From Sphingomonas jeddahensis (lineage in GTDB: Bacteria; Pseudomonadota; Alphaproteobacteria; Sphingomonadales; Sphingomonadaceae): DNA of 64,000 bases. Where the stretch lies: the NCBI RefSeq assembly GCF_001981525.1, contig NZ_MPSB01000002.1, positions 248,001 through 312,000 of the forward strand. The letters are read 5' to 3'. Positions 1 to 64,000 of this stretch are shown in pieces. The position numbers were made by a program, and so were the translations under genes. Position 1 is the stretch's first letter. Each line of letters opens with the position of its first letter. The notes beneath the pieces were generated by a model that was not told where the DNA came from, did not search any database, and saw only the letters and a program-made list of their open reading frames with translations.

Positions 1-1
1 T

Positions 2-82
2 GCGCTGGCGCGATTCCGGGCGAACCGGTTTGCGGGGTTGCTGATGTTCCTGGCGTGCCTGGTGGTGGGGACGACGCTTTAG
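2..82 (+). CDS. ubiA: 3' end of a membrane protein, probably 4-hydroxybenzoate polyprenyltransferase (UbiA)
   Basis: The window opens inside a reading frame that runs to a TAG at 80-82. The 26 visible residues contain an Arg/Asn-rich turn followed by a hydrophobic segment ending in Val-Gly-Thr-Thr-Leu. The pattern F-x-x-N-x-x-x-G-L-x-x-F-L matches the last transmembrane segment of UbiA, the ubiquinone-pathway enzyme that prenylates 4-hydroxybenzoate in the inner membrane. Only the C-terminus is visible, so any polytopic membrane protein with a similar end remains possible. Confidence 0.45.
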   Translation, partial: ALARFRANRFAGLLMFLACLVVGTTL

Positions 83-95
83 GGCTGCCATAAAC

Positions 96-190
96 CGTCA
101 TTCCCGCGAAGGCGGAAATCCAGAGACGCTGCCGTACCGATGGACGCGCGAGGTTTGCGTGTATGGATCCCCGCCATCGCGGGGAAGACG
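96..190. repeat. PalB palindromic repeat
   Basis: Two GC-rich hairpin arms, starting CGTCATTCCCGC and ending CGCGGGGAAGACG, are separated by a variable centre. The arms carry the ATCCA / GGATCC junctions seen in other copies here (8884-8977, 35222-35318). It fills most of the gap between the ubiA-like end and pmbA and could act as a terminator or mRNA stabiliser. Confidence 0.7.
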
Positions 191-251
191 TGGTGGCTTG
201 TGACGCCGTACACCCTAGCAACCGGCAACCCTGCGCCCTAAGTCGCGGTTC

Positions 252-1598
252 ATGCTGACTCCGATCCAGGCGCAGGAACGCGCCGCCGATATCGTCGCCC
301 GTGCCGTGAAGGCGGGGGTGGATGCCGCCGATGCCGTGTTCGCCGCCGATGCCTCCACTGAAGTTTCCGTCCGGCTTGGCAAGCTGGAGGATGTCGGCCG
401 GTCGGAAAGCGAGGATCTGGGGCTGCGGGTGTTCGTAGGACAGCGCTCGGCAAGCGTCTCCACCTCCGACCTGTCGCCCGAAGCGCTTGATGCGCTGGTC
501 GAACGCGCGGTGGCGATGGCGCGGGAGGCGCCCGAGGATAAGTGGGCCGGGCTCGCCCCCGAAGAGCGGCTGATGCATGGCGCGCCGCCGTTGCTCGATC
601 TGGATGATGGCGGTGAGGTGTCGCCGGCGGAGCTGCGCGAGGCGGCGCTGGCGGCGGAAGAGGCAGCGCGCGCCGTCGCCGGCGTCACCAACAGCGAGGG
701 GGGCGGGGCGAGCGCTGCGCGCAGTGTCTGGGCGTTGGCGACCAGTCATGGCTTTGCCGGCGGCTATGCGACCACCGGCTACGGCATTTCGGCAAGCGTG
801 ATCGCCGGTGAGGGCAGCGGGATGCAGCGCGACTACGGCTTCCATTCTGCGCGGCATCGCAGCCGGCTCGATGCGCCGGCGGTGGTCGGTCGACTTGCGG
901 GTGAGCGGGCGGTGGCGCGGCTTAATCCGGGCAAGATGGAAAGCGCGGCGCTGCCGGTGGTGTTCGATCCGCGGGTCGGCGCCGGGCTGCTCGGGCATCT
1001 GACCGGCGCGATCTCGGGACAGGCGATCGCGCGGCGGACGTCGTTCCTGCTCGAGGCGCTGGGCAGCGCGGTCTTCGCGCCTGGGATCACCATCTCGGAC
1101 GACCCGCATCGGCCGCACGGCCTGCGCTCGCGACCCTTCGATGGCGAGGGGCTGCCGGTGTCGCCATGCGCGATCGTGGAGGGCGGCGTGCTTCAGACCT
1201 GGCTGCTTGACAGCGCCTCGGCCCGGCAGCTGGGCATGGAGCCGACCGGCCATGCCGCGCGCGGGGTCGGCGGCGCACCCGGCGTGACCACGAGCAACCT
1301 TTACATGCATCCCGGCGTGGTGCCCGTGGAGACGCTGATCGGCGACATCACGCGCGGCGTTTATATCACCGAGCTGATCGGCCAGGGCGTGAACGGCGTG
1401 ACGGGCGATTACAGTCGCGGGGCGGCCGGCTTCCTTATCGAGGAAGGCGCGATCACGCGGCCGGTCGCCGAATTTACCATCGCAGGCAATCTCAAGGACA
1501 TGTTCCTGAACCTCACCCCCGCGAACGATCTCGAATTCCGCCACGGCACTAATGTGCCGACGGTGCGTATCGACGGAATGACGGTAGCTGGTGGCTGA
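252..1598 (+). CDS. pmbA: TldE/PmbA family protein (metalloprotease TldD/E partner)
   Basis: This 448-residue protein matches PmbA/TldE over its whole length. The C-terminal half has the family pattern G-V-N-x-V-T-G-D-Y-S-R-G-A-x-G-F at about residues 388-404, followed by an A-G-N-L stretch. In characterised systems TldD carries the zinc HExxxH site and TldE/PmbA is the non-metallic partner; together they degrade peptides such as microcin B17 precursor or the CcdA antitoxin. No HExxxH is visible here, which fits TldE, and tldD is not in the window. The ATG at 252 lacks a clear Shine-Dalgarno site. The end overlaps the next gene by 8 bases. Confidence 0.88.
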   Translation: MLTPIQAQERAADIVARAVKAGVDAADAVFAADASTEVSVRLGKLEDVGRSESEDLGLRVFVGQRSASVSTSDLSPEALDALVERAVAMAREAPEDKWAGLAPEERLMHGAPPLLDLDDGGEVSPAELREAALAAEEAARAVAGVTNSEGGGASAARSVWALATSHGFAGGYATTGYGISASVIAGEGSGMQRDYGFHSARHRSRLDAPAVVGRLAGERAVARLNPGKMESAALPVVFDPRVGAGLLGHLTGAISGQAIARRTSFLLEALGSAVFAPGITISDDPHRPHGLRSRPFDGEGLPVSPCAIVEGGVLQTWLLDSASARQLGMEPTGHAARGVGGAPGVTTSNLYMHPGVVPVETLIGDITRGVYITELIGQGVNGVTGDYSRGAAGFLIEEGAITRPVAEFTIAGNLKDMFLNLTPANDLEFRHGTNVPTVRIDGMTVAGG

Positions 1599-2367
1599 AC
1601 TCGCCGACGAGGTTGCGGCGATCGCGCGCGAGGCGGGGCAACTCGGCATGGCGCGCTTTGGCAGCGATTTCGCGCGTTGGGAGAAGACGCCGGGCAGCCC
1701 GGTGTGCGAAGTGGACCTGGCGATCGACGACATGCTGCGCCAGCGGCTGTCCGCATTGCTACCGGACGCGGGCTGGCTCTCCGAGGAGACCGCGGACAAC
1801 CCCGACCGGCTGGCGTGCGACCGCATCTGGGTGGTCGATCCAATCGACGGCACGCGCGACTATATCCGCGGGCGGACCGGCTGGGCGGTGTCAATTGCCC
1901 TGGTCGAGGCGGGGCGCGTCGTGATCGGTGTGCTGGACGCACCGGGCCGCGGCGAGTTGTGGCAGGCACGGGCCGGGGCGGGCGCGACCTTGAACGGACG
2001 GCCGCTGTTGGCCAGCGCACGGACGGCGTTCGCCGGTGCACGCGTGCCGACCGATGCCTTGCCCAAGGCGGATCGCGATCTGACGATGGTGGAGAAGCCC
2101 AATTCGATCGCGCTGCGCATGGCGATGGTAGCGGACGACCGCGCGGATCTGGTCGCGACGTTGCGCTGGGGGAATGAGTGGGACATCGCCGCCGCCGCGC
2201 TGATCGCGCAGGAGGCGGGTGGTTCGGTGACCGATGCGCGGGGGGCGGAGCTGGTGTTCAACAAGCCGGATCCGCAGGCATTCGGGGTGATTACGAGTAG
2301 TCGGGGGATCCACCAGGCGGCGCTGGATCGATTATCGTCGCGGGCGCGGGCTGCTTTGGCGGGCTGA
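1591..2367 (+). CDS. Inositol monophosphatase-family phosphatase (CysQ / histidinol-phosphatase-like)
   Basis: A 258-residue Li+-sensitive, Mg2+-dependent phosphatase of the IMPase fold. Metal-binding signatures are visible: SEET at 64-67, DPIDGT at 83-88 and the WD of the second motif at 197-198, followed by a Gly-rich loop. Family substrates include inositol phosphates, 3'-phosphoadenosine 5'-phosphate (CysQ) and histidinol phosphate, and the sequence alone does not choose among them. Translation starts at a GTG inside the last codons of pmbA, so the two are probably translationally coupled. Confidence 0.88.
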   Translation: MAELADEVAAIAREAGQLGMARFGSDFARWEKTPGSPVCEVDLAIDDMLRQRLSALLPDAGWLSEETADNPDRLACDRIWVVDPIDGTRDYIRGRTGWAVSIALVEAGRVVIGVLDAPGRGELWQARAGAGATLNGRPLLASARTAFAGARVPTDALPKADRDLTMVEKPNSIALRMAMVADDRADLVATLRWGNEWDIAAAALIAQEAGGSVTDARGAELVFNKPDPQAFGVITSSRGIHQAALDRLSSRARAALAG

Positions 2368-2379
2368 CCGCCCCTCCCC

Positions 2380-2668
2380 CGTTCGTGCTGAGCTTGTCGA
2401 AGAACGTGCCAAGCAGTGGTGCGTTCGAGGCACGCCCTTCGACAGGCTCAGGGCGAACGGTGCAGGTGGCGACGTCCTCCCTTTCGTTCGTCCCGAGCAT
2501 CGTCGAGGGACAAGCTACAAGCGCTTCCGCCCCTGACCTGTGTCTCGCCTTCGCTCGACACGAACGTTGGCGGTTGCTCTCCCGTCACCCCGGACGTGAT
2601 CCGGGGTCCCGCTTCTTTTCGGCATTGCACAGCCAGCGGGACCCCGGCTCAAGGCCGCGGTGACGGGG
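2380..2668. repeat. Three adjacent palindromic repeats (two PalA, one PalB)
   Basis: The 308-base gap between convergent genes is nearly all repeat. A PalA copy at 2380-2461 pairs a CGTTCGTGCTGAGC arm with GCTCAGGGCGAACGG. A diverged PalA copy lies at 2485-2566 and a PalB copy at 2582-2668 (CCGTCACCCCGG to CGCGGTGACGGG). No coding signal is seen. Given the convergent flanks, transcription termination from both sides is a plausible function. Confidence 0.8.
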
Positions 2669-2675
2669 ATTTGAG

Positions 2676-3422
2676 TTACTTCTGGCAGGCCACGACGGTG
2701 GCGATTACGCCAAGCGTGTCCTGCGGATCGCGGACGCGCACCGTATCGAGCCCGAGTTCCTTGGCGGGATAGTCGTTGCCGCCGGGGAAGATCGCATCGC
2801 CGACGAACATCATCGAATCGAGCGGGATGCCGCTTTCGTCGCGCAGGCGCTTGAGGCCATAGGCCTTGTCGACGCCCTCCTGCGTGATGTCGATCGAGGT
2901 CGCGCCGCCCATGTTGATCGACAGGCCCGGCAAGCGCTTCTTGAGATCGGCCTGGATCACCTTGCGCTTGGCGAAATCAGGATCCCAGCTTTCCTTGGCG
3001 TGGATCGGCGCCTGCTGGCCAAGCGCGGAGAAGGTGATCTGGCTGCCGCGATCCTCGATCCGCTCGCCCCAGGTCTGTTCGGGGGCGAAACCGGTCGCTT
3101 CAAGCGCTTCGTCGAACGCCTTGAGGATCTTCTGCTTCTGCTCGTCGGTGAAAAGCTCGGCATAGACCGTGTCCCACTTGCCGTCGCGGAAGACGAACAG
3201 CTTGGTGCCGGTGGTGGGCATCAGCCACAGTTTCGACCGGTCGGCGCGTTCGGGCAGACGGCTGGCAACTTGTTTGTCGAACTGTGGCCAGTCGCCGCCG
3301 GAGATCACCGCGACATGCGCGACGTCCAGCAGATCGGCGAGCGCCTCGCCCATATTCTCCTTGATCGCCTGCTTGCTCTCCGCGAGCGTGCCATCGAGAT
3401 CGAAGGCGACGAGCTGCTTCAC
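2676..3422 (-). CDS. HAD-IIB hydrolase, phosphomannomutase-like fold
   Basis: A 248-residue HAD-superfamily phosphatase. The nucleophile motif FDLDGTL puts the two Asp at 8 and 10, a Lys at about 186 fits motif III, and GDAIFPGGND at 208-217 is motif IV. The PGGND form resembles eukaryotic-type phosphomannomutases. It is followed by the pentose-phosphate genes and overlaps the preceding HAD gene by 4 bases, so the pair is cotranscribed. A sugar-phosphate substrate is likely, but whether it is a phosphatase or a mutase cannot be read from the sequence. Confidence 0.8.
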   Translation of the reverse strand: MKQLVAFDLDGTLAESKQAIKENMGEALADLLDVAHVAVISGGDWPQFDKQVASRLPERADRSKLWLMPTTGTKLFVFRDGKWDTVYAELFTDEQKQKILKAFDEALEATGFAPEQTWGERIEDRGSQITFSALGQQAPIHAKESWDPDFAKRKVIQADLKKRLPGLSINMGGATSIDITQEGVDKAYGLKRLRDESGIPLDSMMFVGDAIFPGGNDYPAKELGLDTVRVRDPQDTLGVIATVVACQK

Positions 3423-4219
3423 ATCATTCTCCCCAAGATGAAATGGTCGATGGCGTGCGCGACGCCGTCCGCGTCGTTCGCCGTGGTGACGTCGGCGGCC
3501 TTGGCCTTCACCTCGTCGGTGGCGTTGCCCATCGCGATGGCGCGGCCGGCGCGGTCGAACATGGCGATGTCATTGGCCTGATCGCCGAGCACGATCGTGC
3601 GTTCGAGCGGCACGCCCATCGCCTGCGCCAGTGTGGCGACGCCGTCGCCCTTGTTGGCGGCGATGGCGGTGATGTCGAGATAATAGCTTTGCGACTTCAC
3701 GATCGTTGCCTGACCCTCGAAGCGGGCGACAATCTGGTCCCGGAGCGTATCGAGCAGCGCAGGTTCGTCGCTGACGAAGGTGATCTTGTCCGCCCGATCG
3801 AGCAGGTCGGCGAAGCTCTTGCAGATCACCGGCTCCTGATTGGACGACACGCGTTCGCTCGGCATGTGCGGGTTGTCGACGCTGGAGGCATACCATTGGT
3901 TGTCGGCGAAGACCCAGGTGTCGACGGGCGTCTCACTGGCGAGGGCGAGCGCGCCGCGGGCAACCGTTTCGTCAACGAGATGGTGGCACAGGATCTCGCC
4001 ATCGCGACGATAGACAAGCCCGCCGTTGAAGGCGCCGATCGGCACGTCGAGCGCGAGTTCGTCGGCGATTGGCGCAAGACCGGACATCGGCCGCGCGCTG
4101 ATGATCGTGAAACCGAAACCGGCGTCCTGCAGCCGCTTCACTGCGGCGATCGTACCGGGGGTGAGCTTCTTTTGCTTGTCGACGAGCGTGCCGTCGACGT
4201 CGCTGATGACGAGTGTCAT
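3419..4219 (-). CDS. Cof-type HAD-IIB phosphatase
   Basis: A 266-residue Cof/YbiV-type hydrolase. The nucleophile motif SDVDGTL is at 6-12, a motif II Ser occurs in IISAR at about 39-43, a Lys sits in the NKGDG stretch and the Asp pair is in GDQANDIAMF near residues 217-226. Members dephosphorylate sugar phosphates, nucleotides or pyridoxal phosphate. Its stop overlaps the start of the second HAD gene, and it lies directly downstream of gnd. A role in removing stray sugar phosphates made by the adjacent pathway is an inference from position. Confidence 0.85.
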   Translation of the reverse strand: MTLVISDVDGTLVDKQKKLTPGTIAAVKRLQDAGFGFTIISARPMSGLAPIADELALDVPIGAFNGGLVYRRDGEILCHHLVDETVARGALALASETPVDTWVFADNQWYASSVDNPHMPSERVSSNQEPVICKSFADLLDRADKITFVSDEPALLDTLRDQIVARFEGQATIVKSQSYYLDITAIAANKGDGVATLAQAMGVPLERTIVLGDQANDIAMFDRAGRAIAMGNATDEVKAKAADVTTANDADGVAHAIDHFILGRMM

Positions 4220-4237
4220 TCAGTTACCTTGTGCAGT

Positions 4238-4325
4238 TCCCCGGCGCAGGCCGGGGTCGAGTTACGAGCCGGATCGATCGAGCCGCTTACGTCTCTCAAC
4301 TGGACCCCGGCCTTCGCCGGGGAGC
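4238..4325. repeat. PalB-like palindromic repeat between gnd and the HAD pair
   Basis: Arms CCCCGGCGCAGGCCGGGGTC and GGACCCCGGCCTTCGCCGGGGA can each fold and can also pair with each other. It fills the gap between the gnd stop and the HAD gene start on the minus strand, and may punctuate the mRNA. Confidence 0.65.
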
Positions 4326-4342
4326 AGCTTGCCGGAGGCTGA

Positions 4343-5326
4343 TCATTGCGGGATCTCGACGTGGCCGCCGAAGCCGTAGCGCATGGCGGACAGCAACTTG
4401 TCGCCGTACATTTCGTCGATGCGGCTGCGATAGCGGGCGAACAGCGCCGTGGTAAGGACGGCGACGGGCGTCGCCTGCTCCATCGCCGCCTCGATCGTCC
4501 AGCGACCCTCGCCCGAATCGGCGACCTTGCCCGAGAATTGCTCGAGCTTCTGGTCCTGCGCCAGCGCGGAGGCCGTGAGATCGAGCAACCACGAGGAGAT
4601 GACCGAGCCACGGCGCCAGACTTCGGAAATTTCCGCCATGTTGAAATCGAAACGCTCGTCTTCGGGCAGATGCTCGACGTTACGGCCCCACAAGACGTCG
4701 AAGCCCTCGGCATAAGCCTGCATCAGGCCGTATTCGATGCCGTTGTGGACCATTTTCACGAAGTGGCCGGCGCCGGCGCGGCCGGCATGAATATAGCCCT
4801 TCTCGGCCCGCGGATCGCAGGCTTCGCCACGGTTGGGGGTACGCGGCACGCTGCCAATGCCGGGCGCGAGCGTGTCGAAGATCGGATCGAGCAGGTCGAC
4901 GGTTTCCTTGTCGCCGCCGATCATCATGCAATAGCCGCGCTCGAGCCCCCAGACGCCGCCGGAGGTGCCGACGTCGACGTAATGGACGCCCTTTTCGGCC
5001 AGCGTCTTGGCGCGGCGAACGTCGTCCTTCCAGAAGGTGTTGCCGCCGTCGATGATGATGTCGCCCTCGGCGCAATCATGCGCGCACAAAGCGTCGACCG
5101 TTTCTTCGGTGGGCGCACCGGCGGGAAGCATGACCCAGTAGATCGCGGGGCTGTCGAGCTTGCCTTTCATGTCGGACAGCGACTCCGCGCCGATCGCGCC
5201 CTCGCCAGCAAGGCCGGTGACCGCTTCGGTGTTGCGATCCCACACGACCACCTCGTGGCCGCCGCGCATCAGCCGACGCGCGATGTTGCCGCCCATGCGG
5301 CCGAGGCCGATGATGCCGATCTTCAT
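4343..5326 (-). CDS. gnd: 6-phosphogluconate dehydrogenase, decarboxylating (short type)
   Basis: This 327-residue enzyme oxidises 6-phosphogluconate to ribulose 5-phosphate and CO2. The Rossmann motif [12 protein letters not shown] is at 7-18, the substrate loop TSGGVWG at 121-127 and the catalytic K-x-x-x-N is Lys191-Asn195. The length fits the short GntZ/YqeC-type enzymes rather than the roughly 470-residue form. I chose the ATG at 5326, with GGAG nine bases upstream, over an in-frame GTG at 5341. With tal, tkt and rpiA it forms a pentose-phosphate cluster on one strand. zwf and pgl are not in the window. Confidence 0.93.
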
Positions 5327-5350
5327 ACTCTCAGGCTCCACGTGAAGTTG

Positions 5351-5432
5351 CCATTCGGGCTGAGCCTGTCGAAGCCCGTGCCGCCGGCGGTGACGCTCGT
5401 GACACGCCCTTCGACAGGCTCAGGGCGAACGG
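5351..5432. repeat. PalA palindromic repeat
   Basis: Arms ATTCGGGCTGAGCCTGTCG and CGACAGGCTCAGGGCGAACG are complementary around a short variable centre. It occupies most of the tal-gnd intergenic space on the minus strand. Confidence 0.8.
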
Positions 5433-5463
5433 TGGAGGGTTGGCGTTCGTTCCGGGTCTGGTC

Positions 5464-6573
5464 TCAGGCCGCCGCGGGCTGCTTGGCTTGAATCGAGCCG
5501 AGCAGGTCGTCGAATGCCTTGCTGAACGACGCGACGCCTTCCTCGACCAACGCTTCGGTGATGCCGGCAAGGTCCAAGCCCAGCCGCTCGGCATTCGCCA
5601 GCACCTGGCGCGCACCATCGACATCCTGCGTCAGCGTTACCCCCGCAGTGCCGCGCTCCCGGAAGGCGTCGAGCGTCTTGGGCGGGACGGTGTTGACGGT
5701 ATCGGGGCCGATCAGCGTGTCGAGATACAGCGTATCGGGGTAGTCCGGGTTCTTGGTGCCAGTCGACGCCCAGAGCAGCCGCTGCGGCTGCGCGCCCTTG
5801 GCGGCGAGCGCTTGCCAGCGATCCGAGGCGATGAACTCCTGATACCAGGCGTACGCCATCTTGGCGTTGGCGATGGCGACCTTGCCCTTCAGCGCCTTGG
5901 CTTCGTCACCGCCGACCCCCGCATCGATTTTCTCATCGATCTTACTGTCGATGCGGCTGACGAAGAAGCTGGCAACGCTGGCGATGCGATCGATCGGCTC
6001 GCCGCGGGCGACGCGCTGTTCGAGCCCCTCGACATAGGCGAGCGCGACCTTCTGATACGATTCCTGCGAGAACAGTAGCGTGACGTTGACGTTGATCCCA
6101 TTGGCGATCGTCGCGGCGATCGCGGGAACGCCGGCGGGGGTGCCGGGGATCTTGATCATCAGGTTCGGGCGGTTGACCGCCTTCCACAGCTTCTCGGCCT
6201 CGGCGATTGTGCCGTCCGTGTCGTTGGCGAGATAAGGCGACACCTCGAGGCTGACATAGCCATCCTTGGCGTTCAGCCGGTCGTAGATCGGACGCAGCGT
6301 CTCGCACGCGGCCTTGATGTCCTGAATCGCGAGGTGCTCGTAGCGGTCCATCGTGGCGGCGCCGGGGTTCTCCTTGTCGAACGCGGCAAGCGTGCCGTCG
6401 TACGCGGTGCCCTTGCCCATCGCTTGCTGGAAGATCGATGGGTTGGAGGTGACGCCGGTCACGCCATCCTCGGCAACCAGCTTTTCGAGGCCGCCTTCTT
6501 CCAGGAACTTGCGGTCGACGAAGTCGAGCCAGATCGCCTGGCCGAGGTTCGCGAGATCGTTGAGCTTGCCCAT
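5464..6573 (-). CDS. tal: Transaldolase
   Basis: A 369-residue transaldolase of the longer bacterial type. The Schiff-base lysine is Lys141 in N-L-M-I-K-I-P-G-T, and the N-terminal T-S-N-P-S-I-F motif is at 42-48. It moves dihydroxyacetone units between sedoheptulose 7-phosphate and glyceraldehyde 3-phosphate in the non-oxidative pentose-phosphate branch. The start at 6573 has GGAG six bases upstream and is preferred over the ATG at 6585. It lies between tkt and gnd on the same strand, separated from each by a PalA-type repeat. Confidence 0.95.
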   Translation of the reverse strand: MGKLNDLANLGQAIWLDFVDRKFLEEGGLEKLVAEDGVTGVTSNPSIFQQAMGKGTAYDGTLAAFDKENPGAATMDRYEHLAIQDIKAACETLRPIYDRLNAKDGYVSLEVSPYLANDTDGTIAEAEKLWKAVNRPNLMIKIPGTPAGVPAIAATIANGINVNVTLLFSQESYQKVALAYVEGLEQRVARGEPIDRIASVASFFVSRIDSKIDEKIDAGVGGDEAKALKGKVAIANAKMAYAWYQEFIASDRWQALAAKGAQPQRLLWASTGTKNPDYPDTLYLDTLIGPDTVNTVPPKTLDAFRERGTAGVTLTQDVDGARQVLANAERLGLDLAGITEALVEEGVASFSKAFDDLLGSIQAKQPAAA

Positions 6574-6585
6574 TTCTGTCTCCAT

Positions 6586-6677
6586 CCGTTCGTGTCGAGC
6601 GAAGTCGAGACACGTTGGCGCAGGATAACGCCTGTCCCGTCCGGCCCCGGTCCTCGACTTCGCTCGGACCGAACGGG
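6586..6677. repeat. PalA-like palindromic repeat
   Basis: Arms CCGTTCGTGTCGAGCGAAGTC and GACTTCGCTCGGACCGAACGG form a variant of the PalA family in which the GAGC-TTGTCGAAG core is altered. It fills the tkt-tal gap. Confidence 0.7.
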
Positions 6678-6691
6678 GGGGTGGTTACAAG

Positions 6692-8752
6692 CTAGGCAGC
6701 CATGACCTCTTTCGCCACCTTCACCACGTTATCCGCGGTGAAGCCGTACTTGTCCGCCAACTTTGCGATCGGAGCGGAGGCGCCGAAGGTCGACATGGTG
6801 ATCGTCTTGCCCTTCAGCCCGACGTAGCGATCCCAGCCGATCTCGCCCGCCATCTCGATCGCGACGCGCGCGGATACCGTCGACGGCAGCACGCTTTCCT
6901 TGTACTCGTCCGACTGCTTCTCGTAGCGGAACCAGCTCGGCATCGAGACGACGCGGCTCTTCACGCCTTCGGCCGTCAGCTTCTCGTGGGCCTCGATCGC
7001 GAGGCTCACTTCGCTGCCGGTGGCGATCAGGATCACGTCGGGCGTGCCGTCACTGTCGGCGAGGATATAGCCGCCCTGCTTCACGCCATCGGCGCTGGCG
7101 TATTTGCTGCGGTCGAGCGTCGGCAGTGCTTGCCGCGACAGGACCAAAGCGGCGGGCTGCTTGTGATCCTCGACGATCGCGCGCCATGCCGCGGCGACCT
7201 CGTTGGCGTCGCCTGGGCGGAACATGTCGAGTCCCGGCGTCGCGCGCAGCATCACCATCTGCTCGATCGGCTGGTGCGTCGGACCGTCCTCCCCCACGCC
7301 GATCGAATCGTGCGTGAACACCCACACCGCGCCGAGCTCCATCAGCGCGGACAGGCGGACCGGCGGGCGCATGTAATCGAGGAACACGAAGAAGGTGCTG
7401 CCGTAAGCGCGCAGGCCCGACAGCGCCATGCCGTTGACCACCGAGCCCATGGCATGTTCGCGCACGCCGAAGTGGAAGTTGCGGCCGGCGTAGTTGCTCG
7501 CCTCGAACGAGGCCTCGCCCTTGATGTCGGTCTTGGTCGAGGGCGCGAGATCGGCCGAGCCGCCGATCAGCCACGGCATCTTCTTGGCGATGGCGTTGAG
7601 CACCTTGCCGCTCGAATCGCGGCTGGCTACGCCCTTGGCATCGGCGTCGAAGGTGGGAATGTCCGCATCCCAGCCGTCGACCAGCGTGCCGGTGAGGATC
7701 GCATTCACTTCGGCGGCGAGCTCCGGGTGGGCGCTCTTGTACTTTTCGTAGGTTGCTTCCCAGGCTTCGCGCAGCGGCGCGCTGCGATCGACCATCGCCT
7801 TCTCGAAGGCCTGCTGCACGCCATCGGGGACGTAGAAGCTCTTGTCCTCGGGCCAGCCGTACGCCTGCTTGGTGAGCTTGACGTTTTCTTCGCCCAGAGC
7901 CTCGCCGTGCGCCTTTTCGGTGCCGGCGCGCGGGGAGCCCCAGCCGATCACCGAATGGACAATGATCAGCGTCGGCTTGTCGGTGGTAGCGCGGAACTGC
8001 TCGAAAGCCTTCGTCAGCGCGGCGACGTCGTTGGCGTCGTCGACGTGGATGACGTTCCAGCCGTATGCCTTGAACCGCATGCCCACGTCCTCGTCGAAGG
8101 CGAGATCGGTGCCGCCCTCGATGGAGATGTGGTTGCTGTCGTAGATCCAGCACAGGTTGGAGAGCTTGAGGTGACCGGCAAGGCTGGCCGCCTCGGCCGC
8201 GACGCCTTCCATCATGTCGCCGTCGCCGCACAGCGAATAGACGTCATGGTCGAAGAGGGTGAAGCCGTCCTGGTTGTAGCGCGCCGCCATCCAGCGCTCG
8301 GCGATCGCCATGCCGACCGAATTGCCGCAGCCCTGGCCCAGCGGACCGGTGGTGGTCTCGACGCCCACGGTGTGGCTGTATTCGGGGTGGCCCGGCGTCT
8401 TGGAGCTGAGCTGGCGGAACTGGCGGATGTCGTCGAGGCTCACCGCCTCCCCGCCGTCGGGCTGCTTCACGCCGGCGAGGTGGATCAGCGAATATAGCAG
8501 CATCGAGGCGTGGCCGACGGACAGAACGAAGCGGTCGCGGTTGGGCCAGTGCGGATGCGCGGGATCGTAGCGCAGGAACTTGGTCCACAAAGTATGCCCG
8601 ACGGGCGCCAGCGCCATCGGCGTTCCGGGGTGACCCGAATTCGCCGCCTGCACTGCATCCATCGAGAGCGTGCGGATCGTGTCGATTTGCAACCGCTCGG
8701 GCGAGCCGTCCTCGTGGACGTCGGCAGGCAAAGGGGTGGCGGTGTCGGTCAT
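6692..8752 (-). CDS. tkt: Transketolase
   Basis: A 686-residue thiamine-diphosphate enzyme transferring two-carbon ketol units in the non-oxidative pentose-phosphate pathway. The TPP/Mg motif begins with G-D-G-D-M-M-E-G near residue 166, and the catalytic E-D-G-P-T-H-Q loop lies in the pyrimidine domain. N-terminal G-H-P-G and central H-S-V-I-G-W elements are also present. The length is normal for the family. It precedes tal and gnd on the same strand and follows rpiA, consistent with coordinated expression. Confidence 0.96.
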   Translation of the reverse strand: MTDTATPLPADVHEDGSPERLQIDTIRTLSMDAVQAANSGHPGTPMALAPVGHTLWTKFLRYDPAHPHWPNRDRFVLSVGHASMLLYSLIHLAGVKQPDGGEAVSLDDIRQFRQLSSKTPGHPEYSHTVGVETTTGPLGQGCGNSVGMAIAERWMAARYNQDGFTLFDHDVYSLCGDGDMMEGVAAEAASLAGHLKLSNLCWIYDSNHISIEGGTDLAFDEDVGMRFKAYGWNVIHVDDANDVAALTKAFEQFRATTDKPTLIIVHSVIGWGSPRAGTEKAHGEALGEENVKLTKQAYGWPEDKSFYVPDGVQQAFEKAMVDRSAPLREAWEATYEKYKSAHPELAAEVNAILTGTLVDGWDADIPTFDADAKGVASRDSSGKVLNAIAKKMPWLIGGSADLAPSTKTDIKGEASFEASNYAGRNFHFGVREHAMGSVVNGMALSGLRAYGSTFFVFLDYMRPPVRLSALMELGAVWVFTHDSIGVGEDGPTHQPIEQMVMLRATPGLDMFRPGDANEVAAAWRAIVEDHKQPAALVLSRQALPTLDRSKYASADGVKQGGYILADSDGTPDVILIATGSEVSLAIEAHEKLTAEGVKSRVVSMPSWFRYEKQSDEYKESVLPSTVSARVAIEMAGEIGWDRYVGLKGKTITMSTFGASAPIAKLADKYGFTADNVVKVAKEVMAA

Positions 8753-8883
8753 CAGGGGCTCTCGCTAGTTCTTGGCGCTGGACGGCTTTGGATCGAACGC
8801 GCGGGCCGATGCCCGGTTGCCGAGTCCCCGTCCCCCTAGACGTTCGCTCCGTCGCGTTCCAGTCGCGTAACGAAGTGGTCTCT

Positions 8884-8977
8884 CGTCATCCCCGCGGAGG
8901 CGGGGATCCATACGCGCAGGTTCTCGCAGGAACCGCGAGGGCAGCGGTTATGGATTCCCGCCTTCGCGGGAATGACG
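8884..8977. repeat. PalB palindromic repeat
   Basis: Arms CGTCATCCCCGCGGAGGCGG and CCGCCTTCGCGGGAATGACG flank a variable centre. The 3' end almost touches the rpiA stop codon, so it could serve as the rpiA terminator. Confidence 0.8.
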
Positions 8978-8982
8978 ATGCA

Positions 8983-9648
8983 CTAGGTGCGGTCGCGACG
9001 GGTTACCTCGCCGGCGGCGGATATATAGGCTGCATCCACCTCATCGAGGAACAGGCCATGGCCTAGCGCACCGGGGATCGCGTCGATCGCTCCCGCCAGC
9101 GCGTGCGGATCGGCCAGAGCGGCGAAGCGGCAGTCGGCCACGAGATTGCCGTTGTCGGTCCAGTAATCAGGTCGCACGGTCACGGCCGCCCCGAGTTCCT
9201 CGAGCCGGGCGACAACGAAGCTGAGGGCGAACGGCAGCACCTCGACCGGCAGCTTAGCCGCTCCGATCGCCTCCACGCTCTTCGATCCGTCGGCGATCAC
9301 GACGAAGCGCTTCGCTGCCGCCGCGACCGCTTTCTCGCGCAGCATTGCGCCGCCTGCGCCCTTGATCGCCCATAGCCTGGCGTCGATCTCGTCGGCCCCG
9401 TCGATCGCCAGGTCGAGCGACGGCACCTCGGCGAAGTCCCGCACTGCGATACCGGCCGCGATCGCCGCCTGCGCGGTTGCCTTGCTGGTGGCAACTGCCT
9501 CTACCTTGAGCCCATCCGTGATGCGCCGCGCCAGTGCCGCGACCGCGAAAGCGGCGGTTGATCCGGTACCCAGGCCGACGATCATGCCGTCGCATATCTC
9601 CGCCACCGCCGCTTCGGCCGCCAGCCGCTTGTCCTGCTCGACGCTCAT
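8983..9648 (-). CDS. rpiA: Ribose-5-phosphate isomerase A
   Basis: A 221-residue RpiA interconverting ribose 5-phosphate and ribulose 5-phosphate. The three family motifs are in order: GLGTGST at 25-31, DGADEID at 83-89 and KGAGGAMLREK at 96-106, which holds the catalytic region. I set the start at the ATG at 9648. The frame stays open upstream, but that part has no family similarity and runs into the divergent deacetylase. It is the last of four pentose-phosphate genes on this strand. Confidence 0.95.
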   Translation of the reverse strand: MSVEQDKRLAAEAAVAEICDGMIVGLGTGSTAAFAVAALARRITDGLKVEAVATSKATAQAAIAAGIAVRDFAEVPSLDLAIDGADEIDARLWAIKGAGGAMLREKAVAAAAKRFVVIADGSKSVEAIGAAKLPVEVLPFALSFVVARLEELGAAVTVRPDYWTDNGNLVADCRFAALADPHALAGAIDAIPGALGHGLFLDEVDAAYISAAGEVTRRDRT

Positions 9649-9696
9649 GTGTCGGCCTCTAGCGCTTCCGTGGGCCACGCGGCTACAGCCGATGGC

Positions 9697-10473
9697 ATGA
9701 CGATCGCTCGCCTTCTCGCATTTGCTCTCGTTCTTTGTGGCGCGCCGGCCGCGGCCCGCTGGCCGAACGGCGCCAGGGCGGCGGTCGCGCTCACCTATGA
9801 CGATGCGCTCACGTCGCAGCTCGACATTGCCGCACCGGCGCTCGATCGCGCGGGGCTGAAAGGTACCTTCTTTCTCAGCACCGTGAAGCGCGAGCACGTC
9901 GACCGCTGGCGCACGCTAGCCCGCCAGGGGCATGAGCTCGCCAACCATTCGATGTTCCACCCCTGCCCGGTGGGAACGTATCCGGAAGACCCGCGCTACA
10001 CGTCGGAGGCCTATACGCCGGCGCAGATGGTGCGCGAGATCGAACGGCAGGAGGTGCTGCTGACCGCGATCGACGGGCGGCAGAAACATGGCTTCGCCAG
10101 CCCCTGCACCGTCAACGCGGTGAACGGGCAAGATTATCTCGCGCCGCTGACCACCGCCGGTATCGTCAGCTACGCGCGCTCGATGACGGATCTGCCCGCC
10201 GCGCGTTCTTCGGTGATCGCCGACCCGATGCGCATCGCCGGGCGCGGCTTCAAAGAAACGGTCACCGGCGCGGAGCTGATCGCTTATGCGCAGGAAGCAA
10301 TGCGCGACGGCGGCACGGCAGTGTACGTCTTCCACGGCGTTGGCGGTGATTATCTGCAGACCTCCGCGAAGGCGCATGAGGAACTGCTCGCGTGGCTGCG
10401 CGCGCACAAGGAGATCTGGGTGGCGCCACTCGGCGAGATCGTCGCCTGGAGCCAACGCCACCCTGATCCTTAA
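9697..10473 (+). CDS. Secreted polysaccharide deacetylase-family protein (NodB fold)
   Basis: A 258-residue protein with a probable signal peptide (residues 1-20, ending in Ala-Ala-Ala). It has the NodB-homology motifs: T-Y-D-D at 33-36 holds the catalytic and metal Asp pair, and H-E-L-A-N-H-S at 79-85 provides the metal histidine region, with a further His at 88. Such proteins remove N-acetyl or O-acetyl groups from cell-surface polysaccharides. It is divergent from rpiA with only 48 bases between starts, and its stop overlaps the crotonase stop tail to tail. The substrate is unknown. Confidence 0.83.
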   Translation: MTIARLLAFALVLCGAPAAARWPNGARAAVALTYDDALTSQLDIAAPALDRAGLKGTFFLSTVKREHVDRWRTLARQGHELANHSMFHPCPVGTYPEDPRYTSEAYTPAQMVREIERQEVLLTAIDGRQKHGFASPCTVNAVNGQDYLAPLTTAGIVSYARSMTDLPAARSSVIADPMRIAGRGFKETVTGAELIAYAQEAMRDGGTAVYVFHGVGGDYLQTSAKAHEELLAWLRAHKEIWVAPLGEIVAWSQRHPDP

Positions 10474-11363
10474 CCGTACTTCTGCTCGTCCCACCACGGG
10501 AAGAAATCGGGCATGTTGGCGGACACCTTGTCGGGATAGGCCGGCGTGCGCTTCTCCAGGAATGACGTGACGCCTTCCTTGGCATCGCCCGAGCGACCGC
10601 GGGCGAGGATCGCGCGGCTGTCGATCTTGTGCGCGTCCATCGGGTGCTGGAAGCCGAGACCGCGCCACAGCATTTGGCGGGTGAGCGCGACCGAGACCGG
10701 CGCGGTGTTGTCGGCGATCTCCCGCGCCAGCGCGTTGGCGACGGCGAGCAACTCGCCGCCGGGCACCACCTGCTTGACCAGTCCGCCGTTCAGCGCCTCC
10801 TGGGCATCGAACACCCGGCCGGTGTAGCACCATTCCAGCGCCTGGTTGATGCCAACAACGCGCGGCAGGAAGAAGCTGGACGCTGCCTCCGGCACGATCC
10901 CGCGCCGCGCGAACACGAAGCCGAAGCGCGCGCTATCGCTAGCGATGCGGATGTCCATGGGCAGCTGCATGGTGGAGCCGACGCCGACCGCCGCGCCGTT
11001 CACTGCCGCGATCACCGGCTTCAGACATTCGAAGATGCGTAGCGTCAGGCGGCCGCCGCCATCGCGCGCTTCTTCCATCTCATAGGTCAGCCCGCCCTGC
11101 CCGCTGCCGTGATCGGGACGATCGCTGCGCTTGTCATAGTCGAACGTCTTGGCGCCCGCCGACAGATCCGCCCCGGCGCAGAAGGCGCGGCCGGCGCCGG
11201 TGACGATCACGCATTTCACGTCATCGTCGGCGTCGATCTTGTCGAACGCATCGATCATCTCGGCCATCATCGTGCCGGTGAACGCATTCAACTTCTCGGG
11301 TCGGTTGAGCGTGATGGTCGCGATGCCGTCCTTCACGTCATAGATGATCTGCTCGTATGCCAA
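10470..11363 (-). CDS. Enoyl-CoA hydratase/isomerase (crotonase) family protein
   Basis: A 297-residue crotonase-fold enzyme. Oxyanion-hole segments are FCAGADLS at 61-68 and NGAAVGVGS at 122-130, and Glu159 in G-I-V-P-E is a candidate catalytic acid. Members hydrate or isomerise acyl-CoA intermediates in fatty-acid breakdown. The start is a TTG at 11363 with GAGGAG seven bases upstream. It is divergent from a MaoC hydratase and next to a thiolase, which supports an acyl-CoA degradation locus. An AT-rich palindrome lies 45 bases upstream. Confidence 0.9.
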   Translation of the reverse strand: MAYEQIIYDVKDGIATITLNRPEKLNAFTGTMMAEMIDAFDKIDADDDVKCVIVTGAGRAFCAGADLSAGAKTFDYDKRSDRPDHGSGQGGLTYEMEEARDGGGRLTLRIFECLKPVIAAVNGAAVGVGSTMQLPMDIRIASDSARFGFVFARRGIVPEAASSFFLPRVVGINQALEWCYTGRVFDAQEALNGGLVKQVVPGGELLAVANALAREIADNTAPVSVALTRQMLWRGLGFQHPMDAHKIDSRAILARGRSGDAKEGVTSFLEKRTPAYPDKVSANMPDFFPWWDEQKYG

Positions 11364-11408
11364 GCCGCCTCTCCTCCTTGCGCCGCCCCTCCGGCAGCTG
11401 TCTTCACT

Positions 11409-11428
11409 ACCATAACATTATTTATGGT
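11409..11428. promoter_or_regulatory. Perfect AT-rich inverted repeat, candidate operator
   Basis: The sequence ACCATAA-N6-TTATGGT is a perfect 7+7 inverted repeat in an otherwise GC-rich region. It lies between the divergent crotonase (start 11363) and maoC (start 11608). The size and symmetry suit a dimeric repressor of the TetR or GntR type, and acyl-CoA genes are often controlled by such proteins. No regulator gene is adjacent. Confidence 0.5.
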
Positions 11429-11607
11429 GGACCGCGCAAGCGCGGGCGTGCCGTAGCGGCATTTTAGAAGATGCGGTTCGCCATTCCCGCCCTTGCCCGG
11501 TGCAACTTTCCATCATCCGGTCGAGGGAGGCTTGCGGCCCTGCTGCCGTCGCGCCTACAGATACGCTGCACCCGCGAACGGGACGAGGAAGCCAAGGGGA
11601 GTTTGTC

Positions 11608-12057
11608 GTGAACGCAGACGAAATGAAGGCCGCGATCGGCAAGGAAAGCGTGTCCGACTGGGTCGAAGTGACGCAGGAGATGATCAACAAGTTCGCCGAC
11701 GCGACCGGCGATCACCAGTTCATCCACATCGATCCGGTGCGTGCCAAGGAAACGCCGTTCGGCACGACGATCGCACACGGCTTCCTGACGCTGTCGCTGC
11801 TGCCGCTGCTGTCCGCCAAGAACCCGAACATGCCGCGGCTCGATGGCGTGAAGATGGGCGTCAATTACGGCGGCAACAAAGTGCGGTTCCTGGCGCCCGT
11901 GCCGTCGGGATCGAAGGTGCGCGGGCGTTCGAAGCTGACCGAGTTCGAGGAGAAGCGTCCGGGCCAGTATCAGTTCACCACCGAGACTACGGTGGAGATC
12001 GAAGGATCGGAGAAGCCGGCCATGATCGCCGAGTGGATCACTCAGGTTTTTGCCTGA
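11608..12057 (+). CDS. MaoC-like (R)-specific enoyl-CoA hydratase
   Basis: A 149-residue single hot-dog-fold hydratase. The hydratase-2 motif F-A-D-A-T-G-D-H-Q-F-I-H at 29-40 carries the catalytic Asp and His, followed by a family-typical A-H-G-F at 56-59. It hydrates trans-2-enoyl-CoA to (R)-3-hydroxyacyl-CoA, which can feed PHA synthesis or beta-oxidation. The GTG start at 11608 has AGGGGAG six bases upstream; the frame stays open for 36 codons before it without family similarity. It is followed by a PalC repeat and then a thiolase. Confidence 0.9.
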   Translation: MNADEMKAAIGKESVSDWVEVTQEMINKFADATGDHQFIHIDPVRAKETPFGTTIAHGFLTLSLLPLLSAKNPNMPRLDGVKMGVNYGGNKVRFLAPVPSGSKVRGRSKLTEFEEKRPGQYQFTTETTVEIEGSEKPAMIAEWITQVFA

Positions 12058-12065
12058 TCTGATCT

Positions 12066-12169
12066 CCCATCCCGCTTGCGGGAGGAGTCAGGGGTGGGCT
12101 GTCCATAACCACGCTTTCCCCTGACCGACACGCCCAACCCCCAACCCCTCCCCGCAAGCGGGAGGGGAG
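12066..12169. repeat. PalC palindromic repeat (double hairpin)
   Basis: The left arm CCCATCCCGCTTGCGGGAGG and the right arm CCCCGCAAGCGGGAGGGGAG each form a hairpin; a GGGGTGGG / CCCAACCCC pair lies inside. It is an intergenic member of the family whose other copies enter rnr (20256-20357) and the murC/murB junction (36218-36320). It lies between maoC and the thiolase. Confidence 0.8.
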
Positions 12170-12186
12170 TTGAAGGACCACCATCC

Positions 12187-13365
12187 ATGCGTTCCGCCGT
12201 TATCGTTTCCACCGCCCGCACCCCGATCGGCCGTGCCTATCGCGGGGCGTTCAACAACATGCTGTCGCCCACCCTCGCCAGCCACGCGCTGAAGGCCGCG
12301 GTCGAGCGCGCCAAGATCGACGGCGCCGAGGTGCAGGACGTGATCATGGGCTCCGCGCTTCAGCAGGGTGCACAGGCGACCAACATCGCGCGCACGTCAC
12401 TGTTGCGCGCGGGCCTGCCGACCTCGGTATCGGGCATGTCGCTCGATCGGCAGTGCGCGTCGGGGCTGATGGCGATCGCCACCGCCGCCAAGCAGATCGT
12501 CGTGGACAATATGGACGTTGCGATCGGCGCCGGCGTGGACTCGATCAGCATCGTGCAGACGCCGCAGATGCGCGTGCAGCCCGACCCTGAGCTCGTGGCA
12601 ATGCACAAGGACATCTACATGCCGATGCTGCAGACCGCGGAAGTGGTCGCGAAGCGCTATGGCATCAGCCGCGATGCGCAGGACGAGTACGGCTTCCAGA
12701 GCCAGATGCGGACTGCTGCCGCGCAGGCTGCCGGCAAGTTCGACGACGAGATCGTTCCGGTAACTGCCAACATGGCGGTGGTGAACAAGGAGACCAAGGA
12801 GGTCTCCTATAAGGAAGTCACCCTGTCGAAGGACGAGGGCAATCGCGCCGACACGACGCTGGAAGGCCTGAAGGCGCTGAAGCCGGTGCTCGGGCCGGAT
12901 CTCAACATCACCGCCGGCAACGCTTCGCAGCTGTCGGACGGCGCATCGGCCAGCGTACTGATGGAAGAGAAGCTGGCCGAGAAGAAGGGCCTCACCCCGC
13001 TCGGCCGCTACGTCGGCATGGCAGTGGCGGGGACCGAGCCTGACGAAATGGGCATCGGCCCTGTCTTCGCGATCCCCAAGCTGCTTGAGCGGTTCGGCCT
13101 GAAGACCAGCGACATCGGCCTGTGGGAACTGAACGAAGCGTTCGCGGTGCAGGTGCTTTATTGCCGCGACAAGCTGGGCATCCCTGATGAGCTGCTCAAC
13201 GTCAACGGCGGCGCGATCTCGATCGGTCACCCTTACGGCATGTCAGGCGCGCGTATGACGGGCCACGCGCTGATCGAAGGCAAGCGGCGCGGCGCGAAGT
13301 ACGTCGTTGTCACGATGTGCGTCGGCGGCGGCATGGGCGCGGCCGGGTTGTTCGAAGTGCTTTAA
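12187..13365 (+). CDS. Acetyl-CoA acyltransferase (thiolase)
   Basis: A 392-residue thiolase. The acyl-accepting Cys90 is in D-R-Q-C-A-S-G, His348 in G-H-P-Y-G-M-S-G and the second catalytic Cys378 in C-V-G-G-G-M-G. It either cleaves 3-ketoacyl-CoA (degradative) or condenses acetyl-CoA (first step of PHA synthesis); the context of a crotonase, a MaoC hydratase and a PHA depolymerase leaves both open. The gene is followed by a strong hairpin at 13414-13445. Confidence 0.93.
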
Positions 13366-13413
13366 TTGAGCATTCGCCGGGGACGCGTGATGTATTTCAT
13401 AAGCACCTGACCA

Positions 13414-13445
13414 TGAGCCCCGGCCGCTGCTACGGCCGGGGCTCA
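13414..13445. terminator. Strong hairpin downstream of the thiolase
   Basis: A 13-base perfect stem, TGAGCCCCGGCCG with its complement around a six-base loop, lies 49 bases after the thiolase stop. There is no T run, so intrinsic termination would be weak. It could also stabilise the mRNA or serve the small minus-strand ORF at 13516-13578. Confidence 0.55.
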
Positions 13446-13515
13446 AGTCGTTTAGGGCTCATGCTCCTGTACGAGCCCCGCCGGGCACCTCAATTCCCGC
13501 TGGATTCGATTTCCG

Positions 13516-13578
13516 TCAGACCAAGATCGCAAAGGCGAACGGCACCAGCAAAAAGGGGCACAATTCGGCGAGCCTCAT
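13516..13578 (-). CDS. Putative 20-residue hydrophobic membrane peptide
   Basis: An ATG at 13578 opens a 20-codon frame ending in TGA at 13516-13518. The ribosome site is very strong: GGGGAGGTG lies five bases upstream. The peptide starts M-R-L-A-E-L-C, then about 13 hydrophobic residues (P-F-L-L-V-P-F-A-F-A-I-L-V), enough for a short membrane segment. It lies alone between the thiolase and a stress-protein gene, on the opposite strand. I recognise no family. Candidates are a small membrane protein or a type I toxin-like peptide. Support rests on the ribosome site and composition. Confidence 0.45.
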   Translation of the reverse strand: MRLAELCPFLLVPFAFAILV

Positions 13579-13702
13579 AGTTGCACCTCCCCATGCAACA
13601 GTTGGATTGCTGCCGCCCCGCGCGATGTCGGCGCGATTAACGGAACGCAACCAACCCACGTCCTTCTCGTTCTCCCGACAAATTCACAGCAGGAGACGAT
13701 GA

Positions 13703-14179
13703 ATGGCCAATCACGACAGCCCGCAGGAAGTCGCGGAAACATTCCTCAAGAAGCTGGAGGAAAGCCCTTTCGTGATGATCGGGCTGACGGGCGGCCAGCA
13801 TTCCGAGCCGATGAACGTCAAGCTTGACGATACCCAGCCGAACACGCTGTTCATCTTTTCGGCGCACGACAATCGCATCGCGAAGGGCGGCGCGGCGATG
13901 GCGCAGTTCGTCGGCAAGGGGCATGATTTCTTCGGCTGCCTGGCTGGCCGTGTGTCGCAGGAAACCGATCAGGCGACCTTCGACAAGCTCTGGGACAATC
14001 GGGTCGAGGCATGGTTCCCGAACGGCAAGGCCGACGCGCGGCTCAACCGCTTCGACGTCACATCGGCCGAACTGTGGGAAACTGACGTTGCGGTTAGCGG
14101 GCGGCTGAAGATGCTGTTCGGCGGGACGATCGACGCTTCGGAATCGTCGAGCCACGCCAAGGTCGGATCGATCGCCTGA
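13703..14179 (+). CDS. Pyridoxamine 5'-phosphate oxidase-like, general stress protein 26 type
   Basis: A 158-residue protein of the FMN-binding split-barrel fold in the general stress FMN/FAD-binding group. The pattern of an N-terminal helix, a stretch beginning F-V-M-I-G-L, an F-I-F-S-A-H-D-N segment and a late N-R-V-E-A-W-F-P-N-G motif at about 98-107 is typical. Family members bind flavin or F420-like cofactors but most have no known reaction. The ATG at 13703 has AGGAG about seven bases upstream. It is monocistronic, and a role in stress physiology is an inference from the family. Confidence 0.8.
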   Translation: MANHDSPQEVAETFLKKLEESPFVMIGLTGGQHSEPMNVKLDDTQPNTLFIFSAHDNRIAKGGAAMAQFVGKGHDFFGCLAGRVSQETDQATFDKLWDNRVEAWFPNGKADARLNRFDVTSAELWETDVAVSGRLKMLFGGTIDASESSSHAKVGSIA

Positions 14180-14245
14180 ACCAGCCGGGGCAGTTACGAT
14201 CACACAAAGGCGTCATGCCGGGCTCGTTCCGGCATCACGTTGGTT

Positions 14246-15478
14246 TCAATCGTGGGCGGTTATCCAGTCTTCGACCACAGGCGCAATGCGCTCGCGCCAC
14301 TTCGACCCGTTGAAGATGCCGTAATGGCCGACACCCTCGGCCATATAGTAACGCTTCTTCTCCTCCGGCAGCGCCGTGGCGATCGTCAGCGCCGCCTTGG
14401 TCTGCCCCAGCCCTGAAATATCGTCGCGTTCGCCCTCGATTGCGAGCAAGCCGATGTCGGTGATCGCCGCCGGATCGACGGGCCGGCCACGGTGCGTCAT
14501 CGTCCCGTTCGGCAGCGCATGCGTCTGGAACACCAGGTCGATCGTCTGGAGATAATATTCCGCGGCCATGTCGCAGACCGAGCGATATTCGTCGTAGAAG
14601 TCCTTGGTCGCATCCGCGCTCTCGCCATCGCCGCGGACGAGATGTTTGAACATCTCCCAATGGCTCATCATGTGATTGCCGAGGTTCATCGACATGAAGC
14701 CGGTGAGCTGGAGGAAACCGGGATAGACCTGTCGCCCGGCGCCCGGATACATGTGCGGCACGGTGGCAATGACATTCTGCTGGAACCAGGAATGCGGCCG
14801 TTCCGTCGCCAGCGTGTTCACCGCCGTCGGCGCCTCGCGTGTGTCGATCGGCCCGCCCATCATGGTCAGCGTCTTAGGGCGGCAGGGATGCTTGTCCGCG
14901 CTCATCAGGCATGCGGCGGCATAGCAGGGCACCGATGGCTGGCAGACCGCCAGCATGTGCGCGCTCCCCTTGTCGCCATCGGGCCCGATCGCTTCCAGAA
15001 AAGCGACGAGATAATCGACATAATCATCGAGATCGAAGCGCCCCTCGGCGAGCGGCACGTACTTCGCGTCACGCCAGTCAGTGATGTACACGTCCGCGAA
15101 CGGCAGCATCCGCTCCACCGTGCCGCGCAGCAATGTCGCGAAATGACCCGACATCGGCGCGACGATCAGCAGCTTGGGCCCGCCCTCGACCCCGTCACGC
15201 ACGAAGCGTTTCAGCTGCCCGAACGGCTTTTGCAGCACGATCTGCTCATCCACGGCGACTTCCCGACCGTCGATGGTCGTGTGATCGAGCCCGAACGCCG
15301 GCTTACCCCGTGATGCTGCCGCATGTGCGAACACCTCCAGCGCAGACGCCATGATCTGCCCGCCACCGAAATAGGCGAACGGGTTTGCCGGGTTTTGCAG
15401 CATGCCCGCGCTGAAATTGGCCATCGCGCTGGCCGTGGCGAGCAGCGAGCGGTTGAATTCATAAGCATCGTAGAGCAT
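14246..15478 (-). CDS. phaZ: Intracellular polyhydroxyalkanoate depolymerase
   Basis: A 410-residue alpha/beta-hydrolase that degrades PHA granules inside the cell. The nucleophile is a cysteine (Cys179 in L-A-V-C-Q-P) instead of the usual serine, as in the PhaZ of Cupriavidus. The other triad members are probably Asp352 or Asp353 in E-R-D-D and His385 in V-G-H-Y-G. The ATG at 15478 begins M-L-Y-D-A-Y-E-F, a typical family N-terminus. A perfect 15-base palindrome 39 bases upstream of the start resembles a PhaR site. The gene is divergent from an ABC exporter. Confidence 0.9.
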   Translation of the reverse strand: MLYDAYEFNRSLLATASAMANFSAGMLQNPANPFAYFGGGQIMASALEVFAHAAASRGKPAFGLDHTTIDGREVAVDEQIVLQKPFGQLKRFVRDGVEGGPKLLIVAPMSGHFATLLRGTVERMLPFADVYITDWRDAKYVPLAEGRFDLDDYVDYLVAFLEAIGPDGDKGSAHMLAVCQPSVPCYAAACLMSADKHPCRPKTLTMMGGPIDTREAPTAVNTLATERPHSWFQQNVIATVPHMYPGAGRQVYPGFLQLTGFMSMNLGNHMMSHWEMFKHLVRGDGESADATKDFYDEYRSVCDMAAEYYLQTIDLVFQTHALPNGTMTHRGRPVDPAAITDIGLLAIEGERDDISGLGQTKAALTIATALPEEKKRYYMAEGVGHYGIFNGSKWRERIAPVVEDWITAHD

Positions 15479-15516
15479 CGGGTATCCTGTAGCACGATCG
15501 GGCCGGATTGTACTCA

Positions 15517-15531
15517 TTGTGCACTGCACAA
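15517..15531. promoter_or_regulatory. Perfect palindrome, candidate PhaR operator
   Basis: TTGTGCA-C-TGCACAA is a perfect 7-1-7 palindrome located 39 bases upstream of the PHA depolymerase start and 72 bases before the ABC exporter start. TGCA-centred palindromes are the kind of site described for the PHA repressor PhaR (AniA) in Alphaproteobacteria, recalled from general knowledge. Placement at a PHA gene supports the assignment. Confidence 0.6.
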
Positions 15532-15602
15532 CGAACAACGAGAGCCGTTTGCTCCTTGATGGTGGCCGTTGAGCCACAGTGCTGCCGCTGCTAGGTGGCG
15601 CC

Positions 15603-17381
15603 ATGGCCAGTATCGCGGACGTAGAGCCGCAACCCACCCGCCGGATCGGCAATCTTGCGCTCGTCTGGCGCCACGCCAAGCGCTACCCCGCGCAGATCGC
15701 CGCGGCATGGACAGCGCTCGCGATCACCTCCGCGGCGACGATCGCGATCCCCTACAGCTTCAAGCGCATCATCGACCGGGGTTTCACCGCCGGCGGCGGC
15801 GAGGCTGTGGCCGGCGCGTTCCATTACATGCTGATGATCGTCGCGGTGCTCGCGATCGGCACGGCGGTGCGATTCTATTTCGTGTCCTGGCTGGGCGAGC
15901 GGGTGGTGGCGGATATCCGCACCAGTGTGCAGCGGCATCTGCTGACGCTCAGCCCGCGCTTCTTCGAGGAGAATCGCCCCTCCGAGATCGCCAGCCGCAT
16001 GACGGCCGACACCGCGCAGATCGAAATGGTGGTCGGCACTACCGTCTCGGTCGCGCTGCGCAACGCCTTCACCGGCGTCGGCGGACTGATCTATCTGTTT
16101 GCCATCTCGCCCAAGCTCGCGGGGCTGCTGACACTTGGCATTCCGCTCATCATCCTGCCGATCATGCTGCTCGGCCGGCGCGTGCGTACCTACTCGCGGA
16201 CGTCGCAGGATCGTGTCGCGGACGTCGGCGCAATGGTGACCGAGACGCTCGGCGCGATGAAGATCGTTCAGGCGTTCGGCCAGGAGAAGCGCGAGAGCGA
16301 TCGCTTCACCGGCGCGGTGCAGGCCACCATGGCTGCGGCCGAGCGGCGCATCAGACTGCGCGCGATGATGACTGCGATCGTCATCGGGCTGGTGTTCGGT
16401 TCGATCACCCTGGTGTTGTGGGAAGGCGCGACCGACGTCGCCGCCGGCCGCATCTCCGGCGGATCGATCGCCGCTTTCGTGCTCACCGGCGGGATCGTGG
16501 CCGGCGCGTTCGGGGCATTAACGGAGGTTTATGGCGAATTGCTGCGCGGTGCCGGCGCAGCCGGGCGGCTGGCCGAACTGCTGTCCGAAACGCCCGAGAT
16601 CGCTGCCCCTCCCCGCCCCGTTGCGCTGCCGGAGCCCGCACGCGGCGCAGTGGCGTTCGACCGCGTCGAGTTCCGCTATCCCACCCGCCCCGATGCGGCG
16701 GCGCTACATGATTTCTCGCTTGCGGTCGCACCCGGAGAAACGGTTGCGCTGGTCGGCCCGTCGGGCGCCGGCAAGACGACCTTGTTCCAGCTGCTCCAGC
16801 GCTTCTACGATCCCGCGACAGGCCATGTGTCGATCGATGGCGTGTATCTGCGCGACGCCGATCCTGCTGCCTTGCGCGCGCGGATCGCGATGGTGCCGCA
16901 GGAGACGGTGATCTTCGCCGCCTCGGCGCGCGACAATCTGCGCTACGGCCGCTGGGATGCCGACGACGATGCGCTCTGGGCCGCGGCCGACGCCGCCAAT
17001 GCCGCAGCATTCCTGCGCGATCTGCCGCAAGGGCTCGACACCTTCCTAGGCGAAGGCGGCGCGCGGCTGTCCGGCGGGCAGCGCCAGCGCGTCGCCATCG
17101 CTCGTGCGCTGCTTCGCGATGCGCCGATCCTGCTGCTCGACGAGGCGACCAGTGCGCTGGATGCGGAAAGCGAGCGGCTGGTGCAGGAGGCGCTGGAGCG
17201 GCTGATGGCCGATCGCACGACGCTGGTCATCGCGCATCGCCTGGCCACCGTGCGCGCGGCCGACCGGATCGTGGTGATGGACGGCGGGCGGATCGTGGAG
17301 CAGGGTAATCACGCCGCGCTGATGGCGCGCAGCGGGCTATACGCCCGACTCGCCAGCCTCCAGTTCAGCGAGGCGGCATAA
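15603..17381 (+). CDS. ABC exporter, fused membrane and ATPase domains (MsbA/ABCB type)
   Basis: A 592-residue half-transporter with an N-terminal six-helix membrane domain (about residues 35-330) and a C-terminal ATPase. Walker A is G-P-S-G-A-G-K-T-T at about 385-393, the signature L-S-G-G-Q-R-Q-R starts at about 490 and Walker B with D-E-A-T-S-A-L-D lies near 512-521. It should act as a dimer exporting a lipid, peptide or drug. I prefer the ATG at 15603 over an in-frame GTG at 15579. A reductase-like gene follows after 14 bases. The substrate is unknown. Confidence 0.92.
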   Translation: MASIADVEPQPTRRIGNLALVWRHAKRYPAQIAAAWTALAITSAATIAIPYSFKRIIDRGFTAGGGEAVAGAFHYMLMIVAVLAIGTAVRFYFVSWLGERVVADIRTSVQRHLLTLSPRFFEENRPSEIASRMTADTAQIEMVVGTTVSVALRNAFTGVGGLIYLFAISPKLAGLLTLGIPLIILPIMLLGRRVRTYSRTSQDRVADVGAMVTETLGAMKIVQAFGQEKRESDRFTGAVQATMAAAERRIRLRAMMTAIVIGLVFGSITLVLWEGATDVAAGRISGGSIAAFVLTGGIVAGAFGALTEVYGELLRGAGAAGRLAELLSETPEIAAPPRPVALPEPARGAVAFDRVEFRYPTRPDAAALHDFSLAVAPGETVALVGPSGAGKTTLFQLLQRFYDPATGHVSIDGVYLRDADPAALRARIAMVPQETVIFAASARDNLRYGRWDADDDALWAAADAANAAAFLRDLPQGLDTFLGEGGARLSGGQRQRVAIARALLRDAPILLLDEATSALDAESERLVQEALERLMADRTTLVIAHRLATVRAADRIVVMDGGRIVEQGNHAALMARSGLYARLASLQFSEAA

Positions 17382-17395
17382 GAGGGAGAGGAACG

Positions 17396-18556
17396 ATGGC
17401 GACCGAGTTCGACGTGATCGTCTATGGGGCGACCGGCTATACCGGGCGTCTGGTGGCGGAATATATCGCGGGTGCGCATCCCGAAGGCGTTCGCTGGGCG
17501 ATGGCGGGTCGGTCGCTGACCAAGCTGCAGGACGTCCGCGCGGAGATGGGCATCGCCGCCGACGTCCCGCTCGTCACCGCCAACGCCGACGATCCGGCCT
17601 CGCTGCGGGCGATGTGCGAGCGCACGCACGTGGTGATCTCCACCGTCGGGCCGTATCAGCTCTACGGCAGCGATCTCGTCGCGGCCTGCGCAGCGACCGG
17701 CACCGCGTATGTCGATCTGTGCGGCGAGCCGGGGTGGATGCGCCACATGATCGACGCGCACCAGAACGAGGCCAGGCGCACCGGCGCGCGCATCGTCTTT
17801 TCCTGCGGCTTCGATTCGATCCCCTTCGATCTCGGCGTGCTGACGTTGCAGGAACATGCGATCGAACGCTTCGGTCGCCCGGCGCCACGAGTGAAGGGCC
17901 GGGTACGCACGATGAAGGGCGGCTTCTCCGGCGGTACCGCGGCGAGCCTCAAGGCAACGCTGGCGGCCGCGGCGCGCGACCCCTCACTCGTGCCGCTGCT
18001 CGCCAGCCCCTTCGCACTAACGCCAGGGCACAGCGGCCCGCATCAACCGGCCGGGCTGCTCCCGGAGTTTGACACCACGCTCAACTGCTGGGTGGCGCCG
18101 TTCGTCATGGCGCCGATCAACACCAAGAACGTCCACCGCACCAACTTCCTGCTGGGCGGGCGCTATGGCGACGATTTCGTCTATGACGAGATGATGGTCG
18201 CCGGCCTGGGCGACATGGGCAAGGTTGCCGCCGAGGCGATCGCGAAGATGAACCCGTTTGCCGGGGACTCCGGACCGAAGCCGGGCGAGGGCCCGACCAA
18301 GGAAGAGCGCGAGACCGGCCATTATGACGTGCTGTTCGCCGGGCTGATGCCGGACGGCACGCGCATCGACGCGGTCGTCACGGGGGATCGCGATCCGGGC
18401 TATGGTTCGACCAGCAAGATGCTGGCGGAAAGCGCGCTATGCCTGGTACAGGACGTCCAGGGCGATGGCGGCGTGTGGACGCCGGGCGCACTGATGGGAC
18501 CGGCGTTGCGGGAGCGGCTGGTGAAGAACGCTGGGCTGACGTTCACGGCTGGGTGA
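17396..18556 (+). CDS. Saccharopine dehydrogenase / trans-acting enoyl reductase-family protein
   Basis: A 386-residue NAD(P)-binding protein with an N-terminal Rossmann motif G-A-T-G-Y-T-G-R at 11-18. The middle contains F-S-C-G-F-D-S-I-P-F-D at about 137-147, typical of the group that includes the mycobacterial trans-acting enoyl reductase. Those enzymes reduce a double bond in lipid intermediates, but most relatives are uncharacterised. It probably shares an mRNA with the ABC exporter 14 bases upstream, suggesting a lipid made here and exported there; that link is an inference. Confidence 0.8.
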   Translation: MATEFDVIVYGATGYTGRLVAEYIAGAHPEGVRWAMAGRSLTKLQDVRAEMGIAADVPLVTANADDPASLRAMCERTHVVISTVGPYQLYGSDLVAACAATGTAYVDLCGEPGWMRHMIDAHQNEARRTGARIVFSCGFDSIPFDLGVLTLQEHAIERFGRPAPRVKGRVRTMKGGFSGGTAASLKATLAAAARDPSLVPLLASPFALTPGHSGPHQPAGLLPEFDTTLNCWVAPFVMAPINTKNVHRTNFLLGGRYGDDFVYDEMMVAGLGDMGKVAAEAIAKMNPFAGDSGPKPGEGPTKEERETGHYDVLFAGLMPDGTRIDAVVTGDRDPGYGSTSKMLAESALCLVQDVQGDGGVWTPGALMGPALRERLVKNAGLTFTAG

Positions 18557-18558
18557 TC

Positions 18559-18885
18559 GGGTTCACGCGAAGGCGCGAAGACGCGAAGAGAAGAAGATTC
18601 GGTTCGCGCAGAGGCGCGGAGAACGCGGAGGTGCTGCGTCGTTGCCGATCGGCGCACGCCAAGTCGAAGCCTGTGCATCACCTTCATCCCAGCGAACGCT
18701 GGTATCTCATGCCGCGGGGACGCGCTTCACGTCGGGAGATCCAGCTTTCGCTGGGGTGACGAAAGTGGGTGGGCGACCGCATGAGGCCGCTCAACAGGTT
18801 ACTCCAAAGCACAACCCCTCTGCGTCCTCCGCGCCTCCGCGCGAACAAACCTCTTCTTCCTCTCTTCGCGTCTTCGCGTGAACCC
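18559..18885. repeat. Large nested inverted repeat filling the intergenic region
   Basis: The outer arms are about 70 bases each: the left begins GGGTTCACGCGAAGGCGCG and the right ends CGCGTCTTCGCGTGAACCC. Each has sub-motifs of GCGAAGACGCGAAGAG and CAGAGGCGCGGAG type. The centre holds a further palindrome near 18688-18765 with CCAGCGAACGCTGG and a GGGGTGACG end (PalB-like). The 331-base gap contains no convincing gene. Confidence 0.75.
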
Positions 18886-18887
18886 AA

Positions 18888-19199
18888 TCAACGCCCGAAA
18901 GCGATCGCCCCCGCCGCGGCGAACCCCGCCACCGCGATCGCCCCCAGCACCCGCGCCAGTTCCTCCTTCCGGAAATGCACCAGCGCCCGCTCATCAAGCC
19001 AGTAATGTCCCTCACTCTCCGCCACGACCGCGCCGAACTTCACCATCCGCTCCAGCAGCCGCCGCTCGCCGCGCGTCGGTAGCCCCAACGCCGTCGCGTT
19101 TGCCGGCTTGATCGCACCCGCGGCACGCAGCCGCTCCACGATCCGGTTCTGCGCACGGGTCGAATAGCGCTCCGCCGCGCGCACCACGATATTGGCCAT
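18888..19199 (-). CDS. Hypothetical 103-residue protein cotranscribed with rnr
   Basis: The gene starts two bases after the rnr stop codon, so it is almost certainly in the same transcript. Residues 1-80 are charged and helical, with the stretches R-I-V-E-R-L-R-A-A-G-A-I and R-L-L-E-R-M-V-K-F-G-A-V-V that resemble a winged-helix layout, ending in H-Y-W-L-D. The last 20 residues form a hydrophobic, Ala/Gly-rich membrane segment. I do not recognise a named family. Possibly a small inner-membrane protein with a cytoplasmic wing-like domain. Confidence 0.75.
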   Translation of the reverse strand: MANIVVRAAERYSTRAQNRIVERLRAAGAIKPANATALGLPTRGERRLLERMVKFGAVVAESEGHYWLDERALVHFRKEELARVLGAIAVAGFAAAGAIAFGR

Positions 19200-19200
19200 G

Positions 19201-21504
19201 TTACTTCTTTCGTCCCTGATGCCGGATATTGCCGGGCCGCCCGCGCCGCTTCAGCACGCGCGGCGGGCCGGACTTGCGATCCTCGCGTCGCCCGGGCCGG
19301 GCGCCCTTCCCTTCCTCCAGCTCGAAGCGAAGCGCACCTGAAACCGGGTTCGCCTCCGCCAATCGAAGCTTCAACCGCATGCCCAGCGTATATTCCTCGC
19401 CGCTCGTCTCGCCGACCAGCCGCCGTCCCGCCTCGTCGAAACGGAAATATTCGCCGCCTAGATCGCTGATCGGCATCAGCCCGTCGCCGCCGATCCCCTC
19501 GACGGTGGCGAAGAAGCCGAAATTCTGGATGCCGGTGATCCGGGCATCGACCACCTCGCCGACGCGCTCGGCCAGGAACGCGGCGACGTAGCGGTCGATC
19601 GTGTCGCGTTCGGCCTCCATGGCGCGGCGTTCCAGCTTGCTGATCGTCTCGCCGAGCCGCTCGAAATCCTCGTCGCCGTTCAGCCCGCCGGGGCCGAGCG
19701 CATGGGCACTGGTCAGCGCGCGATGGACCAGAAGGTCGGCATAGCGGCGGATCGGCGAGGTGAAATGCGCGTAGGAGCCGAGCGACAGGCCGAAGTGGCC
19801 GTGATTGCTGGGCCCGTAATAGGCCTGGGTCTGCGAGCGCAGGATCTGCTCCATTACCTGCGGGCGGAAATCGGCGTCGCCGATCCGCTCGATGATGCGG
19901 TTGAAGGTGGCGGGCTTGATCACTTGGCCGAGCGCAAAGGGCACATCGAACGTGTCGAGATAGTCCTTCAGCGCGACGAGCTTTTCGCGCGAGGGCGGCT
20001 CGTGGACACGGTACATGACCGGCGCCTTCTTCGCCTCCAGCGCCTTGGCGGCGGCGACGTTGGCGGCGATCATGTAATCCTCGACGAGGCGGTGCGCATC
20101 GAGCCGCTCACGCGGCGCAACCGAGAGCAGGCGCCCCTTTTCGTCGAGCGCGACCTGCCGTTCGGGGAGGTCCAGCCCAAGCGGCTCCCGCTTGTCGCGC
20201 GCCGTGGCGAGGGCCGCCCAGCAATCCCAAAGGTTGCGGAGGGCGGTGAGGATATCCCCCTCCCGCTCGCGGGAGGGGCTAGGGGAGGGCTTGTCCGCGA
20301 GGGTTCGGTCTATGTCGACAGGCCCTCCCCCAACCCCTCCCGCAAGCGGGAGGGGAGCCCCGTCGATCATTGCTTGAGCGTCTTCGTAAGCGATGTTGCT
20401 GGCGATCCGCACCACCGCGCGCGTGAACCGCCACGACTTCAGCGCCCCCGCCTTGGTGATCTGCAGGTGGCACGCCATCGCGGCACGATCCTCGCCTTCC
20501 TTCAGCGAGCAAACATCCGCCGACAGCACCTCCGGCAGCATAGGCACCACCCGATCCGGGAAATACACCGAATTGCCGCGCCGCCGCGCCTCGCGGTCAA
20601 CGTGGCTGCCCGGCCGCACGTAGAAACTGACGTCAGCGATCGCCACCACCGCACGGAAGCCACCCGCATTCGCAGGATCGTCGTCAGGCTCAGCCCAGAT
20701 TGCGTCGTCATGATCGCGCGCATCGGCGGGGTCGATCGCAACGATCGGCAGATGGGTCAGATCTTCGCGCCCCTCCCCCAGCGGCTGTTTCGCCACCCGC
20801 ACCGCTTCGTCGAGCGTTTCCTGATCGAAGACGTGCGGGATCTCATGCTTGTGGATGGCGATCAGCGAGAAGCTGCGCGGCGCAAACGGATCGCCCAACC
20901 GCTCAATCACCTTCGCGGTGATCCGCGGCGGCCGCCCCGCGCGCTCCGCCAGCACCAGCTCGCCCGGCTCCGCACCACCCGCGTCGGACACCGGATATTC
21001 GCGCTTCTCCTTCTTCTCCACCCCCTGCAGCCAGAGCCGGTCGCCCTCGCCGCGCAGCACGCCGATCATCTGCTCGGCAGATGGCGCAAGCGTCTTCATC
21101 GGATGCGCGATCCAGCCGTTCCCGGCCTCCTCGGTGCGCGCCAGGACGCGGGTACCGACGCCCAACTCCCCACGTTTGCGCTCGCGCACGCGGATGCGCG
21201 GCGGCGGTGTTTCCGCCTCCCATCGCTCGGGCACGGCCCAGATCGTGCCGCCATCGTCGACATCGGCGACCCGCAGCACCGTCACCTTGGGCAAGCCACC
21301 CATCTTGTGGAAGGCGCGGCCGGGGGCGCTGTCGATCAGCCCCTCGTCGGCCATGTCGCGGAGCAGCGCCTTGAGCCCGATCTTCTCCTGCGCCGTCAGC
21401 CCGAACGCACGCGCGATCTCGCGCTTGCCGGCGGGCGTGTCGCTGGTGGCGATGAAATCGAGGATCTGCTGGCGGCTCGGCAGGCCCGCTTTTGGTTTAC
21501 GCAT
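19201..21504 (-). CDS. rnr: Ribonuclease R with an in-frame palindromic insert
   Basis: A 767-residue 3'-5' exoribonuclease degrading structured RNA. The order is an N-terminal helix-turn-helix-like region, cold-shock domains, the RNB catalytic domain with D-A-R-D-H-D-D-A at about 258-265, then an S1 domain and a basic Lys/Arg-rich tail. Residues about 383-416 are encoded by a complete PalC repeat (20256-20357) inserted without a frameshift after Y-E-D-A-Q-A-M-I-D-G. That spot aligns with a connecting region in Escherichia coli RNase R. The ATG at 21504 is chosen because the 24 upstream codons have no family similarity. Confidence 0.93.
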   Translation of the reverse strand: MRKPKAGLPSRQQILDFIATSDTPAGKREIARAFGLTAQEKIGLKALLRDMADEGLIDSAPGRAFHKMGGLPKVTVLRVADVDDGGTIWAVPERWEAETPPPRIRVRERKRGELGVGTRVLARTEEAGNGWIAHPMKTLAPSAEQMIGVLRGEGDRLWLQGVEKKEKREYPVSDAGGAEPGELVLAERAGRPPRITAKVIERLGDPFAPRSFSLIAIHKHEIPHVFDQETLDEAVRVAKQPLGEGREDLTHLPIVAIDPADARDHDDAIWAEPDDDPANAGGFRAVVAIADVSFYVRPGSHVDREARRRGNSVYFPDRVVPMLPEVLSADVCSLKEGEDRAAMACHLQITKAGALKSWRFTRAVVRIASNIAYEDAQAMIDGAPLPLAGGVGGGPVDIDRTLADKPSPSPSREREGDILTALRNLWDCWAALATARDKREPLGLDLPERQVALDEKGRLLSVAPRERLDAHRLVEDYMIAANVAAAKALEAKKAPVMYRVHEPPSREKLVALKDYLDTFDVPFALGQVIKPATFNRIIERIGDADFRPQVMEQILRSQTQAYYGPSNHGHFGLSLGSYAHFTSPIRRYADLLVHRALTSAHALGPGGLNGDEDFERLGETISKLERRAMEAERDTIDRYVAAFLAERVGEVVDARITGIQNFGFFATVEGIGGDGLMPISDLGGEYFRFDEAGRRLVGETSGEEYTLGMRLKLRLAEANPVSGALRFELEEGKGARPGRREDRKSGPPRVLKRRGRPGNIRHQGRKK
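20256..20357. repeat. PalC palindromic repeat inside rnr
   Basis: This is a complete double-hairpin element with arms CCCCTCCCGCTCGCGGGAGG and CCCTCCCGCAAGCGGGAGGG, plus the internal TCGACAGGCCCTCCCC segment. It is about 102 bases (34 codons) and adds no stop codon. It is read on the minus strand as a Pro/Gly/Arg-rich peptide with A-P-L-P-L-A-G-G and P-S-P-S-P-S-R-E-R-E-G. The intergenic copies are at 12066-12169 and 36218-36320. Confidence 0.9.
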
Positions 21505-21637
21505 CCCCGCTAGATAGGGAGCCGCCCGCAGCGGGTCACCCGATGATTTTGCGACGAACCCGACGGCGCTCGCCACCCGGACGCTGGAAGCTGCGCGGCA
21601 CCCGCGCTATTCCTACCGCTTTTGAGGAGATGGTTTG

Positions 21638-21925
21638 ATGAAACTCCCCATCATTGCCACCCTTGGGCTATTCGCCCTGCCAACGATCGCAACAGCCCAG
21701 GCCGGCGCCGCTCCCACCGGAAAGGACGGTTCGGAACGTGTGATCTGCCGTACGGAAAGCGTCACCGGTAGCCGCTTGGGCGCGCGTAAGCGTTGCCTGC
21801 CCGCGAGCGAATGGGCCGAGATGGCGCGCATTGATCGCCAATCGATCGAGCGCATTCAGAACATTCGCTACAAGGGCAATCAGGGTGGCGGCGCGCTCGT
21901 CGACCCGTTCGGCCGGTCCAACTGA
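21638..21925 (+). CDS. Small secreted two-cysteine protein, unknown function
   Basis: A 95-residue protein with a probable signal peptide (about residues 1-21, ending A-T-A-Q-A). The mature part has the pattern V-I-C-R-T-E-S-V-T-G-S-R-L-G then R-K-R-C-L, with just two cysteines that could form a disulfide in the periplasm. The ATG at 21638 has a GAGGAG ribosome site about eight bases upstream. It stands alone between rnr (divergent) and parE (convergent). I recall similar small proteins with this C-x-T-G-S-R-L-x-x-x-R-x-C layout in sphingomonads but know no function. Confidence 0.75.
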   Translation: MKLPIIATLGLFALPTIATAQAGAAPTGKDGSERVICRTESVTGSRLGARKRCLPASEWAEMARIDRQSIERIQNIRYKGNQGGGALVDPFGRSN

Positions 21926-21958
21926 TCAACGAACGCCCGACGGCGCGCTCGCGCCCTG

Positions 21959-23938
<1,980 letters not shown>

Positions 23939-24092
23939 GCCTCCATATAGCGCAGCCGGACCGCACGGCGAGCTGTTGCTTCAATGCAACGGTTTCAGAT
24001 CGATGGCCGCACCGCAATCTTTCGACATGCATCCTTTCGGGCCGCCGCACCGTTTCCGGCGCATCCATGTATCTGTACGGAAAGGTTTGCGT

Positions 24093-24956
24093 ATGAAATC
24101 CTTGTTGCTCGCCGGCATTGCTGCCGCCCTGGTCGCTCCGACGGTTGCCGCGCAGACGACCGACGGCGAGGATGGCTTTTCGGGCATCTACGTCGGGGCC
24201 GCAGGCGGCTATGACGTTCAGCCAAACGACGTCGGCTCTTCAATCCTGTTCGACCGCGGCCTGAACGGCGGCTTCGGCAGCACCGTGACGACCGCGGCGG
24301 GCGCCAACGCATTCGGGGCGCCGATCGGCGGCTTCTGCAACGGTCGCGCGCTGGGCGGCACCTCACCGACCAACCCGACTGCACCGGCAGGTTGCGCGAA
24401 CGACAAGGACGGCTGGGCTTATTACGGTCGGGTCGGCTGGGATTATCAGCGCGGCAACGTCGTCATCGGTGCCGTTGGCGAATTCGGCAAGAGCGAGATC
24501 ACGGACAGCGTTTCGGCTTTCTCGACCACGCCCGCATCGTACGTGATGACCCGCTCGGTTGATTGGGAAGCCTCGATCCGCGGCCGGATCGGTTACACGC
24601 CGAACAACACCACGCTGTTCTATGGCACCTTCGGCCCGAGCTACGCGCGCATCGATCGTGAGTTCACCACCACCAACACCGCCAACGGTTTCTCCGAGAG
24701 TGGCGATCGCAACCAGTGGGGCATCACTGGCGGTGGCGGCGTCGAGCAGCGGATCGGGAACAACTTCTCGGTCGGTCTCGAGTATATGTACCACCAGTAC
24801 CAGGACAACGAATACCGCGTCCGGGCCGGCAATAGCGGCACCACGCCGGCGACCAACCCATTCCTGCTAGGCAATGCGGGTGGCACGGACTTCCGTCGTA
24901 GCGACGACAAGTTCCGCTGGCACTCAATTCGCGCAACGGCGGCGTTCCGCTTCTGA
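24093..24956 (+). CDS. Outer-membrane beta-barrel protein
   Basis: A 287-residue protein with a signal peptide ending A-A-Q at about residue 21. It has alternating aromatic/glycine strands (for example G-I-Y-V-G-A-A-G-G-Y, G-R-I-G-Y-T, V-G-L-E-Y-M-Y) and a terminal phenylalanine in A-F-R-F, the usual Bam recognition ending. This fits the eight-stranded OmpA/Omp25-like barrels common in Alphaproteobacteria. The ATG at 24093 has GGAAAGG about eight bases upstream. A 5+6+5 inverted repeat (GTTGC-N6-GCAAC) lies about 100 bases upstream at 23975-23990. It is monocistronic with a hairpin right after the stop. Confidence 0.88.
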   Translation: MKSLLLAGIAAALVAPTVAAQTTDGEDGFSGIYVGAAGGYDVQPNDVGSSILFDRGLNGGFGSTVTTAAGANAFGAPIGGFCNGRALGGTSPTNPTAPAGCANDKDGWAYYGRVGWDYQRGNVVIGAVGEFGKSEITDSVSAFSTTPASYVMTRSVDWEASIRGRIGYTPNNTTLFYGTFGPSYARIDREFTTTNTANGFSESGDRNQWGITGGGGVEQRIGNNFSVGLEYMYHQYQDNEYRVRAGNSGTTPATNPFLLGNAGGTDFRRSDDKFRWHSIRATAAFRF

Positions 24957-24963
24957 TAGTGCG

Positions 24964-25003
24964 GCGCTGCGGTCAGGCGACGAGGGTCGCCTGCCCGCAG
25001 CGC
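24964..25003. terminator. Long hairpin downstream of the outer-membrane protein; rest of the 339-base gap
   Basis: GCGCTGCGG and CAGGCGAC pair with GTCGCCTG and CCGCAGCGC in a 17-base-pair stem with single-base bulges and a four-base loop, starting eight bases after the stop. No T run follows. The remaining gap to 25295 holds a weaker inverted repeat (AAGGCCGC / GCGGCCTT at about 25239-25270), which could end gcrA transcription from the other side. I see no gene in it. Confidence 0.65.
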
Positions 25004-25295
25004 ATTGGCCCCAACGGCCGGGTTGAACCACGGCGGTCAGCAAAGACAAAGCGCCGGCAGGATTAACGCGAACTCCGGACCCCGCGATGCCGAGGCGCGC
25101 CCTATGTAACATGGGCACCAAGGGCCGCACCAACCCAGCCCTTCGAGATCGGGCATATCTTTGCTTGGATCAGGGCGCCTTTCTCACCGTCTCGATGCAG
25201 CTTGTGTTACTTACGCGTAAGAAGCCGGCGATGAACAAGGCCGCAGCGAGATTCGCCCGCCGCGGCCTTGCCATGATGATCGAAACGTTACGCGA

Positions 25296-25970
25296 TCAGC
25301 GCATGCGCGGGCCACCGAATGGCAACGGCGCCGACCGGCGATCACGCCGCGGCAGCTGCGCCTGATAGGCATGGCCGCAATGATCGACACAATAGGGGAA
25401 GCCCGGGTTCACCTTCTCGCCGCAGAAGTGGAAATCCGGTTCACCGGGGTGACCCAGCGGCCACTTGCAAACCTTATCGCTCAGGTCGAGCAGGCTGGTC
25501 TTGCCCGCGATCTCCGGCGCCGGCTTGGCCGGAACCAGCCGGCGTGGCGGTGCGGGGGCGATCGGCGGTTGCTGTTCGCCCGGCGCCTGCCGCACGAAAC
25601 CACCCGGACCCACCGAGCGAACCATGCGCATCGATTCCGGCGAACGCTCCGGCTCGAGCGGCGTGGTGATGGTGATCGGCTTGGGCGCCGTCGTATGACT
25701 GATCACAGGCGCCGCTGCCGGTGCGGCAGGAGCAGCCGGCGGAGCGGGCGGCGGCGGCGGTGGCGCGGCGACCACCGGTTCCGGCTCGGGCTTCGCCTCG
25801 ACTTCCTTGGGAACGACGGGTGACGGGCGGGACTGAAGGCCAAGCCGGTGCGCCTTGCCGATCACGGCATTGCGGCTAACCCCGCCCAGCGCCTCCGCGA
25901 TCTGGCTGGCGGTCTGCCCGCCCTCCCACATCTTGCGCAGCGTATCGATCCGTTCCTCGGTCCAGGACAT
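25296..25970 (-). CDS. gcrA: GcrA cell-cycle transcriptional regulator
   Basis: A 224-residue homologue of Caulobacter GcrA. It begins M-S-W-T-E-E-R-I and continues with the helix-turn-helix signature S-R-N-A-V-I-G-K-A-H-R-L-G-L at 32-45. The middle is Pro/Ala-rich and the C-terminus has C-K-W-P-L-G-H-P-G with three further cysteines (F-C-G-E, Y-C-V-D, H-C-G-H). GcrA binds sigma-70 RNA polymerase and activates promoters with CcrM-methylated GANTC sites. The linker is long compared with the 173-residue Caulobacter protein. It is divergent from an ABC-2 permease with 69 bases between. Confidence 0.93.
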   Translation of the reverse strand: MSWTEERIDTLRKMWEGGQTASQIAEALGGVSRNAVIGKAHRLGLQSRPSPVVPKEVEAKPEPEPVVAAPPPPPPAPPAAPAAPAAAPVISHTTAPKPITITTPLEPERSPESMRMVRSVGPGGFVRQAPGEQQPPIAPAPPRRLVPAKPAPEIAGKTSLLDLSDKVCKWPLGHPGEPDFHFCGEKVNPGFPYCVDHCGHAYQAQLPRRDRRSAPLPFGGPRMR

Positions 25971-26039
25971 GGGCGTCGTCGTTCCTTCACTTCTTGCGCC
26001 GGTTGCAGCGGACGGCGGCAGCGACTACGCGATCCCGCG

Positions 26040-26891
26040 ATGAGCAGCCATCCCCAAACCGGCCAGAATAGTTCTTTGATCAGGAGCGCGCCGGGCGTTC
26101 CTTCGATCCGGAACGTCAATTGGGGCGGCCTGAAGACCTTATATGTGAAGGAGGTGCGGCGGTTCTTCAAGGTCCAGCTGCAAACCATCTGGGCCCCCGC
26201 GATCACCACCTTGTTGTACCTCATCATCTTCACGGTGGCGCTGGGCGGGCGAAGCGCGGTTCACCTTGGCGGTTCGACGGTCGCCTTTGCCGACTTCGTC
26301 GCTCCGGGGCTGATCGTGATGGGCATGCTCAACAATGCTTTTGCCAACGCCAGCTTCTCGCTGCTGGTTGGCAAGATCCAAGGCACGATCGTCGATTACC
26401 TAATGCCGCCGCTGTCGACCGCCGAACTGCTCGCCGCGATTACAGGGGGTGCGGTGACGCGCGCGTTCCTTGTTGGTTTGACGGTTTGGCTGGCGATGCT
26501 GTTGTGGCCGGGCGTGCATGTGATGCCAGTGCATCCAATCGCAGTGTTGTGGTTCGGCTTGCTCGGTGCGGTGTTCCTGGCGCTGATCGGCGTGCTCACC
26601 TCGATCTGGGCTGAGAAATTCGATCACGCGGCGGCTGTGACCAACTTCGTGGTGGCGCCGCTGACCTTGTTGTCGGGGACCTTCTATTCGGTCGATCGCC
26701 TGTCGCCAGTGTTCCAGGCGGTCAGTCACGCCAACCCCTTCTTCTATATCATCTCGGGCTTTCGCTACGGTTTCCTCGGCATCGCCGATTCGCCGGTGCT
26801 GCTTGGCAGCTTGGTGATCCTGGCGCTTGACGTCGTGCTGGGCCTAACCTGCTACACGCTGGTCCGGCGCGGGTGGCGGCTGAAGAACTGA
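26040..26891 (+). CDS. ABC-2 type transporter permease
   Basis: A 283-residue membrane protein of the ABC-2/NodJ/YadH family with about six hydrophobic helices between residues 45 and 275. A family-like G-T-F-Y-S-V-D-R-L-S-P motif at about 220-230 is visible before the last helices. Such permeases export polysaccharides or drugs with a separate ATPase, but no ATPase gene is next to it. The ATG at 26040 is selected because the upstream open frame overlaps gcrA antisense. It ends 13 bases before the convergent dgt-like gene. Confidence 0.88.
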   Translation: MSSHPQTGQNSSLIRSAPGVPSIRNVNWGGLKTLYVKEVRRFFKVQLQTIWAPAITTLLYLIIFTVALGGRSAVHLGGSTVAFADFVAPGLIVMGMLNNAFANASFSLLVGKIQGTIVDYLMPPLSTAELLAAITGGAVTRAFLVGLTVWLAMLLWPGVHVMPVHPIAVLWFGLLGAVFLALIGVLTSIWAEKFDHAAAVTNFVVAPLTLLSGTFYSVDRLSPVFQAVSHANPFFYIISGFRYGFLGIADSPVLLGSLVILALDVVLGLTCYTLVRRGWRLKN

Positions 26892-26904
26892 ACGTGCGGG
26901 CGGT

Positions 26905-28083
26905 CTAGAACCCGTCCGGCATCGTCACTGGTCCGACGACGCGCTGATACTCTCGGATTGCGTAGCGGTCCGTCATTCCCGCGATATAATCAGCGATGTG
27001 GCGGCTCAGCGCCGGCTCATCCGCGGGCAGGCTGGCGCGCCACTCGGCCGGCATTGTGGCGGGATCGGCGTGGAAGGCTGCGAACAGCCCCGCCACCACC
27101 TGGTGCGCCGCCGCCGCCGCTTCGAGTTGGCGAGGATGGTGGTAGAGATTGGCGTACATGAAGCGCTTCAGGTCGCGCTCGGCGGTGCGCATCTCACTGG
27201 AGAAAGCGACGAGAGCGCGGCCGGCATTGCGGATATCAGCCACGGTTTGCACGCCCGATTCGGCGATGCGCTGCTTGGTTTCGCCGATCAAGTCGTTGAC
27301 CATCACGCCGATCTGGCTGCGTACCAGCTCGCGGGCCTGACGTCGCTCGCTCACATCGGGAAAGAGCGAGCGCACACGATCCCAGCCCTTCGCCACCAGC
27401 GACACGGCGAGCAGTTGGTCGACGCAGAGCAGCCCGGCGCGCAAGCCATCATCGATGTCGTGATTGTCATAGGCGATATCGTCCGCAAGAGCGGCGACCT
27501 GCGCCTCAAGGCTGGCCCAGGTTTCCAGCTCCAGCGCTGCCTCCCGATCGGCCTCCGCCAGCGCCCAGCCTGGGTGACGCGCAGGGCCGTTGTGCTTGGC
27601 AAGGCCTTCCAGCGTCTCCCATGTGAGATTGAGGCCATCGAAGCGCGGGTAAGCGCGTTCGATCCGCATCAGCGTGCGCAAGGTATGGCCATTGTGATCA
27701 AAGCCGCCGGAGTTGATCATCGCCGCTTTCAGCGCATCCTCGCCGGCATGGCCGAAGGGTGGGTGGCCGATGTCGTGGGCGAGGCAAAGCGCCTCGGTCA
27801 GGTCTTCGTTGAGGCCGAGGGTGCGGGCGATCGTCCGGCCGATCTGCGCCACCTCCAGGCTATGCGTCAGGCGGACGCGGAAGTGATCGCCGTCAGGCGC
27901 CAGAAAGACTTGCGTTTTATGGCGTAGCCGGCGGAAGGCGATGGAATGGACGATGCGGTCCCGGTCGCGCTGGTAGGCGTCGCGGGGGCCACGTTCGCCA
28001 GTTGCGCCGGACTTGCTTTGTTCTTCATGAAGGCGGCCTCTGCTGTGCGCCGGGTGGCAAGCCCAGGGCGCAAGGACCGTCAC
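26905..28083 (-). CDS. dgt: dGTP triphosphohydrolase-like protein (HD domain)
   Basis: A 392-residue HD-superfamily dNTPase. Metal ligands are visible: His74 in T-H-S-L-E-V, His103-Asp104 in L-A-H-D-I-G-H-P-P-F-G-H-A-G-E and an Asp in the A-D-D-I-A-Y-D-N-H-D segment near 199-208. Dgt-type enzymes remove triphosphate from deoxynucleotides; the deoxynucleotide preference of this form is unknown. Translation starts at a GTG overlapping the stop of the SPOR gene by four bases, so it is coupled to a division-related gene. Confidence 0.9.
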   Translation of the reverse strand: MTVLAPWACHPAHSRGRLHEEQSKSGATGERGPRDAYQRDRDRIVHSIAFRRLRHKTQVFLAPDGDHFRVRLTHSLEVAQIGRTIARTLGLNEDLTEALCLAHDIGHPPFGHAGEDALKAAMINSGGFDHNGHTLRTLMRIERAYPRFDGLNLTWETLEGLAKHNGPARHPGWALAEADREAALELETWASLEAQVAALADDIAYDNHDIDDGLRAGLLCVDQLLAVSLVAKGWDRVRSLFPDVSERRQARELVRSQIGVMVNDLIGETKQRIAESGVQTVADIRNAGRALVAFSSEMRTAERDLKRFMYANLYHHPRQLEAAAAAHQVVAGLFAAFHADPATMPAEWRASLPADEPALSRHIADYIAGMTDRYAIREYQRVVGPVTMPDGF

Positions 28084-30155
28084 TTAGCCGGCAGCCTTTC
28101 CAATTTCTGACCCTTTTCGCTGGTGAAGGAAAAGGCGGAAACTCCCTGTTTCGCCAGTGTGTTGATGAAGTCGCGCGCTTCCGCCTCCGTCTTGAACGGG
28201 CCAGTCACGAGTCGGTTCGTGAAGCGAAGCGGCGTCGTATAGGCAGCCTTGCCCTTGAGCACCGCAGCCTTGTTCTGAGCCGCGGCCCAGGCCTTTGGCA
28301 GATCGGCCTTGTTCGCGCCGCCGGCGACCTGCACCCAGATCCGCGAGGGATCGGCCTTGGCGGCCTTGGCTTCCTCCGCCGCCTTTTTCGCTTCGGCCGC
28401 TTTCTTGGCATCAGCGAGCTTCTTGGCGGCGGCAGCCTTGCGCTCGGCAGCGACTTTCTTCGGGTCTTGCGCGGGCTTTTCGGCGGCAGTTACGGGCTTT
28501 TTGGCGACTTCAACGGACTTTTTGGCGGCATCAGTAGGTTTTTGCAGCTTCTCCGCCGTCTCCTTCTGCGCTTCGCGAACCGATTCGGCTGCGCGCCGCG
28601 CCGTTTCGGCGGAGGCGATGCTTGCGGGGGACGCAACGGACGTACCCGCTGGGGGGACAGACTGAACCGCTGGGGCCGGCTCGGGCGAGCGGACCGGGGC
28701 CACGCCGAGTTCCGAACCGGGGATCGAGATGCCGGCCATGATCCGGGCGAGCATCGTATCCTCGCTCACCGTCGGGCTGACGGGCGTGATCGCTTGGGCG
28801 ATCGCCGACGCTGCTGGGGCCGGCGTTTGTGCCGGCGCCGGTGCCGGTGCGAGCAGGGCGGCAGCGGCCACGCCGGGGGACGGAACCGGGTTGATCGTGC
28901 TGGGTGATGCCACGGCGCTGGGCACAACGGCCGCGGGCGCCGGCTGCGGCGGGACGCTGGCGGCGGCAATCTGCGTAGCCGCGGCTGGCGCCGGCGTCAT
29001 TGCTAGTGCCGGTGTTGGGGCGGGCGCTGGTGCCGGTGCAGGGGTGGGCGCAACGGGCGGGGGCGTCGGGATCGGAACGGCTTGCACCACTGCCCTGGGT
29101 GCGGCGAAAGTGACGCCAGCATAGCGCGGCGGCTGCAAGGCCTCGGTTGCGCTCGGCTGCGGGCGCGACGGGGCTGCACTGGCAACGGCTACCGGTCGAT
29201 TCGTGGCCTGGCGGCGGCGGGCGCGCTGTTCGGCGCGGGCGAGTTCACGCTCCCGCCGGATTTCCTCACGCGCGCGACGGCGATCGTTGCGGGCGGCAGG
29301 CGCGGCCGTCGGCTGCGCGGCAGCGACTTGCACCGGTTGCGACGCCTCGGGCGCGAGGGGCGGCAGCGCCGGGATCATCCGCGCGTCCGCGACGCGTTGC
29401 GGCGTGGGACGAAGTTCGCCGAAGTGAACCGCAAAGGCGCGGTCGGCGGGCGGCAGGGTGGCCAGCCGAGCGAAGAATGGCGCCAGCGCCGCACCCATGC
29501 CCCGCGGCATCATCGTGCTGGCGATCTTCTCCGCGCCGGGCACGTCACCGGTCATGGCGAGGATGAACGCCCTCACCCGCCACGCGCTGCGATCGTTCGC
29601 GCGCACTTGATCGTCGATCTCCGCAAGCGCTTCCTTGCGCTTGCCCGAGATGCCGAGCGACAGTGCATAGCGGCGCCGCACCTCATCGCCCGCAGCGCCT
29701 TTCAGCGCGACCCGATAATCACGCTGCGCACGCTCCTGTTCACCGATCAGATCATAGGCAAGGCCGCGATCGCCGGCGAAGCTTGCCGGACTGAGGCCGT
29801 AGCCGACTGCCTGATCGAAATAGCGCAGCGCCTCGCCGGGGCGCTCCTGAGTCACCAGGATGCGCGCCATGCCCGCCTTGACCCGACCGTTCATCGGATC
29901 GACGTCTTCCGCTCGCTTGAACAGCGAGGCGGCAGCGTTAACGTCGCCCAGCTTGAGCGACAGTTCGCCGGCCTGAATCAGCGATGCCAGGTCACGCGGG
30001 TTGGCGCCCAGGCGGCGCATTGCGTCCGCGAGCGCATCGGCATCAGGCGTCGCCCGAGGAAGCGATTGCACCTGTTGACCGGGATAGGTCTGGGCGAGGG
30101 CGCCAGGTACGCCGGCAAGCGCGGCGACGAGGATAAGGGGGCGGGCGAGCGACAT
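28080..30155 (-). CDS. TPR and SPOR-domain periplasmic protein
   Basis: A 691-residue secreted protein with a signal peptide (about 1-21, ending A-L-A-Q) and tetratricopeptide-like helices between about 40 and 220. Long Pro/Ala-rich and then Lys/Ala/Glu-rich low-complexity regions follow at about 260-600. A C-terminal SPOR domain runs from about 605 to 685 and starts R-I-W-V-Q-V-A-G. SPOR domains bind glycan strands stripped of peptides at the division site. It lies just downstream of ftsZ, which supports a septal role. The ATG at 30155 is chosen; upstream codons only extend into ftsZ. Confidence 0.85.
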   Translation of the reverse strand: MSLARPLILVAALAGVPGALAQTYPGQQVQSLPRATPDADALADAMRRLGANPRDLASLIQAGELSLKLGDVNAAASLFKRAEDVDPMNGRVKAGMARILVTQERPGEALRYFDQAVGYGLSPASFAGDRGLAYDLIGEQERAQRDYRVALKGAAGDEVRRRYALSLGISGKRKEALAEIDDQVRANDRSAWRVRAFILAMTGDVPGAEKIASTMMPRGMGAALAPFFARLATLPPADRAFAVHFGELRPTPQRVADARMIPALPPLAPEASQPVQVAAAQPTAAPAARNDRRRAREEIRRERELARAEQRARRRQATNRPVAVASAAPSRPQPSATEALQPPRYAGVTFAAPRAVVQAVPIPTPPPVAPTPAPAPAPAPTPALAMTPAPAAATQIAAASVPPQPAPAAVVPSAVASPSTINPVPSPGVAAAALLAPAPAPAQTPAPAASAIAQAITPVSPTVSEDTMLARIMAGISIPGSELGVAPVRSPEPAPAVQSVPPAGTSVASPASIASAETARRAAESVREAQKETAEKLQKPTDAAKKSVEVAKKPVTAAEKPAQDPKKVAAERKAAAAKKLADAKKAAEAKKAAEEAKAAKADPSRIWVQVAGGANKADLPKAWAAAQNKAAVLKGKAAYTTPLRFTNRLVTGPFKTEAEARDFINTLAKQGVSAFSFTSEKGQKLERLPAK

Positions 30156-30200
30156 GGGCGACGTGATTAAGAACCAGCTACGATGAAACGGCAATGAACC

Positions 30201-30218
30201 CGGCGCGTCCACGCGCCG
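30201..30218 (-). terminator. Hairpin downstream of ftsZ
   Basis: CGGCGCG-TCCA-CGCGCCG forms a seven-base-pair GC stem in the gap between ftsZ and the SPOR gene (30156-30271). It could attenuate or end the dcw transcript. No T run is present on the minus strand, so this is only a candidate. Confidence 0.4.
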
Positions 30219-30271
30219 AGCCGCACGAGACGGCCGACGAACGCCAGCCGCCTGTCCTGACCTTGCGGTAC

Positions 30272-31789
30272 TTACTGGTTGTTCTGGCGGTGCAGGAAGC
30301 GCGGGATGTCGAGCGCATCCTTGCCTTCTTCCTCCTCGCCACGCGGAGCGCCGCGCGACGCATTCTGCATCCGCTCGAACAGGGTTCCGCCGAGCTTGAC
30401 GCGCGGCTGGGCCGGCACGTCCTCGGCAGCCTCGCCGCCGCCCGAGAGCCAACGACGACGCGGCGCGCCGCCGGTATCGTCATCACCAAAGACGCGCGGT
30501 TGTGCGGACTGTTGCGGCGCTGCCTGTTGTGGCGCGGCCGACGTCGGCGGCACAACCGTGTCGCTGCCAAGCAGCAGCTCGTCGCCGGCCGCTTCCTCCA
30601 CGGCACGCGCTGCGGGGGTCAGTTCAACTTCCGGCTTCGCACCGGGCGCAGGCACGCCCGCCGACATGGCGCCGGCCGCGGCACCGGTCGGCTGCGGCGC
30701 GGGAGCCGCGGGAGCGGCAGCCGCCGGGGTGGGGGCCGGCGTTGGAGCCGGCGTGTCGATGCGGCGCGGGGCGGAGAAGCTGAACGCGCGCGCCGGCTCG
30801 GCCTGCGGTGCTTCGCTAGGCGCGACGGCCTCGATGCCGGTGGCGACGACCGAGACGCGAATCTTGCCTTCGAGATCGGGGTTGAACGCCGAGCCCCAGA
30901 TGATGTTGGCTTCGGGATCGACCAGTTCGCGAATGTGGTTGGCGGCCTCGTCCACTTCGAGCAGGCGCATGTCCTCGCCGCCGGTGATCGAGATGATGAC
31001 GCCCTTCGCGCCCTGCATCGACACGCCGTCGAGCAGCGGATTGGCGATCGCCTTCTGCGCGGCGACGAGCGCGCGGTCGTCGCCGTCCGCCTCGCCGGTG
31101 CCCATCATCGCCTTGCCCATTTCCTGCATCACCGAGCGGACGTCGGCGAAATCGAGGTTGATGAGGCCTGGCATGACCATGAGGTCGGTGATGCCGCGAA
31201 CGCCCTGCTGGAGCACTTCGTCGGCAAGCTCGAACGCCTGCTTGAAGGTGGTGTTGGCGTTGGCGATCAGGAACAAATTCTGGTTCGGGATGACGATCAG
31301 CGTGTCGACGAACTTCTGCAGCTCCTCGATCCCCTGATCAGCCGACTTGCCGCGGCGCTTGCCCTCGAAGGCAAACGGCTTGGTGACGACGCCGACGGTC
31401 AGAATGCCCATGTCGCGCGCGGCCTTGGCGATGACCGGGGCGGCGCCGGTGCCGGTGCCGCCGCCCATGCCGGCGGCGATGAAGCACATGTGCGCGCCTT
31501 CAAGCAGCTTAGAGACCTGCTCGATCGTCTCTTCGGCGGCGGCGCGGCCGATCTCGGGCCGGCTGCCGGCGCCGAGACCTTGCGTGATCTTCGCGCCGAG
31601 CTGAATCTTCTGCGGAGCGATCGACTGTTTCAGCGCCTGCGCATCGGTGTTCGCGACCAGGAAGTCCACGCCCTGCACGTCTGCGCGCATCATGTTGGCA
31701 ATCGCGTTGCCACCAGCGCCGCCGACGCCAATCACCGCAATCTTGGGGGTGAGGTCGTCCACTTCGGGTGCAATGAATTCGATGCCCAT
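30272..31789 (-). CDS. ftsZ: Cell division protein FtsZ
   Basis: A 505-residue tubulin homologue that polymerises into the division ring. G-G-A-G-G-N-A is at 23-29, the tubulin signature [10 protein letters not shown] at 109-118 and the T7-loop N-L-D-F-A-D-V near 207-213. After the globular core comes a Pro/Ala-rich linker (about 330-475) and the conserved C-terminal peptide L-D-I-P-R-F-L that binds FtsA. The ATG at 31789 fits other FtsZ N-termini, but GGAG lies ten bases upstream of it and only four upstream of an in-frame TTG at 31795. It ends the dcw cluster. Confidence 0.97.
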
Positions 31790-31897
31790 CGCCAATCTAC
31801 TCCGTCATTTCGGGCACGAAACACTGGCCCGCCATCGCCATTAATCTTAGTGCAACATCACGAGGCCGCGTGCCAGCCGAAAAGCGGCCCCGCTGAC

Positions 31898-33157
31898 TCA
31901 ATAATTTGCCTTCGCCGCCTGGAACAAACGTTTGATCGCGCCCAGGCCCTTTTGCCGCACCACCATTTGCTGCTGCGGCACGAGGCCGCGCAGATCAACG
32001 GGATCGGACGCCGCGAAGAAGGCAAGCCCCGCCAATGTTGCAAAGCCCGGCCCGCCATGGGCATCGGGGAGCCCGGTGAGGCCACGCGGGCGACCGACGC
32101 GCACCGTGCGGCCGAGCACCTGCTGCGCATAGTCGGCGATGCCCTTCAACTCCGCACCGCCGCCCGTGAGCACCACCTGACGGCCGACCGGCCCCTCGAA
32201 TTTCAGCTCCTTGAGCGCGGCCTGCACCTCGTTGATGAGGTGTTCGAGGCGGGTGCGGATGACGCTGATCAGCGCGGCCTTGGTGATCTGCAAGGGATCG
32301 GCATCGTCGTCGGCGCGGCCGGGGCGGATCGCGATCATCTCGTGATTGTCGCGCGGGGATGCGTTGGCCGAGCCGTGGAAGCACTTCATCCGCTCGGCTT
32401 GGCTGCGCGAGGTGCCGAACGCCGAGGCGATGTCATCAGTGATGTCGCACGAGCCGACCGGGATCGACTTGAGGCCCACGAGCATGCCGCCGGCGAAGAG
32501 CGAGACGTTGGTGATGCCGGCACCGATCTCGACCAGCGCGACGCCAAGGTCACGCTCCTCCTCGCTGAGGCAGGCGAGGCCGGTTGCGACCGGGGATGCG
32601 ATAATCGACTTCACTTCAAGATGCGCCGAACGCACGGTGAGATCGAGGTTGCGCACCGGCGAGCCATCGGCGGCGATGACGTGGATGTGCACGCCAAGCC
32701 GATCGGCGTGCAAGCCGAGTGGCTTCTTGACGCCGGTGAGGCCGTCGAGCGTGTAGAGCGCAGGCTGGGCGTGGAGCACCATGCGGCCCTGCGGGTCGAT
32801 CGCTTGGCGACCCTCGCCGAGCAGCGCGTCAATATCCTGCTGCTCGATGCGGTGGCCGTTGAGCTCGACTTCGATGAATGCTTCGTCGCTGACGAGGCCG
32901 CCGGCGGAGAAGCCCGCCCAGACGTTTTCGATGTTGAAGCCGGCGATCCGCTCCGCCTGCGCGACCGCCTCGCGCACGGCGACCTCGGTGAGCGCCATGT
33001 CGGCGATATAGCCGCGCTTCACGCCCTTCGATTCGCGCTGGCCAGTGCCGAGCACGACCAGCTCGCCGCCGTCGCCACGCTGCGCGATCATCGCCGACAC
33101 CTTGGAGGTGCCGATGTCGAGCGCGGTGATGATCCCTTCGGGTGCCGCCTTTGCCAT
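31898..33157 (-). CDS. ftsA: Cell division protein FtsA
   Basis: A 419-residue actin-like ATPase that tethers FtsZ to the membrane. The phosphate-1 motif A-L-D-I-G-T-S-K is at about 12-19, phosphate-2 I-G-A-G-I-T-N-V near 213-220 and the adenosine motif L-T-G-G-G-A-E-L near 338-345. The final 15 residues (L-G-A-I-K-R-L-F-Q-A-A-K-A-N-Y) form the amphipathic membrane-targeting helix. It lies between ftsQ and ftsZ, separated from ftsQ by a PalA repeat. Confidence 0.95.
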   Translation of the reverse strand: MAKAAPEGIITALDIGTSKVSAMIAQRGDGGELVVLGTGQRESKGVKRGYIADMALTEVAVREAVAQAERIAGFNIENVWAGFSAGGLVSDEAFIEVELNGHRIEQQDIDALLGEGRQAIDPQGRMVLHAQPALYTLDGLTGVKKPLGLHADRLGVHIHVIAADGSPVRNLDLTVRSAHLEVKSIIASPVATGLACLSEEERDLGVALVEIGAGITNVSLFAGGMLVGLKSIPVGSCDITDDIASAFGTSRSQAERMKCFHGSANASPRDNHEMIAIRPGRADDDADPLQITKAALISVIRTRLEHLINEVQAALKELKFEGPVGRQVVLTGGGAELKGIADYAQQVLGRTVRVGRPRGLTGLPDAHGGPGFATLAGLAFFAASDPVDLRGLVPQQQMVVRQKGLGAIKRLFQAAKANY

Positions 33158-33231
33158 CGCCCTGTTACCCCTGTTCCCTGCCCCGTTACGTCTTTTCGTG
33201 TGATCTTACGTTTGGTTTGCGTCCCCCCGCC

Positions 33232-33313
33232 CCGTTCGCCCTGAGCTTGTCGAAGGGCGTGCCAAGAGCGCTACCGCTCGGGGCACGTGCTTCGACAAGC
33301 TCAGCACGAACGG
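33232..33313. repeat. PalA palindromic repeat between ftsQ and ftsA
   Basis: Arms CCGTTCGCCCTGAGCTTGTC and GACAAGCTCAGCACGAACGG enclose a short centre. The outer and middle parts are nearly identical to the copy at 37759-37839. It lies in the dcw transcript right before ftsA. Confidence 0.85.
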
Positions 33314-33332
33314 GAGAGGTGGAGACATCGCC

Positions 33333-34256
33333 CTAGACCTCGTCGATCCGGGCGAAGCGGGCGGGGGCGGCCGAAGCGCCCTCCCCCTCCGCCGCTGCCG
33401 GCACGTTCTGCTCCAGATCCGTCCCCGGCTTGCGCGCGACCAGCTTGGCGGGATCGCGCATGTCGAAGCGCAGCCAGCCCTTGCCGAGCAGCGCGCGCGC
33501 GCCGTCGAGCTCGGCGAACTTCACCAGCGCCGCCGCTGCGCCCTCCTGCGGCAGGGCGAGCGTCTCGCCGCTGTCGAAGGTGATGTCCCAGCGACGGTTG
33601 CCGACCCAAGTCGCGGCTTTCACGCGCGGCTTCAGCGCCGGGGCGGCGGCGAGCAGGCGCTGGTAGGCGGCCTCCTGCCGGTCCGCGCCGGGGCCGATCA
33701 CCAGCGGCAGATCGGGCAGGCGGTTGCGGTCGACCGGTTCCAGCGGCACGCCGGTGGCGTCGATCAGCGTGAGCTGGCCACCGTTCTGCCACACCGCGGC
33801 GGGCTCACGCTCGACGACGTGGATCAGCAGGCGATCGGGCAGCCGACGCGAGACATAGGCGTCCTTGATCCAGCCGTAGGCCAGCAGGCGCTCGCGGATC
33901 AGCTCCAGGTCGACGCGAAGCATCGCCTTGGGCTGTTCCTCCAGCGCGACCGCGTACACCGTTTCGCGGTTCATCCGCTTGATGCCGGTGATGTCGACAC
34001 CCTCGACCTCGAGGCCGAGCCGGCCGGTGCTGTCGGCCATTGCGGTGCCGATCGCGGCGGGGACGCCAAACCAGGAAGCGGTGGCGAGCGCGGCGGCGCC
34101 GCCGAGGCCGAGGATCGACCAGGTCACGGCGCGGCGCAGCGTCGCCTCACTGACCGGGAGCGCGGCGACCAGCCGGTCGCCGAGCGACTTCTTGGGCGGG
34201 CCGCGGCGAACGGTGGGGCGGCGCTGCGGCGCTGCGCGGGTGGCGGCGCGGCTCAT
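33333..34256 (-). CDS. ftsQ: Cell division protein FtsQ
   Basis: A 307-residue bitopic division protein. It has a basic Arg/Lys/Pro-rich cytoplasmic tail (1-42), one transmembrane helix (about 44-66) and a periplasmic POTRA region around 80-155 containing V-E-G-V-D-I-T-G. The FtsQ domain with P-L-V-I-G-P-G-A follows. FtsQ recruits FtsB and FtsL to the septum. Its start overlaps the ddl stop by four bases, indicating coupled translation. The length and layout fit alphaproteobacterial FtsQ. Confidence 0.92.
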   Translation of the reverse strand: MSRAATRAAPQRRPTVRRGPPKKSLGDRLVAALPVSEATLRRAVTWSILGLGGAAALATASWFGVPAAIGTAMADSTGRLGLEVEGVDITGIKRMNRETVYAVALEEQPKAMLRVDLELIRERLLAYGWIKDAYVSRRLPDRLLIHVVEREPAAVWQNGGQLTLIDATGVPLEPVDRNRLPDLPLVIGPGADRQEAAYQRLLAAAPALKPRVKAATWVGNRRWDITFDSGETLALPQEGAAAALVKFAELDGARALLGKGWLRFDMRDPAKLVARKPGTDLEQNVPAAAEGEGASAAPARFARIDEV

Positions 34257-35212
34257 GCCACTTCTCCCACGAGCGGATGATCCTTCAGCGCCTCGTCGAC
34301 GATCGCTTGGACGAGATCGGGGTAGCTGATGCCGAGGTGGCGGGCCTGTTCGGGGACGAGGCTCAGCGGCGTCATGCCGGGCTGGGTGTTGACCTCGAGC
34401 AGGAACAGGCCGTCGACCCCGCGCTCGTCATCCCAGCGGAAATCGGCGCGGCTGCACCCTTTGCAGCCGAGCAATTGGTGGGCGCGCAGAGCGAGTGCCT
34501 TGCAGGCTTCGGTGATCTCGTCCGGCACGGGCGCGGGGAAGATGTGATCAGTCAGGCCGTCGGTGTATTTCGACTGGTAATCGTACCAGCCGGACTTGGG
34601 GCGAAGCTCGGTCACGCCGAGCGCATTGCCGCCGAGGACGGCGGTGGTGAGCTCGCGGCCGCGGATATAGGGTTCGACGAGGAGCTCATCGAACTCCTGC
34701 CACGGGCCGACGACGTCGCGGCCGATCGGATTGCCGTAATTTCCTTCGTCCGTGACGATGGCGACTCCGACCGAGGAGCCTTCATTGACCGGCTTCAGCA
34801 CAAAGGGACGCGGCAGCGGATCGGCGGCGTACAGGTCTTCGCTGAGTACGATGCGACCGCCGGGCATGGGAATGCCATGCGGGACGAGCGCCTGCTTGGT
34901 CAGCACCTTGTCGATCGCGATCACCGACGTGGCGAGGCCGCTGTGGGTGTAGCGCAGGCCCATGATGTCCATCAGGCCCTGAATCGAGCCGTCTTCGCCG
35001 GGCGTGCCGTGGAGCGCGTTGAAGACGAGGTCGGGCTTGGCGCTCGCGAGGGTCGCGGCGACGGTCCGGTCCATGTCGATGCGGGTGACGCGGTGGCCGC
35101 GCTGCTCCAGCGCTTCGGCGATGCCGGCGCCGGACGAGAGCGATACCTCGCGCTCGGCGGACCAGCCGCCCATCAGGACGGCGATGTGGAGGGGGTTGAT
35201 TGCCTCAGCCAC
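34253..35212 (-). CDS. ddl: D-alanine--D-alanine ligase
   Basis: A 319-residue ATP-grasp ligase making D-Ala-D-Ala for lipid II. An N-terminal G-G-W-S-A-E-R-E-V-S-L is at about 14-24, an ATP-binding lysine and K-P-V-N-E-G-S-S-V-G-V are in the middle, and E-V-N-T-Q-P-G-M-T is the metal-binding motif near 283-291. Several GTG starts exist; the one at 35212 has GGAGG about seven bases upstream. It lies between murB and ftsQ. The murB-ddl gap is filled by a PalB repeat whose end meets the ribosome site. Confidence 0.95.
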   Translation of the reverse strand: MAEAINPLHIAVLMGGWSAEREVSLSSGAGIAEALEQRGHRVTRIDMDRTVAATLASAKPDLVFNALHGTPGEDGSIQGLMDIMGLRYTHSGLATSVIAIDKVLTKQALVPHGIPMPGGRIVLSEDLYAADPLPRPFVLKPVNEGSSVGVAIVTDEGNYGNPIGRDVVGPWQEFDELLVEPYIRGRELTTAVLGGNALGVTELRPKSGWYDYQSKYTDGLTDHIFPAPVPDEITEACKALALRAHQLLGCKGCSRADFRWDDERGVDGLFLLEVNTQPGMTPLSLVPEQARHLGISYPDLVQAIVDEALKDHPLVGEVA

Positions 35213-35221
35213 GCACACCTC

Positions 35222-35318
35222 CGTCACTCCCGCGCACGCGGGAATTCATAGACGCTGAGGGTGCGGCTCGATCGAGGGGCCAGCCAGTATGGATCCCCGC
35301 CTTCGCGGGGATGACGGT
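35222..35318. repeat. PalB palindromic repeat between murB and ddl
   Basis: Arms CGTCACTCCCGCGCACGCGG and CCCCGCCTTCGCGGGGATGACGG (each a hairpin, written in part) pair around a variable centre. It occupies nearly the whole intergenic space within the dcw operon, and the ddl Shine-Dalgarno abuts it. Confidence 0.8.
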
Positions 35319-35329
35319 GGGGGTGCTCA

Positions 35330-36274
35330 TCACGCCGGCACCCCGACGCGCTGGATTTCCCATTCGAGGGTCACGCCGCTGGTCTCCTTTACGCGGGTGC
35401 GGACTTCCTCGCCGAGCGCTTCGATGTCGGCGCTGGTCGCTTGCCCCAGGTTGAGGAGGAAGTTGGTGTGCTTCTCGCTGACCTGCGCGTCGCCGCGCTT
35501 GAGGCCGCGGCAGCCGGCTTCGTCCACCAGTGCCCACGCCTTATGGCCGGGCGGGTTCTTGAAGGTCGAGCCGCCGGTTTTGGAACGCAAGGGCTGCGAC
35601 GCCTCGCGCGCGGCGGCGATGCGGTCCATTTCGGCCTGGATCGCTTGCGGTTCGCCGGGGGTGCCGCGGAAGGTCGCGCTGATGACGATCGCGCCTTCGG
35701 GCAGGTTGGAGTGGCGGTAGGTGTAGCCGAGTTCCGATGCCGCGAGGGTGCGGCGTTCGCCGGTGCGCAGGATGACGTCGCACTCCACGAGGATGTCGGC
35801 GGTCTCGCGGCCGTAGGCGCCGCCGTTCATGCGCACGAAGCCGCCCACAGTGCCGGGGATCGAACGGAGGAATTCGACGCCAGCGATCCCTGCGTCGCGC
35901 GCGGTGGAGGAAACGAGGACGCCGCTTGCGCCACCGCCGCACTTCAGCGTGGTGGCGTCGATCGCCTCGACCTTCGCGAAGGGTTTGCCGAGGCGGACGA
36001 CGACGCCGCGGACGCCGCCGTCGCGGACGATGAGGTTCGAGCCCAGCCCTAGTGGAAGGACCGGGACGCTTTCGTCGAGGTTGGCGAGGAAGTTCGACAG
36101 GTCCTCGACCTTGGCTGGTTCGAAGAGGAAGTCGGCCTTGCCGCCGGATTTGAACCAGACGAGCGGGGCCAGCGGGGCGTTCTGGGTGAGGCGGCTTTGG
36201 GCAGGCGCGACCTCATTCCCCTCCCGCTTGCGGGAGGGGTTAGGGGAGGGATTGTTGGGCAAGAACGTGGTCAT
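35330..36274 (-). CDS. murB: UDP-N-acetylenolpyruvoylglucosamine reductase, with repeat-derived N-terminus
   Basis: A 314-residue FAD enzyme reducing UDP-GlcNAc-enolpyruvate to UDP-MurNAc. The FAD/substrate motifs [21 protein letters not shown] and the catalytic-region A-T-F-R-G are present, and the C-terminal half has the Ser-containing [11 protein letters not shown]. The start ATG at 36274 overlaps the murC stop (ATGA). Residues about 2-19, including [11 protein letters not shown], come from the PalC repeat, which also provides the GGAGGG ribosome site. The conserved part begins around N-A-P-L-A-P-L. Confidence 0.93.
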
Positions 36275-36320
36275 GAGTTGACAGGCCCTCCCCCAGCCCC
36301 TCCCGCAAGCGGGAGGGGAG
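36218..36320. repeat. PalC repeat straddling the murC/murB junction
   Basis: It has the same architecture as the rnr copy: arms CCCCTCCCGCTTGCGGGAGG and CCCTCCCGCAAGCGGGAGGG, inner TAGGGGAGGG and GGCCCTCCCC. On the minus strand it encodes the last 15 or so codons of MurC, the murC stop, the murB ribosome site, the murB ATG and the first codons of MurB. Confidence 0.9.
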
Positions 36321-37734
36321 CTTGATGCGCCTCGATCGCGGGGGCGAGGTTGGCGGCCCATTTTGTGATGTCGCCGGCGCCGAGACAGATGACCTGGTCG
36401 CCCTGGCGCAACTCGCCTGCGAGTGCTCGGGCGAGTGCGTCGGCGTCCGACACCGTTGCTGCCGAGCGGTGGCCGCGGTGGCGCAGGCCCTCCACCAAAG
36501 CTTCGGCATCGACGCCGGGGACCGGCGCCTCGCCGGCGGCATAGACCGGCGTCACGTACACCGCGTCGGCATCGTTGAAGGCGCCCTGGAAGTCCTCCAT
36601 CAGATTGCCGAGACGCGAGTAACGGTGCGGCTGGACGACCGCGATCACCCTGCCCTGCGCGCTTTCCCGCGCGGCGGAGAGGACGGCGCGAATCTCGACG
36701 GGGTGGTGGCCGTAATCGTCGATAATCGTGGCGACACCGCCGGCAAGGGGCACTTCCCCGACCTTGGTGAAGCGACGCTTGACGCCGTTGAACTTCTCGA
36801 AGCCCTTCTGGATCGTCGCGTCGTCGATACCGAGCTCAAGCGCGACGCCGATCGCGGCAAGCGCGTTCTGGACGTTGTGTCGCCCGGGCATCGGCAGGTC
36901 GATGCCCTCGATCGAGCGGGTGGTGCCATCGCGGTGGCGGATGATCGCCTCGAAGCGGTTGCCGCCGGGATAGGGCGCAACGTTGACGCCGCGCACGTCG
37001 GCGCTGGCCGCGAAGCCATAAGTGACGATGCGGCGGTCGCGGACGCGCGGGATCAGCGCCTGCACTTCGGGGTGATCGAGGCAGAGCAACGCCGCGCCGT
37101 AGAAAGGTACGTTTTCGACGAATTCGACATAGGCGTCCTTGGCCTTGTCGAAGCTGCCATAGTGATCGAGGTGCTCGGGATCTATGTTGGTGACCACCGC
37201 GATTGTGCCGTCGAGGCGCAAGAAGCTGCCGTCGCTTTCGTCGGCCTCGACCACCATCCAGTCGCTGTCGCCGAGACGGGCATTGGAGCCGTAGCTGTTG
37301 ATGATGCCGCCGTTGATGACGGTGGGGTCGACGCCGCCGGCGTCGAGCAGCGCCGCGACCATTGAGGTGGTCGTTGTCTTGCCGTGGGTGCCGGCGACCG
37401 CGACGGTGGATTTCAGCCGCATCAGCTCGGCGAGCATTTCGGCGCGGCGGACGACGGGGATGCGCCCGTTGAGCGCCGCCTCGACCTCAGGGTTGCCGCG
37501 CTTCACGGCAGTGGAGATGACGACCACCGCCACGCCGTCGACGTTGGCGGCGTCATGGCCGATCGTGACCTTGATGCCGCGGGCGCGCAGGCCCTCGATG
37601 ACGTATCCTTCCGCCACGTCGCTGCCCTGCACGGTGTAGCCGAGGTTGTGCATCACCTCGGCGATGCCCGACATGCCGATCCCACCGATGCCGACGAAGT
37701 GGATCGTGCCGATGTCCGTTGCGACGCCTTTCAC
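36271..37734 (-). CDS. murC: UDP-N-acetylmuramate--L-alanine ligase, with repeat-derived C-terminus
   Basis: A 487-residue Mur ligase adding L-Ala to UDP-MurNAc. The N-terminal G-I-G-G-I-G-M-S-G is at about 16-24, the ATP loop G-T-H-G-K-T-T at about 115-121 and the Mur-ligase E-A-D-E-S-D-G-S and H-N-V-Q-N motifs follow. The GTG at 37734 is preferred over an in-frame TTG at 37752. The last 15 residues ([16 protein letters not shown]) lie in the PalC repeat and closely match the insert in RNase R. Confidence 0.94.
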
Positions 37735-37758
37735 GCGCGGGACTCCAGACAAGCGTCT

Positions 37759-37839
37759 CCGTTCGCCCTGAGCTTGTCGAAGGGCGTGTTACTGGCGGTA
37801 GCATTTGGGGCACGTGCTTCGACAAGCTCAGCACGAACG
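37759..37839. repeat. PalA palindromic repeat between murG and murC
   Basis: Arms CCGTTCGCCCTGAGCTTGTC and GACAAGCTCAGCACGAACG are almost identical to the copy at 33232-33313. It fills most of the murG-murC gap on the minus strand. Confidence 0.85.
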
Positions 37840-37849
37840 AAGGTGTGGC

Positions 37850-38995
37850 TCACGCGAAAGCCTCCTTGGGCCTGGTCGAGCCGACCGGGAGGGTCGCGCA
37901 AGGGGCGTCGAGGCTCTCCACCAGATCGGCGAGATCGCTGGCGGCGTTTGGCTTGCCGCAGGCCTTGGCGCGGGCGGCGGCGTTTTCGAGCGCGGCCGGG
38001 TCGAGGCCGAGCTTCTGCATCTGCTTGGCGAGTTCACCGGGGGTGAAGGCGCTTTGCGGGATGGTGCGCGCGCCGCCGGCGGTGGTGATCTCGCGCGCGT
38101 TGGCGGTCTGGTGATCGTCGGTGGCGCTGGGGAGCGGCACGAGGATCGCGGGGCGGCCGGCGGCGGTCAGCTCGCTGATCGTCGAGGCGCCGGCGCGGGC
38201 GATGACGAGATGCGCCCAGGCGAGTTCCTCGGGCAAGTCCGGCAGGTAGGTCGCGAGCGTCGCGGCGATGTCGAGCTCGGCATATTTCGCGCGGGCGGCG
38301 TCGATATCCTCGATCCGCGCCTGATGCGTCACCTGGAGGCGACGGCGGAAGGCGACCGGGAGCATGGCGAGGCCGTCGGGCACGACCTTGGACAGGACGC
38401 TGGCGCCCTGCGAGCCGCCGGTGACGAGAACGCGGAAAATGCCGTCTTCCTCCAGCAGCGGATAGGGTCGCGCGCGCAGGGCGATCACGGCATCGCGCAC
38501 CGGGTTGCCGACGTGATGCGCCTTGGGCTCGTACGCGGGCTTGAGACGCTCGGTCTTGGCGTACGAGGTGGCGATTGCGTCGACGCGGCCGGCAACGAGG
38601 CGGTTGACCCGGCCGAGGACGGCGTTCTGTTCGTGGACGGCGGTCGGGATCTTGTCCGCAAACGCAGCGGCGAGCGCAGGAAAGGCGGGATAGCCGCCGA
38701 AGCCGATCACCGCGGCTGGCTTGAACGTCTTGTATAGCTCGCGCGCCATCGCACGGCCGCGCCACATCTCCCGCGCGGCCTTGATCCAGCCGAGCGGACC
38801 GCCCGACAGGCGGCCGGCGGGGAGGACGTGGGTCTGCACGCCTTCAAAGAGGCCCGGAAAACGCACGCCGCGCGCATCGCTGACCAGCGCGACACGGTGG
38901 CCGCGGCGCATCAGTTCCTCCGCCAGCGCGGCAGCGGGAACCATGTGGCCGCCGGTCCCGCCGGCAGCGAGGACGAAGTGACGCGGGCGGCTCAC
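37850..38995 (-). CDS. murG: Lipid II synthase glycosyltransferase MurG
   Basis: A 381-residue GT-B transferase adding GlcNAc from UDP-GlcNAc to lipid I. The N-terminal G-G-T-G-G-H motif is at about 13-18, and the C-terminal domain has G-G-S-Q-G-A near residue 199-204 and A-R-A-G-A-S-T-I-S-E in the sugar-nucleotide site. Its start overlaps the ftsW stop by four bases. It is followed by a PalA repeat before murC. Confidence 0.94.
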   Translation of the reverse strand: MSRPRHFVLAAGGTGGHMVPAAALAEELMRRGHRVALVSDARGVRFPGLFEGVQTHVLPAGRLSGGPLGWIKAAREMWRGRAMARELYKTFKPAAVIGFGGYPAFPALAAAFADKIPTAVHEQNAVLGRVNRLVAGRVDAIATSYAKTERLKPAYEPKAHHVGNPVRDAVIALRARPYPLLEEDGIFRVLVTGGSQGASVLSKVVPDGLAMLPVAFRRRLQVTHQARIEDIDAARAKYAELDIAATLATYLPDLPEELAWAHLVIARAGASTISELTAAGRPAILVPLPSATDDHQTANAREITTAGGARTIPQSAFTPGELAKQMQKLGLDPAALENAAARAKACGKPNAASDLADLVESLDAPCATLPVGSTRPKEAFA

Positions 38996-40218
38996 GATGC
39001 CGATCCCCAGCGCGCGACATACGGGCTGCGCAGCAGGAACGGGTTGCGCCGGGTGAAGGTGAGCAGCAGCCCCATGCCGATCGACAGCGCAATCATCGAC
39101 GAACCACCATAGCTAATGAAGGGCAAGGTCATCCCCTTGGACGGCGCGAGGCCGGTATTGACCGCCATCGAGATCAGCGCCTGAAGCCCAAATTGCGTGG
39201 CAAGGCCGGAGGCGGCGAGCAGCTTGAAGCTGTCCTGCTCGTCGAGCATCTTGACGAACACGCGCACCACGATGGCTAGGAACAGCACGGCGATCACCAT
39301 GCACGCGATCAGGCCAAACTCCTCGCCGATGACGGAGAAGATATAGTCGGTGTGCGCTTCCGGCAGGCCGAATTTGGAGGTGCCCGCGCCGGGGCCGGTG
39401 CCGGTCCAGCCGCCCGAGGTGAGCGTGCGGTGGGCCGCGTCGGTCTGGAAGTGTGCGCCTTCCGCCTCATTGGGGTCTCGGAACAGGAAGGCGTCGATAC
39501 GCGTGCGGGCTGTACCGTAGAACATATAGGCCGCACCGACGCCGAGCGGCGCCATGGCGATGAAGGCGGCGAGCGTCTTGGTGGGCGTGCCCGCGATGAT
39601 CAGGAGCGTCATCCAGACGATGCCGAAGACCATGGTCTGGCCGAAGTCGGGCTGCATCATAAGCAGCGCGCCGACCGTCGCCGTCATCGCGCAGGTGATG
39701 GCGGTGAGCGGCAGGCCCTCCTCCTTGGTGCGCAGCGAGAGCAGCCAGGCGATCGTGACGATGAAGCAGGGCTTCAGGAACTCGGACGGCTGGAACTGCG
39801 AGAAGCCGACGCCGAGCCAGCGCTTGGCGCCGTTCACCTCGACGCCGACGCCGGGGATCAGCACCAGCACCAGCATGAAGCCGAACGCGGCGGCGCCCAT
39901 CACCGCCGCGCGGCGCGCGACGTTCACGGGGAGCATGGAGACGCCGATCAGCACTGGCAGCGACACGCCAACCCACATCACCTGGCGCCAGAAGTAGTAA
40001 AGCGGCGGAAACTTCAGCTGCTCGCCCGAATAGCGCATCGCCGTCGCCGGTGAGGCGGCGGCGACCGACAGCAGGCCGACGGCGATCAGCGCGAAGGTGA
40101 GCAGCAACAGGACGCGGTCGGTGTCCCAGAACCAGGTGCCGAGCGGCGAGCGATCGCCCCGCCCGCCCCGCTCCTTGAGCCGGCCACGTAATCCTTGCGT
40201 GTTCGCCAGATCGGTCAA
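38992..40218 (-). CDS. ftsW: SEDS peptidoglycan glycosyltransferase FtsW
   Basis: A 408-residue polytopic protein with about ten helices. The SEDS-type motifs include N-G-A-K-R-W-L and F-Q-P-S-E-F-L-K in the middle, H-T-D-Y-I-F-S-V-I-G-E-E-F-G around 300, and a final I-S-Y-G-G-S-S-M segment. FtsW polymerises septal glycan with FtsI. The start is a TTG at 40218 whose TTGA overlaps the murD stop; the next in-frame ATG is beyond the first transmembrane helix, so TTG is well supported. Confidence 0.93.
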   Translation of the reverse strand: MTDLANTQGLRGRLKERGGRGDRSPLGTWFWDTDRVLLLLTFALIAVGLLSVAAASPATAMRYSGEQLKFPPLYYFWRQVMWVGVSLPVLIGVSMLPVNVARRAAVMGAAAFGFMLVLVLIPGVGVEVNGAKRWLGVGFSQFQPSEFLKPCFIVTIAWLLSLRTKEEGLPLTAITCAMTATVGALLMMQPDFGQTMVFGIVWMTLLIIAGTPTKTLAAFIAMAPLGVGAAYMFYGTARTRIDAFLFRDPNEAEGAHFQTDAAHRTLTSGGWTGTGPGAGTSKFGLPEAHTDYIFSVIGEEFGLIACMVIAVLFLAIVVRVFVKMLDEQDSFKLLAASGLATQFGLQALISMAVNTGLAPSKGMTLPFISYGGSSMIALSIGMGLLLTFTRRNPFLLRSPYVARWGSAS

Positions 40219-41507
40219 GACAGTGCCCCCACTGCGTTGCGAAATGCCTCGCCGCGATGTTCATAGTCGCGGAACTGATCGAAAGACGCGGCGGCCGGCG
40301 ACAGCAGCACGGTCTCGCCGGGCAGGGCCTGGCGCGCGGCGCTGGCCACGGCGGCTCCGAGCGTCTCGGCTTGCTCCACCGGTACCTTGCCGTCGAGCGC
40401 GCGGGCGAAGACCGGGCCGGAGGCGCCGATCGTGTAGGCGCGCACGACATGGCCGAAGTGGGGCGTGCAGGCATCGAGATCCTCGCCCTTGCCCTTGCCG
40501 CCGACGATCCAATGGACGCGCGGGAAGGCGGCGAGCGCCGGCGCGGCGCTTTCGGGGTTGGTTGCCTTGCTGTCGTTGACGAAGGCGACGCCGTTGATCT
40601 CGGCGACCTTCTCCATGCGGTGCGGCAGGCCGGTGAAGCTGGCGAGACCGCGGTCGATATCGGCTTCGTTGACACCGAGCGCTTGCGCGACGGCGATCGC
40701 GGCGAGCGCGTTCTGGGCGTTGTGCGGGCCTTGCAGCGATGGCCAGCGGGACTGGTCCATGCACACGCCCGGCGCGATCTTGGTGAGGTGCTCAGCCCGG
40801 GCGGAGAGCGAGCGGGCGATCTGCGCCGAGGGCGCGTCGCCGATGCCGATCACCGCTTCGTGGGTGGGCGACTGCATCTGGAACAGGCGCGCCTTCGACG
40901 CGGCATAGGCCTCGAAGCCGTCGTAGCGGTCGAGATGGTCGGGGGTGATGTTGAGCAGCACCGCGACGTCGCAGTCGAGGGTCTGGGCGAGGTCGATCTG
41001 GTAGCTCGACAGTTCGAGGACGTACACGCCGCCGTCCGGTAGTGGATCGGCGCCGAGGATCGGCAGGCCGATGTTGCCGCCCATGCGCAGGGGGACGCCG
41101 GCCGTCTCAAGGATGTGCGCTGCCAACGCCGTGGTGGTCGACTTGCCGTTGGTGCCGGTAACGCCGACGACCTTGTGCGGCGGCAGGGTGGCGCGGGCTT
41201 GGGCGAACAGTTCGATGTCGCCGATGATCGGCACGCCCTCCGCGCGCGCCTTGGCGGCGAGCGGGTGGGTGTTGAGCGGCACGCCGGGGGAAACGACGAG
41301 GCCGGCCGCGCCGGTGAGGGTCAGTTCGGCGATGTCGTGGACGATGACGCCGTCGATCGCCTCGGCCGCTTCGCGTGCCTCGGGGTTGCTGTCCCACGCA
41401 ACGACATGCGCGCCGGCCGCGGCGAGCGCGCGCACGGTGGCGAGACCCGACCGGGCGAGGCCGAGGACGGCGTAACGCTGGCCGCTCCAGGCGGGCGAGG
41501 TGATCAC
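40215..41507 (-). CDS. murD: UDP-N-acetylmuramoyl-L-alanine--D-glutamate ligase
   Basis: A 430-residue Mur ligase adding D-Glu. The ATP loop G-T-N-G-K-S-T-T-T is at about 118-126. Downstream elements include L-E-L-S-S-Y-Q-I-D at the Mg/carbamylated-lysine region, [10 protein letters not shown] and the H-N-A-Q-N-A-L-A motif. The GTG at 41507 overlaps the mraY stop (GTGA). The upstream open frame overlaps mraY and is ignored. Confidence 0.95.
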
Positions 41508-42574
41508 CGCAGCTTCAACGTCGACAGGCCGGCGAGCGCCAGCACGAGGCTGATGATCCAAAAGCGGATCACGACAGTCGGCTCGCTCCAGCCGAGCTGT
41601 TCGAAATGGTGGTGGATCGGCGCCATGCGGAACACGCGCTTGCCGGTGCGCTTGTACCAGAAGACCTGGATGATGACGCTCATCGCCTCGACCACGAACA
41701 GGCCGCCGATGATGCCGAGGACGATTTCGTGGTGCGCGACCACGGCGATCGTGCCGAGTGCGCCGCCGAGGGCAAGGCTGCCGGTGTCGCCCATGAAGAC
41801 GGCGGCGGGGGGCGCGTTGTACCAGAGGAAGGCGAGCCCTGCCCCGATCATCGCGCCGCAGAAGATCGCGAGGTCACCCGCGCGGGCGACGTGCGGGATG
41901 CCGAGGTAATCGGCGAACTTCACGTTGCCGGCCAGGTACACGATCAGCATGAAGGCGACCGAGGCGATGATCACCGGCATCGTGGCGAGGCCGTCGAGCC
42001 CGTCGGTGAGGTTCACCGCATTGCCGAAGGCAACGATCGTGAAGGCCGCGAAGATCGGGAAGAAATAGCCGAGCTCGATGTACATGCGGTTGGTGAAGGG
42101 CAGATAGAGGCCCGTGCCGTTCTCGTAGCTGATGATCCACGCCGCAATGCCGGCGATGATGAACTCGAGCAGCAGGCGGACGCGGCCGGGGACACCGGCG
42201 GTGCTGGCCTTTCGCACCTTGTCGTAATCGTCGAGGAAACCGATCGCGCCGAAGCCGAGCGTGACGAACAGGCATGCCCAGACGAAGGGGTTGCGCAGAT
42301 CCATCCAGATCAGGATCGACAGCGCGAGGCTGGTGAGGATCATCAGCCCGCCCATGGTGGGCGTGCCGCGCTTGGCGAGGTGGGTCTGCGGGCCGTCAGC
42401 GCGGATCGGCTGCCCCTTGCCCTGGCGGATGCGCAGCCAGCCGATGAACTTCGGCCCGATGACGAGGCCGATGAACAGGGCGGTCGCGATCGATCCGCCG
42501 GTGCGGAACGACAGGTAGCGGATGAGATTGAGAACGCCCGGGAATCCGAGCTGCTCGGCAATCCAGTACAACAT
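41504..42574 (-). CDS. mraY: Phospho-N-acetylmuramoyl-pentapeptide transferase
   Basis: A 356-residue ten-helix membrane enzyme making lipid I from UDP-MurNAc-pentapeptide and undecaprenyl phosphate. The motifs K-R-G-T-P-T-M-G-G at about 69-77, D-D-Y-D-K (catalytic Asp pair) near 115-119, N-L-T-D-G-L-D-G-L near 188-196 and the final H-H-H-F-E are present. It overlaps murF by one base (TAATG) and murD by four, so it is in the centre of a tightly coupled stretch. Confidence 0.96.
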
Positions 42575-43950
42575 TATGCCATGCCCCCGGCGAGTGCCGC
42601 GACGATCCGCGACAGCCCGACCCCGTTCGATCCCTTGACGAGTACCGCATCGCCCGGCGCGAGCATATCCGGAAGGACCTCCAGCGCCGCCGCGGCGGTG
42701 GGCACATGGACGAATTTCACTTTGCCCTCAAGCGCCTGTGCGAGTGGCGCCATCTGTTCGCCGACCAGCAGCGCCATTTCGACGCGGGCGGCGGTGAGCG
42801 GCTCGGCGAGTGCTGCGTGATAGGCGGGTGCGCCCTCCCCCAATTCGCGCATTTCGCCAAGGACGGCGATGTGGCGGCCGGGCTCGGTGGCGAGCACCGC
42901 GAGGGTCGCCGCCATCGAGGCGGGGTTGGCGTTGTAGCTTTCATCGATCACCAGCGCCTCGCCGCCGTTTACCTTGGCGATGAGGCGCGCACCGCGGCCG
43001 GGCAAGCCGCCGAGTTCGGCGAGCGCAAGGCCGGCCAGACCGAGGTCGCCGCCGACCGCATCGACCGCGGCGAGGACGGCGAGCGCGTTGAAGACCCAAT
43101 GCGCGCCGGGCTGTGCAATCGTGAAGCTGAGTTCGCGCTCGCCGATCTTGGCAGTGACAAAGGTGCCGCCCGTCTTCAGCGCCATGCTTTCGATCGGGTG
43201 GACGTCGGCCGCATTGTCGGTGCCGAAGGTGACGATCTTTGCCGCATACGGCTGGGCGGCGCCGATCAGGCGATCGCGGTGCGGGCTATCATAAGGAATG
43301 ATCGCGGTGCCGCCGGGTTCGAGGCCGCGGAAGATCTCGCCCTTGGCGTCGGCGATCGCGCTTTCGTCGGGGAAGAATTCGGTGTGCGCGGGGGCGATGG
43401 CGGTGACGATCGCGACGTGCGGGCGGACGAGCGTGGTCAAATGTGCCAGCTCGCCGGGGTGATTCATGCCCATCTCGAACACGCCGAAGCGGGCGGCGGC
43501 GGGCATGCGGGCGAGGCTGAGTGGCACGCCAGTGTGGTTGTTGTAGCTCTTGACCGAGCGGTGCGCGGCGTCGGGCGCACCGCGGTCGAGCGCGGCGAAC
43601 AAGGCCTCCTTGGTGGAGGTCTTTCCGACCGATCCGGTTACGCCGATGATTCTGGCGTCTGTACGGGTGCGGGCGGCGCGGGCGAGGTTCTCCAGCGCCG
43701 CAAAGGTGTCGGTCACGCGGACGCTAGGGTGCGGCGTGTCGTTGGAGACGAGCGCACCGGCGGCGCCCTGCGCGAACGCCTGGTCGAGGAAGCGGTGGCC
43801 GTCGGTCGCTTCGCCGCTGAGCGCGACAAACAGGTCGCCGGGGCCGACCTCGCGCGAATCGAACGCGACACCGGCGACGGCGAAGTCGTCGCCATTGGCG
43901 GTGCCGTCCGTGGCGGCGGCGATGTCGGGGGAGGTCCAGAGGGGGAGCAT
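42574..43950 (-). CDS. murF: UDP-N-acetylmuramoyl-tripeptide--D-alanyl-D-alanine ligase
   Basis: A 458-residue Mur ligase attaching D-Ala-D-Ala to the muramoyl tripeptide. The ATP loop G-S-V-G-K-T-S-T-K is at about 106-114, and E-M-G-M-N-H-P-G-E and [10 protein letters not shown] are further family marks. Its stop shares a base with the mraY start. Unlike most junctions here, its start is separated from murE by about 550 bases containing palindromes and a small ORF. Confidence 0.95.
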
Positions 43951-43999
43951 GGCGCTCTATAGCATCTTGGTTGGGCGGGGCTTGCGGGAATTGCGGTTC

Positions 44000-44352
44000 G
44001 TCATGCCGGCCTTGCGCCGGCATCCAGGCGTCCGCGCAGCCAGCGGCCGGCGATCAAGCCCAACGGGGGATACCGGCGCAGGGCCGGCATGACGGTAGGA
44101 GGAAGGCTGCCGCACAGGCACCGTCATCCCGGACTCGATTCGGGATCCATGGTGCGGCGCGCGCTGCGCCTGACTAGCTTGCGACAGCGCGTGCGGAGGG
44201 TTGGATCCCGGCGCAAGGCCGGGATGACGGGACGACTTAGTGGCAGTCGTTACCCGACCCACATACGTCGTCACCCTGGACTTGATCCGCGGTCCCGCTG
44301 CCTTTCCGATGGTTGGGAAGAAGCGGAACCCCGGCTCGAGGCCGGGGTGACG
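44000..44352. repeat. Three PalB-type palindromes in the murE-murF gap
   Basis: Three elements occur in a row: 44000-44094 (GTCATGCCGGC to GCCGGCATGAC), 44122-44229 (CGTCATCCCGGA to CCGGGATGACGG) and 44269-44352 (CGTCACCCTGGA to CGGGGTGACG). They sit in the transcribed region between murE and murF. Short GC tracts separate them and no gene is seen among them. Confidence 0.8.
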
Positions 44353-44381
44353 AAAGTCTTGCGTGGTTGCCGCCGTCGCGT

Positions 44382-44510
44382 TCAACGCAGGCCGCTCACC
44401 GTGTCGCCGGTCACCAGTTCGTAGCGCAGGCCAAGCTTGCGGCGTTCGCGGGGCTGCTTGTCACCCTCGCTGATCTGGGGCTTGGATGGCATCACGAACT
44501 TACGCTTCAC
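44382..44510 (-). CDS. Putative 42-residue basic protein coupled to murE
   Basis: A GTG at 44510 lies inside the last codons of murE and opens 42 codons to TGA at 44382-44384. GGGAGGT five bases upstream, within murE, is a strong ribosome site; an ATG follows at 44492. The product is very hydrophilic, rich in Lys, Arg and Gln (P-R-E-R-R-K-L-G-L-R-Y-E-L), with no signal peptide. It lies where murE and murF would normally abut. No family is recognised. It may be a real small protein or a remnant; the ribosome site and position favour translation. Confidence 0.45.
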   Translation of the reverse strand: MKRKFVMPSKPQISEGDKQPRERRKLGLRYELVTGDTVSGLR

Positions 44511-45921
44511 CTGCAACCTCCCTGGCTACACTCACGTCATCGAAGGGCAGGACGAGATCGCGGACGATCTGGCCCTGTTCATGTCCCTTGCCGGCGATCA
44601 GGACGATATCGTCGGCCTGTGTCTGCTGGATCGCGAGGCGGATCGCGCCGCGGCGGTCGCCGTGCTCGATCGCGCTGGGCGCACCTTGCAGGATGTCGGC
44701 GCGGATCGCGGCGGGCTGCTCGCTGCGCGGATTGTCGTCGGTGACGATCGCGACATCGGCATGAGCCGCGGCGACCTTGCCCATCGGTTCGCGCTTGCCC
44801 TGGTCGCGGTCGCCGCCGGCGCCGAAGACGAGGATCAGCCGGCCCGAGACGTGCGGCCGAAGCGCGGCGATGGCGGCCTCCAGCGCGTCGGGGGTGTGGG
44901 CGTAATCGACATAGACCGGCGCGCCACTCGGGGCGATCACCGCGCGTTCGAGGCGGCCGCGGACCGGCTGGAGGCGGGCGAGATTGGCGAGCGTGCTGGC
45001 CACGTCGCCGCCGGTGGCGATCACCAGACCGGCGGCGATCAGCGCATTGGCGGCCTGATAAGCGCCGATCAGCGGCAGGTTGACGCGATGTTCGACGCCG
45101 TCGGCGGCGATCACCAGCCCCTGCCCCATCAGCGTGGGATCACGCGACACGAGGCGAAGGTCGTCGCCATGTTCGCCGACGGTGAACAGCCGGTTGCGGC
45201 GTTGGCGAGCAAGATCGACGACGCGTTCGGAATTGGGATCGTCAGCCCAGACCACTGCCGTGCCATCCGGGCTGAGCACTTCGGAGAACAGGCGCAGCTT
45301 GGCAGTGAAATAATTCGCCATGTCGCCGTGATAGTCGAGGTGATCGCGCGACAGGTTGGTGAAGGCGGCGGCGGATACGCGCAGCCCTTCGGTGCGATAC
45401 TGCGTGAGGCCGTGGCTCGATGCCTCGAAGGCGAGGTGCGTGACGCCCTCACGGGCGAGGCCGGCGACGTTGGACAGAAAGGTGACGACGTCGGGCGTCG
45501 TAAGACCGGTGCTGACCTGTTCGCCGGCAGTGGTGACGCCCAGCGTGCCGATCGAAGCGGCGTGGTGGCCGGCCATGCGCCAGAGCTGGCGGGTCAGCTC
45601 GACCGTAGATGTCTTGCCATTGGTGCCGGTCACCGCAACAGCGGTTTCGGGGAACGGCGCGAAGAAGCGGGCGGCGAGATCGGCGAAGCAGGCGCGCGGA
45701 TTGTCGTCCGCGATATGGACAGCGCCTTCAACGGTGGCCGAACGGCGCGCAACGACGGCGATCGCGCCGGCGGCGATGGCGGCGGGAATGAAGTCCTCCC
45801 CATTCACGCGCGCGCCTTCGAAAGCGCCGAAGATCGTGCCGGGCGCGACCTTGCGGTGGTCGATCGCGAAGCCGGTGACGCTTGCAGCCTCGTCGCCGCC
45901 GGTCAGCGTGCCGAGCTTCAT
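44500..45921 (-). CDS. murE: UDP-N-acetylmuramoyl-tripeptide synthetase (meso-DAP type)
   Basis: A 473-residue Mur ligase adding the third peptide residue. The ATP loop G-T-N-G-K-T-S-T is at about 99-106 and the family S-R-D-H-L-D-Y-H-G motif near 200. The D-N-P-R-S-E motif near 390 is the DNPR sequence that selects meso-diaminopimelate over lysine. Its start overlaps the ftsI stop by four bases. The C-terminal codons hold the ribosome site of a small downstream ORF. Confidence 0.95.
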   Translation of the reverse strand: MKLGTLTGGDEAASVTGFAIDHRKVAPGTIFGAFEGARVNGEDFIPAAIAAGAIAVVARRSATVEGAVHIADDNPRACFADLAARFFAPFPETAVAVTGTNGKTSTVELTRQLWRMAGHHAASIGTLGVTTAGEQVSTGLTTPDVVTFLSNVAGLAREGVTHLAFEASSHGLTQYRTEGLRVSAAAFTNLSRDHLDYHGDMANYFTAKLRLFSEVLSPDGTAVVWADDPNSERVVDLARQRRNRLFTVGEHGDDLRLVSRDPTLMGQGLVIAADGVEHRVNLPLIGAYQAANALIAAGLVIATGGDVASTLANLARLQPVRGRLERAVIAPSGAPVYVDYAHTPDALEAAIAALRPHVSGRLILVFGAGGDRDQGKREPMGKVAAAHADVAIVTDDNPRSEQPAAIRADILQGAPSAIEHGDRRGAIRLAIQQTQADDIVLIAGKGHEQGQIVRDLVLPFDDVSVAREVAGEA

Positions 45922-47642
45922 TCCGCTTCCACCTTCTTGTCGCCGGGGGCATGCCAGAGCAGGCCTTGCAGTTCGCGGATGTCGAGATCGCGCTGCGCGT
46001 CGGGGATGACGCCCAGCATCGCGCCGGTGCGGCTGATGACGCGGCTGACAACCGGCGCCGCGGTGTAGGCGGCGGTGGTCTGAAACAGGTTCGCCTGCAC
46101 CCGCTTCGGGCTGTCCATCATGGTCAGCACAACATAGCGCGGCGCATCCATCGGGAAGGCGGCGGCGAACGTCGAGACGTTACGGTTGCGGGCATAGCCG
46201 CCGGCCTCCGCAGCCTCGGCCGTGCCGGTCTTGCCGCCCACGCGGTAGCCGGGTGCCTCGGCTTTACGGCCGGTGCCGTCGGTGACAATCAGGCGAAGGA
46301 GCTGGCGCATCCGCGCGCTGGTCGTCTCGCTGATTACGCGGCGGCCTTGCGGCGCCTTACCGGGCGCCACCTTGAGCAGCGTGGTCGGGCGCCAGATCCC
46401 GCCGTTGACCAGCGTCGCATAGGCGTTGGCGAGGTGCAACGGCGTCACCGCGATGCCGTGGCCGTAGGCGGTGGTCATCACCGTGGTGCGCGCCCAGTAA
46501 TGCGGCCACAAGGGCCGGCCTTTTTCGATCAGCTCGATATCGGGCTTGGTATCGAATCCGAGCTTGCGGAACATGGTTTGCATCCGCTCGGCGCCGATCT
46601 CGTCGGCGATGCGGGCAGTAGCGATGTTCGAGGAATGGATCAGCGTTTCGGGGATGTTGAGCCAGCGGTTCTGCGCATGGTCATCCCGGATCCGGAAGCG
46701 GCCGACCTGGAGCGCGCCGGTCGCATCGAAGCGGCGCGACATGTCGGTGACAACGCCCGTGTCGATCGCGGTGGCCATGGCGATCGGCTTGAAGGCGGAG
46801 CCAAGCTCATAAACGCTCTGAGTCACCGTGTTGCGCAGCTGCTCGGTGCCAGCCATGCCGACGCGATTGGGGTTGAAGAGCGGCAGCGAGACCATCGAGA
46901 TCACCTCGCCGGTATCGACATCGAGCACGATACCAGCCGCGGCCCGCGCCTGCATGCTCGCCATCGCCTGGCCGAGCTCGCTTTCCATTGCCGCCTGGAC
47001 GCGACTGTCAATCGACAGCGTGACGGGGGTCCCGGACAGTGCTGGATTGAGCAGGCGTTCGTCGAGTGCGCGCTCCATGCCGAGGCGGCCGTGGACGGTC
47101 GGATCCTTCCGCGTGGTGCCGATATAGCCGAGCACGTGTGCGGCGAGCGTCGACTGCGGATACAGCCGCTGGGTCTCGCGGTCGAAGACAATCCCCGGCT
47201 CGCCGATCGCATTCACCGCCTGCACCAGCGCGGGCGAGGCGCGGCGGTTGAGATAGGTGAAGTTCACGTCCTTGCTGATCAACGCGTAGAAATGATGCTG
47301 ATCGCCGAGATCCGGCATCAGATCGGCAAGACGCTTAGCGATCTCGCTCTTGTCGCCGAGCAGGCGGCGCGGGTGGACGCCGATCGTCCAAGCATCGATC
47401 GTGCGGGCGAGCTGCTGTCCGTTGCGATCGACAATGTCGCCGCGCGGCGCGGTGGAAATGGCCGCAACGCGGCTCGGTCCCCCATCGAAGGCGAGCATGG
47501 CGAGACGAATGATGACCAGCAGGACGCCCGCCGCAAACAGCAGCATCAGCACCATCAGGCGCTGATGCTGGGTGGCGAGCAGCGCCTGGCGCTGTTCGCT
47601 GATGCGCGCGGGGCGCGTCGCCCGGGCGACCATGGTGGTCAA
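45918..47642 (-). CDS. ftsI: Septal transpeptidase FtsI (PBP3 type)
   Basis: A 574-residue class B penicillin-binding protein. A membrane anchor lies at about 30-50. Transpeptidase motifs are S-A-F-K with Ser282 and Lys285, S-S-N at 337-339 and K-T-G at 471-473. It cross-links septal peptidoglycan with FtsW. The TTG at 47642 overlaps the previous stop (TTGA); an ATG nine bases further on is the alternative. The preceding gene is the FtsL-like protein, as expected. Confidence 0.95.
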   Translation of the reverse strand: MTTMVARATRPARISEQRQALLATQHQRLMVLMLLFAAGVLLVIIRLAMLAFDGGPSRVAAISTAPRGDIVDRNGQQLARTIDAWTIGVHPRRLLGDKSEIAKRLADLMPDLGDQHHFYALISKDVNFTYLNRRASPALVQAVNAIGEPGIVFDRETQRLYPQSTLAAHVLGYIGTTRKDPTVHGRLGMERALDERLLNPALSGTPVTLSIDSRVQAAMESELGQAMASMQARAAAGIVLDVDTGEVISMVSLPLFNPNRVGMAGTEQLRNTVTQSVYELGSAFKPIAMATAIDTGVVTDMSRRFDATGALQVGRFRIRDDHAQNRWLNIPETLIHSSNIATARIADEIGAERMQTMFRKLGFDTKPDIELIEKGRPLWPHYWARTTVMTTAYGHGIAVTPLHLANAYATLVNGGIWRPTTLLKVAPGKAPQGRRVISETTSARMRQLLRLIVTDGTGRKAEAPGYRVGGKTGTAEAAEAGGYARNRNVSTFAAAFPMDAPRYVVLTMMDSPKRVQANLFQTTAAYTAAPVVSRVISRTGAMLGVIPDAQRDLDIRELQGLLWHAPGDKKVEAE

Positions 47643-48289
47643 CGCAGGCGGCTCCGTTCCGAACGTGCGCCGCTCATCAGATCGCCTAACGTCGAGTCGC
47701 TCAGGAGCGATTTGTCGAGCATCGCCACCGCATGCGCCTTGCGCAGTGTGGCGGTGGACGTGCTGGCGGTGGCGATTGCCTTGATCGCAACGGGGCGCAC
47801 CGGCTCGGTAACTGTTGCGGCGATCTTCACCGTGGCGGGACGCGGGGTAGCGGGCTTGGCAGCGACCTGGACCAGCGTGGCTGGCGAGGCCACGGGGACG
47901 TCAGTGACAACCGCGGGGGCGATTTCGACCGCCTGCGGCACGATCAGCTGCGCAGTCTGCACAGCGCCCTCGTCGCCGGGCATGGCGGCGCCGGGACGGA
48001 AGCTGATCGCCGCCAGCTGCCCTTCGTCACGAACGAACTGCGACGCCGTGGGGGCGACCAACGCCAGCGTATTGCCGTTCCAGCGTTCGAGCTGAGCCAG
48101 GTTCGCGCGAACGTCGAATTCGGTTTCGAGCGAGCGGATCTCACGCTCGGCCATGGCGATCTTGGCGTCGATCTGCGCCAGGCGCTTGCGTTCGGCCGCC
48201 ACCTGCAGGCTGACGAGATAGAAGCTCAGCGACACGATCACCACGCCGCCGAACCACCCCAGACCCTTCAATCGATACGCCGCCGTCAT
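47639..48289 (-). CDS. ftsL: FtsL-position bitopic protein, unusually long
   Basis: A 216-residue protein with one N-terminal transmembrane helix (about 10-30) and a coiled-coil-like segment (about 33-60, with A-E-R-K-R-L-A-Q-I and E-I-R-S-L-E-T-E-F). A long Ala/Pro/Val/Thr-rich region then runs to the C-terminus. The position between rsmH and ftsI, with overlaps on both sides, and the topology identify it as FtsL. FtsL is usually near 100-130 residues, so the C-terminal half is an extra domain of unknown purpose. Sequence similarity alone is weak, so the name rests mainly on location. Confidence 0.75.
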
Positions 48290-49263
48290 TCACTTACCTC
48301 CACGCGCAGCCCGCCCGCCGCATAAGCCCCATGATTCCCCCAAGCCGGCGCCGCTGTCCGCCGCGCCGTCCGTAATGTCGCGGAGCGCGCGCGCGGATTG
48401 CGCGCCACCTCCGCCGCACTCGCCCGAACCGCCTTGCCGACGATCTCAAACGTCGGTTCGCGCGTCACCTCCAACGCCGGGCGATGCCGCGATCCCGCCG
48501 GCGTGCCGCCCGAACGTTCGCGCAGGAAACGCTTGATCATGCGATCCTCGAGCGAGTGGAAGCTGACCACGGCGAGCCGCCCGCCGGGCGCGAGCACACG
48601 CTCGGCCGCAGCGAGGCCCTCGGCCAGTTCGTCGAGCTCGCGATTGATGTGGATCCGAATCGCCTGGAAAGCGCGAGTCGCCGGATCCTTCTTGTCGTGC
48701 GGCCGATGGCCGAGCGCCTTGCGCACGACATGGGCAAGCTCGCCCGTGGTGCTGAGCGGACGCGCGGCAACGATGGCCCGCGCGACGCGGCGGGACTTGG
48801 GCTCCTCGCCGTAGCGCCACAGAACGTTGGCGATGTCTTCCTCGTCGGCCGCGTTGAGGAAATCGGCCGCGCTTTCGCCTTCCTGGCTCATGCGCATGTC
48901 GAGCGGACCGTCCTGCTGGAACGAGAAGCCGCGCGCCGCCTGGTCGAGGTGCATCGAGGAGACGCCGATATCCATCGTGACGCCGTGGACCGGCACCGCA
49001 TCGCGCGCGGCGAGTTCACGGTCGAGGCGCGAGAATTCGGCGGGCACCAGCGTCAGGCCGGTCTCGGCCTCTTCCAGCGTGCGGCCGTTGGCGATCGCGT
49101 CAGGGTCGCGATCGAAGGCGAAGACATGCGCGCCGGTGGCGAGCAGCGCCCGCGTGTAGCCGCCCGCGCCGAACGTCGCGTCAACCATCGTCTCGCCGCG
49201 CCCGGGGGCGAGCGCGGCGAGCACTTCGTCGAGCAGCACCGGAATATGCGGCGCGCCCGTCAC
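48286..49263 (-). CDS. rsmH: 16S rRNA (cytosine-1402-N4)-methyltransferase
   Basis: A 325-residue SAM-dependent methyltransferase modifying C1402 of 16S rRNA. The SAM motif [10 protein letters not shown] is near 27-36, with N-terminal H-I-P-V-L-L-D-E-V, a middle [10 protein letters not shown] and the C-terminal S-F-H-S-L-E-D-R family motif. The GTG start at 49263 overlaps the mraZ stop (GTGA). It is the second gene of the dcw cluster. Confidence 0.95.
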
Positions 49264-49763
49264 AGCTCGATTCCCTTGTCGCGGCACATGATTCGGGCGT
49301 GGCGCTTGGCCATCTCGTCAACGCCGTCGTGTGCGATCAGCGTGCGCGGATCCCAGATCATGAAGCTTTCGTAATCGCCCAGGAAGAAGGCGATGTCGGT
49401 GATCTCGGCCAGTTCGCGCTCGGCCGCAGGCAGGATGAAGCGGCCGCTGCCGTCGAACGGCACCGGCTCAACCGAGGCCCCGCGCATGCGCGGGGCGTAG
49501 AATTCCGCCGAGCCGGTGCGAATGCCGGATTCGGCCTGGCGCTGGATCAGCTGGTTCTTGGCGTGTTCGATATAGCCCCGGTCGTGCGCGATCAGGCAGG
49601 GAAAGTCGGGATGGACGCCGACCAGCACAGTGCCGCCGTCCTTGCCGTCCGGACGCGGCGCGTTCTGGGCCAGGGCTGCCCGAAGGGTGTTGGGAATCGC
49701 GACCCGGCCCTTGTCATCGACAAGACCGACCCCCTTCCCAAGATAATCCACCCGTTCCGACAC
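49260..49763 (-). CDS. mraZ: Transcriptional regulator MraZ
   Basis: A 167-residue protein with two AbrB-like half-domains. The first includes D-D-K-G-R-V-A-I-P near 15-23 and the second [10 protein letters not shown] near 105-114, both matching the DxxGR motif of MraZ. It binds DNA upstream of its own gene and represses the dcw operon in Escherichia coli. Several non-ATG starts are possible; the GTG at 49763 has GAGG five bases upstream. Four regularly spaced GGGGA-type repeats occur 130 bases upstream. Confidence 0.92.
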
Positions 49764-49892
49764 GCCCACCTCGCACAAGGCGCGCAGGAGTTCTCACCCC
49801 GAAAAGCAGCCCTCGCCGCCTCCCGGTTGTCGCTCAAACGCAAGCAACAGTGGTCCTGCCCCTCTGTCGCTTAACAAGTATCAGCGAGCTTC

Positions 49893-49927
49893 GGGGATGG
49901 GAAGGGAAAATCGGGGAAAGTCGGGGA
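49893..49927. promoter_or_regulatory. Four-repeat candidate MraZ operator
   Basis: On the plus strand GGGGA at 49893-49897, AGGGA at 49903-49907, GGGGA at 49913-49917 and GGGGA at 49923-49927 lie on an exact 10-base period with five-base spacers. MraZ of Escherichia coli binds a set of TGGG-type repeats separated by five bases, so the pattern matches closely. It sits 130 bases upstream of the mraZ start. Confidence 0.75.
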
Positions 49928-50046
49928 AAGTAACCTAGCCCGGCGGGAAACTGTGGCTCCCGCGCGACACGCACCTCGAGCGTTCCGGCTTGGTTCCGCG
50001 CACCCGCCACGCGCAAGTCGCCGAATCCCTGCAGCTCCGGGCGGTT

Positions 50047-50061
50047 TCCCCGAAATTCCCC
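50047..50061. promoter_or_regulatory. Second pair of MraZ-like repeats
   Basis: TCCCC at 50047-50051 and 50057-50061 (GGGGA on the minus strand) repeat on the same 10-base period but in the opposite orientation to the main cluster. GAATC sites flank the pair at 50023-50027 and 50065-50069. It may be a weaker or auxiliary MraZ site; otherwise the 311-base gap between 49764 and 50074 shows nothing further. Confidence 0.4.
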
Positions 50062-50074
50062 GACGAATCCGGTG

Positions 50075-50389
50075 TCACTGAGCACCCCCTGTTTGCGGGG
50101 GCTGCGGCGGCGGCGCGAGTGACGGCGGCGCAGTCTCGGTCGCACTCGGCGCCACGCCCAGCTTGGCGAGTGGTTCGTTATCCTCACTGACGGGAGCCAC
50201 GCTATTCGCGGCGGTCGAATTGGTCGTCTTTTCGGCACGCGGCGCGCCGGCAGCGGCCACCGGCTGCTCCCGGCTTGCGGCGCTGAACAGCGCACTGGCA
50301 AGACCGATCAGCAGGACCACGGCGGCAAGGCCGACCATGCCGACGCGAACACGCTGCATGGCTTGGCTAATGGATGCGACAGGCTTCAT
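50075..50389 (-). CDS. Hypothetical small membrane-anchored protein
   Basis: A 104-residue protein with a predicted transmembrane helix at about 17-38 and a Pro/Ala/Thr-rich periplasmic or cytoplasmic tail ending in Q-P-P-Q-T-G-G-A-Q. I recognise no family. The start ATG at 50389 is a guess, because an in-frame ATG at 50413 also exists and neither has a good ribosome site. It lies between cysK and mraZ and might be in the same transcript as cysK. Confidence 0.6.
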   Translation of the reverse strand: MKPVASISQAMQRVRVGMVGLAAVVLLIGLASALFSAASREQPVAAAGAPRAEKTTNSTAANSVAPVSEDNEPLAKLGVAPSATETAPPSLAPPPQPPQTGGAQ

Positions 50390-50439
50390 TTTATCGCGCG
50401 ACCCTAACGGCATGTCGCGGGCTTGTCGAATTTCGGGGG

Positions 50440-51417
50440 TCAAGAGCGAGCGGCCAGGCCCTTTGATTGGCGCCACGCCGGATTGTAGAGCGTGGAGAGA
50501 TAGCGAAAGCCGGTATCGCACAGGATCGTCGCCACACGCTTGCCCGGCCCGAGATGCCGCGCCAGCCGCACCGCACCGGCAACGTTGATGCCCGACGACA
50601 AACCGAGGCACAGTCCCTCCTCCGCCAACAACCGATCGACCCATTCGAGTCCCTCGGCATCCGAAACCCGGAACTGGGTGTCGATCGGTGCGCCTTCGAG
50701 ATTGCCAGTAATGCGCCCCTGGCCAATGCCTTCGGCGACGGAGGAGCCTTCGCTCTTCAGCTCGCCATTGGCATAATATTCGTACAGCGCCGCGCCATGC
50801 GGATCGCTGAGCGCGATGGTGATCGCCTCGTCCTTTTCCTTGAGGCCCAGTCCCACCCCCGCGATCGTGCCGCCGGTGCCAGCCGCGCAGGTGAATCCAT
50901 CGATCCTGCCGTCCATCTGCGTCCAGATCTCTTCCGCAGTGCCGACGATATGGGCGCGGCGATTGGCGATGTTGTCGAACTGGTTGGCCCAGATCGCGCC
51001 GGGTGTTTCCTCCGCGATGCGGCGCGACTGATGCACGAAATGGCAGGGGCTGGAATAAGGGGCGGCAGGAACGGTCACCAGTTCGGCACCGAGCGCACGC
51101 AGCGTATCCATCTTTTCCTTGGATTGGGTGTCCGGCATCACGATGATGGTGCGATAGCCCTTGGCATTGGCAACCAGGGCCAGGCCAATGCCGGTATTGC
51201 CGGCGGTGCCTTCGACTATCGTCCCGCCGGGCTGAAGCATGCCGCGTGCCTCCGCATCCTCGACGATGAACAAGGCGGCGCGATCCTTCACGCTGGCGCC
51301 CGGATTGGCGAATTCACATTTCCCGAAGATGTCGCAGCCGGTTGCCTCGCTCGGGCCCTTGAGGCGGACAAGCGGAGTGTGGCCGATGAGCGAAAGCGTG
51401 TCAGTGGCAGTGTGCAT
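50440..51417 (-). CDS. cysK: Cysteine synthase A
   Basis: A 325-residue PLP enzyme making cysteine from O-acetylserine and sulfide. Lys44 in G-A-S-V-K-D-R binds PLP, G-T-A-G-N-T-G at about 69-75 is the substrate loop and G-T-G-G-T near 181-185 binds phosphate. The substrate loop usually reads T-S-G-N-T-G; here it is T-A-G-N-T-G, so a related beta-synthase function is possible. Ala-rich insertions are few and the length is normal. Confidence 0.88.
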   Translation of the reverse strand: MHTATDTLSLIGHTPLVRLKGPSEATGCDIFGKCEFANPGASVKDRAALFIVEDAEARGMLQPGGTIVEGTAGNTGIGLALVANAKGYRTIIVMPDTQSKEKMDTLRALGAELVTVPAAPYSSPCHFVHQSRRIAEETPGAIWANQFDNIANRRAHIVGTAEEIWTQMDGRIDGFTCAAGTGGTIAGVGLGLKEKDEAITIALSDPHGAALYEYYANGELKSEGSSVAEGIGQGRITGNLEGAPIDTQFRVSDAEGLEWVDRLLAEEGLCLGLSSGINVAGAVRLARHLGPGKRVATILCDTGFRYLSTLYNPAWRQSKGLAARS

Positions 51418-51520
51418 AACCGCTAGATGGCGCGCCGGAGCTGATGCGGCAACCGGAAGCCTTGCTTTGTTGGTGCAAAGCGCGGCTGATGGTAGAACGC
51501 GCAGTCACGGAGGTAGAGCG

Positions 51521-51580
51521 ATGGGTGCGCAGCGCAAGGGTGATGATTTCGCCCGCACCGACATGACGCCGGCGGCTTGA
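51521..51580 (+). CDS. Putative 19-residue leader peptide
   Basis: An ATG at 51521 with GGAGG seven bases upstream opens 19 codons (M-G-A-Q-R-K-G-D-D-F-A-R-T-D-M-T-P-A-A). Its TGA at 51578-51580 overlaps the TTG start of the downstream glycosylase (TTGA). The glycosylase itself has no ribosome site of its own other than this coupling. This looks like a short leader that delivers ribosomes to a weak start. Confidence 0.5.
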   Translation: MGAQRKGDDFARTDMTPAA

Positions 51581-52065
51581 CGATAAAAGCCTCCTTTTCG
51601 CCGATCGCAGCGCCGAACGCGCGCGTGCTGATCCTCGGCAGCCTGCCGGGTGAGCGCAGCCTCGCCGAGCGGCGCTATTATGCGCATCCGCAGAACCAAT
51701 TCTGGGCGTTGCTGTCACCAGTTGTCGGGCGCGACCTCAAGGCGCTGCAATATGAGGAACGGCTTGCCGCATTGCAGGCGTCTCGCGTCGCGCTTTGGGA
51801 CGTAGTCGCGACGGCACGGCGCACCGGCAGCAGCGATGCGACAATCCGCGATGCGGCGGCGAACGACCTCCCCGCGCTACTCGATCTTCTGCCTGAATTG
51901 AGGGCGGTCGCATTCAACGGGGGAAAAGCGCTGGCGATCGGGCGACCGATGATCGCCGGCCGCGGGCTGGCGGTGATTGCGCTGCCGTCGTCGAGCCCGC
52001 TGCATACGGTGGGGATCGCAGCCAAGCAGCCGGCCTGGGATGCGATCCGCGGGTTTCTTCGCTAG
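51577..52065 (+). CDS. DNA-deoxyinosine glycosylase (uracil-DNA glycosylase superfamily)
   Basis: A 162-residue base-excision enzyme. The N-terminal L-G-S-L-P-G-E-R-S-L at about 20-29 is followed by R-R-Y-Y-A-H-P-Q-N-Q-F-W at about 33-44. The C-terminal L-P-S-S-S-P motif lies near 136-141. This motif set matches the hypoxanthine-DNA glycosylase group that removes deaminated adenine. The start is a TTG at 51577 overlapping the stop of a 19-codon ORF. A cysK gene is divergent upstream. Confidence 0.86.
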   Translation: MTIKASFSPIAAPNARVLILGSLPGERSLAERRYYAHPQNQFWALLSPVVGRDLKALQYEERLAALQASRVALWDVVATARRTGSSDATIRDAAANDLPALLDLLPELRAVAFNGGKALAIGRPMIAGRGLAVIALPSSSPLHTVGIAAKQPAWDAIRGFLR

Positions 52066-52155
52066 TCCGAGGAGCGCTTGCAATGGTGCGATTCAAGCAC
52101 TCCTCTATCACCACCTTCGGCGGCCGCTCCCTCCATGGTTCGCGGAGGAGTGGTT

Positions 52156-52860
52156 TTAGGGCCGCTTCGGGATCTCTAAGCCGCGCTGCACCGCCGGGCG
52201 GGCGAGGCCGCGGTCAAGCCAGACGGCGACATTGCGAAAATCGTCAAAGCCGACCAGCTCGCGCGCTTCATAGAAAGTGATGAGGTTGCGGACCCAGCCA
52301 AGCATCGAGATGTCGGCGATCGTATAGTCGTTGCCCAAGAACCATGTCTTGCCCTCCAGCGCGGTATCCATGACGCCGAGCAGCCGCTTCGCCTCATCCG
52401 CGTAGCGCTGAAGCGGGCGCTTGTCTTCCCACTCCCTGCCAGCGAACTTGTTGAAGAAGCCGAGCTGGCCGAACATTGGCCCAAGGCCGCCCATCTGGAA
52501 CATCAGCCACTGCACCGCGTGCCAGCGGCCGGCGGGGTCGGCGGGCAGGAATCGCCCGGTCTTCTCGGCGAGGTAGAGGAGGATCGCGCCGCTTTCGAAT
52601 AATGCGAACGGCGCGCCGCCCGGTCCGTTCGGATCGAGGATCGCCGGGATCTTACCATTGGGATTGAGCGACAGGAACTCGGGCGATTTCTGATCGCCCT
52701 TGGCGAAGTCGACCAGGTGCCCCTCGTAAGGGAGCCCCGTTTCTTCCAGCATGATCGACACCTTCACGCCATTGGGCGTTGGCAACCCGTAATATTGCAG
52801 ACGATCGGGGTGCTGCGCCGGCCAGCGGCGGGTGATCGGGAAGGTACTGAGGTCGGTCAC
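52156..52860 (-). CDS. Glutathione S-transferase, YghU/disulfide-bond oxidoreductase type
   Basis: A 234-residue GST. The N-terminal thioredoxin-like domain starts near residue 20 with the family pattern Y-Y-G-L-P-T-P-N-G-V-K-V and continues to N-P-N-G-K-I-P-A-I near 65-73. The C-terminal domain has the N-capping motif Y-T-I-A-D-I-S near 180-186. The YghU/YfcG group binds two glutathiones and reduces disulfides. The GTG at 52860 has GAGGAG about seven bases upstream; the further upstream codons lack family similarity. Confidence 0.9.
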   Translation of the reverse strand: MTDLSTFPITRRWPAQHPDRLQYYGLPTPNGVKVSIMLEETGLPYEGHLVDFAKGDQKSPEFLSLNPNGKIPAILDPNGPGGAPFALFESGAILLYLAEKTGRFLPADPAGRWHAVQWLMFQMGGLGPMFGQLGFFNKFAGREWEDKRPLQRYADEAKRLLGVMDTALEGKTWFLGNDYTIADISMLGWVRNLITFYEARELVGFDDFRNVAVWLDRGLARPAVQRGLEIPKRP

Positions 52861-52966
52861 GTCGGGCTCCTCGACTTGAGCGTCACAGGTAGGATCGCCC
52901 CGGCAGGACGCCAACCATGCTCGGCCCGTCCCCATGCAGGCTCCGGCCATCGCGCGGTGCTTGCGC

Positions 52967-52991
52967 GGAACCCCGACGCTACGGCCTCGTT
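52967..52991 (+). promoter_or_regulatory. EcfG-type general stress promoter
   Basis: GGAAC at 52967-52971 and CGTT at 52988-52991 are separated by exactly 16 bases. This is the consensus for the alphaproteobacterial general stress sigma factor EcfG (GGAAC-N16/17-CGTT). It ends about 30 bases upstream of the secreted repeat protein start, well placed to drive it. Confidence 0.7.
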
Positions 52992-53021
52992 GCTTACGCG
53001 ACACAATCATGAGGAGTAATC

Positions 53022-53567
53022 ATGTACCGTTATGCATTTGCCCTACTCGTCGCGGCCGCACCGGCCGCACTGAGCGCCCAGACGACTCCGGCGCCCGCGG
53101 GCGCGGCCACAGCCCCGGCCGCAACGACGGCGGCAACGGCACCGACCGTTGGCGCGACCGTTTACGACGCGCAGGGCGGCACTGTCGGCACGATCGCCTC
53201 GAGCGACGGCACCAATGCGGTTATTGATACCGGCAGCGTCAAGGCCGCCGTGCCGCTGACCTCGTTCGGCACCAGCCCCAAGGGCGTGGCGATTGCCATG
53301 ACCAAGGCCGAACTTGAGGCCGCTGCCAGCCAGGGCGCAGCGCAGGCCGCAGCCGAATTCCAGTCGAAGCTGACCGCCGGCGCCACGGTTTATGGCTCCG
53401 GTGGCACCTCGCTCGGCACGATCAAGGCAGTCGAAGGCGAGTTCGTGACGCTGACCACCGCCAAGGGCGATGCGCGCTTGCCCAAGGGTTCGTTCGGCCC
53501 TGGCCCGCAGGGCGTCACGATCGGCATGACCGCCGCGCAGCTCGAAGCGGCGATGGCCGGCAAGTGA
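53022..53567 (+). CDS. Secreted protein with two tandem PRC-barrel-like repeats
   Basis: A 181-residue protein with a signal peptide (1-19, ending L-S-A-Q). An Ala/Thr/Pro-rich linker follows, then two similar repeats at about 43-105 and 116-178. Each has a G-A-T-V-Y start, a G-G-x-x-G-T-I turn, an S-F-G-x-x-P-x-G-V core and an acidic/Ala helix (E-L-E-A-A, Q-L-E-A-A). The fold resembles PRC-barrel units found in stress-related periplasmic proteins. It has its own EcfG-type promoter and a GAGGAG ribosome site, so a stress-response role is likely. The biochemical function is unknown. Confidence 0.72.
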   Translation: MYRYAFALLVAAAPAALSAQTTPAPAGAATAPAATTAATAPTVGATVYDAQGGTVGTIASSDGTNAVIDTGSVKAAVPLTSFGTSPKGVAIAMTKAELEAAASQGAAQAAAEFQSKLTAGATVYGSGGTSLGTIKAVEGEFVTLTTAKGDARLPKGSFGPGPQGVTIGMTAAQLEAAMAGK

Positions 53568-53568
53568 T

Positions 53569-53603
53569 GCAAGGGCCGCGGGGGTTCGCTCCCGCGGCCT
53601 TGC
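53569..53603. terminator. Hairpin between the repeat protein and alaS
   Basis: GCAAGG-G-CCGCGGG and CCCGCGG-CCTTGC form a 13-base-pair stem (one bulge) starting just after the upstream stop. It lies 38 bases before the alaS stop, so it can terminate transcription from both directions. Confidence 0.75.
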
Positions 53604-53640
53604 TGTCGTCCCCCGGCCCAGTCCGGGGTGACGCGTATGT

Positions 53641-56304
53641 TCAGGCCGCCGCTTCGGCGGTTTCCAGCGCGGTCTTCACCGCCGCGAGTGCCTCCGCGGC
53701 CTTGTCGCCTTCCGGCCCGCCACCCTGCGCCATGTCGGGACGGCCGCCGCCGCCTTGCCCGCCCACTGCGGCGACGGCGCGCTTCACCAGATCCACGGCA
53801 TTCCGGGTGGCGACCAGATCCGCGGTCACGCCGACCGCTACCGTTGCGCGGCCCTCGTTAATCGCGACCAGCGCGACGACGCCTGAGCCGATGCGCTGCT
53901 TGGCTTCATCAACGGCGCCGCGCAGCCTTTTGGCCTCGAAGCCCTCGAGCACCTGCCCTATGAAGGGCACGCCGCCGACCGTCTCCGGCCCGGCCGGCGG
54001 GGCACCGCCGCCGCCGCCGAGCGCCAACGCCTTCTTTGCCTCGGCCAGTTCGCGTTCGAGGCGCCGGCGATCCTCCATCAGCGCCGCGACGCGCGCGGGC
54101 ACTTCGTCGGGGGTGGCCTTCAGCGTGGCGGCAGCTTCGCGCAGTTTCTCGTCGCGGTTGGAGAGATAGGCGCGCGCCGCCTCACCGGTCAGCGCTTCCA
54201 CACGACGGACGCCGGATGACACTGCACCCTCGCCCACCACCTTGAACAGGCCGATGTCGCCTAGCGCCTTGACGTGGGTGCCGCCGCAAAGCTCAACCGA
54301 ATAGGTCTTGCCGTCATCATCGCTGCCCATCGAGACGACACGGACTTCGTCCCCATACTTTTCGCCGAACAGCGCCATGGCGCCCATGGCGATCGCGTCG
54401 TCGGGGGTCATCAGCAGCGTGGTCACGGGGCCGTTCTGACGAATCTTGGCGTTCACCGCGGCCTCGGCATCGGCGAGTTCGGCCGGAGTCATCGCAGTCG
54501 AATGGCTGACGTCGAAGCGCAGGCGATCGGGTGCGACGAGCGAGCCCTTTTGCGCGACATGCGTGCCGATCCGCTGGCGCAGGGCCTCATGCAGCAAGTG
54601 AGTCGCGGAGTGGTTGGCGCGGATTGCGGCACGCCGAGCGACGTCGATCGACAGCTTGACGCTGTCCCCGACCTTGAGTTCGCCGGCGCTCAGCCTGGTG
54701 TGGTGGACCCACAATTTACCCAGCTGCTTCGACGTGTCGGAGACAGTGCCCGCCACCCCAGCCTCGTTGGCGATCGTGCCGGCATCGCCGACCTGACCAC
54801 CGCTTTCGCCATAGAAAGGCGTCTGGTTGACGATCACGTCGACCTGATCGCCGGCCGCAGCCGATTGCACACGTGCCCCGTCCTTGACCAGCGCGAGCAC
54901 CACGCCTTCGCCGACATCGCTGGCATAGCCGGTGAATTCGGTTGCGCCGACTTCCTCGACGAGGTCGAACCAGAGTTCGTCCGACGCCTTGGCGCCCGAG
55001 CCCTTCCAAGCGGCCCGGGCAGCGCGCTTCTGCTCGGCCATCGCGGCGTCGAAACCGGCGCGATCGACACCGAACGACTGGGTGCGCAGCGCATCCTCCG
55101 TCAGATCATAGGGGAAGCCGAAGGTGTCATAGAGTTTGAACGCGGTTTCGCCGGGCAGCACCTCGCCGGGCTTCATGCCTGCGGTCGCTTCGTCGAGCAG
55201 CTTCAGCCCCTTGTCCAGCGTCTGGCGGAAGCGGGTTTCCTCCTGCTGAAGCGTGGCCTCGATCAGCGGCTGCGCGCGGACCAGCTCGGGATAGGCGGCG
55301 CCCATTTCGGCAACCAGCGCCGGCACCAGCCGGTGCATCAACGGCTCCTTCGCTCCCAGGATGTGCGCGTGGCGCATCGCGCGGCGCATGATGCGGCGCA
55401 GGACATAGCCGCGACCGTCGTTCGCCGGCAGCACGCCGTCCGCGACCAGGAAACCCGAAGTGCGCAGGTGATCGGCGATCACGCGGTGCGAGGCCTGATT
55501 GTCGCCGGTCGTCGGCGTATGCGTCAGCGCACCCGAGGCGGCGATCAGCGCCTTGAACGTGTCGGTATCATAATTGTCGGTGACGCCCTGCATCACCGCG
55601 GCGACACGCTCGATCCCCATGCCGGTGTCGATCGACGGACGCGGCAGATCGCCGACGATCGTGTCCGCTTCCTGCACGAACTGCATGAAGACCAGATTCC
55701 AGATCTCGACGAAGCGATCACCGTCCTCGTCCGGCGAGCCGGGAGGGCCACCGGGGATGTGATCGCCGTGATCGTAGAAGATCTCGCTGCACGGACCGCA
55801 CGGGCCGTCCGACCCCATCGCCCAGAAATTGTCCTTGGTGGCGATGCGGATGATGCGGTGGTCGGGAAGGCCGGCGATCTTCTTCCACAGATCGAACGCC
55901 TGATCGTCGGTGTGATAGACGGTGGCCGTCAGGCGATCGGCGGGAAGGCCCCATTCCCGCGTCAGGAGCGTCCAGGCATGGGTGATCGCCTGTTCCTTGA
56001 AATAATCGCCAAACGAGAAGTTGCCGAGCATTTCGAAGAAGGTGTGGTGCCGGGCGGTGTAGCCGACATTGTCGAGATCATTGTGCTTGCCGCCGGCCCG
56101 CACGCACTTCTGGGCGCTGACCGCGGTGGAATAGGGCCGCGATTCGAGCCCGGTGAACACGTTCTTGAACGGCACCATGCCGGCGTTGACGAACATCAGC
56201 GTCGGGTCGTTCTGCGGCACCAAAGGCGCCGAGGGCACGATGCTGTGCCCGGCCGAGCCGAAATAATCGAGGAAGCTGCGGCGGATGTCGTTCGTCGAGG
56301 TCAT
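53641..56304 (-). CDS. alaS: Alanyl-tRNA synthetase
   Basis: An 887-residue class II synthetase charging tRNA-Ala. The N-terminal catalytic motifs include R-x-F-x-x-F (residues 9-14 region), R-A-G-G-K-H-N-D and [12 protein letters not shown]. The editing domain has the zinc/hydrolytic H-x-x-x-H in N-H-S-A-T-H-L-L-H and C-G-G-T-H. The C-terminal Ala/Gly-rich domain is short. It is preceded (minus strand) by a gap with an ATGTTGAG palindrome, and faces the recA region. Confidence 0.97.
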
Positions 56305-56370
56305 GGCTCGCGACTTAATCGGCCGCGCGCGCGGTGACTAGCGTTTGTGTTGCTGGCGTGGCTGCGGCGC

Positions 56371-56424
56371 GAATGTTGAGAATGTTGAGACGATCGCGCG
56401 GTTTCGTGTGGCGTCTCAACATTG
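56371..56424. repeat. ATGTTGAG inverted repeat upstream of alaS
   Basis: GAATGTTGAG is followed by a tandem AATGTTGAGA ten bases on, then after a short GC stretch CTCAACATT completes the inverted arm. A close copy occurs at 62723-62767 near recA, so this is a second repeat family in the window. Confidence 0.65.
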
Positions 56425-56583
56425 GCGGGGTGGCGGTCGGTCGGGGTGGATGAGCATGCCTCATTCTTTCCCATGAAGCGGTGCTGTAGGACAGAGTTCG
56501 GTTGATCCGGCACGGGAGGACGCCCGGGCTTGGGATGGCGCGTCTATCCGTCAGGCGTTACGTTTAGGGGAGACGCCCCTCCA

Positions 56584-56743
56584 CCACCGCCTTCGGCGGC
56601 GGTCCCCCTCCCCGTTTCGGGGAGGATATATTGGCGCGGCACGCTCCCGCCGTAACCCTGAACTTGTTTCCAGGGTCCGCCCTTCCGTATGAGCGCCGGC
56701 GCTGGCGGTACGGTGGGTGCTGAAACAAGTTCAGCATGACGGC
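56584..56743. repeat. Palindromic repeats in the alaS upstream gap
   Basis: At 56584-56634, ACCGCCTTCGGCGGCGGT and CTCCCCGTTTCGGGGAG are two hairpins of PalC-like layout. At 56650-56743, CCGTAACCCTGAACTTGTTTC and GAAACAAGTTCAGCATGACGG form a PalB-like element. Together with the ATGTTGAG repeat they account for most of the 463-base gap 56305-56767. No gene is supported there. Confidence 0.65.
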
Positions 56744-56767
56744 GGTAGGGTATAGCGTCGGCTCGGC

Positions 56768-57142
56768 TCAGCCTTCTGTCGAACCGCTGGCCACGGGCGG
56801 GAGGGTCTGCTGGTGCTGGACCACGCGCCAGACTTCGTGTTCGAGGCGGCGCATCGTGGTGGTGCAATAAGCGACATAGCCGTCGCCCCCGTCCCGCTTC
56901 GCCTCTGCCCTGTAGGCAATGGTGATCAGGCCTTCCTGCGGGCGCATCACCTCTTGTTCGCTGAACGAGACGCTGGACCAGCGCGGCGTGTCCGCGACCG
57001 CCTCGATCGCGGCCTGCGCCTTGAAGACGAACGGCTTTTCGGGCACCACCATCACGCATTCTTCGTCGATCAACTCGCGATAATGATCGGCATCGCCGGT
57101 CCACAGGCTTTCCTCGAAGCGCCAGATGCGATCATCGTCCAT
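56768..57142 (-). CDS. SnoaL-like/NTF2-fold protein (DUF4440-type)
   Basis: A 124-residue single-domain protein. It starts M-D-D-D-R-I-W-R-F-E-E-S-L-W-T-G-D-A-D-H-Y, typical of DUF4440/NTF2-like proteins, and has a W-S-S-V-S-F-S-E-Q strand and an R-R-L-E-H-E-V-W-R-V-V-Q strand in the C-terminal sheet. Such folds bind small ligands or act as steroid-isomerase-like enzymes. The ATG at 57142 follows GAGGAG. The neighbours give no clue, and a specific function is unknown. Confidence 0.75.
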   Translation of the reverse strand: MDDDRIWRFEESLWTGDADHYRELIDEECVMVVPEKPFVFKAQAAIEAVADTPRWSSVSFSEQEVMRPQEGLITIAYRAEAKRDGGDGYVAYCTTTMRRLEHEVWRVVQHQQTLPPVASGSTEG

Positions 57143-57242
57143 GTTCTTGTCTCCTCGTGCGTGAGCGAAGAGCGCAGCGGCGGGGCGATCGTTCCGGCGC
57201 GTCATGCTGGCGAACGACCGGCGGGTCTGCGAAGACGGTGCC

Positions 57243-57566
57243 ATGAGCGTGATCGCCTATATCGGCGCGGCCCTGGCGGAGATCGCGGGTTGCTTCAGTT
57301 TTTGGGCCTGGCTGCGGCTCGGGCGATCGCCGTGGTGGGTGGTGCCTGGCGTGGCTTCGCTGTGCCTTTTCGCTTACCTGCTGACTTTGGTCGATGCCGA
57401 GCATGCGGGGCGGACCTATGCCGCTTATGGCGGCGTCTATATCGCGTCCGCCGTGCTGTGGCTGTGGCTGGCGGAAGGCGTGCGGCCGGACCGGTCGGAC
57501 ATGGTGGGCGCGATCGTCTGCCTGATCGGTGCGGCGATCATCCTATGGGGCCCGCGGGTAGGCTAG
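57243..57566 (+). CDS. ynfA: YnfA-family (UPF0060) small membrane protein
   Basis: A 107-residue inner-membrane protein with four hydrophobic helices. Family marks are the N-terminal A-E-I-A-G-C-F and W-A-W-L-R segments, [10 protein letters not shown] at about 69-78 and a final L-I-G-A-A-I-I-L-W. It belongs to the small multidrug resistance-like proteins; YnfA of some enterics exports antiseptics. A drug-export role here is inferred from the family only. Confidence 0.92.
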
Positions 57567-57596
57567 GAAAACGTTCCTCCCCCGTGCGGGGAGGCG

Positions 57597-58850
57597 TTAC
57601 ACGGGGCGATCGAGGCGTTCGGGAGGTTCGCTGAACCATTTCGGACCGGCGTCGGTCATGTGGAAACAATCTTCCAGCCGCACGCCGAACTTGCCGGGCA
57701 GATAGATGCCGGGTTCGTTGGAGAAGCACATGCCCGCCGCCAGCGGGGTCGCTTCGCCGTGGACGAGGTTGATCGGCTCGTGCCCGTCCATGCCGATACC
57801 GTGGCCGGTGCGGTGCGACAGGCCCGGCAATCTGTAGCGCGGGCCATAGCCCCAGCGTTCGTATTGCGCGCGCACCGCATCATCGATCGATCCCGCTGGC
57901 GCGCCGATCCGCGCCGCGGCGAGCGCGATGCGCTGTCCCTGCGCGGCATGATCCCAGACGCGGCGCTGCTCGGCGGTCGCGGCGCCGTGGACCCAAGTGC
58001 GCGACACGTCCGATTGATAGCCCTGGACAGTGCAGCCGCAGTCCATCAACACCACCTGCCCCTCGCCGACACGGTGCACTTCGTGGCTGCCGTGCGGATA
58101 GGCCGATGCTTCGCCGACCAGCGCCATGGAGAATTCGGGCTCGCCGCCGAGCTTGCGGGTCGCGGCACTCATCAATGCGCCGATCTCCGGACCGGTCATC
58201 CCTTTTTCCACGCGCGGGTGAAGCCAGCGATAAGCGGCGATCGTGACGTTGGTGGCGGCCTGCATCAGCGCGATCTCAGCCGGCGTCTTGATCATCCGGC
58301 AACCCCGCACGATCGGGTTGGCGGAAACCAGGCGCGCGTCGGGGAGCAGGCGCCTGAGACCGTCCACCGCGAAGAAGCGAACGGTTTCCTCGATGCCGAT
58401 CGGGCGGGCGGCGAGGTTGCGCTCCTTCAGATAGCCAGCGATCAGCGCCAGCGGATCTTCATCCTCCTGCCACACGCGCACCTCGGCGGGAATGCCAAGC
58501 GTTTCGCGGACCGAAGGCTCCTCGAAGAAGGGCGTGACGATCAGCGCTTCGCCCTCCACCGGGATCAGCGCGGCAGTGAGCCGTTCGCTACGGCTCCAGC
58601 GAACGCCGGTGAAATAGGTTTGGCTTGATCCGGGTTCGACGAGGATGGCGCCGATGTTGCTGGCCTTCATCAGGGCTTGCGCGCGGGCGATGCGGGCGGT
58701 GCGCTCAGCGGGGGTGATGGGCGCTGCGCCGCGGGTGATGTCGCCCAGTCCGGCGAGGTCGGGCTCAGCGGCGCGCAGGATGCTGGTTGCGGAGAGCAGC
58801 GGGATCGCCGCAGCGGCGGTGAGGAGCGTGCGGCGGTTGGGGGTTAACAT
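57597..58850 (-). CDS. Secreted M24-family Xaa-Pro aminopeptidase-like protein
   Basis: A 417-residue protein of the pita-bread fold. Metal ligands are Asp270, Asp281, His350, Glu379 and Glu393 (D-C-G-C, S-D-V-S-R, G-H-G-I-G, N-E-P-G, L-E-D). The N-terminus has N-R-R-T-L-L at 5-10, resembling a Tat signal, and a cleavage site near A-A at 27-28, so it is probably exported folded. M24 peptidases remove N-terminal residues before proline, or act as creatinase-like enzymes. The start ATG at 58850 is selected for the signal sequence. Confidence 0.86.
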   Translation of the reverse strand: MLTPNRRTLLTAAAAIPLLSATSILRAAEPDLAGLGDITRGAAPITPAERTARIARAQALMKASNIGAILVEPGSSQTYFTGVRWSRSERLTAALIPVEGEALIVTPFFEEPSVRETLGIPAEVRVWQEDEDPLALIAGYLKERNLAARPIGIEETVRFFAVDGLRRLLPDARLVSANPIVRGCRMIKTPAEIALMQAATNVTIAAYRWLHPRVEKGMTGPEIGALMSAATRKLGGEPEFSMALVGEASAYPHGSHEVHRVGEGQVVLMDCGCTVQGYQSDVSRTWVHGAATAEQRRVWDHAAQGQRIALAAARIGAPAGSIDDAVRAQYERWGYGPRYRLPGLSHRTGHGIGMDGHEPINLVHGEATPLAAGMCFSNEPGIYLPGKFGVRLEDCFHMTDAGPKWFSEPPERLDRPV

Positions 58851-58868
58851 CGTCCCTAGGTCCTTCGT

Positions 58869-59096
58869 CGTGCCGGGCCTGTTCCGGCTTCCAGCTTGCC
58901 GCGAACTCATTCGCCGCAAGGTATGCGGAAGCCTGGATGCCGGGACAAGCCCGGCATGACCAGGCGCGCATGGGCTTGACCTTGCGCCAGCAATCCCGTT
59001 CCTACCGGCAAACCCCTCTTCCGTTCGGGCTGAGCCTGTCGAAGCCCTGCCTTTCTCCCGGAGAAGCGCAGCCCTTCGACAAGCTCAGGGCGAACG
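58869..59096. repeat. PalB then PalA repeats upstream of the symporter
   Basis: A PalB copy at 58869-58960 (TGCCGGGCCTGTTCCGGC / GCCGGGACAAGCCCGGCA) is followed by a PalA copy at 59021-59096 (CCGTTCGGGCTGAGCCTGTC / GACAAGCTCAGGGCGAACG). They fill the gap between divergent genes, so promoters must lie at its edges. Confidence 0.75.
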
Positions 59097-59126
59097 ATAG
59101 GGCGGCAAGACGTTCCGGGAGCATCC

Positions 59127-60476
59127 ATGGCCAAGCGCCTCACTTTGTACATCATGATCGGGCTGGTCGCTGGCCTCGTGCTCGGGCTGTCGCTCAACGC
59201 GATGATTGACGATGGCACGCCCGCATCGGCGGCGCGGCTGTCCGAGATTGCGGGTTATTTCTCGATCGTCACGGCCATCTTCCTGCGGCTGATCAAGATG
59301 ATCATCGCCCCTTTGGTGTTCGCGACACTGGTCGCCGGCATCGCGCACATGGGCGATACCAGCGCGCTTGGCCGGATCGGCGGGCGCGCCATCGGCTGGT
59401 TCATTGGCGCGAGTCTGGTCAGCCTGACGCTGGGGTTGATCCTGGTGAACCTGTTCCAGCCCGGCCTGGGGCTCGACTTCCCGCTTCCGCCGGTCACGGA
59501 GGCGAGCGGCGTCGAGAAGGCCGCCTTCAACCTCAAGGACTTCTTTACCCACGTCTTTCCCGCGTCAGGCATTGACGCGATGGCGAAGAACGAAATTCTG
59601 CAGATCGTGATCTTCTCGATCTTCATCGGCGTCGCGATCACCGCCGTGGGCGAGAAGGCCGCGCCGCTGGTGCGCGGGATCGAGGCGCTGGTGCAAGTGA
59701 TGCTGGTCGTCACCAATTATGTGATGCGCTTTGCGCCCTTCGCGGTGTTCGCCGCGGTGACAGGGACGCTGGCGGAGCGCGGGCCGTCGATCATCGGCAA
59801 TCTCGCCTATTTCATGGGCACTTTCTACCTAGGCATGATCATCCTGTGGCTGCTGCTGTTCGCGGTCTGCTACGCAATCGTTGGCCGGCGCACGACGCTT
59901 CTGGCGCGCTATGTTCGCGAGCCTTTGCTGCTGGCCTTCTCAACCGCATCGTCGGAGGCGGCCTATCCCCGCACCTTGGAGGCGCTCGACAAGTTCGGCG
60001 TGCCGCCGCGGATCGCCAGCTTCGTGCTGCCGCTGGGGTATAGCTTCAACCTCGACGGATCGATGATCTACATGACCTTCGCGACGATGTTCATCGCGCA
60101 GGCCTATGGCATCGACCTATCGCTGGGTCAGCAGATCACCATGCTGCTGGTGCTGATGATCACCAGCAAGGGGATCGCCGGCGTGCCGCGCGCGAGCCTG
60201 GTGGTGATCGCGGCGACGCTTGGGTTTTTCGACATTCCGGAGGCCGGGTTGCTGCTGATCCTGGGGATCGATCATTTCCTCGACATGGGGCGAAGCGCGA
60301 CCAACGTGGTCGGCAATGCGGTGGCGAGCGCGGTGATTGCGAAGTGGGAGGGCAAGCTCGACCCACTGGAACCGGACACGATCGACGGGCCGGCCGCGCC
60401 GGCTGGCCATGGGCCTGCGCATGCCACTGACAGCTTTGCCGACGCGCCATCGATCGAGGGCGATCGGCGGGGGTGA
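59127..60476 (+). CDS. Dicarboxylate/amino acid:cation symporter (GltP/DctA family)
   Basis: A 449-residue SLC1-type transporter with about eight transmembrane segments plus the two hairpin loops. A-F-S-T-A-S-S-E at about 271-278 forms HP1, and S-F-N-L-D-G-S-M-I near 307-315 and V-G-N-A-V-A-S near 392-398 complete the substrate and sodium site. It takes up glutamate, aspartate or C4-dicarboxylates with cations. The ligand cannot be chosen from sequence. The C-terminal 30 residues are polar and not conserved. Confidence 0.92.
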   Translation: MAKRLTLYIMIGLVAGLVLGLSLNAMIDDGTPASAARLSEIAGYFSIVTAIFLRLIKMIIAPLVFATLVAGIAHMGDTSALGRIGGRAIGWFIGASLVSLTLGLILVNLFQPGLGLDFPLPPVTEASGVEKAAFNLKDFFTHVFPASGIDAMAKNEILQIVIFSIFIGVAITAVGEKAAPLVRGIEALVQVMLVVTNYVMRFAPFAVFAAVTGTLAERGPSIIGNLAYFMGTFYLGMIILWLLLFAVCYAIVGRRTTLLARYVREPLLLAFSTASSEAAYPRTLEALDKFGVPPRIASFVLPLGYSFNLDGSMIYMTFATMFIAQAYGIDLSLGQQITMLLVLMITSKGIAGVPRASLVVIAATLGFFDIPEAGLLLILGIDHFLDMGRSATNVVGNAVASAVIAKWEGKLDPLEPDTIDGPAAPAGHGPAHATDSFADAPSIEGDRRG

Positions 60477-60488
60477 TCTTGGCGGTGC

Positions 60489-61136
60489 CTAATCTTCGAT
60501 CCGCTTGAAACGCATGGTGCCGCCCTCGCGATGAAGCGTCAGGGTGGTGCCCTCGACCTCCAACCGCGTGCCGGTCAGGTCGGCGACCCCGAAGTCGTTG
60601 GGGATGAGCAGGAACGTCGCGGTGCGGCCCGGCTTTGCATCGAGTGGCAGCGGCTCGGATTGCAGGCGGTAGGACGGTTTTGCGAAGGTGATGGAGCGCG
60701 GTGTCCGGCGCTCCTCCGGCGGGAGGTGCCATGCTTCGCCGCGAGTATAATCGGTGAGCAGCTCGCCAGTGTCGAAGGCGATGGTAACGTCGACCCCCGG
60801 TACGTCGCTGCCGTTCGGCGCAACGAGGCGCACAGCGAAGGCTTTGCCTGGAGTCTCCTCGATCGCACCTGCGGTGACCGTCGGCGCCACCGGCCGGGGA
60901 TCGCTCGTCAGCTCGATGGCGTCGCCCGACCGTTTCCAGCGGCCCTGCGCGCGCTCGTCGAGCGAGCCGACGGTCAGCCCATATTGGAAGGTACCATCCG
61001 CGTTCAGGCGGATGCCGGCGACGAGCTCCACCTGGCTGTGAACATAATCGCCTGCGAGCGAAGCGGGCGTCTGGGCCGCTGCGGCGGGCGCAAGCAGCGA
61101 TACGGCCACCAACGCAACACCGAGCGGCTCACGCAT
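60489..61136 (-). CDS. Hypothetical secreted protein
   Basis: A 215-residue protein with a signal peptide (1-22, ending A-A-A-Q). The mature part has a repeated beta-strand layout with conserved Gly/Asp (G-I-R-L-N-A-D-G-T-F-Q-Y-G near 40-52) and an R-F-K-R end. It is probably a small beta-sandwich or lipocalin-like protein. The start ATG at 61136 overlaps the GST stop by eight bases. The family is unknown to me. Confidence 0.7.
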   Translation of the reverse strand: MREPLGVALVAVSLLAPAAAAQTPASLAGDYVHSQVELVAGIRLNADGTFQYGLTVGSLDERAQGRWKRSGDAIELTSDPRPVAPTVTAGAIEETPGKAFAVRLVAPNGSDVPGVDVTIAFDTGELLTDYTRGEAWHLPPEERRTPRSITFAKPSYRLQSEPLPLDAKPGRTATFLLIPNDFGVADLTGTRLEVEGTTLTLHREGGTMRFKRIED

Positions 61137-61761
61137 AAGCGTAAGGGCCGCCCTTCGCGAGCGCAGTCTGATAGGCGGGGCGGGCGTGAACCTTGTCGAG
61201 CCAGGCAATCGTTGCGGGACGCGAGGCGTCAAGGCCGCCGCGGCTGCGCGCGGCTTCCAGCGGGAAGCTCATCATGATGTCGGCGGCGGTGAGCGTGTCG
61301 CCGGTGAACCATGGGCGGCTGGCGAGATGCGCTTCGACGAAATCGAGATGCGTGTCGATCATCGGCTGGATGCGCTTCTGCGCGGCCTTGCCGAACAACG
61401 GCACGCGGGTGAGAACGAGCTTCACCAGCAACGGGGGCATGATCGAGCCTTCGGCATAATGGAGCCAGAAGCGGTAATCGAGCGCCGCGGTGCGGTTGGC
61501 GGGAGCGCCGAGCCGGCCGTCGGCCTTGTCGACGAGATATTCCACAATCGCGCCGGTTTCGGCGACGACCCGGTTCTGGTCGGTGCGGTCCTCGATCACC
61601 GGGGACTTGCCGAGCGGGTGGACGCGCTTGAGCTCGGGTGGGGCGAGCATCGTCTTCTTGTTCCGCTCGTAGCGCTTGATGTCATACGGCAGGCCGAGTT
61701 CTTCGAGCATCCAGAGCACGCGCTGCGAGCGCGAGTTTTCGAGATGGTGGACGATGATCAT
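61129..61761 (-). CDS. Glutathione S-transferase family protein
   Basis: A 210-residue GST. The N-terminal domain has H-L-E-N-S-R-S-Q-R-V-L-W at 6-17, with Ser as the candidate active residue, then P-L-G-K-S-P-V-I at 49-56 and A-E-T-G-A-I-V-E-Y near 67-75. The C-terminal domain has D-T-L-T-A-A-D-I-M-M-S at about 155-165. Ser10 or Ser12 may activate glutathione. It overlaps a methyltransferase start region (ATGA) and the downstream secreted gene. Confidence 0.88.
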   Translation of the reverse strand: MIIVHHLENSRSQRVLWMLEELGLPYDIKRYERNKKTMLAPPELKRVHPLGKSPVIEDRTDQNRVVAETGAIVEYLVDKADGRLGAPANRTAALDYRFWLHYAEGSIMPPLLVKLVLTRVPLFGKAAQKRIQPMIDTHLDFVEAHLASRPWFTGDTLTAADIMMSFPLEAARSRGGLDASRPATIAWLDKVHARPAYQTALAKGGPYAYA

Positions 61762-62597
61762 TGGCCGCTCCCCTGCGAATGCGCAGTCACGATCCAGGCG
61801 GCAGCGGGGAAATCGAGCACTCCCCCGCGGACCCGGTCGGCGAGCATAACGCGCAAGCGGTCGAGCAGTGCCGGGCGATCGGCATCGGGGGTGTCGGCAA
61901 GCTTGCGCGCGACCGGGCCGATGCGGCGGAAGAAGTCGATCGCATCGGTGACGGGATCGGCGCCCTCCCCTGCCCTATAGTGGTAGTCCGCGGCGGTGAT
62001 GGTGATGTCGGTGAAGCCGGTGGTGGCGAGCAAGTCGGCGATCCTGTCGCGGTCAGCGAAGGCGAAAGGGCCGGGCGCGTAGCCGTCCGGCGAGTCGAAC
62101 TGACCACCGACAGCGGCGACCGTGTCGGACGCCCAGGCGTTCTCGGCGGGGGACCGGAAGCAGGAGAAGACCAAAGGAGCGCCCGGCTTGAGCGCGGCCG
62201 CGATGCCGCGGAAGGCGGTGACCGGATGGTCGAAGAACATCACGCCGTGGCGCGAGAAGGCGAGATCATAGGATGGTTCGAGATCGCCAGGAACCGCGCC
62301 GGCGGTGAAGTGGACATTCGAAAGCGCGGCATCGGCGGTGCGCTGGCCCGCGATGGTGATTAGCGGCTCGGAAAGATCGACGCCGTGGATGGCGAGGCCG
62401 GGGCGCGCCGCGGCGATGGCGAGACTGGTGGCGCCGGCGCCGCAGCCGAGATCGGCGGCGCGGCCGTGATCGGGGGCGACGGCGAGGATGGCGGCGTCGA
62501 GGTGGGGGGCGAAATCAGCGAAGCTGCGGTCGGTGCGCTGCCATTCGGCAGCCCAGACGTCACCGACACGGGTCTGCCAATCGGGGGCGGTGGTCAT
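61758..62597 (-). CDS. SAM-dependent methyltransferase, class I
   Basis: A 279-residue class I methyltransferase. The SAM motif A-D-L-G-C-G-A-G-A-T is at about 47-56, G-V-D-L-S-E-P-L is the acidic loop near 72-79 and F-D-H-P-V-T-A-F-R-G follows. The group includes ubiquinone/menaquinone-type and trans-aconitate methyltransferases, but the substrate is unknown. The ATG at 62597 lacks a strong ribosome site. It heads an operon with the GST and the secreted protein. Confidence 0.82.
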   Translation of the reverse strand: MTTAPDWQTRVGDVWAAEWQRTDRSFADFAPHLDAAILAVAPDHGRAADLGCGAGATSLAIAAARPGLAIHGVDLSEPLITIAGQRTADAALSNVHFTAGAVPGDLEPSYDLAFSRHGVMFFDHPVTAFRGIAAALKPGAPLVFSCFRSPAENAWASDTVAAVGGQFDSPDGYAPGPFAFADRDRIADLLATTGFTDITITAADYHYRAGEGADPVTDAIDFFRRIGPVARKLADTPDADRPALLDRLRVMLADRVRGGVLDFPAAAWIVTAHSQGSGQ

Positions 62598-62649
62598 GCT
62601 TCGTGGCTCCTTCGTTGCCGGTTGGTGTTCCTTATGGCGGGTCTGGTCG

Positions 62650-62767
62650 GGCGTGTCGAAGCGGGGACTCCGTGCACGCCCTTTGACAGCCTCGGGGCGA
62701 ACGGTCGTTCCAGGAGCGCGGCGAATGTTGAGAAAGTTGAGGCGATAGCGGGTTCTTCTCAACATTC
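62650..62767. repeat. Degenerate PalA and a second ATGTTGAG repeat downstream of recA
   Basis: A weak PalA-like element at 62650-62706 (GGCGTGTCGAAGCG ... TTTGACAGCCTCGGGGCGAACG) is followed by GAATGTTGAGA at 62723 and TCTCAACATTC ending 62767. The latter matches the copy at 56371-56424 near alaS; the tandem repeat at the left arm is partly altered (AAAGTTGAGG). Confidence 0.6.
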
Positions 62768-62783
62768 GGCAGAGACTGGATGT

Positions 62784-62818
62784 GCGAAGGGCCGGTGCCT
62801 TTCGGCATCGGCCCTTGC
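62784..62818. terminator. Hairpin downstream of recA
   Basis: AAGGGCCG-G-TGCC and its complement GGCA-T-CGGCCCTT form a 12-base-pair stem with a four-base loop and one wobble pair. It lies 71 bases after the recA stop on the minus strand and is a probable terminator. No T run is visible. Confidence 0.55.
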
Positions 62819-62888
62819 TTATCGAGATGCGGTGATGAAGGCGCCCCCCACCCCAACCTCCCATCGAAAAGGAGGGGTTTGCCCCGGA

Positions 62889-63962
62889 TCAGACGTCGTC
62901 TTCGTCGGACTGACCGGCCATCAACTCCTCGCCGAGACCTTCCTGGCGGGCGCGGATCTGGCGTTCGAGGCGTTCGGCGACTTCGGCATTCTCACGCAGA
63001 TAGGTCTTCGAATTCTCGCGGCCCTGGCCGATGCGGATCGAATCGTAGCTGAACCACGAACCCGACTTTTCGACCAATCCGGCCTTCACGCCGAGATCGA
63101 TGATCTCGCCGAGCTTGGAGATGCCTTCGCCGAACATGATGTCGAATTCGACCTGCTTGAACGGCGGCGCGACCTTGTTCTTCACGACCTTGACGCGGGT
63201 CTGGTTGCCCGTCGCTTCCTCGCGATCCTTGACCGAGCCGATGCGGCGCACGTCGAGGCGCACCGACGCGTAGAACTTCAGCGCGTTGCCGCCGGTGGTC
63301 GTCTCGGGCGAGCCGTACATCACGCCGATCTTCATGCGGATCTGGTTGATGAAGATGACGAGGCAGTTGGAGCGGCTGATCGTGCCGGTGAGCTTGCGCA
63401 GCGCCTGGCTCATCAGACGCGCCTGGAGACCGACGTGGCTGTCGCCCATCTCGCCCTCGATTTCCGCGCGCGGGACGAGCGCGGCGACCGAGTCGACCAC
63501 CAGCACGTCGATCGCGTTGGAGCGAACCAGCGTGTCGACGATCTCGAGCGCCTGCTCACCCGTGTCTGGCTGAGAAACGATCAGTTCGTCGATGTTGACG
63601 CCGAGCTTCTTGGCATAAGCCGGGTCGAGCGCGTGTTCCGCGTCGACGAAGGCAGCCATGCCGCCGGCCTTTTGCGCCTCGGCGATGGCGTGAAGCGCAA
63701 GGGTGGTCTTGCCCGAGGATTCGGGGCCGAAGATCTCGACGATGCGGCCCTTGGGCAGGCCACCAACGCCGAGCGCAATGTCGAGGCCGAGGCTGCCGGT
63801 GGACACGACCTCTACCTTCATCGCCTCCTTCTGGCCGAGCTTCATCGCGGAGCCCTTGCCAAAGGCGCGGTCGATCTGCGCGAGGGCGGCGTCGAGCGCC
63901 TTTTGACGATCTGTGTTCGGGCTAGCCATGTTGCCTGGGATCACCTTGAGATTGGCGGCCAT
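62889..63962 (-). CDS. recA: Recombinase RecA
   Basis: A 357-residue RecA. Walker A is G-P-E-S-S-G-K-T-T at 79-87, and the Walker B segment L-V-V-D-S-V-A-A-L and the DNA-binding L1/L2 loops ([18 protein letters not shown] near 168-185) follow. It catalyses strand exchange and triggers LexA self-cleavage. The ATG at 63962 has GGAGGGG seven bases upstream; an in-frame ATG at 63929 is an alternative. The upstream promoter, including any SOS box, is mostly outside the window. Confidence 0.97.
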
Positions 63963-64000
63963 GTGAGAGCCCCTCCGCTAGATCATGCGCGCGAACCGTT

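Follow-up and report, generated by a model that had tools for sequence, protein, structure and literature searches.

A dispersed palindromic repeat lies in frame within the RNase R gene of Sphingomonas jeddahensis, at a loop that holds several palindrome families across the genus

The RNase R gene (rnr) of Sphingomonas jeddahensis contains a complete copy of a long palindromic repeat, PalC, and the locus raises the question of how such an element comes to lie in frame inside a housekeeping gene and what becomes of it there. We analysed a window of 64,000 nucleotides containing rnr and compared its features with other copies of the repeat in the same genome and with rnr in related species; coordinates are given in Table 1.

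The gene is read here from its ATG, and an upstream GTG at 21576 is an alternative start giving a longer protein. The product matches the Pfam RNB and CSD2 models above their cut-offs; S1 scores 21.4 (cut-off 22), and TIGR02063 scores 577 bits, slightly below its cut-off of 597.85, with the match split into two stretches. The RNB match (residues 249-602, in a numbering that is 3 higher as the query protein began three codons 5' of the ATG) spans the insert, so its placement in the RNB domain by a sequence-only reading of the window stands, and translation and folding confirm the claim of that reading that a full, stop-free double hairpin adds about 34 residues in frame. The reading frame is open on either side. 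Two GC-rich hairpins have outer arms that pair as well, making one long dyad with a predicted folding energy of -97.9 kcal/mol (z -9.0), which none of 200 shuffles equals. Among solved structures E. coli RNase R (5xgu) matches best, and by sequence it has about 10 residues where the S. jeddahensis protein has about 35. In an AlphaFold model built with 64 sequences (pLDDT 88.2, pTM 0.78; a shallower model with 35 sequences, pLDDT 62.5 and pTM 0.45, was set aside) residues 387-403 are the sole internal stretch with pLDDT below 50, and they lie between helices 373-381 and 412-439. The earlier proposal of a surface loop is upheld in that the loop, flanked by two helices, is of low confidence and presumably disordered, and its position on the protein surface is suggested by the model confidence and secondary structure.

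Table 1. Features of the window and PalC copies within other conserved genes of the S. jeddahensis genome
Feature	Position	Strand	Remarks
rnr (RNase R)	19201..21504	-	767 aa from ATG at 21504
PalC palindromic repeat, in frame in rnr	20256..20357	-	102 nt, encodes RNase R residues 383-416
PalC first hairpin, mRNA order	20334..20355	-	CCCCTCCCGCTTGCGGGAGGGG; from sequence and consensus of 36 copies
PalC second hairpin, mRNA order	20256..20278	-	CCCCTCCCGCGAGCGGGAGGGGG; from sequence and consensus
PalC outer complementary arms and variable spacer	20279..20333	-	TTGGGGGAGGG ... CCCTCCCCTAG; from sequence, fold and consensus
Second PalC copy of the window (L007)	36217..36321	-	End of MurC and start of MurB
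Third PalC-like copy of the window (L257)	12065..12170		No open frame with coding signal across it
PalC in ileS	residues 486-518 of ORF		Within tRNA-synt_1
PalC in dnaE	residues 319-354		
PalC in biotin carboxylase/PCC alpha subunit	residues 402-436		Adjoining and within Biotin_carb_C
PalC in dihydrolipoyl acyltransferase	residues 118-153		Between lipoyl and E3-binding domains
PalC in coaBC	residues 327-360		Between domains

PalC occurs in at least about 40 places in the genome (3.11 Mb, 28 contigs), counted from a search that gave 86 matches with both strands counted and in which 40 of 68 candidates were scored. We examined 41 loci, 24 from one genome search and 17 from another, and 36 copies (L027 and the split or partial-match loci L245, L247, L255 and L256 being left out) yield the consensus CTCCCCTCCCGCTTGCGGGAGGGGTcGGGGGaGGGccTGTC ... 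GcGGACA.GCCCtCCCCtAgCCCCTCCCGCAAGCGGGAGGGG, with a variable spacer and the ends CTCCCC...GGGGAA. The element had been taken to be otherwise intergenic, which has to be revised: six of the 41 loci lie within conserved genes with coding signal on both sides, namely rnr, ileS, dnaE and the genes for a biotin carboxylase, a dihydrolipoyl acyltransferase and CoaBC. Pfam finds nothing in the large ORFs over the copies at L010, L030 and L250, which were rejected as genes. The expectation that another copy encodes the tail of MurC and the N-terminus of MurB proved correct at about 36217-36321, where the ATGA stop/start overlap of murC and murB sits in the spacer of the repeat, and MurB domains are found. 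The window also holds a further dispersed repeat of the genome, a CTTCGACA(A/G)GCTCAG palindrome resembling the family H described below, at 2379, 5351, 33232, 37759 and 59074. At 147, 8934 and 35273 it has GGATCCCCGCC(T)TCGCGGGGATGACG repeats, which resemble published CGTC REPs.

Assignment of PalC to described classes of small repeats gave the following. At consensus boundaries, at most one of the 36 copies has a 4-9 nt direct repeat at any of 81 boundary offsets tried, and assignment as a MITE was rejected in the absence of this target-site duplication. The consensus lacks the end tag CGTC (or TGTC or CCTC) with a stem of 8-9 bp and a loop of 4-5 nt, a TGTC/GACA pair being located internally, and assignment as a CGTC REP was rejected on this ground. 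A GTAG REP with a RAYT as its mover was likewise rejected, the GTAG tag being absent from either end of the 36-copy consensus and PF01797 (Y1_Tnp) having no match in this genome; the same search finds PF01797 in 10 of 61 genomes, and it is present in five of 14 control genomes. None of the 82 listed Rfam matches reaches its gathering score, and most are to microRNA models, which we take as hairpin artefacts. No match to PalC was found in phages, and none of the nine plasmid records matched (seven from Sphingomonas and one each from Qipengyuania and Sphingopyxis) has a single place covering 80% of the query. PalC does have several attributes of a Rickettsia-like palindromic element: it is dispersed in its own genome, is in frame and stop-free in a conserved gene, occurs in several unrelated proteins and is missing at this rnr site in relatives.

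An RNase R match is present in 287 of 295 Sphingomonas genomes, and we read 210 rnr records, comprising 130 genomes (S. jeddahensis and 129 chosen from the remaining 286 that match) and 80 named records. The 130 genes were hand-picked from a ranking by similarity to the insert-bearing query, ten of them for split matches promising an insert-free loop, and 53 of the 80 named records were kept as non-identical in the last 600 residues. Dropping identical ends leaves 183 rows, nearly all titled Sphingomonas, of which 170 are distinct around the site; the 13 that repeat another row there contribute extra sister pairs scored as the same and no added changes. Across the site the frame is kept and free of stops in all 210 records. 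A TAG in L034 and L036 falls immediately 5' of the start codon, beyond the interval tested, and G231, listed with a TGA, is outside the records read. With the frame kept in every record, a sequencing slip, raised earlier as a possible source of error in the frame, is unlikely.

The loop varies from 18 to 80 residues, and by peptide motif 83 of the 183 rows (74 of the 170 distinct ones) have a palindrome-class loop. This class accounts for 72 of the 130 hand-picked genome rows and 11 of the 53 named records, figures that are not estimates for the genus because the rows were picked by similarity to an insert-bearing query. Hairpins with z below -3 are predicted in 75 of the 83 palindrome-class rows, compared with three of the 100 other loops. 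Families were assigned by peptide motifs picked by eye, and blastn clustering of the inserts (E < 1e-4) groups motif classes A, B, D, E and F together (46 rows and one remnant) and gives C (11), G (10, including one J row), J (8), I (4) and H (2), which stay apart at this threshold except for the one J row joining G. Accordingly we count six families at the one loop, classes A, B, D, E and F being versions of a single double-hairpin family in different frames. Long extra stretches also concentrate at this loop: at least 12 extra residues are present there in 123 of the 183 rows and elsewhere inside the protein in four (L101, L168, L235 and L238), with a few further extensions of this size in the C-terminal tail. 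One of the four, L235 (Sphingomonas sp. Leaf33), carries family C twice, in the usual loop and again about 140 residues upstream. In several lineages (L120, L158, L216, L232, L281 and L286) the loop has a non-palindromic peptide around SSPC, which may be an ancient insert that has been domesticated.

The nearest relatives include S. dokdonensis and S. mucosissima. Absence of the insert from close relatives, which the sequence-only reading proposed to test, is seen in S. mucosissima (L121/L162) and Sphingomonas sp. IC-11 (L035/L163), which have short loops, as do L122 and L123 among others; S. dokdonensis has an insert of a different family. We also read 51 loops from other genera of the order (46 plus five fetched for odd lengths or cut-off matches), and L380 and L383, from other genera of the same family, have inserts that fit family I by eye.

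The distribution of these loop states was compared with a FastTree phylogeny of RNase R with the loop removed, in which 43 of 180 inner branches are drawn open and some forks are poorly supported. Parsimony requires 54 changes among seven superfamily states (68-81 in 100 shuffles) and 37 for presence or absence of an insert (52-68 in shuffles), and family identity among the 83 palindrome-bearing rows changes 28 times. These counts do not separate gain from loss, and the direction given to single changes at the loop is presumptive. Changes are fewer than in shuffles yet many, indicating inheritance with fast turnover. Sister pairs differ in loop state in 17 of 56 cases; unrelated inserts occupy the loop in L043/L045, L091/L116, L064/L072 and L059/L090, and in L052/L194 and L061/L187 the first member has an insert and the second a short, hairpin-free loop. 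Across the genus this loop thus houses many palindrome families besides PalC, a point absent from the sequence-only reading, and the copy in S. jeddahensis rnr is a single episode in a process that recurs.

Scar-like remnants of inserts are also found. Of an insert resembling that in L078, L118 retains the right arm alone, and L174 has one hairpin where L053 has two, the pattern that a deletion between the repeated CCCTCCCG arms would leave. Alignment of L031 with the insert-free L121 gives no exact junction, and no clean empty site for PalC was found in the rnr comparisons; with neither a clean empty site nor a target duplication, PalC insertion is not directly seen. The family H inserts of L064 and L090 are 99% identical over 67 nt, their 120-nt flank windows are 70-92% identical and their left junctions differ, which suggests recent parallel entry or exchange.

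A family tends to be more abundant in genomes whose rnr carries it. Among 39 hand-picked genomes the association (Mann-Whitney) has p values of 0.001 for G, 0.006 for A, 2e-5 for A and D grouped afterwards, and 0.02 for H, the last resting on two genomes; copies were counted among 22-23 candidates scored, on both strands and with the rnr copy included, kinship was ignored, and four of ten motif classes were covered. Six genomes without an rnr insert have a lower total of repeats of the four families (p 0.0005). Abundance of family C is unlinked to its presence in rnr (p 0.38), and G129 and G131, two of those six genomes, have many C copies yet no rnr insert. PalC itself is abundant in S. jeddahensis, G049, G100 and G121 and scarce in G176, G129, G131 and G183.

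The inserts differ from their surroundings in the constraint on them. Nine pairs whose inserts are homologous give a pN/pS of 0.58 for the inserts (Nd 81.7, Sd 53.3) and 0.048 for the flanks (Nd 149.5, Sd 1045.5; 550 flanking codons per pair), and the inserted peptide is weakly constrained while the frame is kept. That the frame is under selection is indicated by comparison with 31 PalC copies of the S. jeddahensis genome outside single conserved genes, treated as noncoding (the murC/murB copy is included, and L245, L247, L255 and L256 are left out): only 103 of their 186 frames are open, 83 containing a stop, and the matched stretch is divisible by three in only 13 of the 31, as against 83 in-frame, stop-free inserts out of 83 in rnr. 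Synonymous divergence is lower in the inserts (0.178) than in the flanks (0.278); age, stem composition or conversion between copies may hold the insert DNA back, and the difference is partly unexplained. Among eight related inserts 89.5% of cells still pair, and variable columns number 27 of 86 where paired and 21 of 40 where unpaired. Both sides change in one of 43 pairs, no better than in shuffles or slid controls, and less variation in paired columns without covariation agrees with decay of the hairpin rather than its upkeep.

The pattern at the rnr loop is repeated in IleRS and, to a lesser degree, in DnaE. For each gene we read the best 30 of 61 genomes, our own included, ranked by an insert-bearing query. 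All 30 ileS loci (L320-L349) are in frame, and inserts that fold strongly by an energy mark set post hoc and without shuffles (-0.58 per nt or lower) occur in 16 of them at one loop, between TPQWFI.(M/V)D and TLR, with several peptide motifs, making this a second multi-palindrome site; by the same mark such inserts are present in four of 30 dnaE loci.

Three rnr loops contain a smaller palindrome nested in a resident one. In L381 a 64-nt second palindrome within the PalC left arm replaces the GGAG of L095, in L100 another 64 nt stands in place of CTTC of L107, and in L136 a related element of about 49 nt (judged by eye) is in place of CTCC of L088. All have AG...CT ends and complementary outer arms, and both 64-nt elements have two inner hairpins. 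The Y-shaped 64-nt type recurs with the same ends in several Sphingomonas genomes (L387, L395, L396, L399 and L406-L408), and the S. jeddahensis genome has no convincing match to it (best E 0.17 and 2.1). Its fetched matches of at least 45 nt number 17, two of which are rnr loops themselves, and 11 of the 17 have PalC-like GGGAGGGG or CCCCTCCC within 30 nt, by eye. These arrangements suggest that palindromes may themselves be targets for other palindromic elements. An extension of this idea, which we put forward tentatively and regard as somewhat doubtful, is that the loop may be a self-perpetuating landing pad, in which a first in-frame palindrome becomes the preferred target and families replace each other at the same codons, the 64-nt element being one follower.

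We consider it highly probable that PalC was copied into rnr and kept since it is in frame in a permissive, disordered loop, where families recur, decay and are replaced. On this account the non-autonomous, dispersed PalC would copy itself into rnr, presumably by way of a putative trans-acting enzyme, and selection would retain it because it keeps the frame, has no stop and occupies a disordered loop at the protein surface, flanked by two RNB helices, where the extra peptide, probably translated and probably without a selected function, would be harmless. The same loop would be a permissive site throughout the genus, entered repeatedly by resident palindrome families; the hairpin would decay, or collapse by deletion between repeated arms, so that a peptide specific to the lineage remains, and another family may then supply the next occupant of the loop. 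Recurrence could be explained without such a selection filter if repeats home on a DNA feature at the site, possibly a resident hairpin, and the three nested palindromes, together with the PalC-like motifs flanking 11 of the 17 places of the smaller element, point that way. However, unrelated families would need the same target, the flanks of the ileS and dnaE sites encode unrelated sequence, and L052 and L061 have inserts although the loops of L194 and L187, to which they are closely related, are short and form no hairpin, and we judge a DNA target preference to be unlikely.

Function in the RNA or the protein has also to be considered. The rnr hairpin is very stable and RNase R with PNPase targets structured, REP-containing mRNAs (according to extracts of PMC12320835), such that it could act as a cis-regulatory element coupling decay of the message to the level of RNase R. 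Yet 100 of the 183 rows lack a palindrome-class loop, insert family, length and structure vary between rows, ileS and dnaE show the same pattern, and both-side changes in one of 43 pairs do not exceed controls even though 89.5% of cells pair; regulation at the RNA level is quite improbable, and autoregulation by RNase R was dropped once ileS gave the same pattern. Recurrence at one loop, persistence over species and a pN/pS below 1 would fit a Pro/Gly/Arg-rich segment kept as an aid to RNase R, but the peptides are unrelated, the loops differ widely in length, close relatives lack the insert and constraint is about 12-fold weaker than in the flanks, so that a protein-level benefit has very little probability. 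That the insert never reaches the protein, through RNA removal or ribosome skipping, is an idea prompted by so stable a hairpin within coding sequence; removal would not require that all 210 records keep the frame without stops, as they do, 83 of 186 frames of other PalC copies contain a stop, and we give this idea almost no credence. Copying into a permissive loop, with retention by frame, decay and replacement, remains our preferred reading.

Elements of this kind are known elsewhere. Rickettsia palindromic elements (RPEs) are reportedly the subject of work by Ogata et al. in 2000 and 2002 and by Claverie and Ogata in 2003. RPEs and PalC are both dispersed palindromes in frame inside conserved proteins, and the likeness proposed by the sequence-only reading is sound as to kind, in-frame protein invasion by a dispersed palindrome; we make it as a likeness of kind and not of sequence homology, the Sphingomonas host is free-living and GC-rich, and one loop has been entered by six families. 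One paper describes RPEs as in-frame repeats in conserved proteins that are still functional, with repeat identity fading over time (PMC6649704). The same paper reports inverted repeats inside protein genes of Nematomorpha mitochondria, gained and lost between species; those palindromes are perfect and apparently maintained, whereas the Sphingomonas ones seem to decay. Among bacteria, the enterobacterial RU-1/2/3 elements are, in extracts of Delihas 2007 (PMC2759123), small, mobile, MITE-like repeats with open frames within genes; like PalC they lie within genes, but their hosts are different and the extracts describe no recurrent site.

The supposition that no such repeats had been reported in sphingomonads does not hold, as Di Nocera et al. 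2013 (PMC3733652) list REPs lying within genes of S. alaskensis and E. litoralis (for tRNA synthetases and TruB), and further report different REPs at about the same site in recB of two Xanthomonas species. REP dimers of the GTAG and CGTC types are thus also intragenic, and family G of the rnr inserts shares CGTC/GACG ends with them, whereas PalC is longer and without either tag. The main text of that paper does not name rnr, and open-access titles, abstracts and ranked extracts contain no description of rnr invasion or of a multi-family site, which is weak evidence of absence. The kind of event is therefore already known from RPEs and intragenic REPs, and the recurrent invasion of one loop by several families is the new part.

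One spot of RNase R, a housekeeping enzyme, seems to be rewritten time and again by mobile DNA. Sphingomonas is free-living and has hundreds of sequenced species, in which palindrome invasion can be traced at one site from entry to decay with many replicates; this makes testable how repeats move without a recognised transposase, how selection tolerates them in a housekeeping enzyme and whether they supply new disordered segments to proteins. If the landing-pad reading were true, a protein loop would be rewritten in each lineage.
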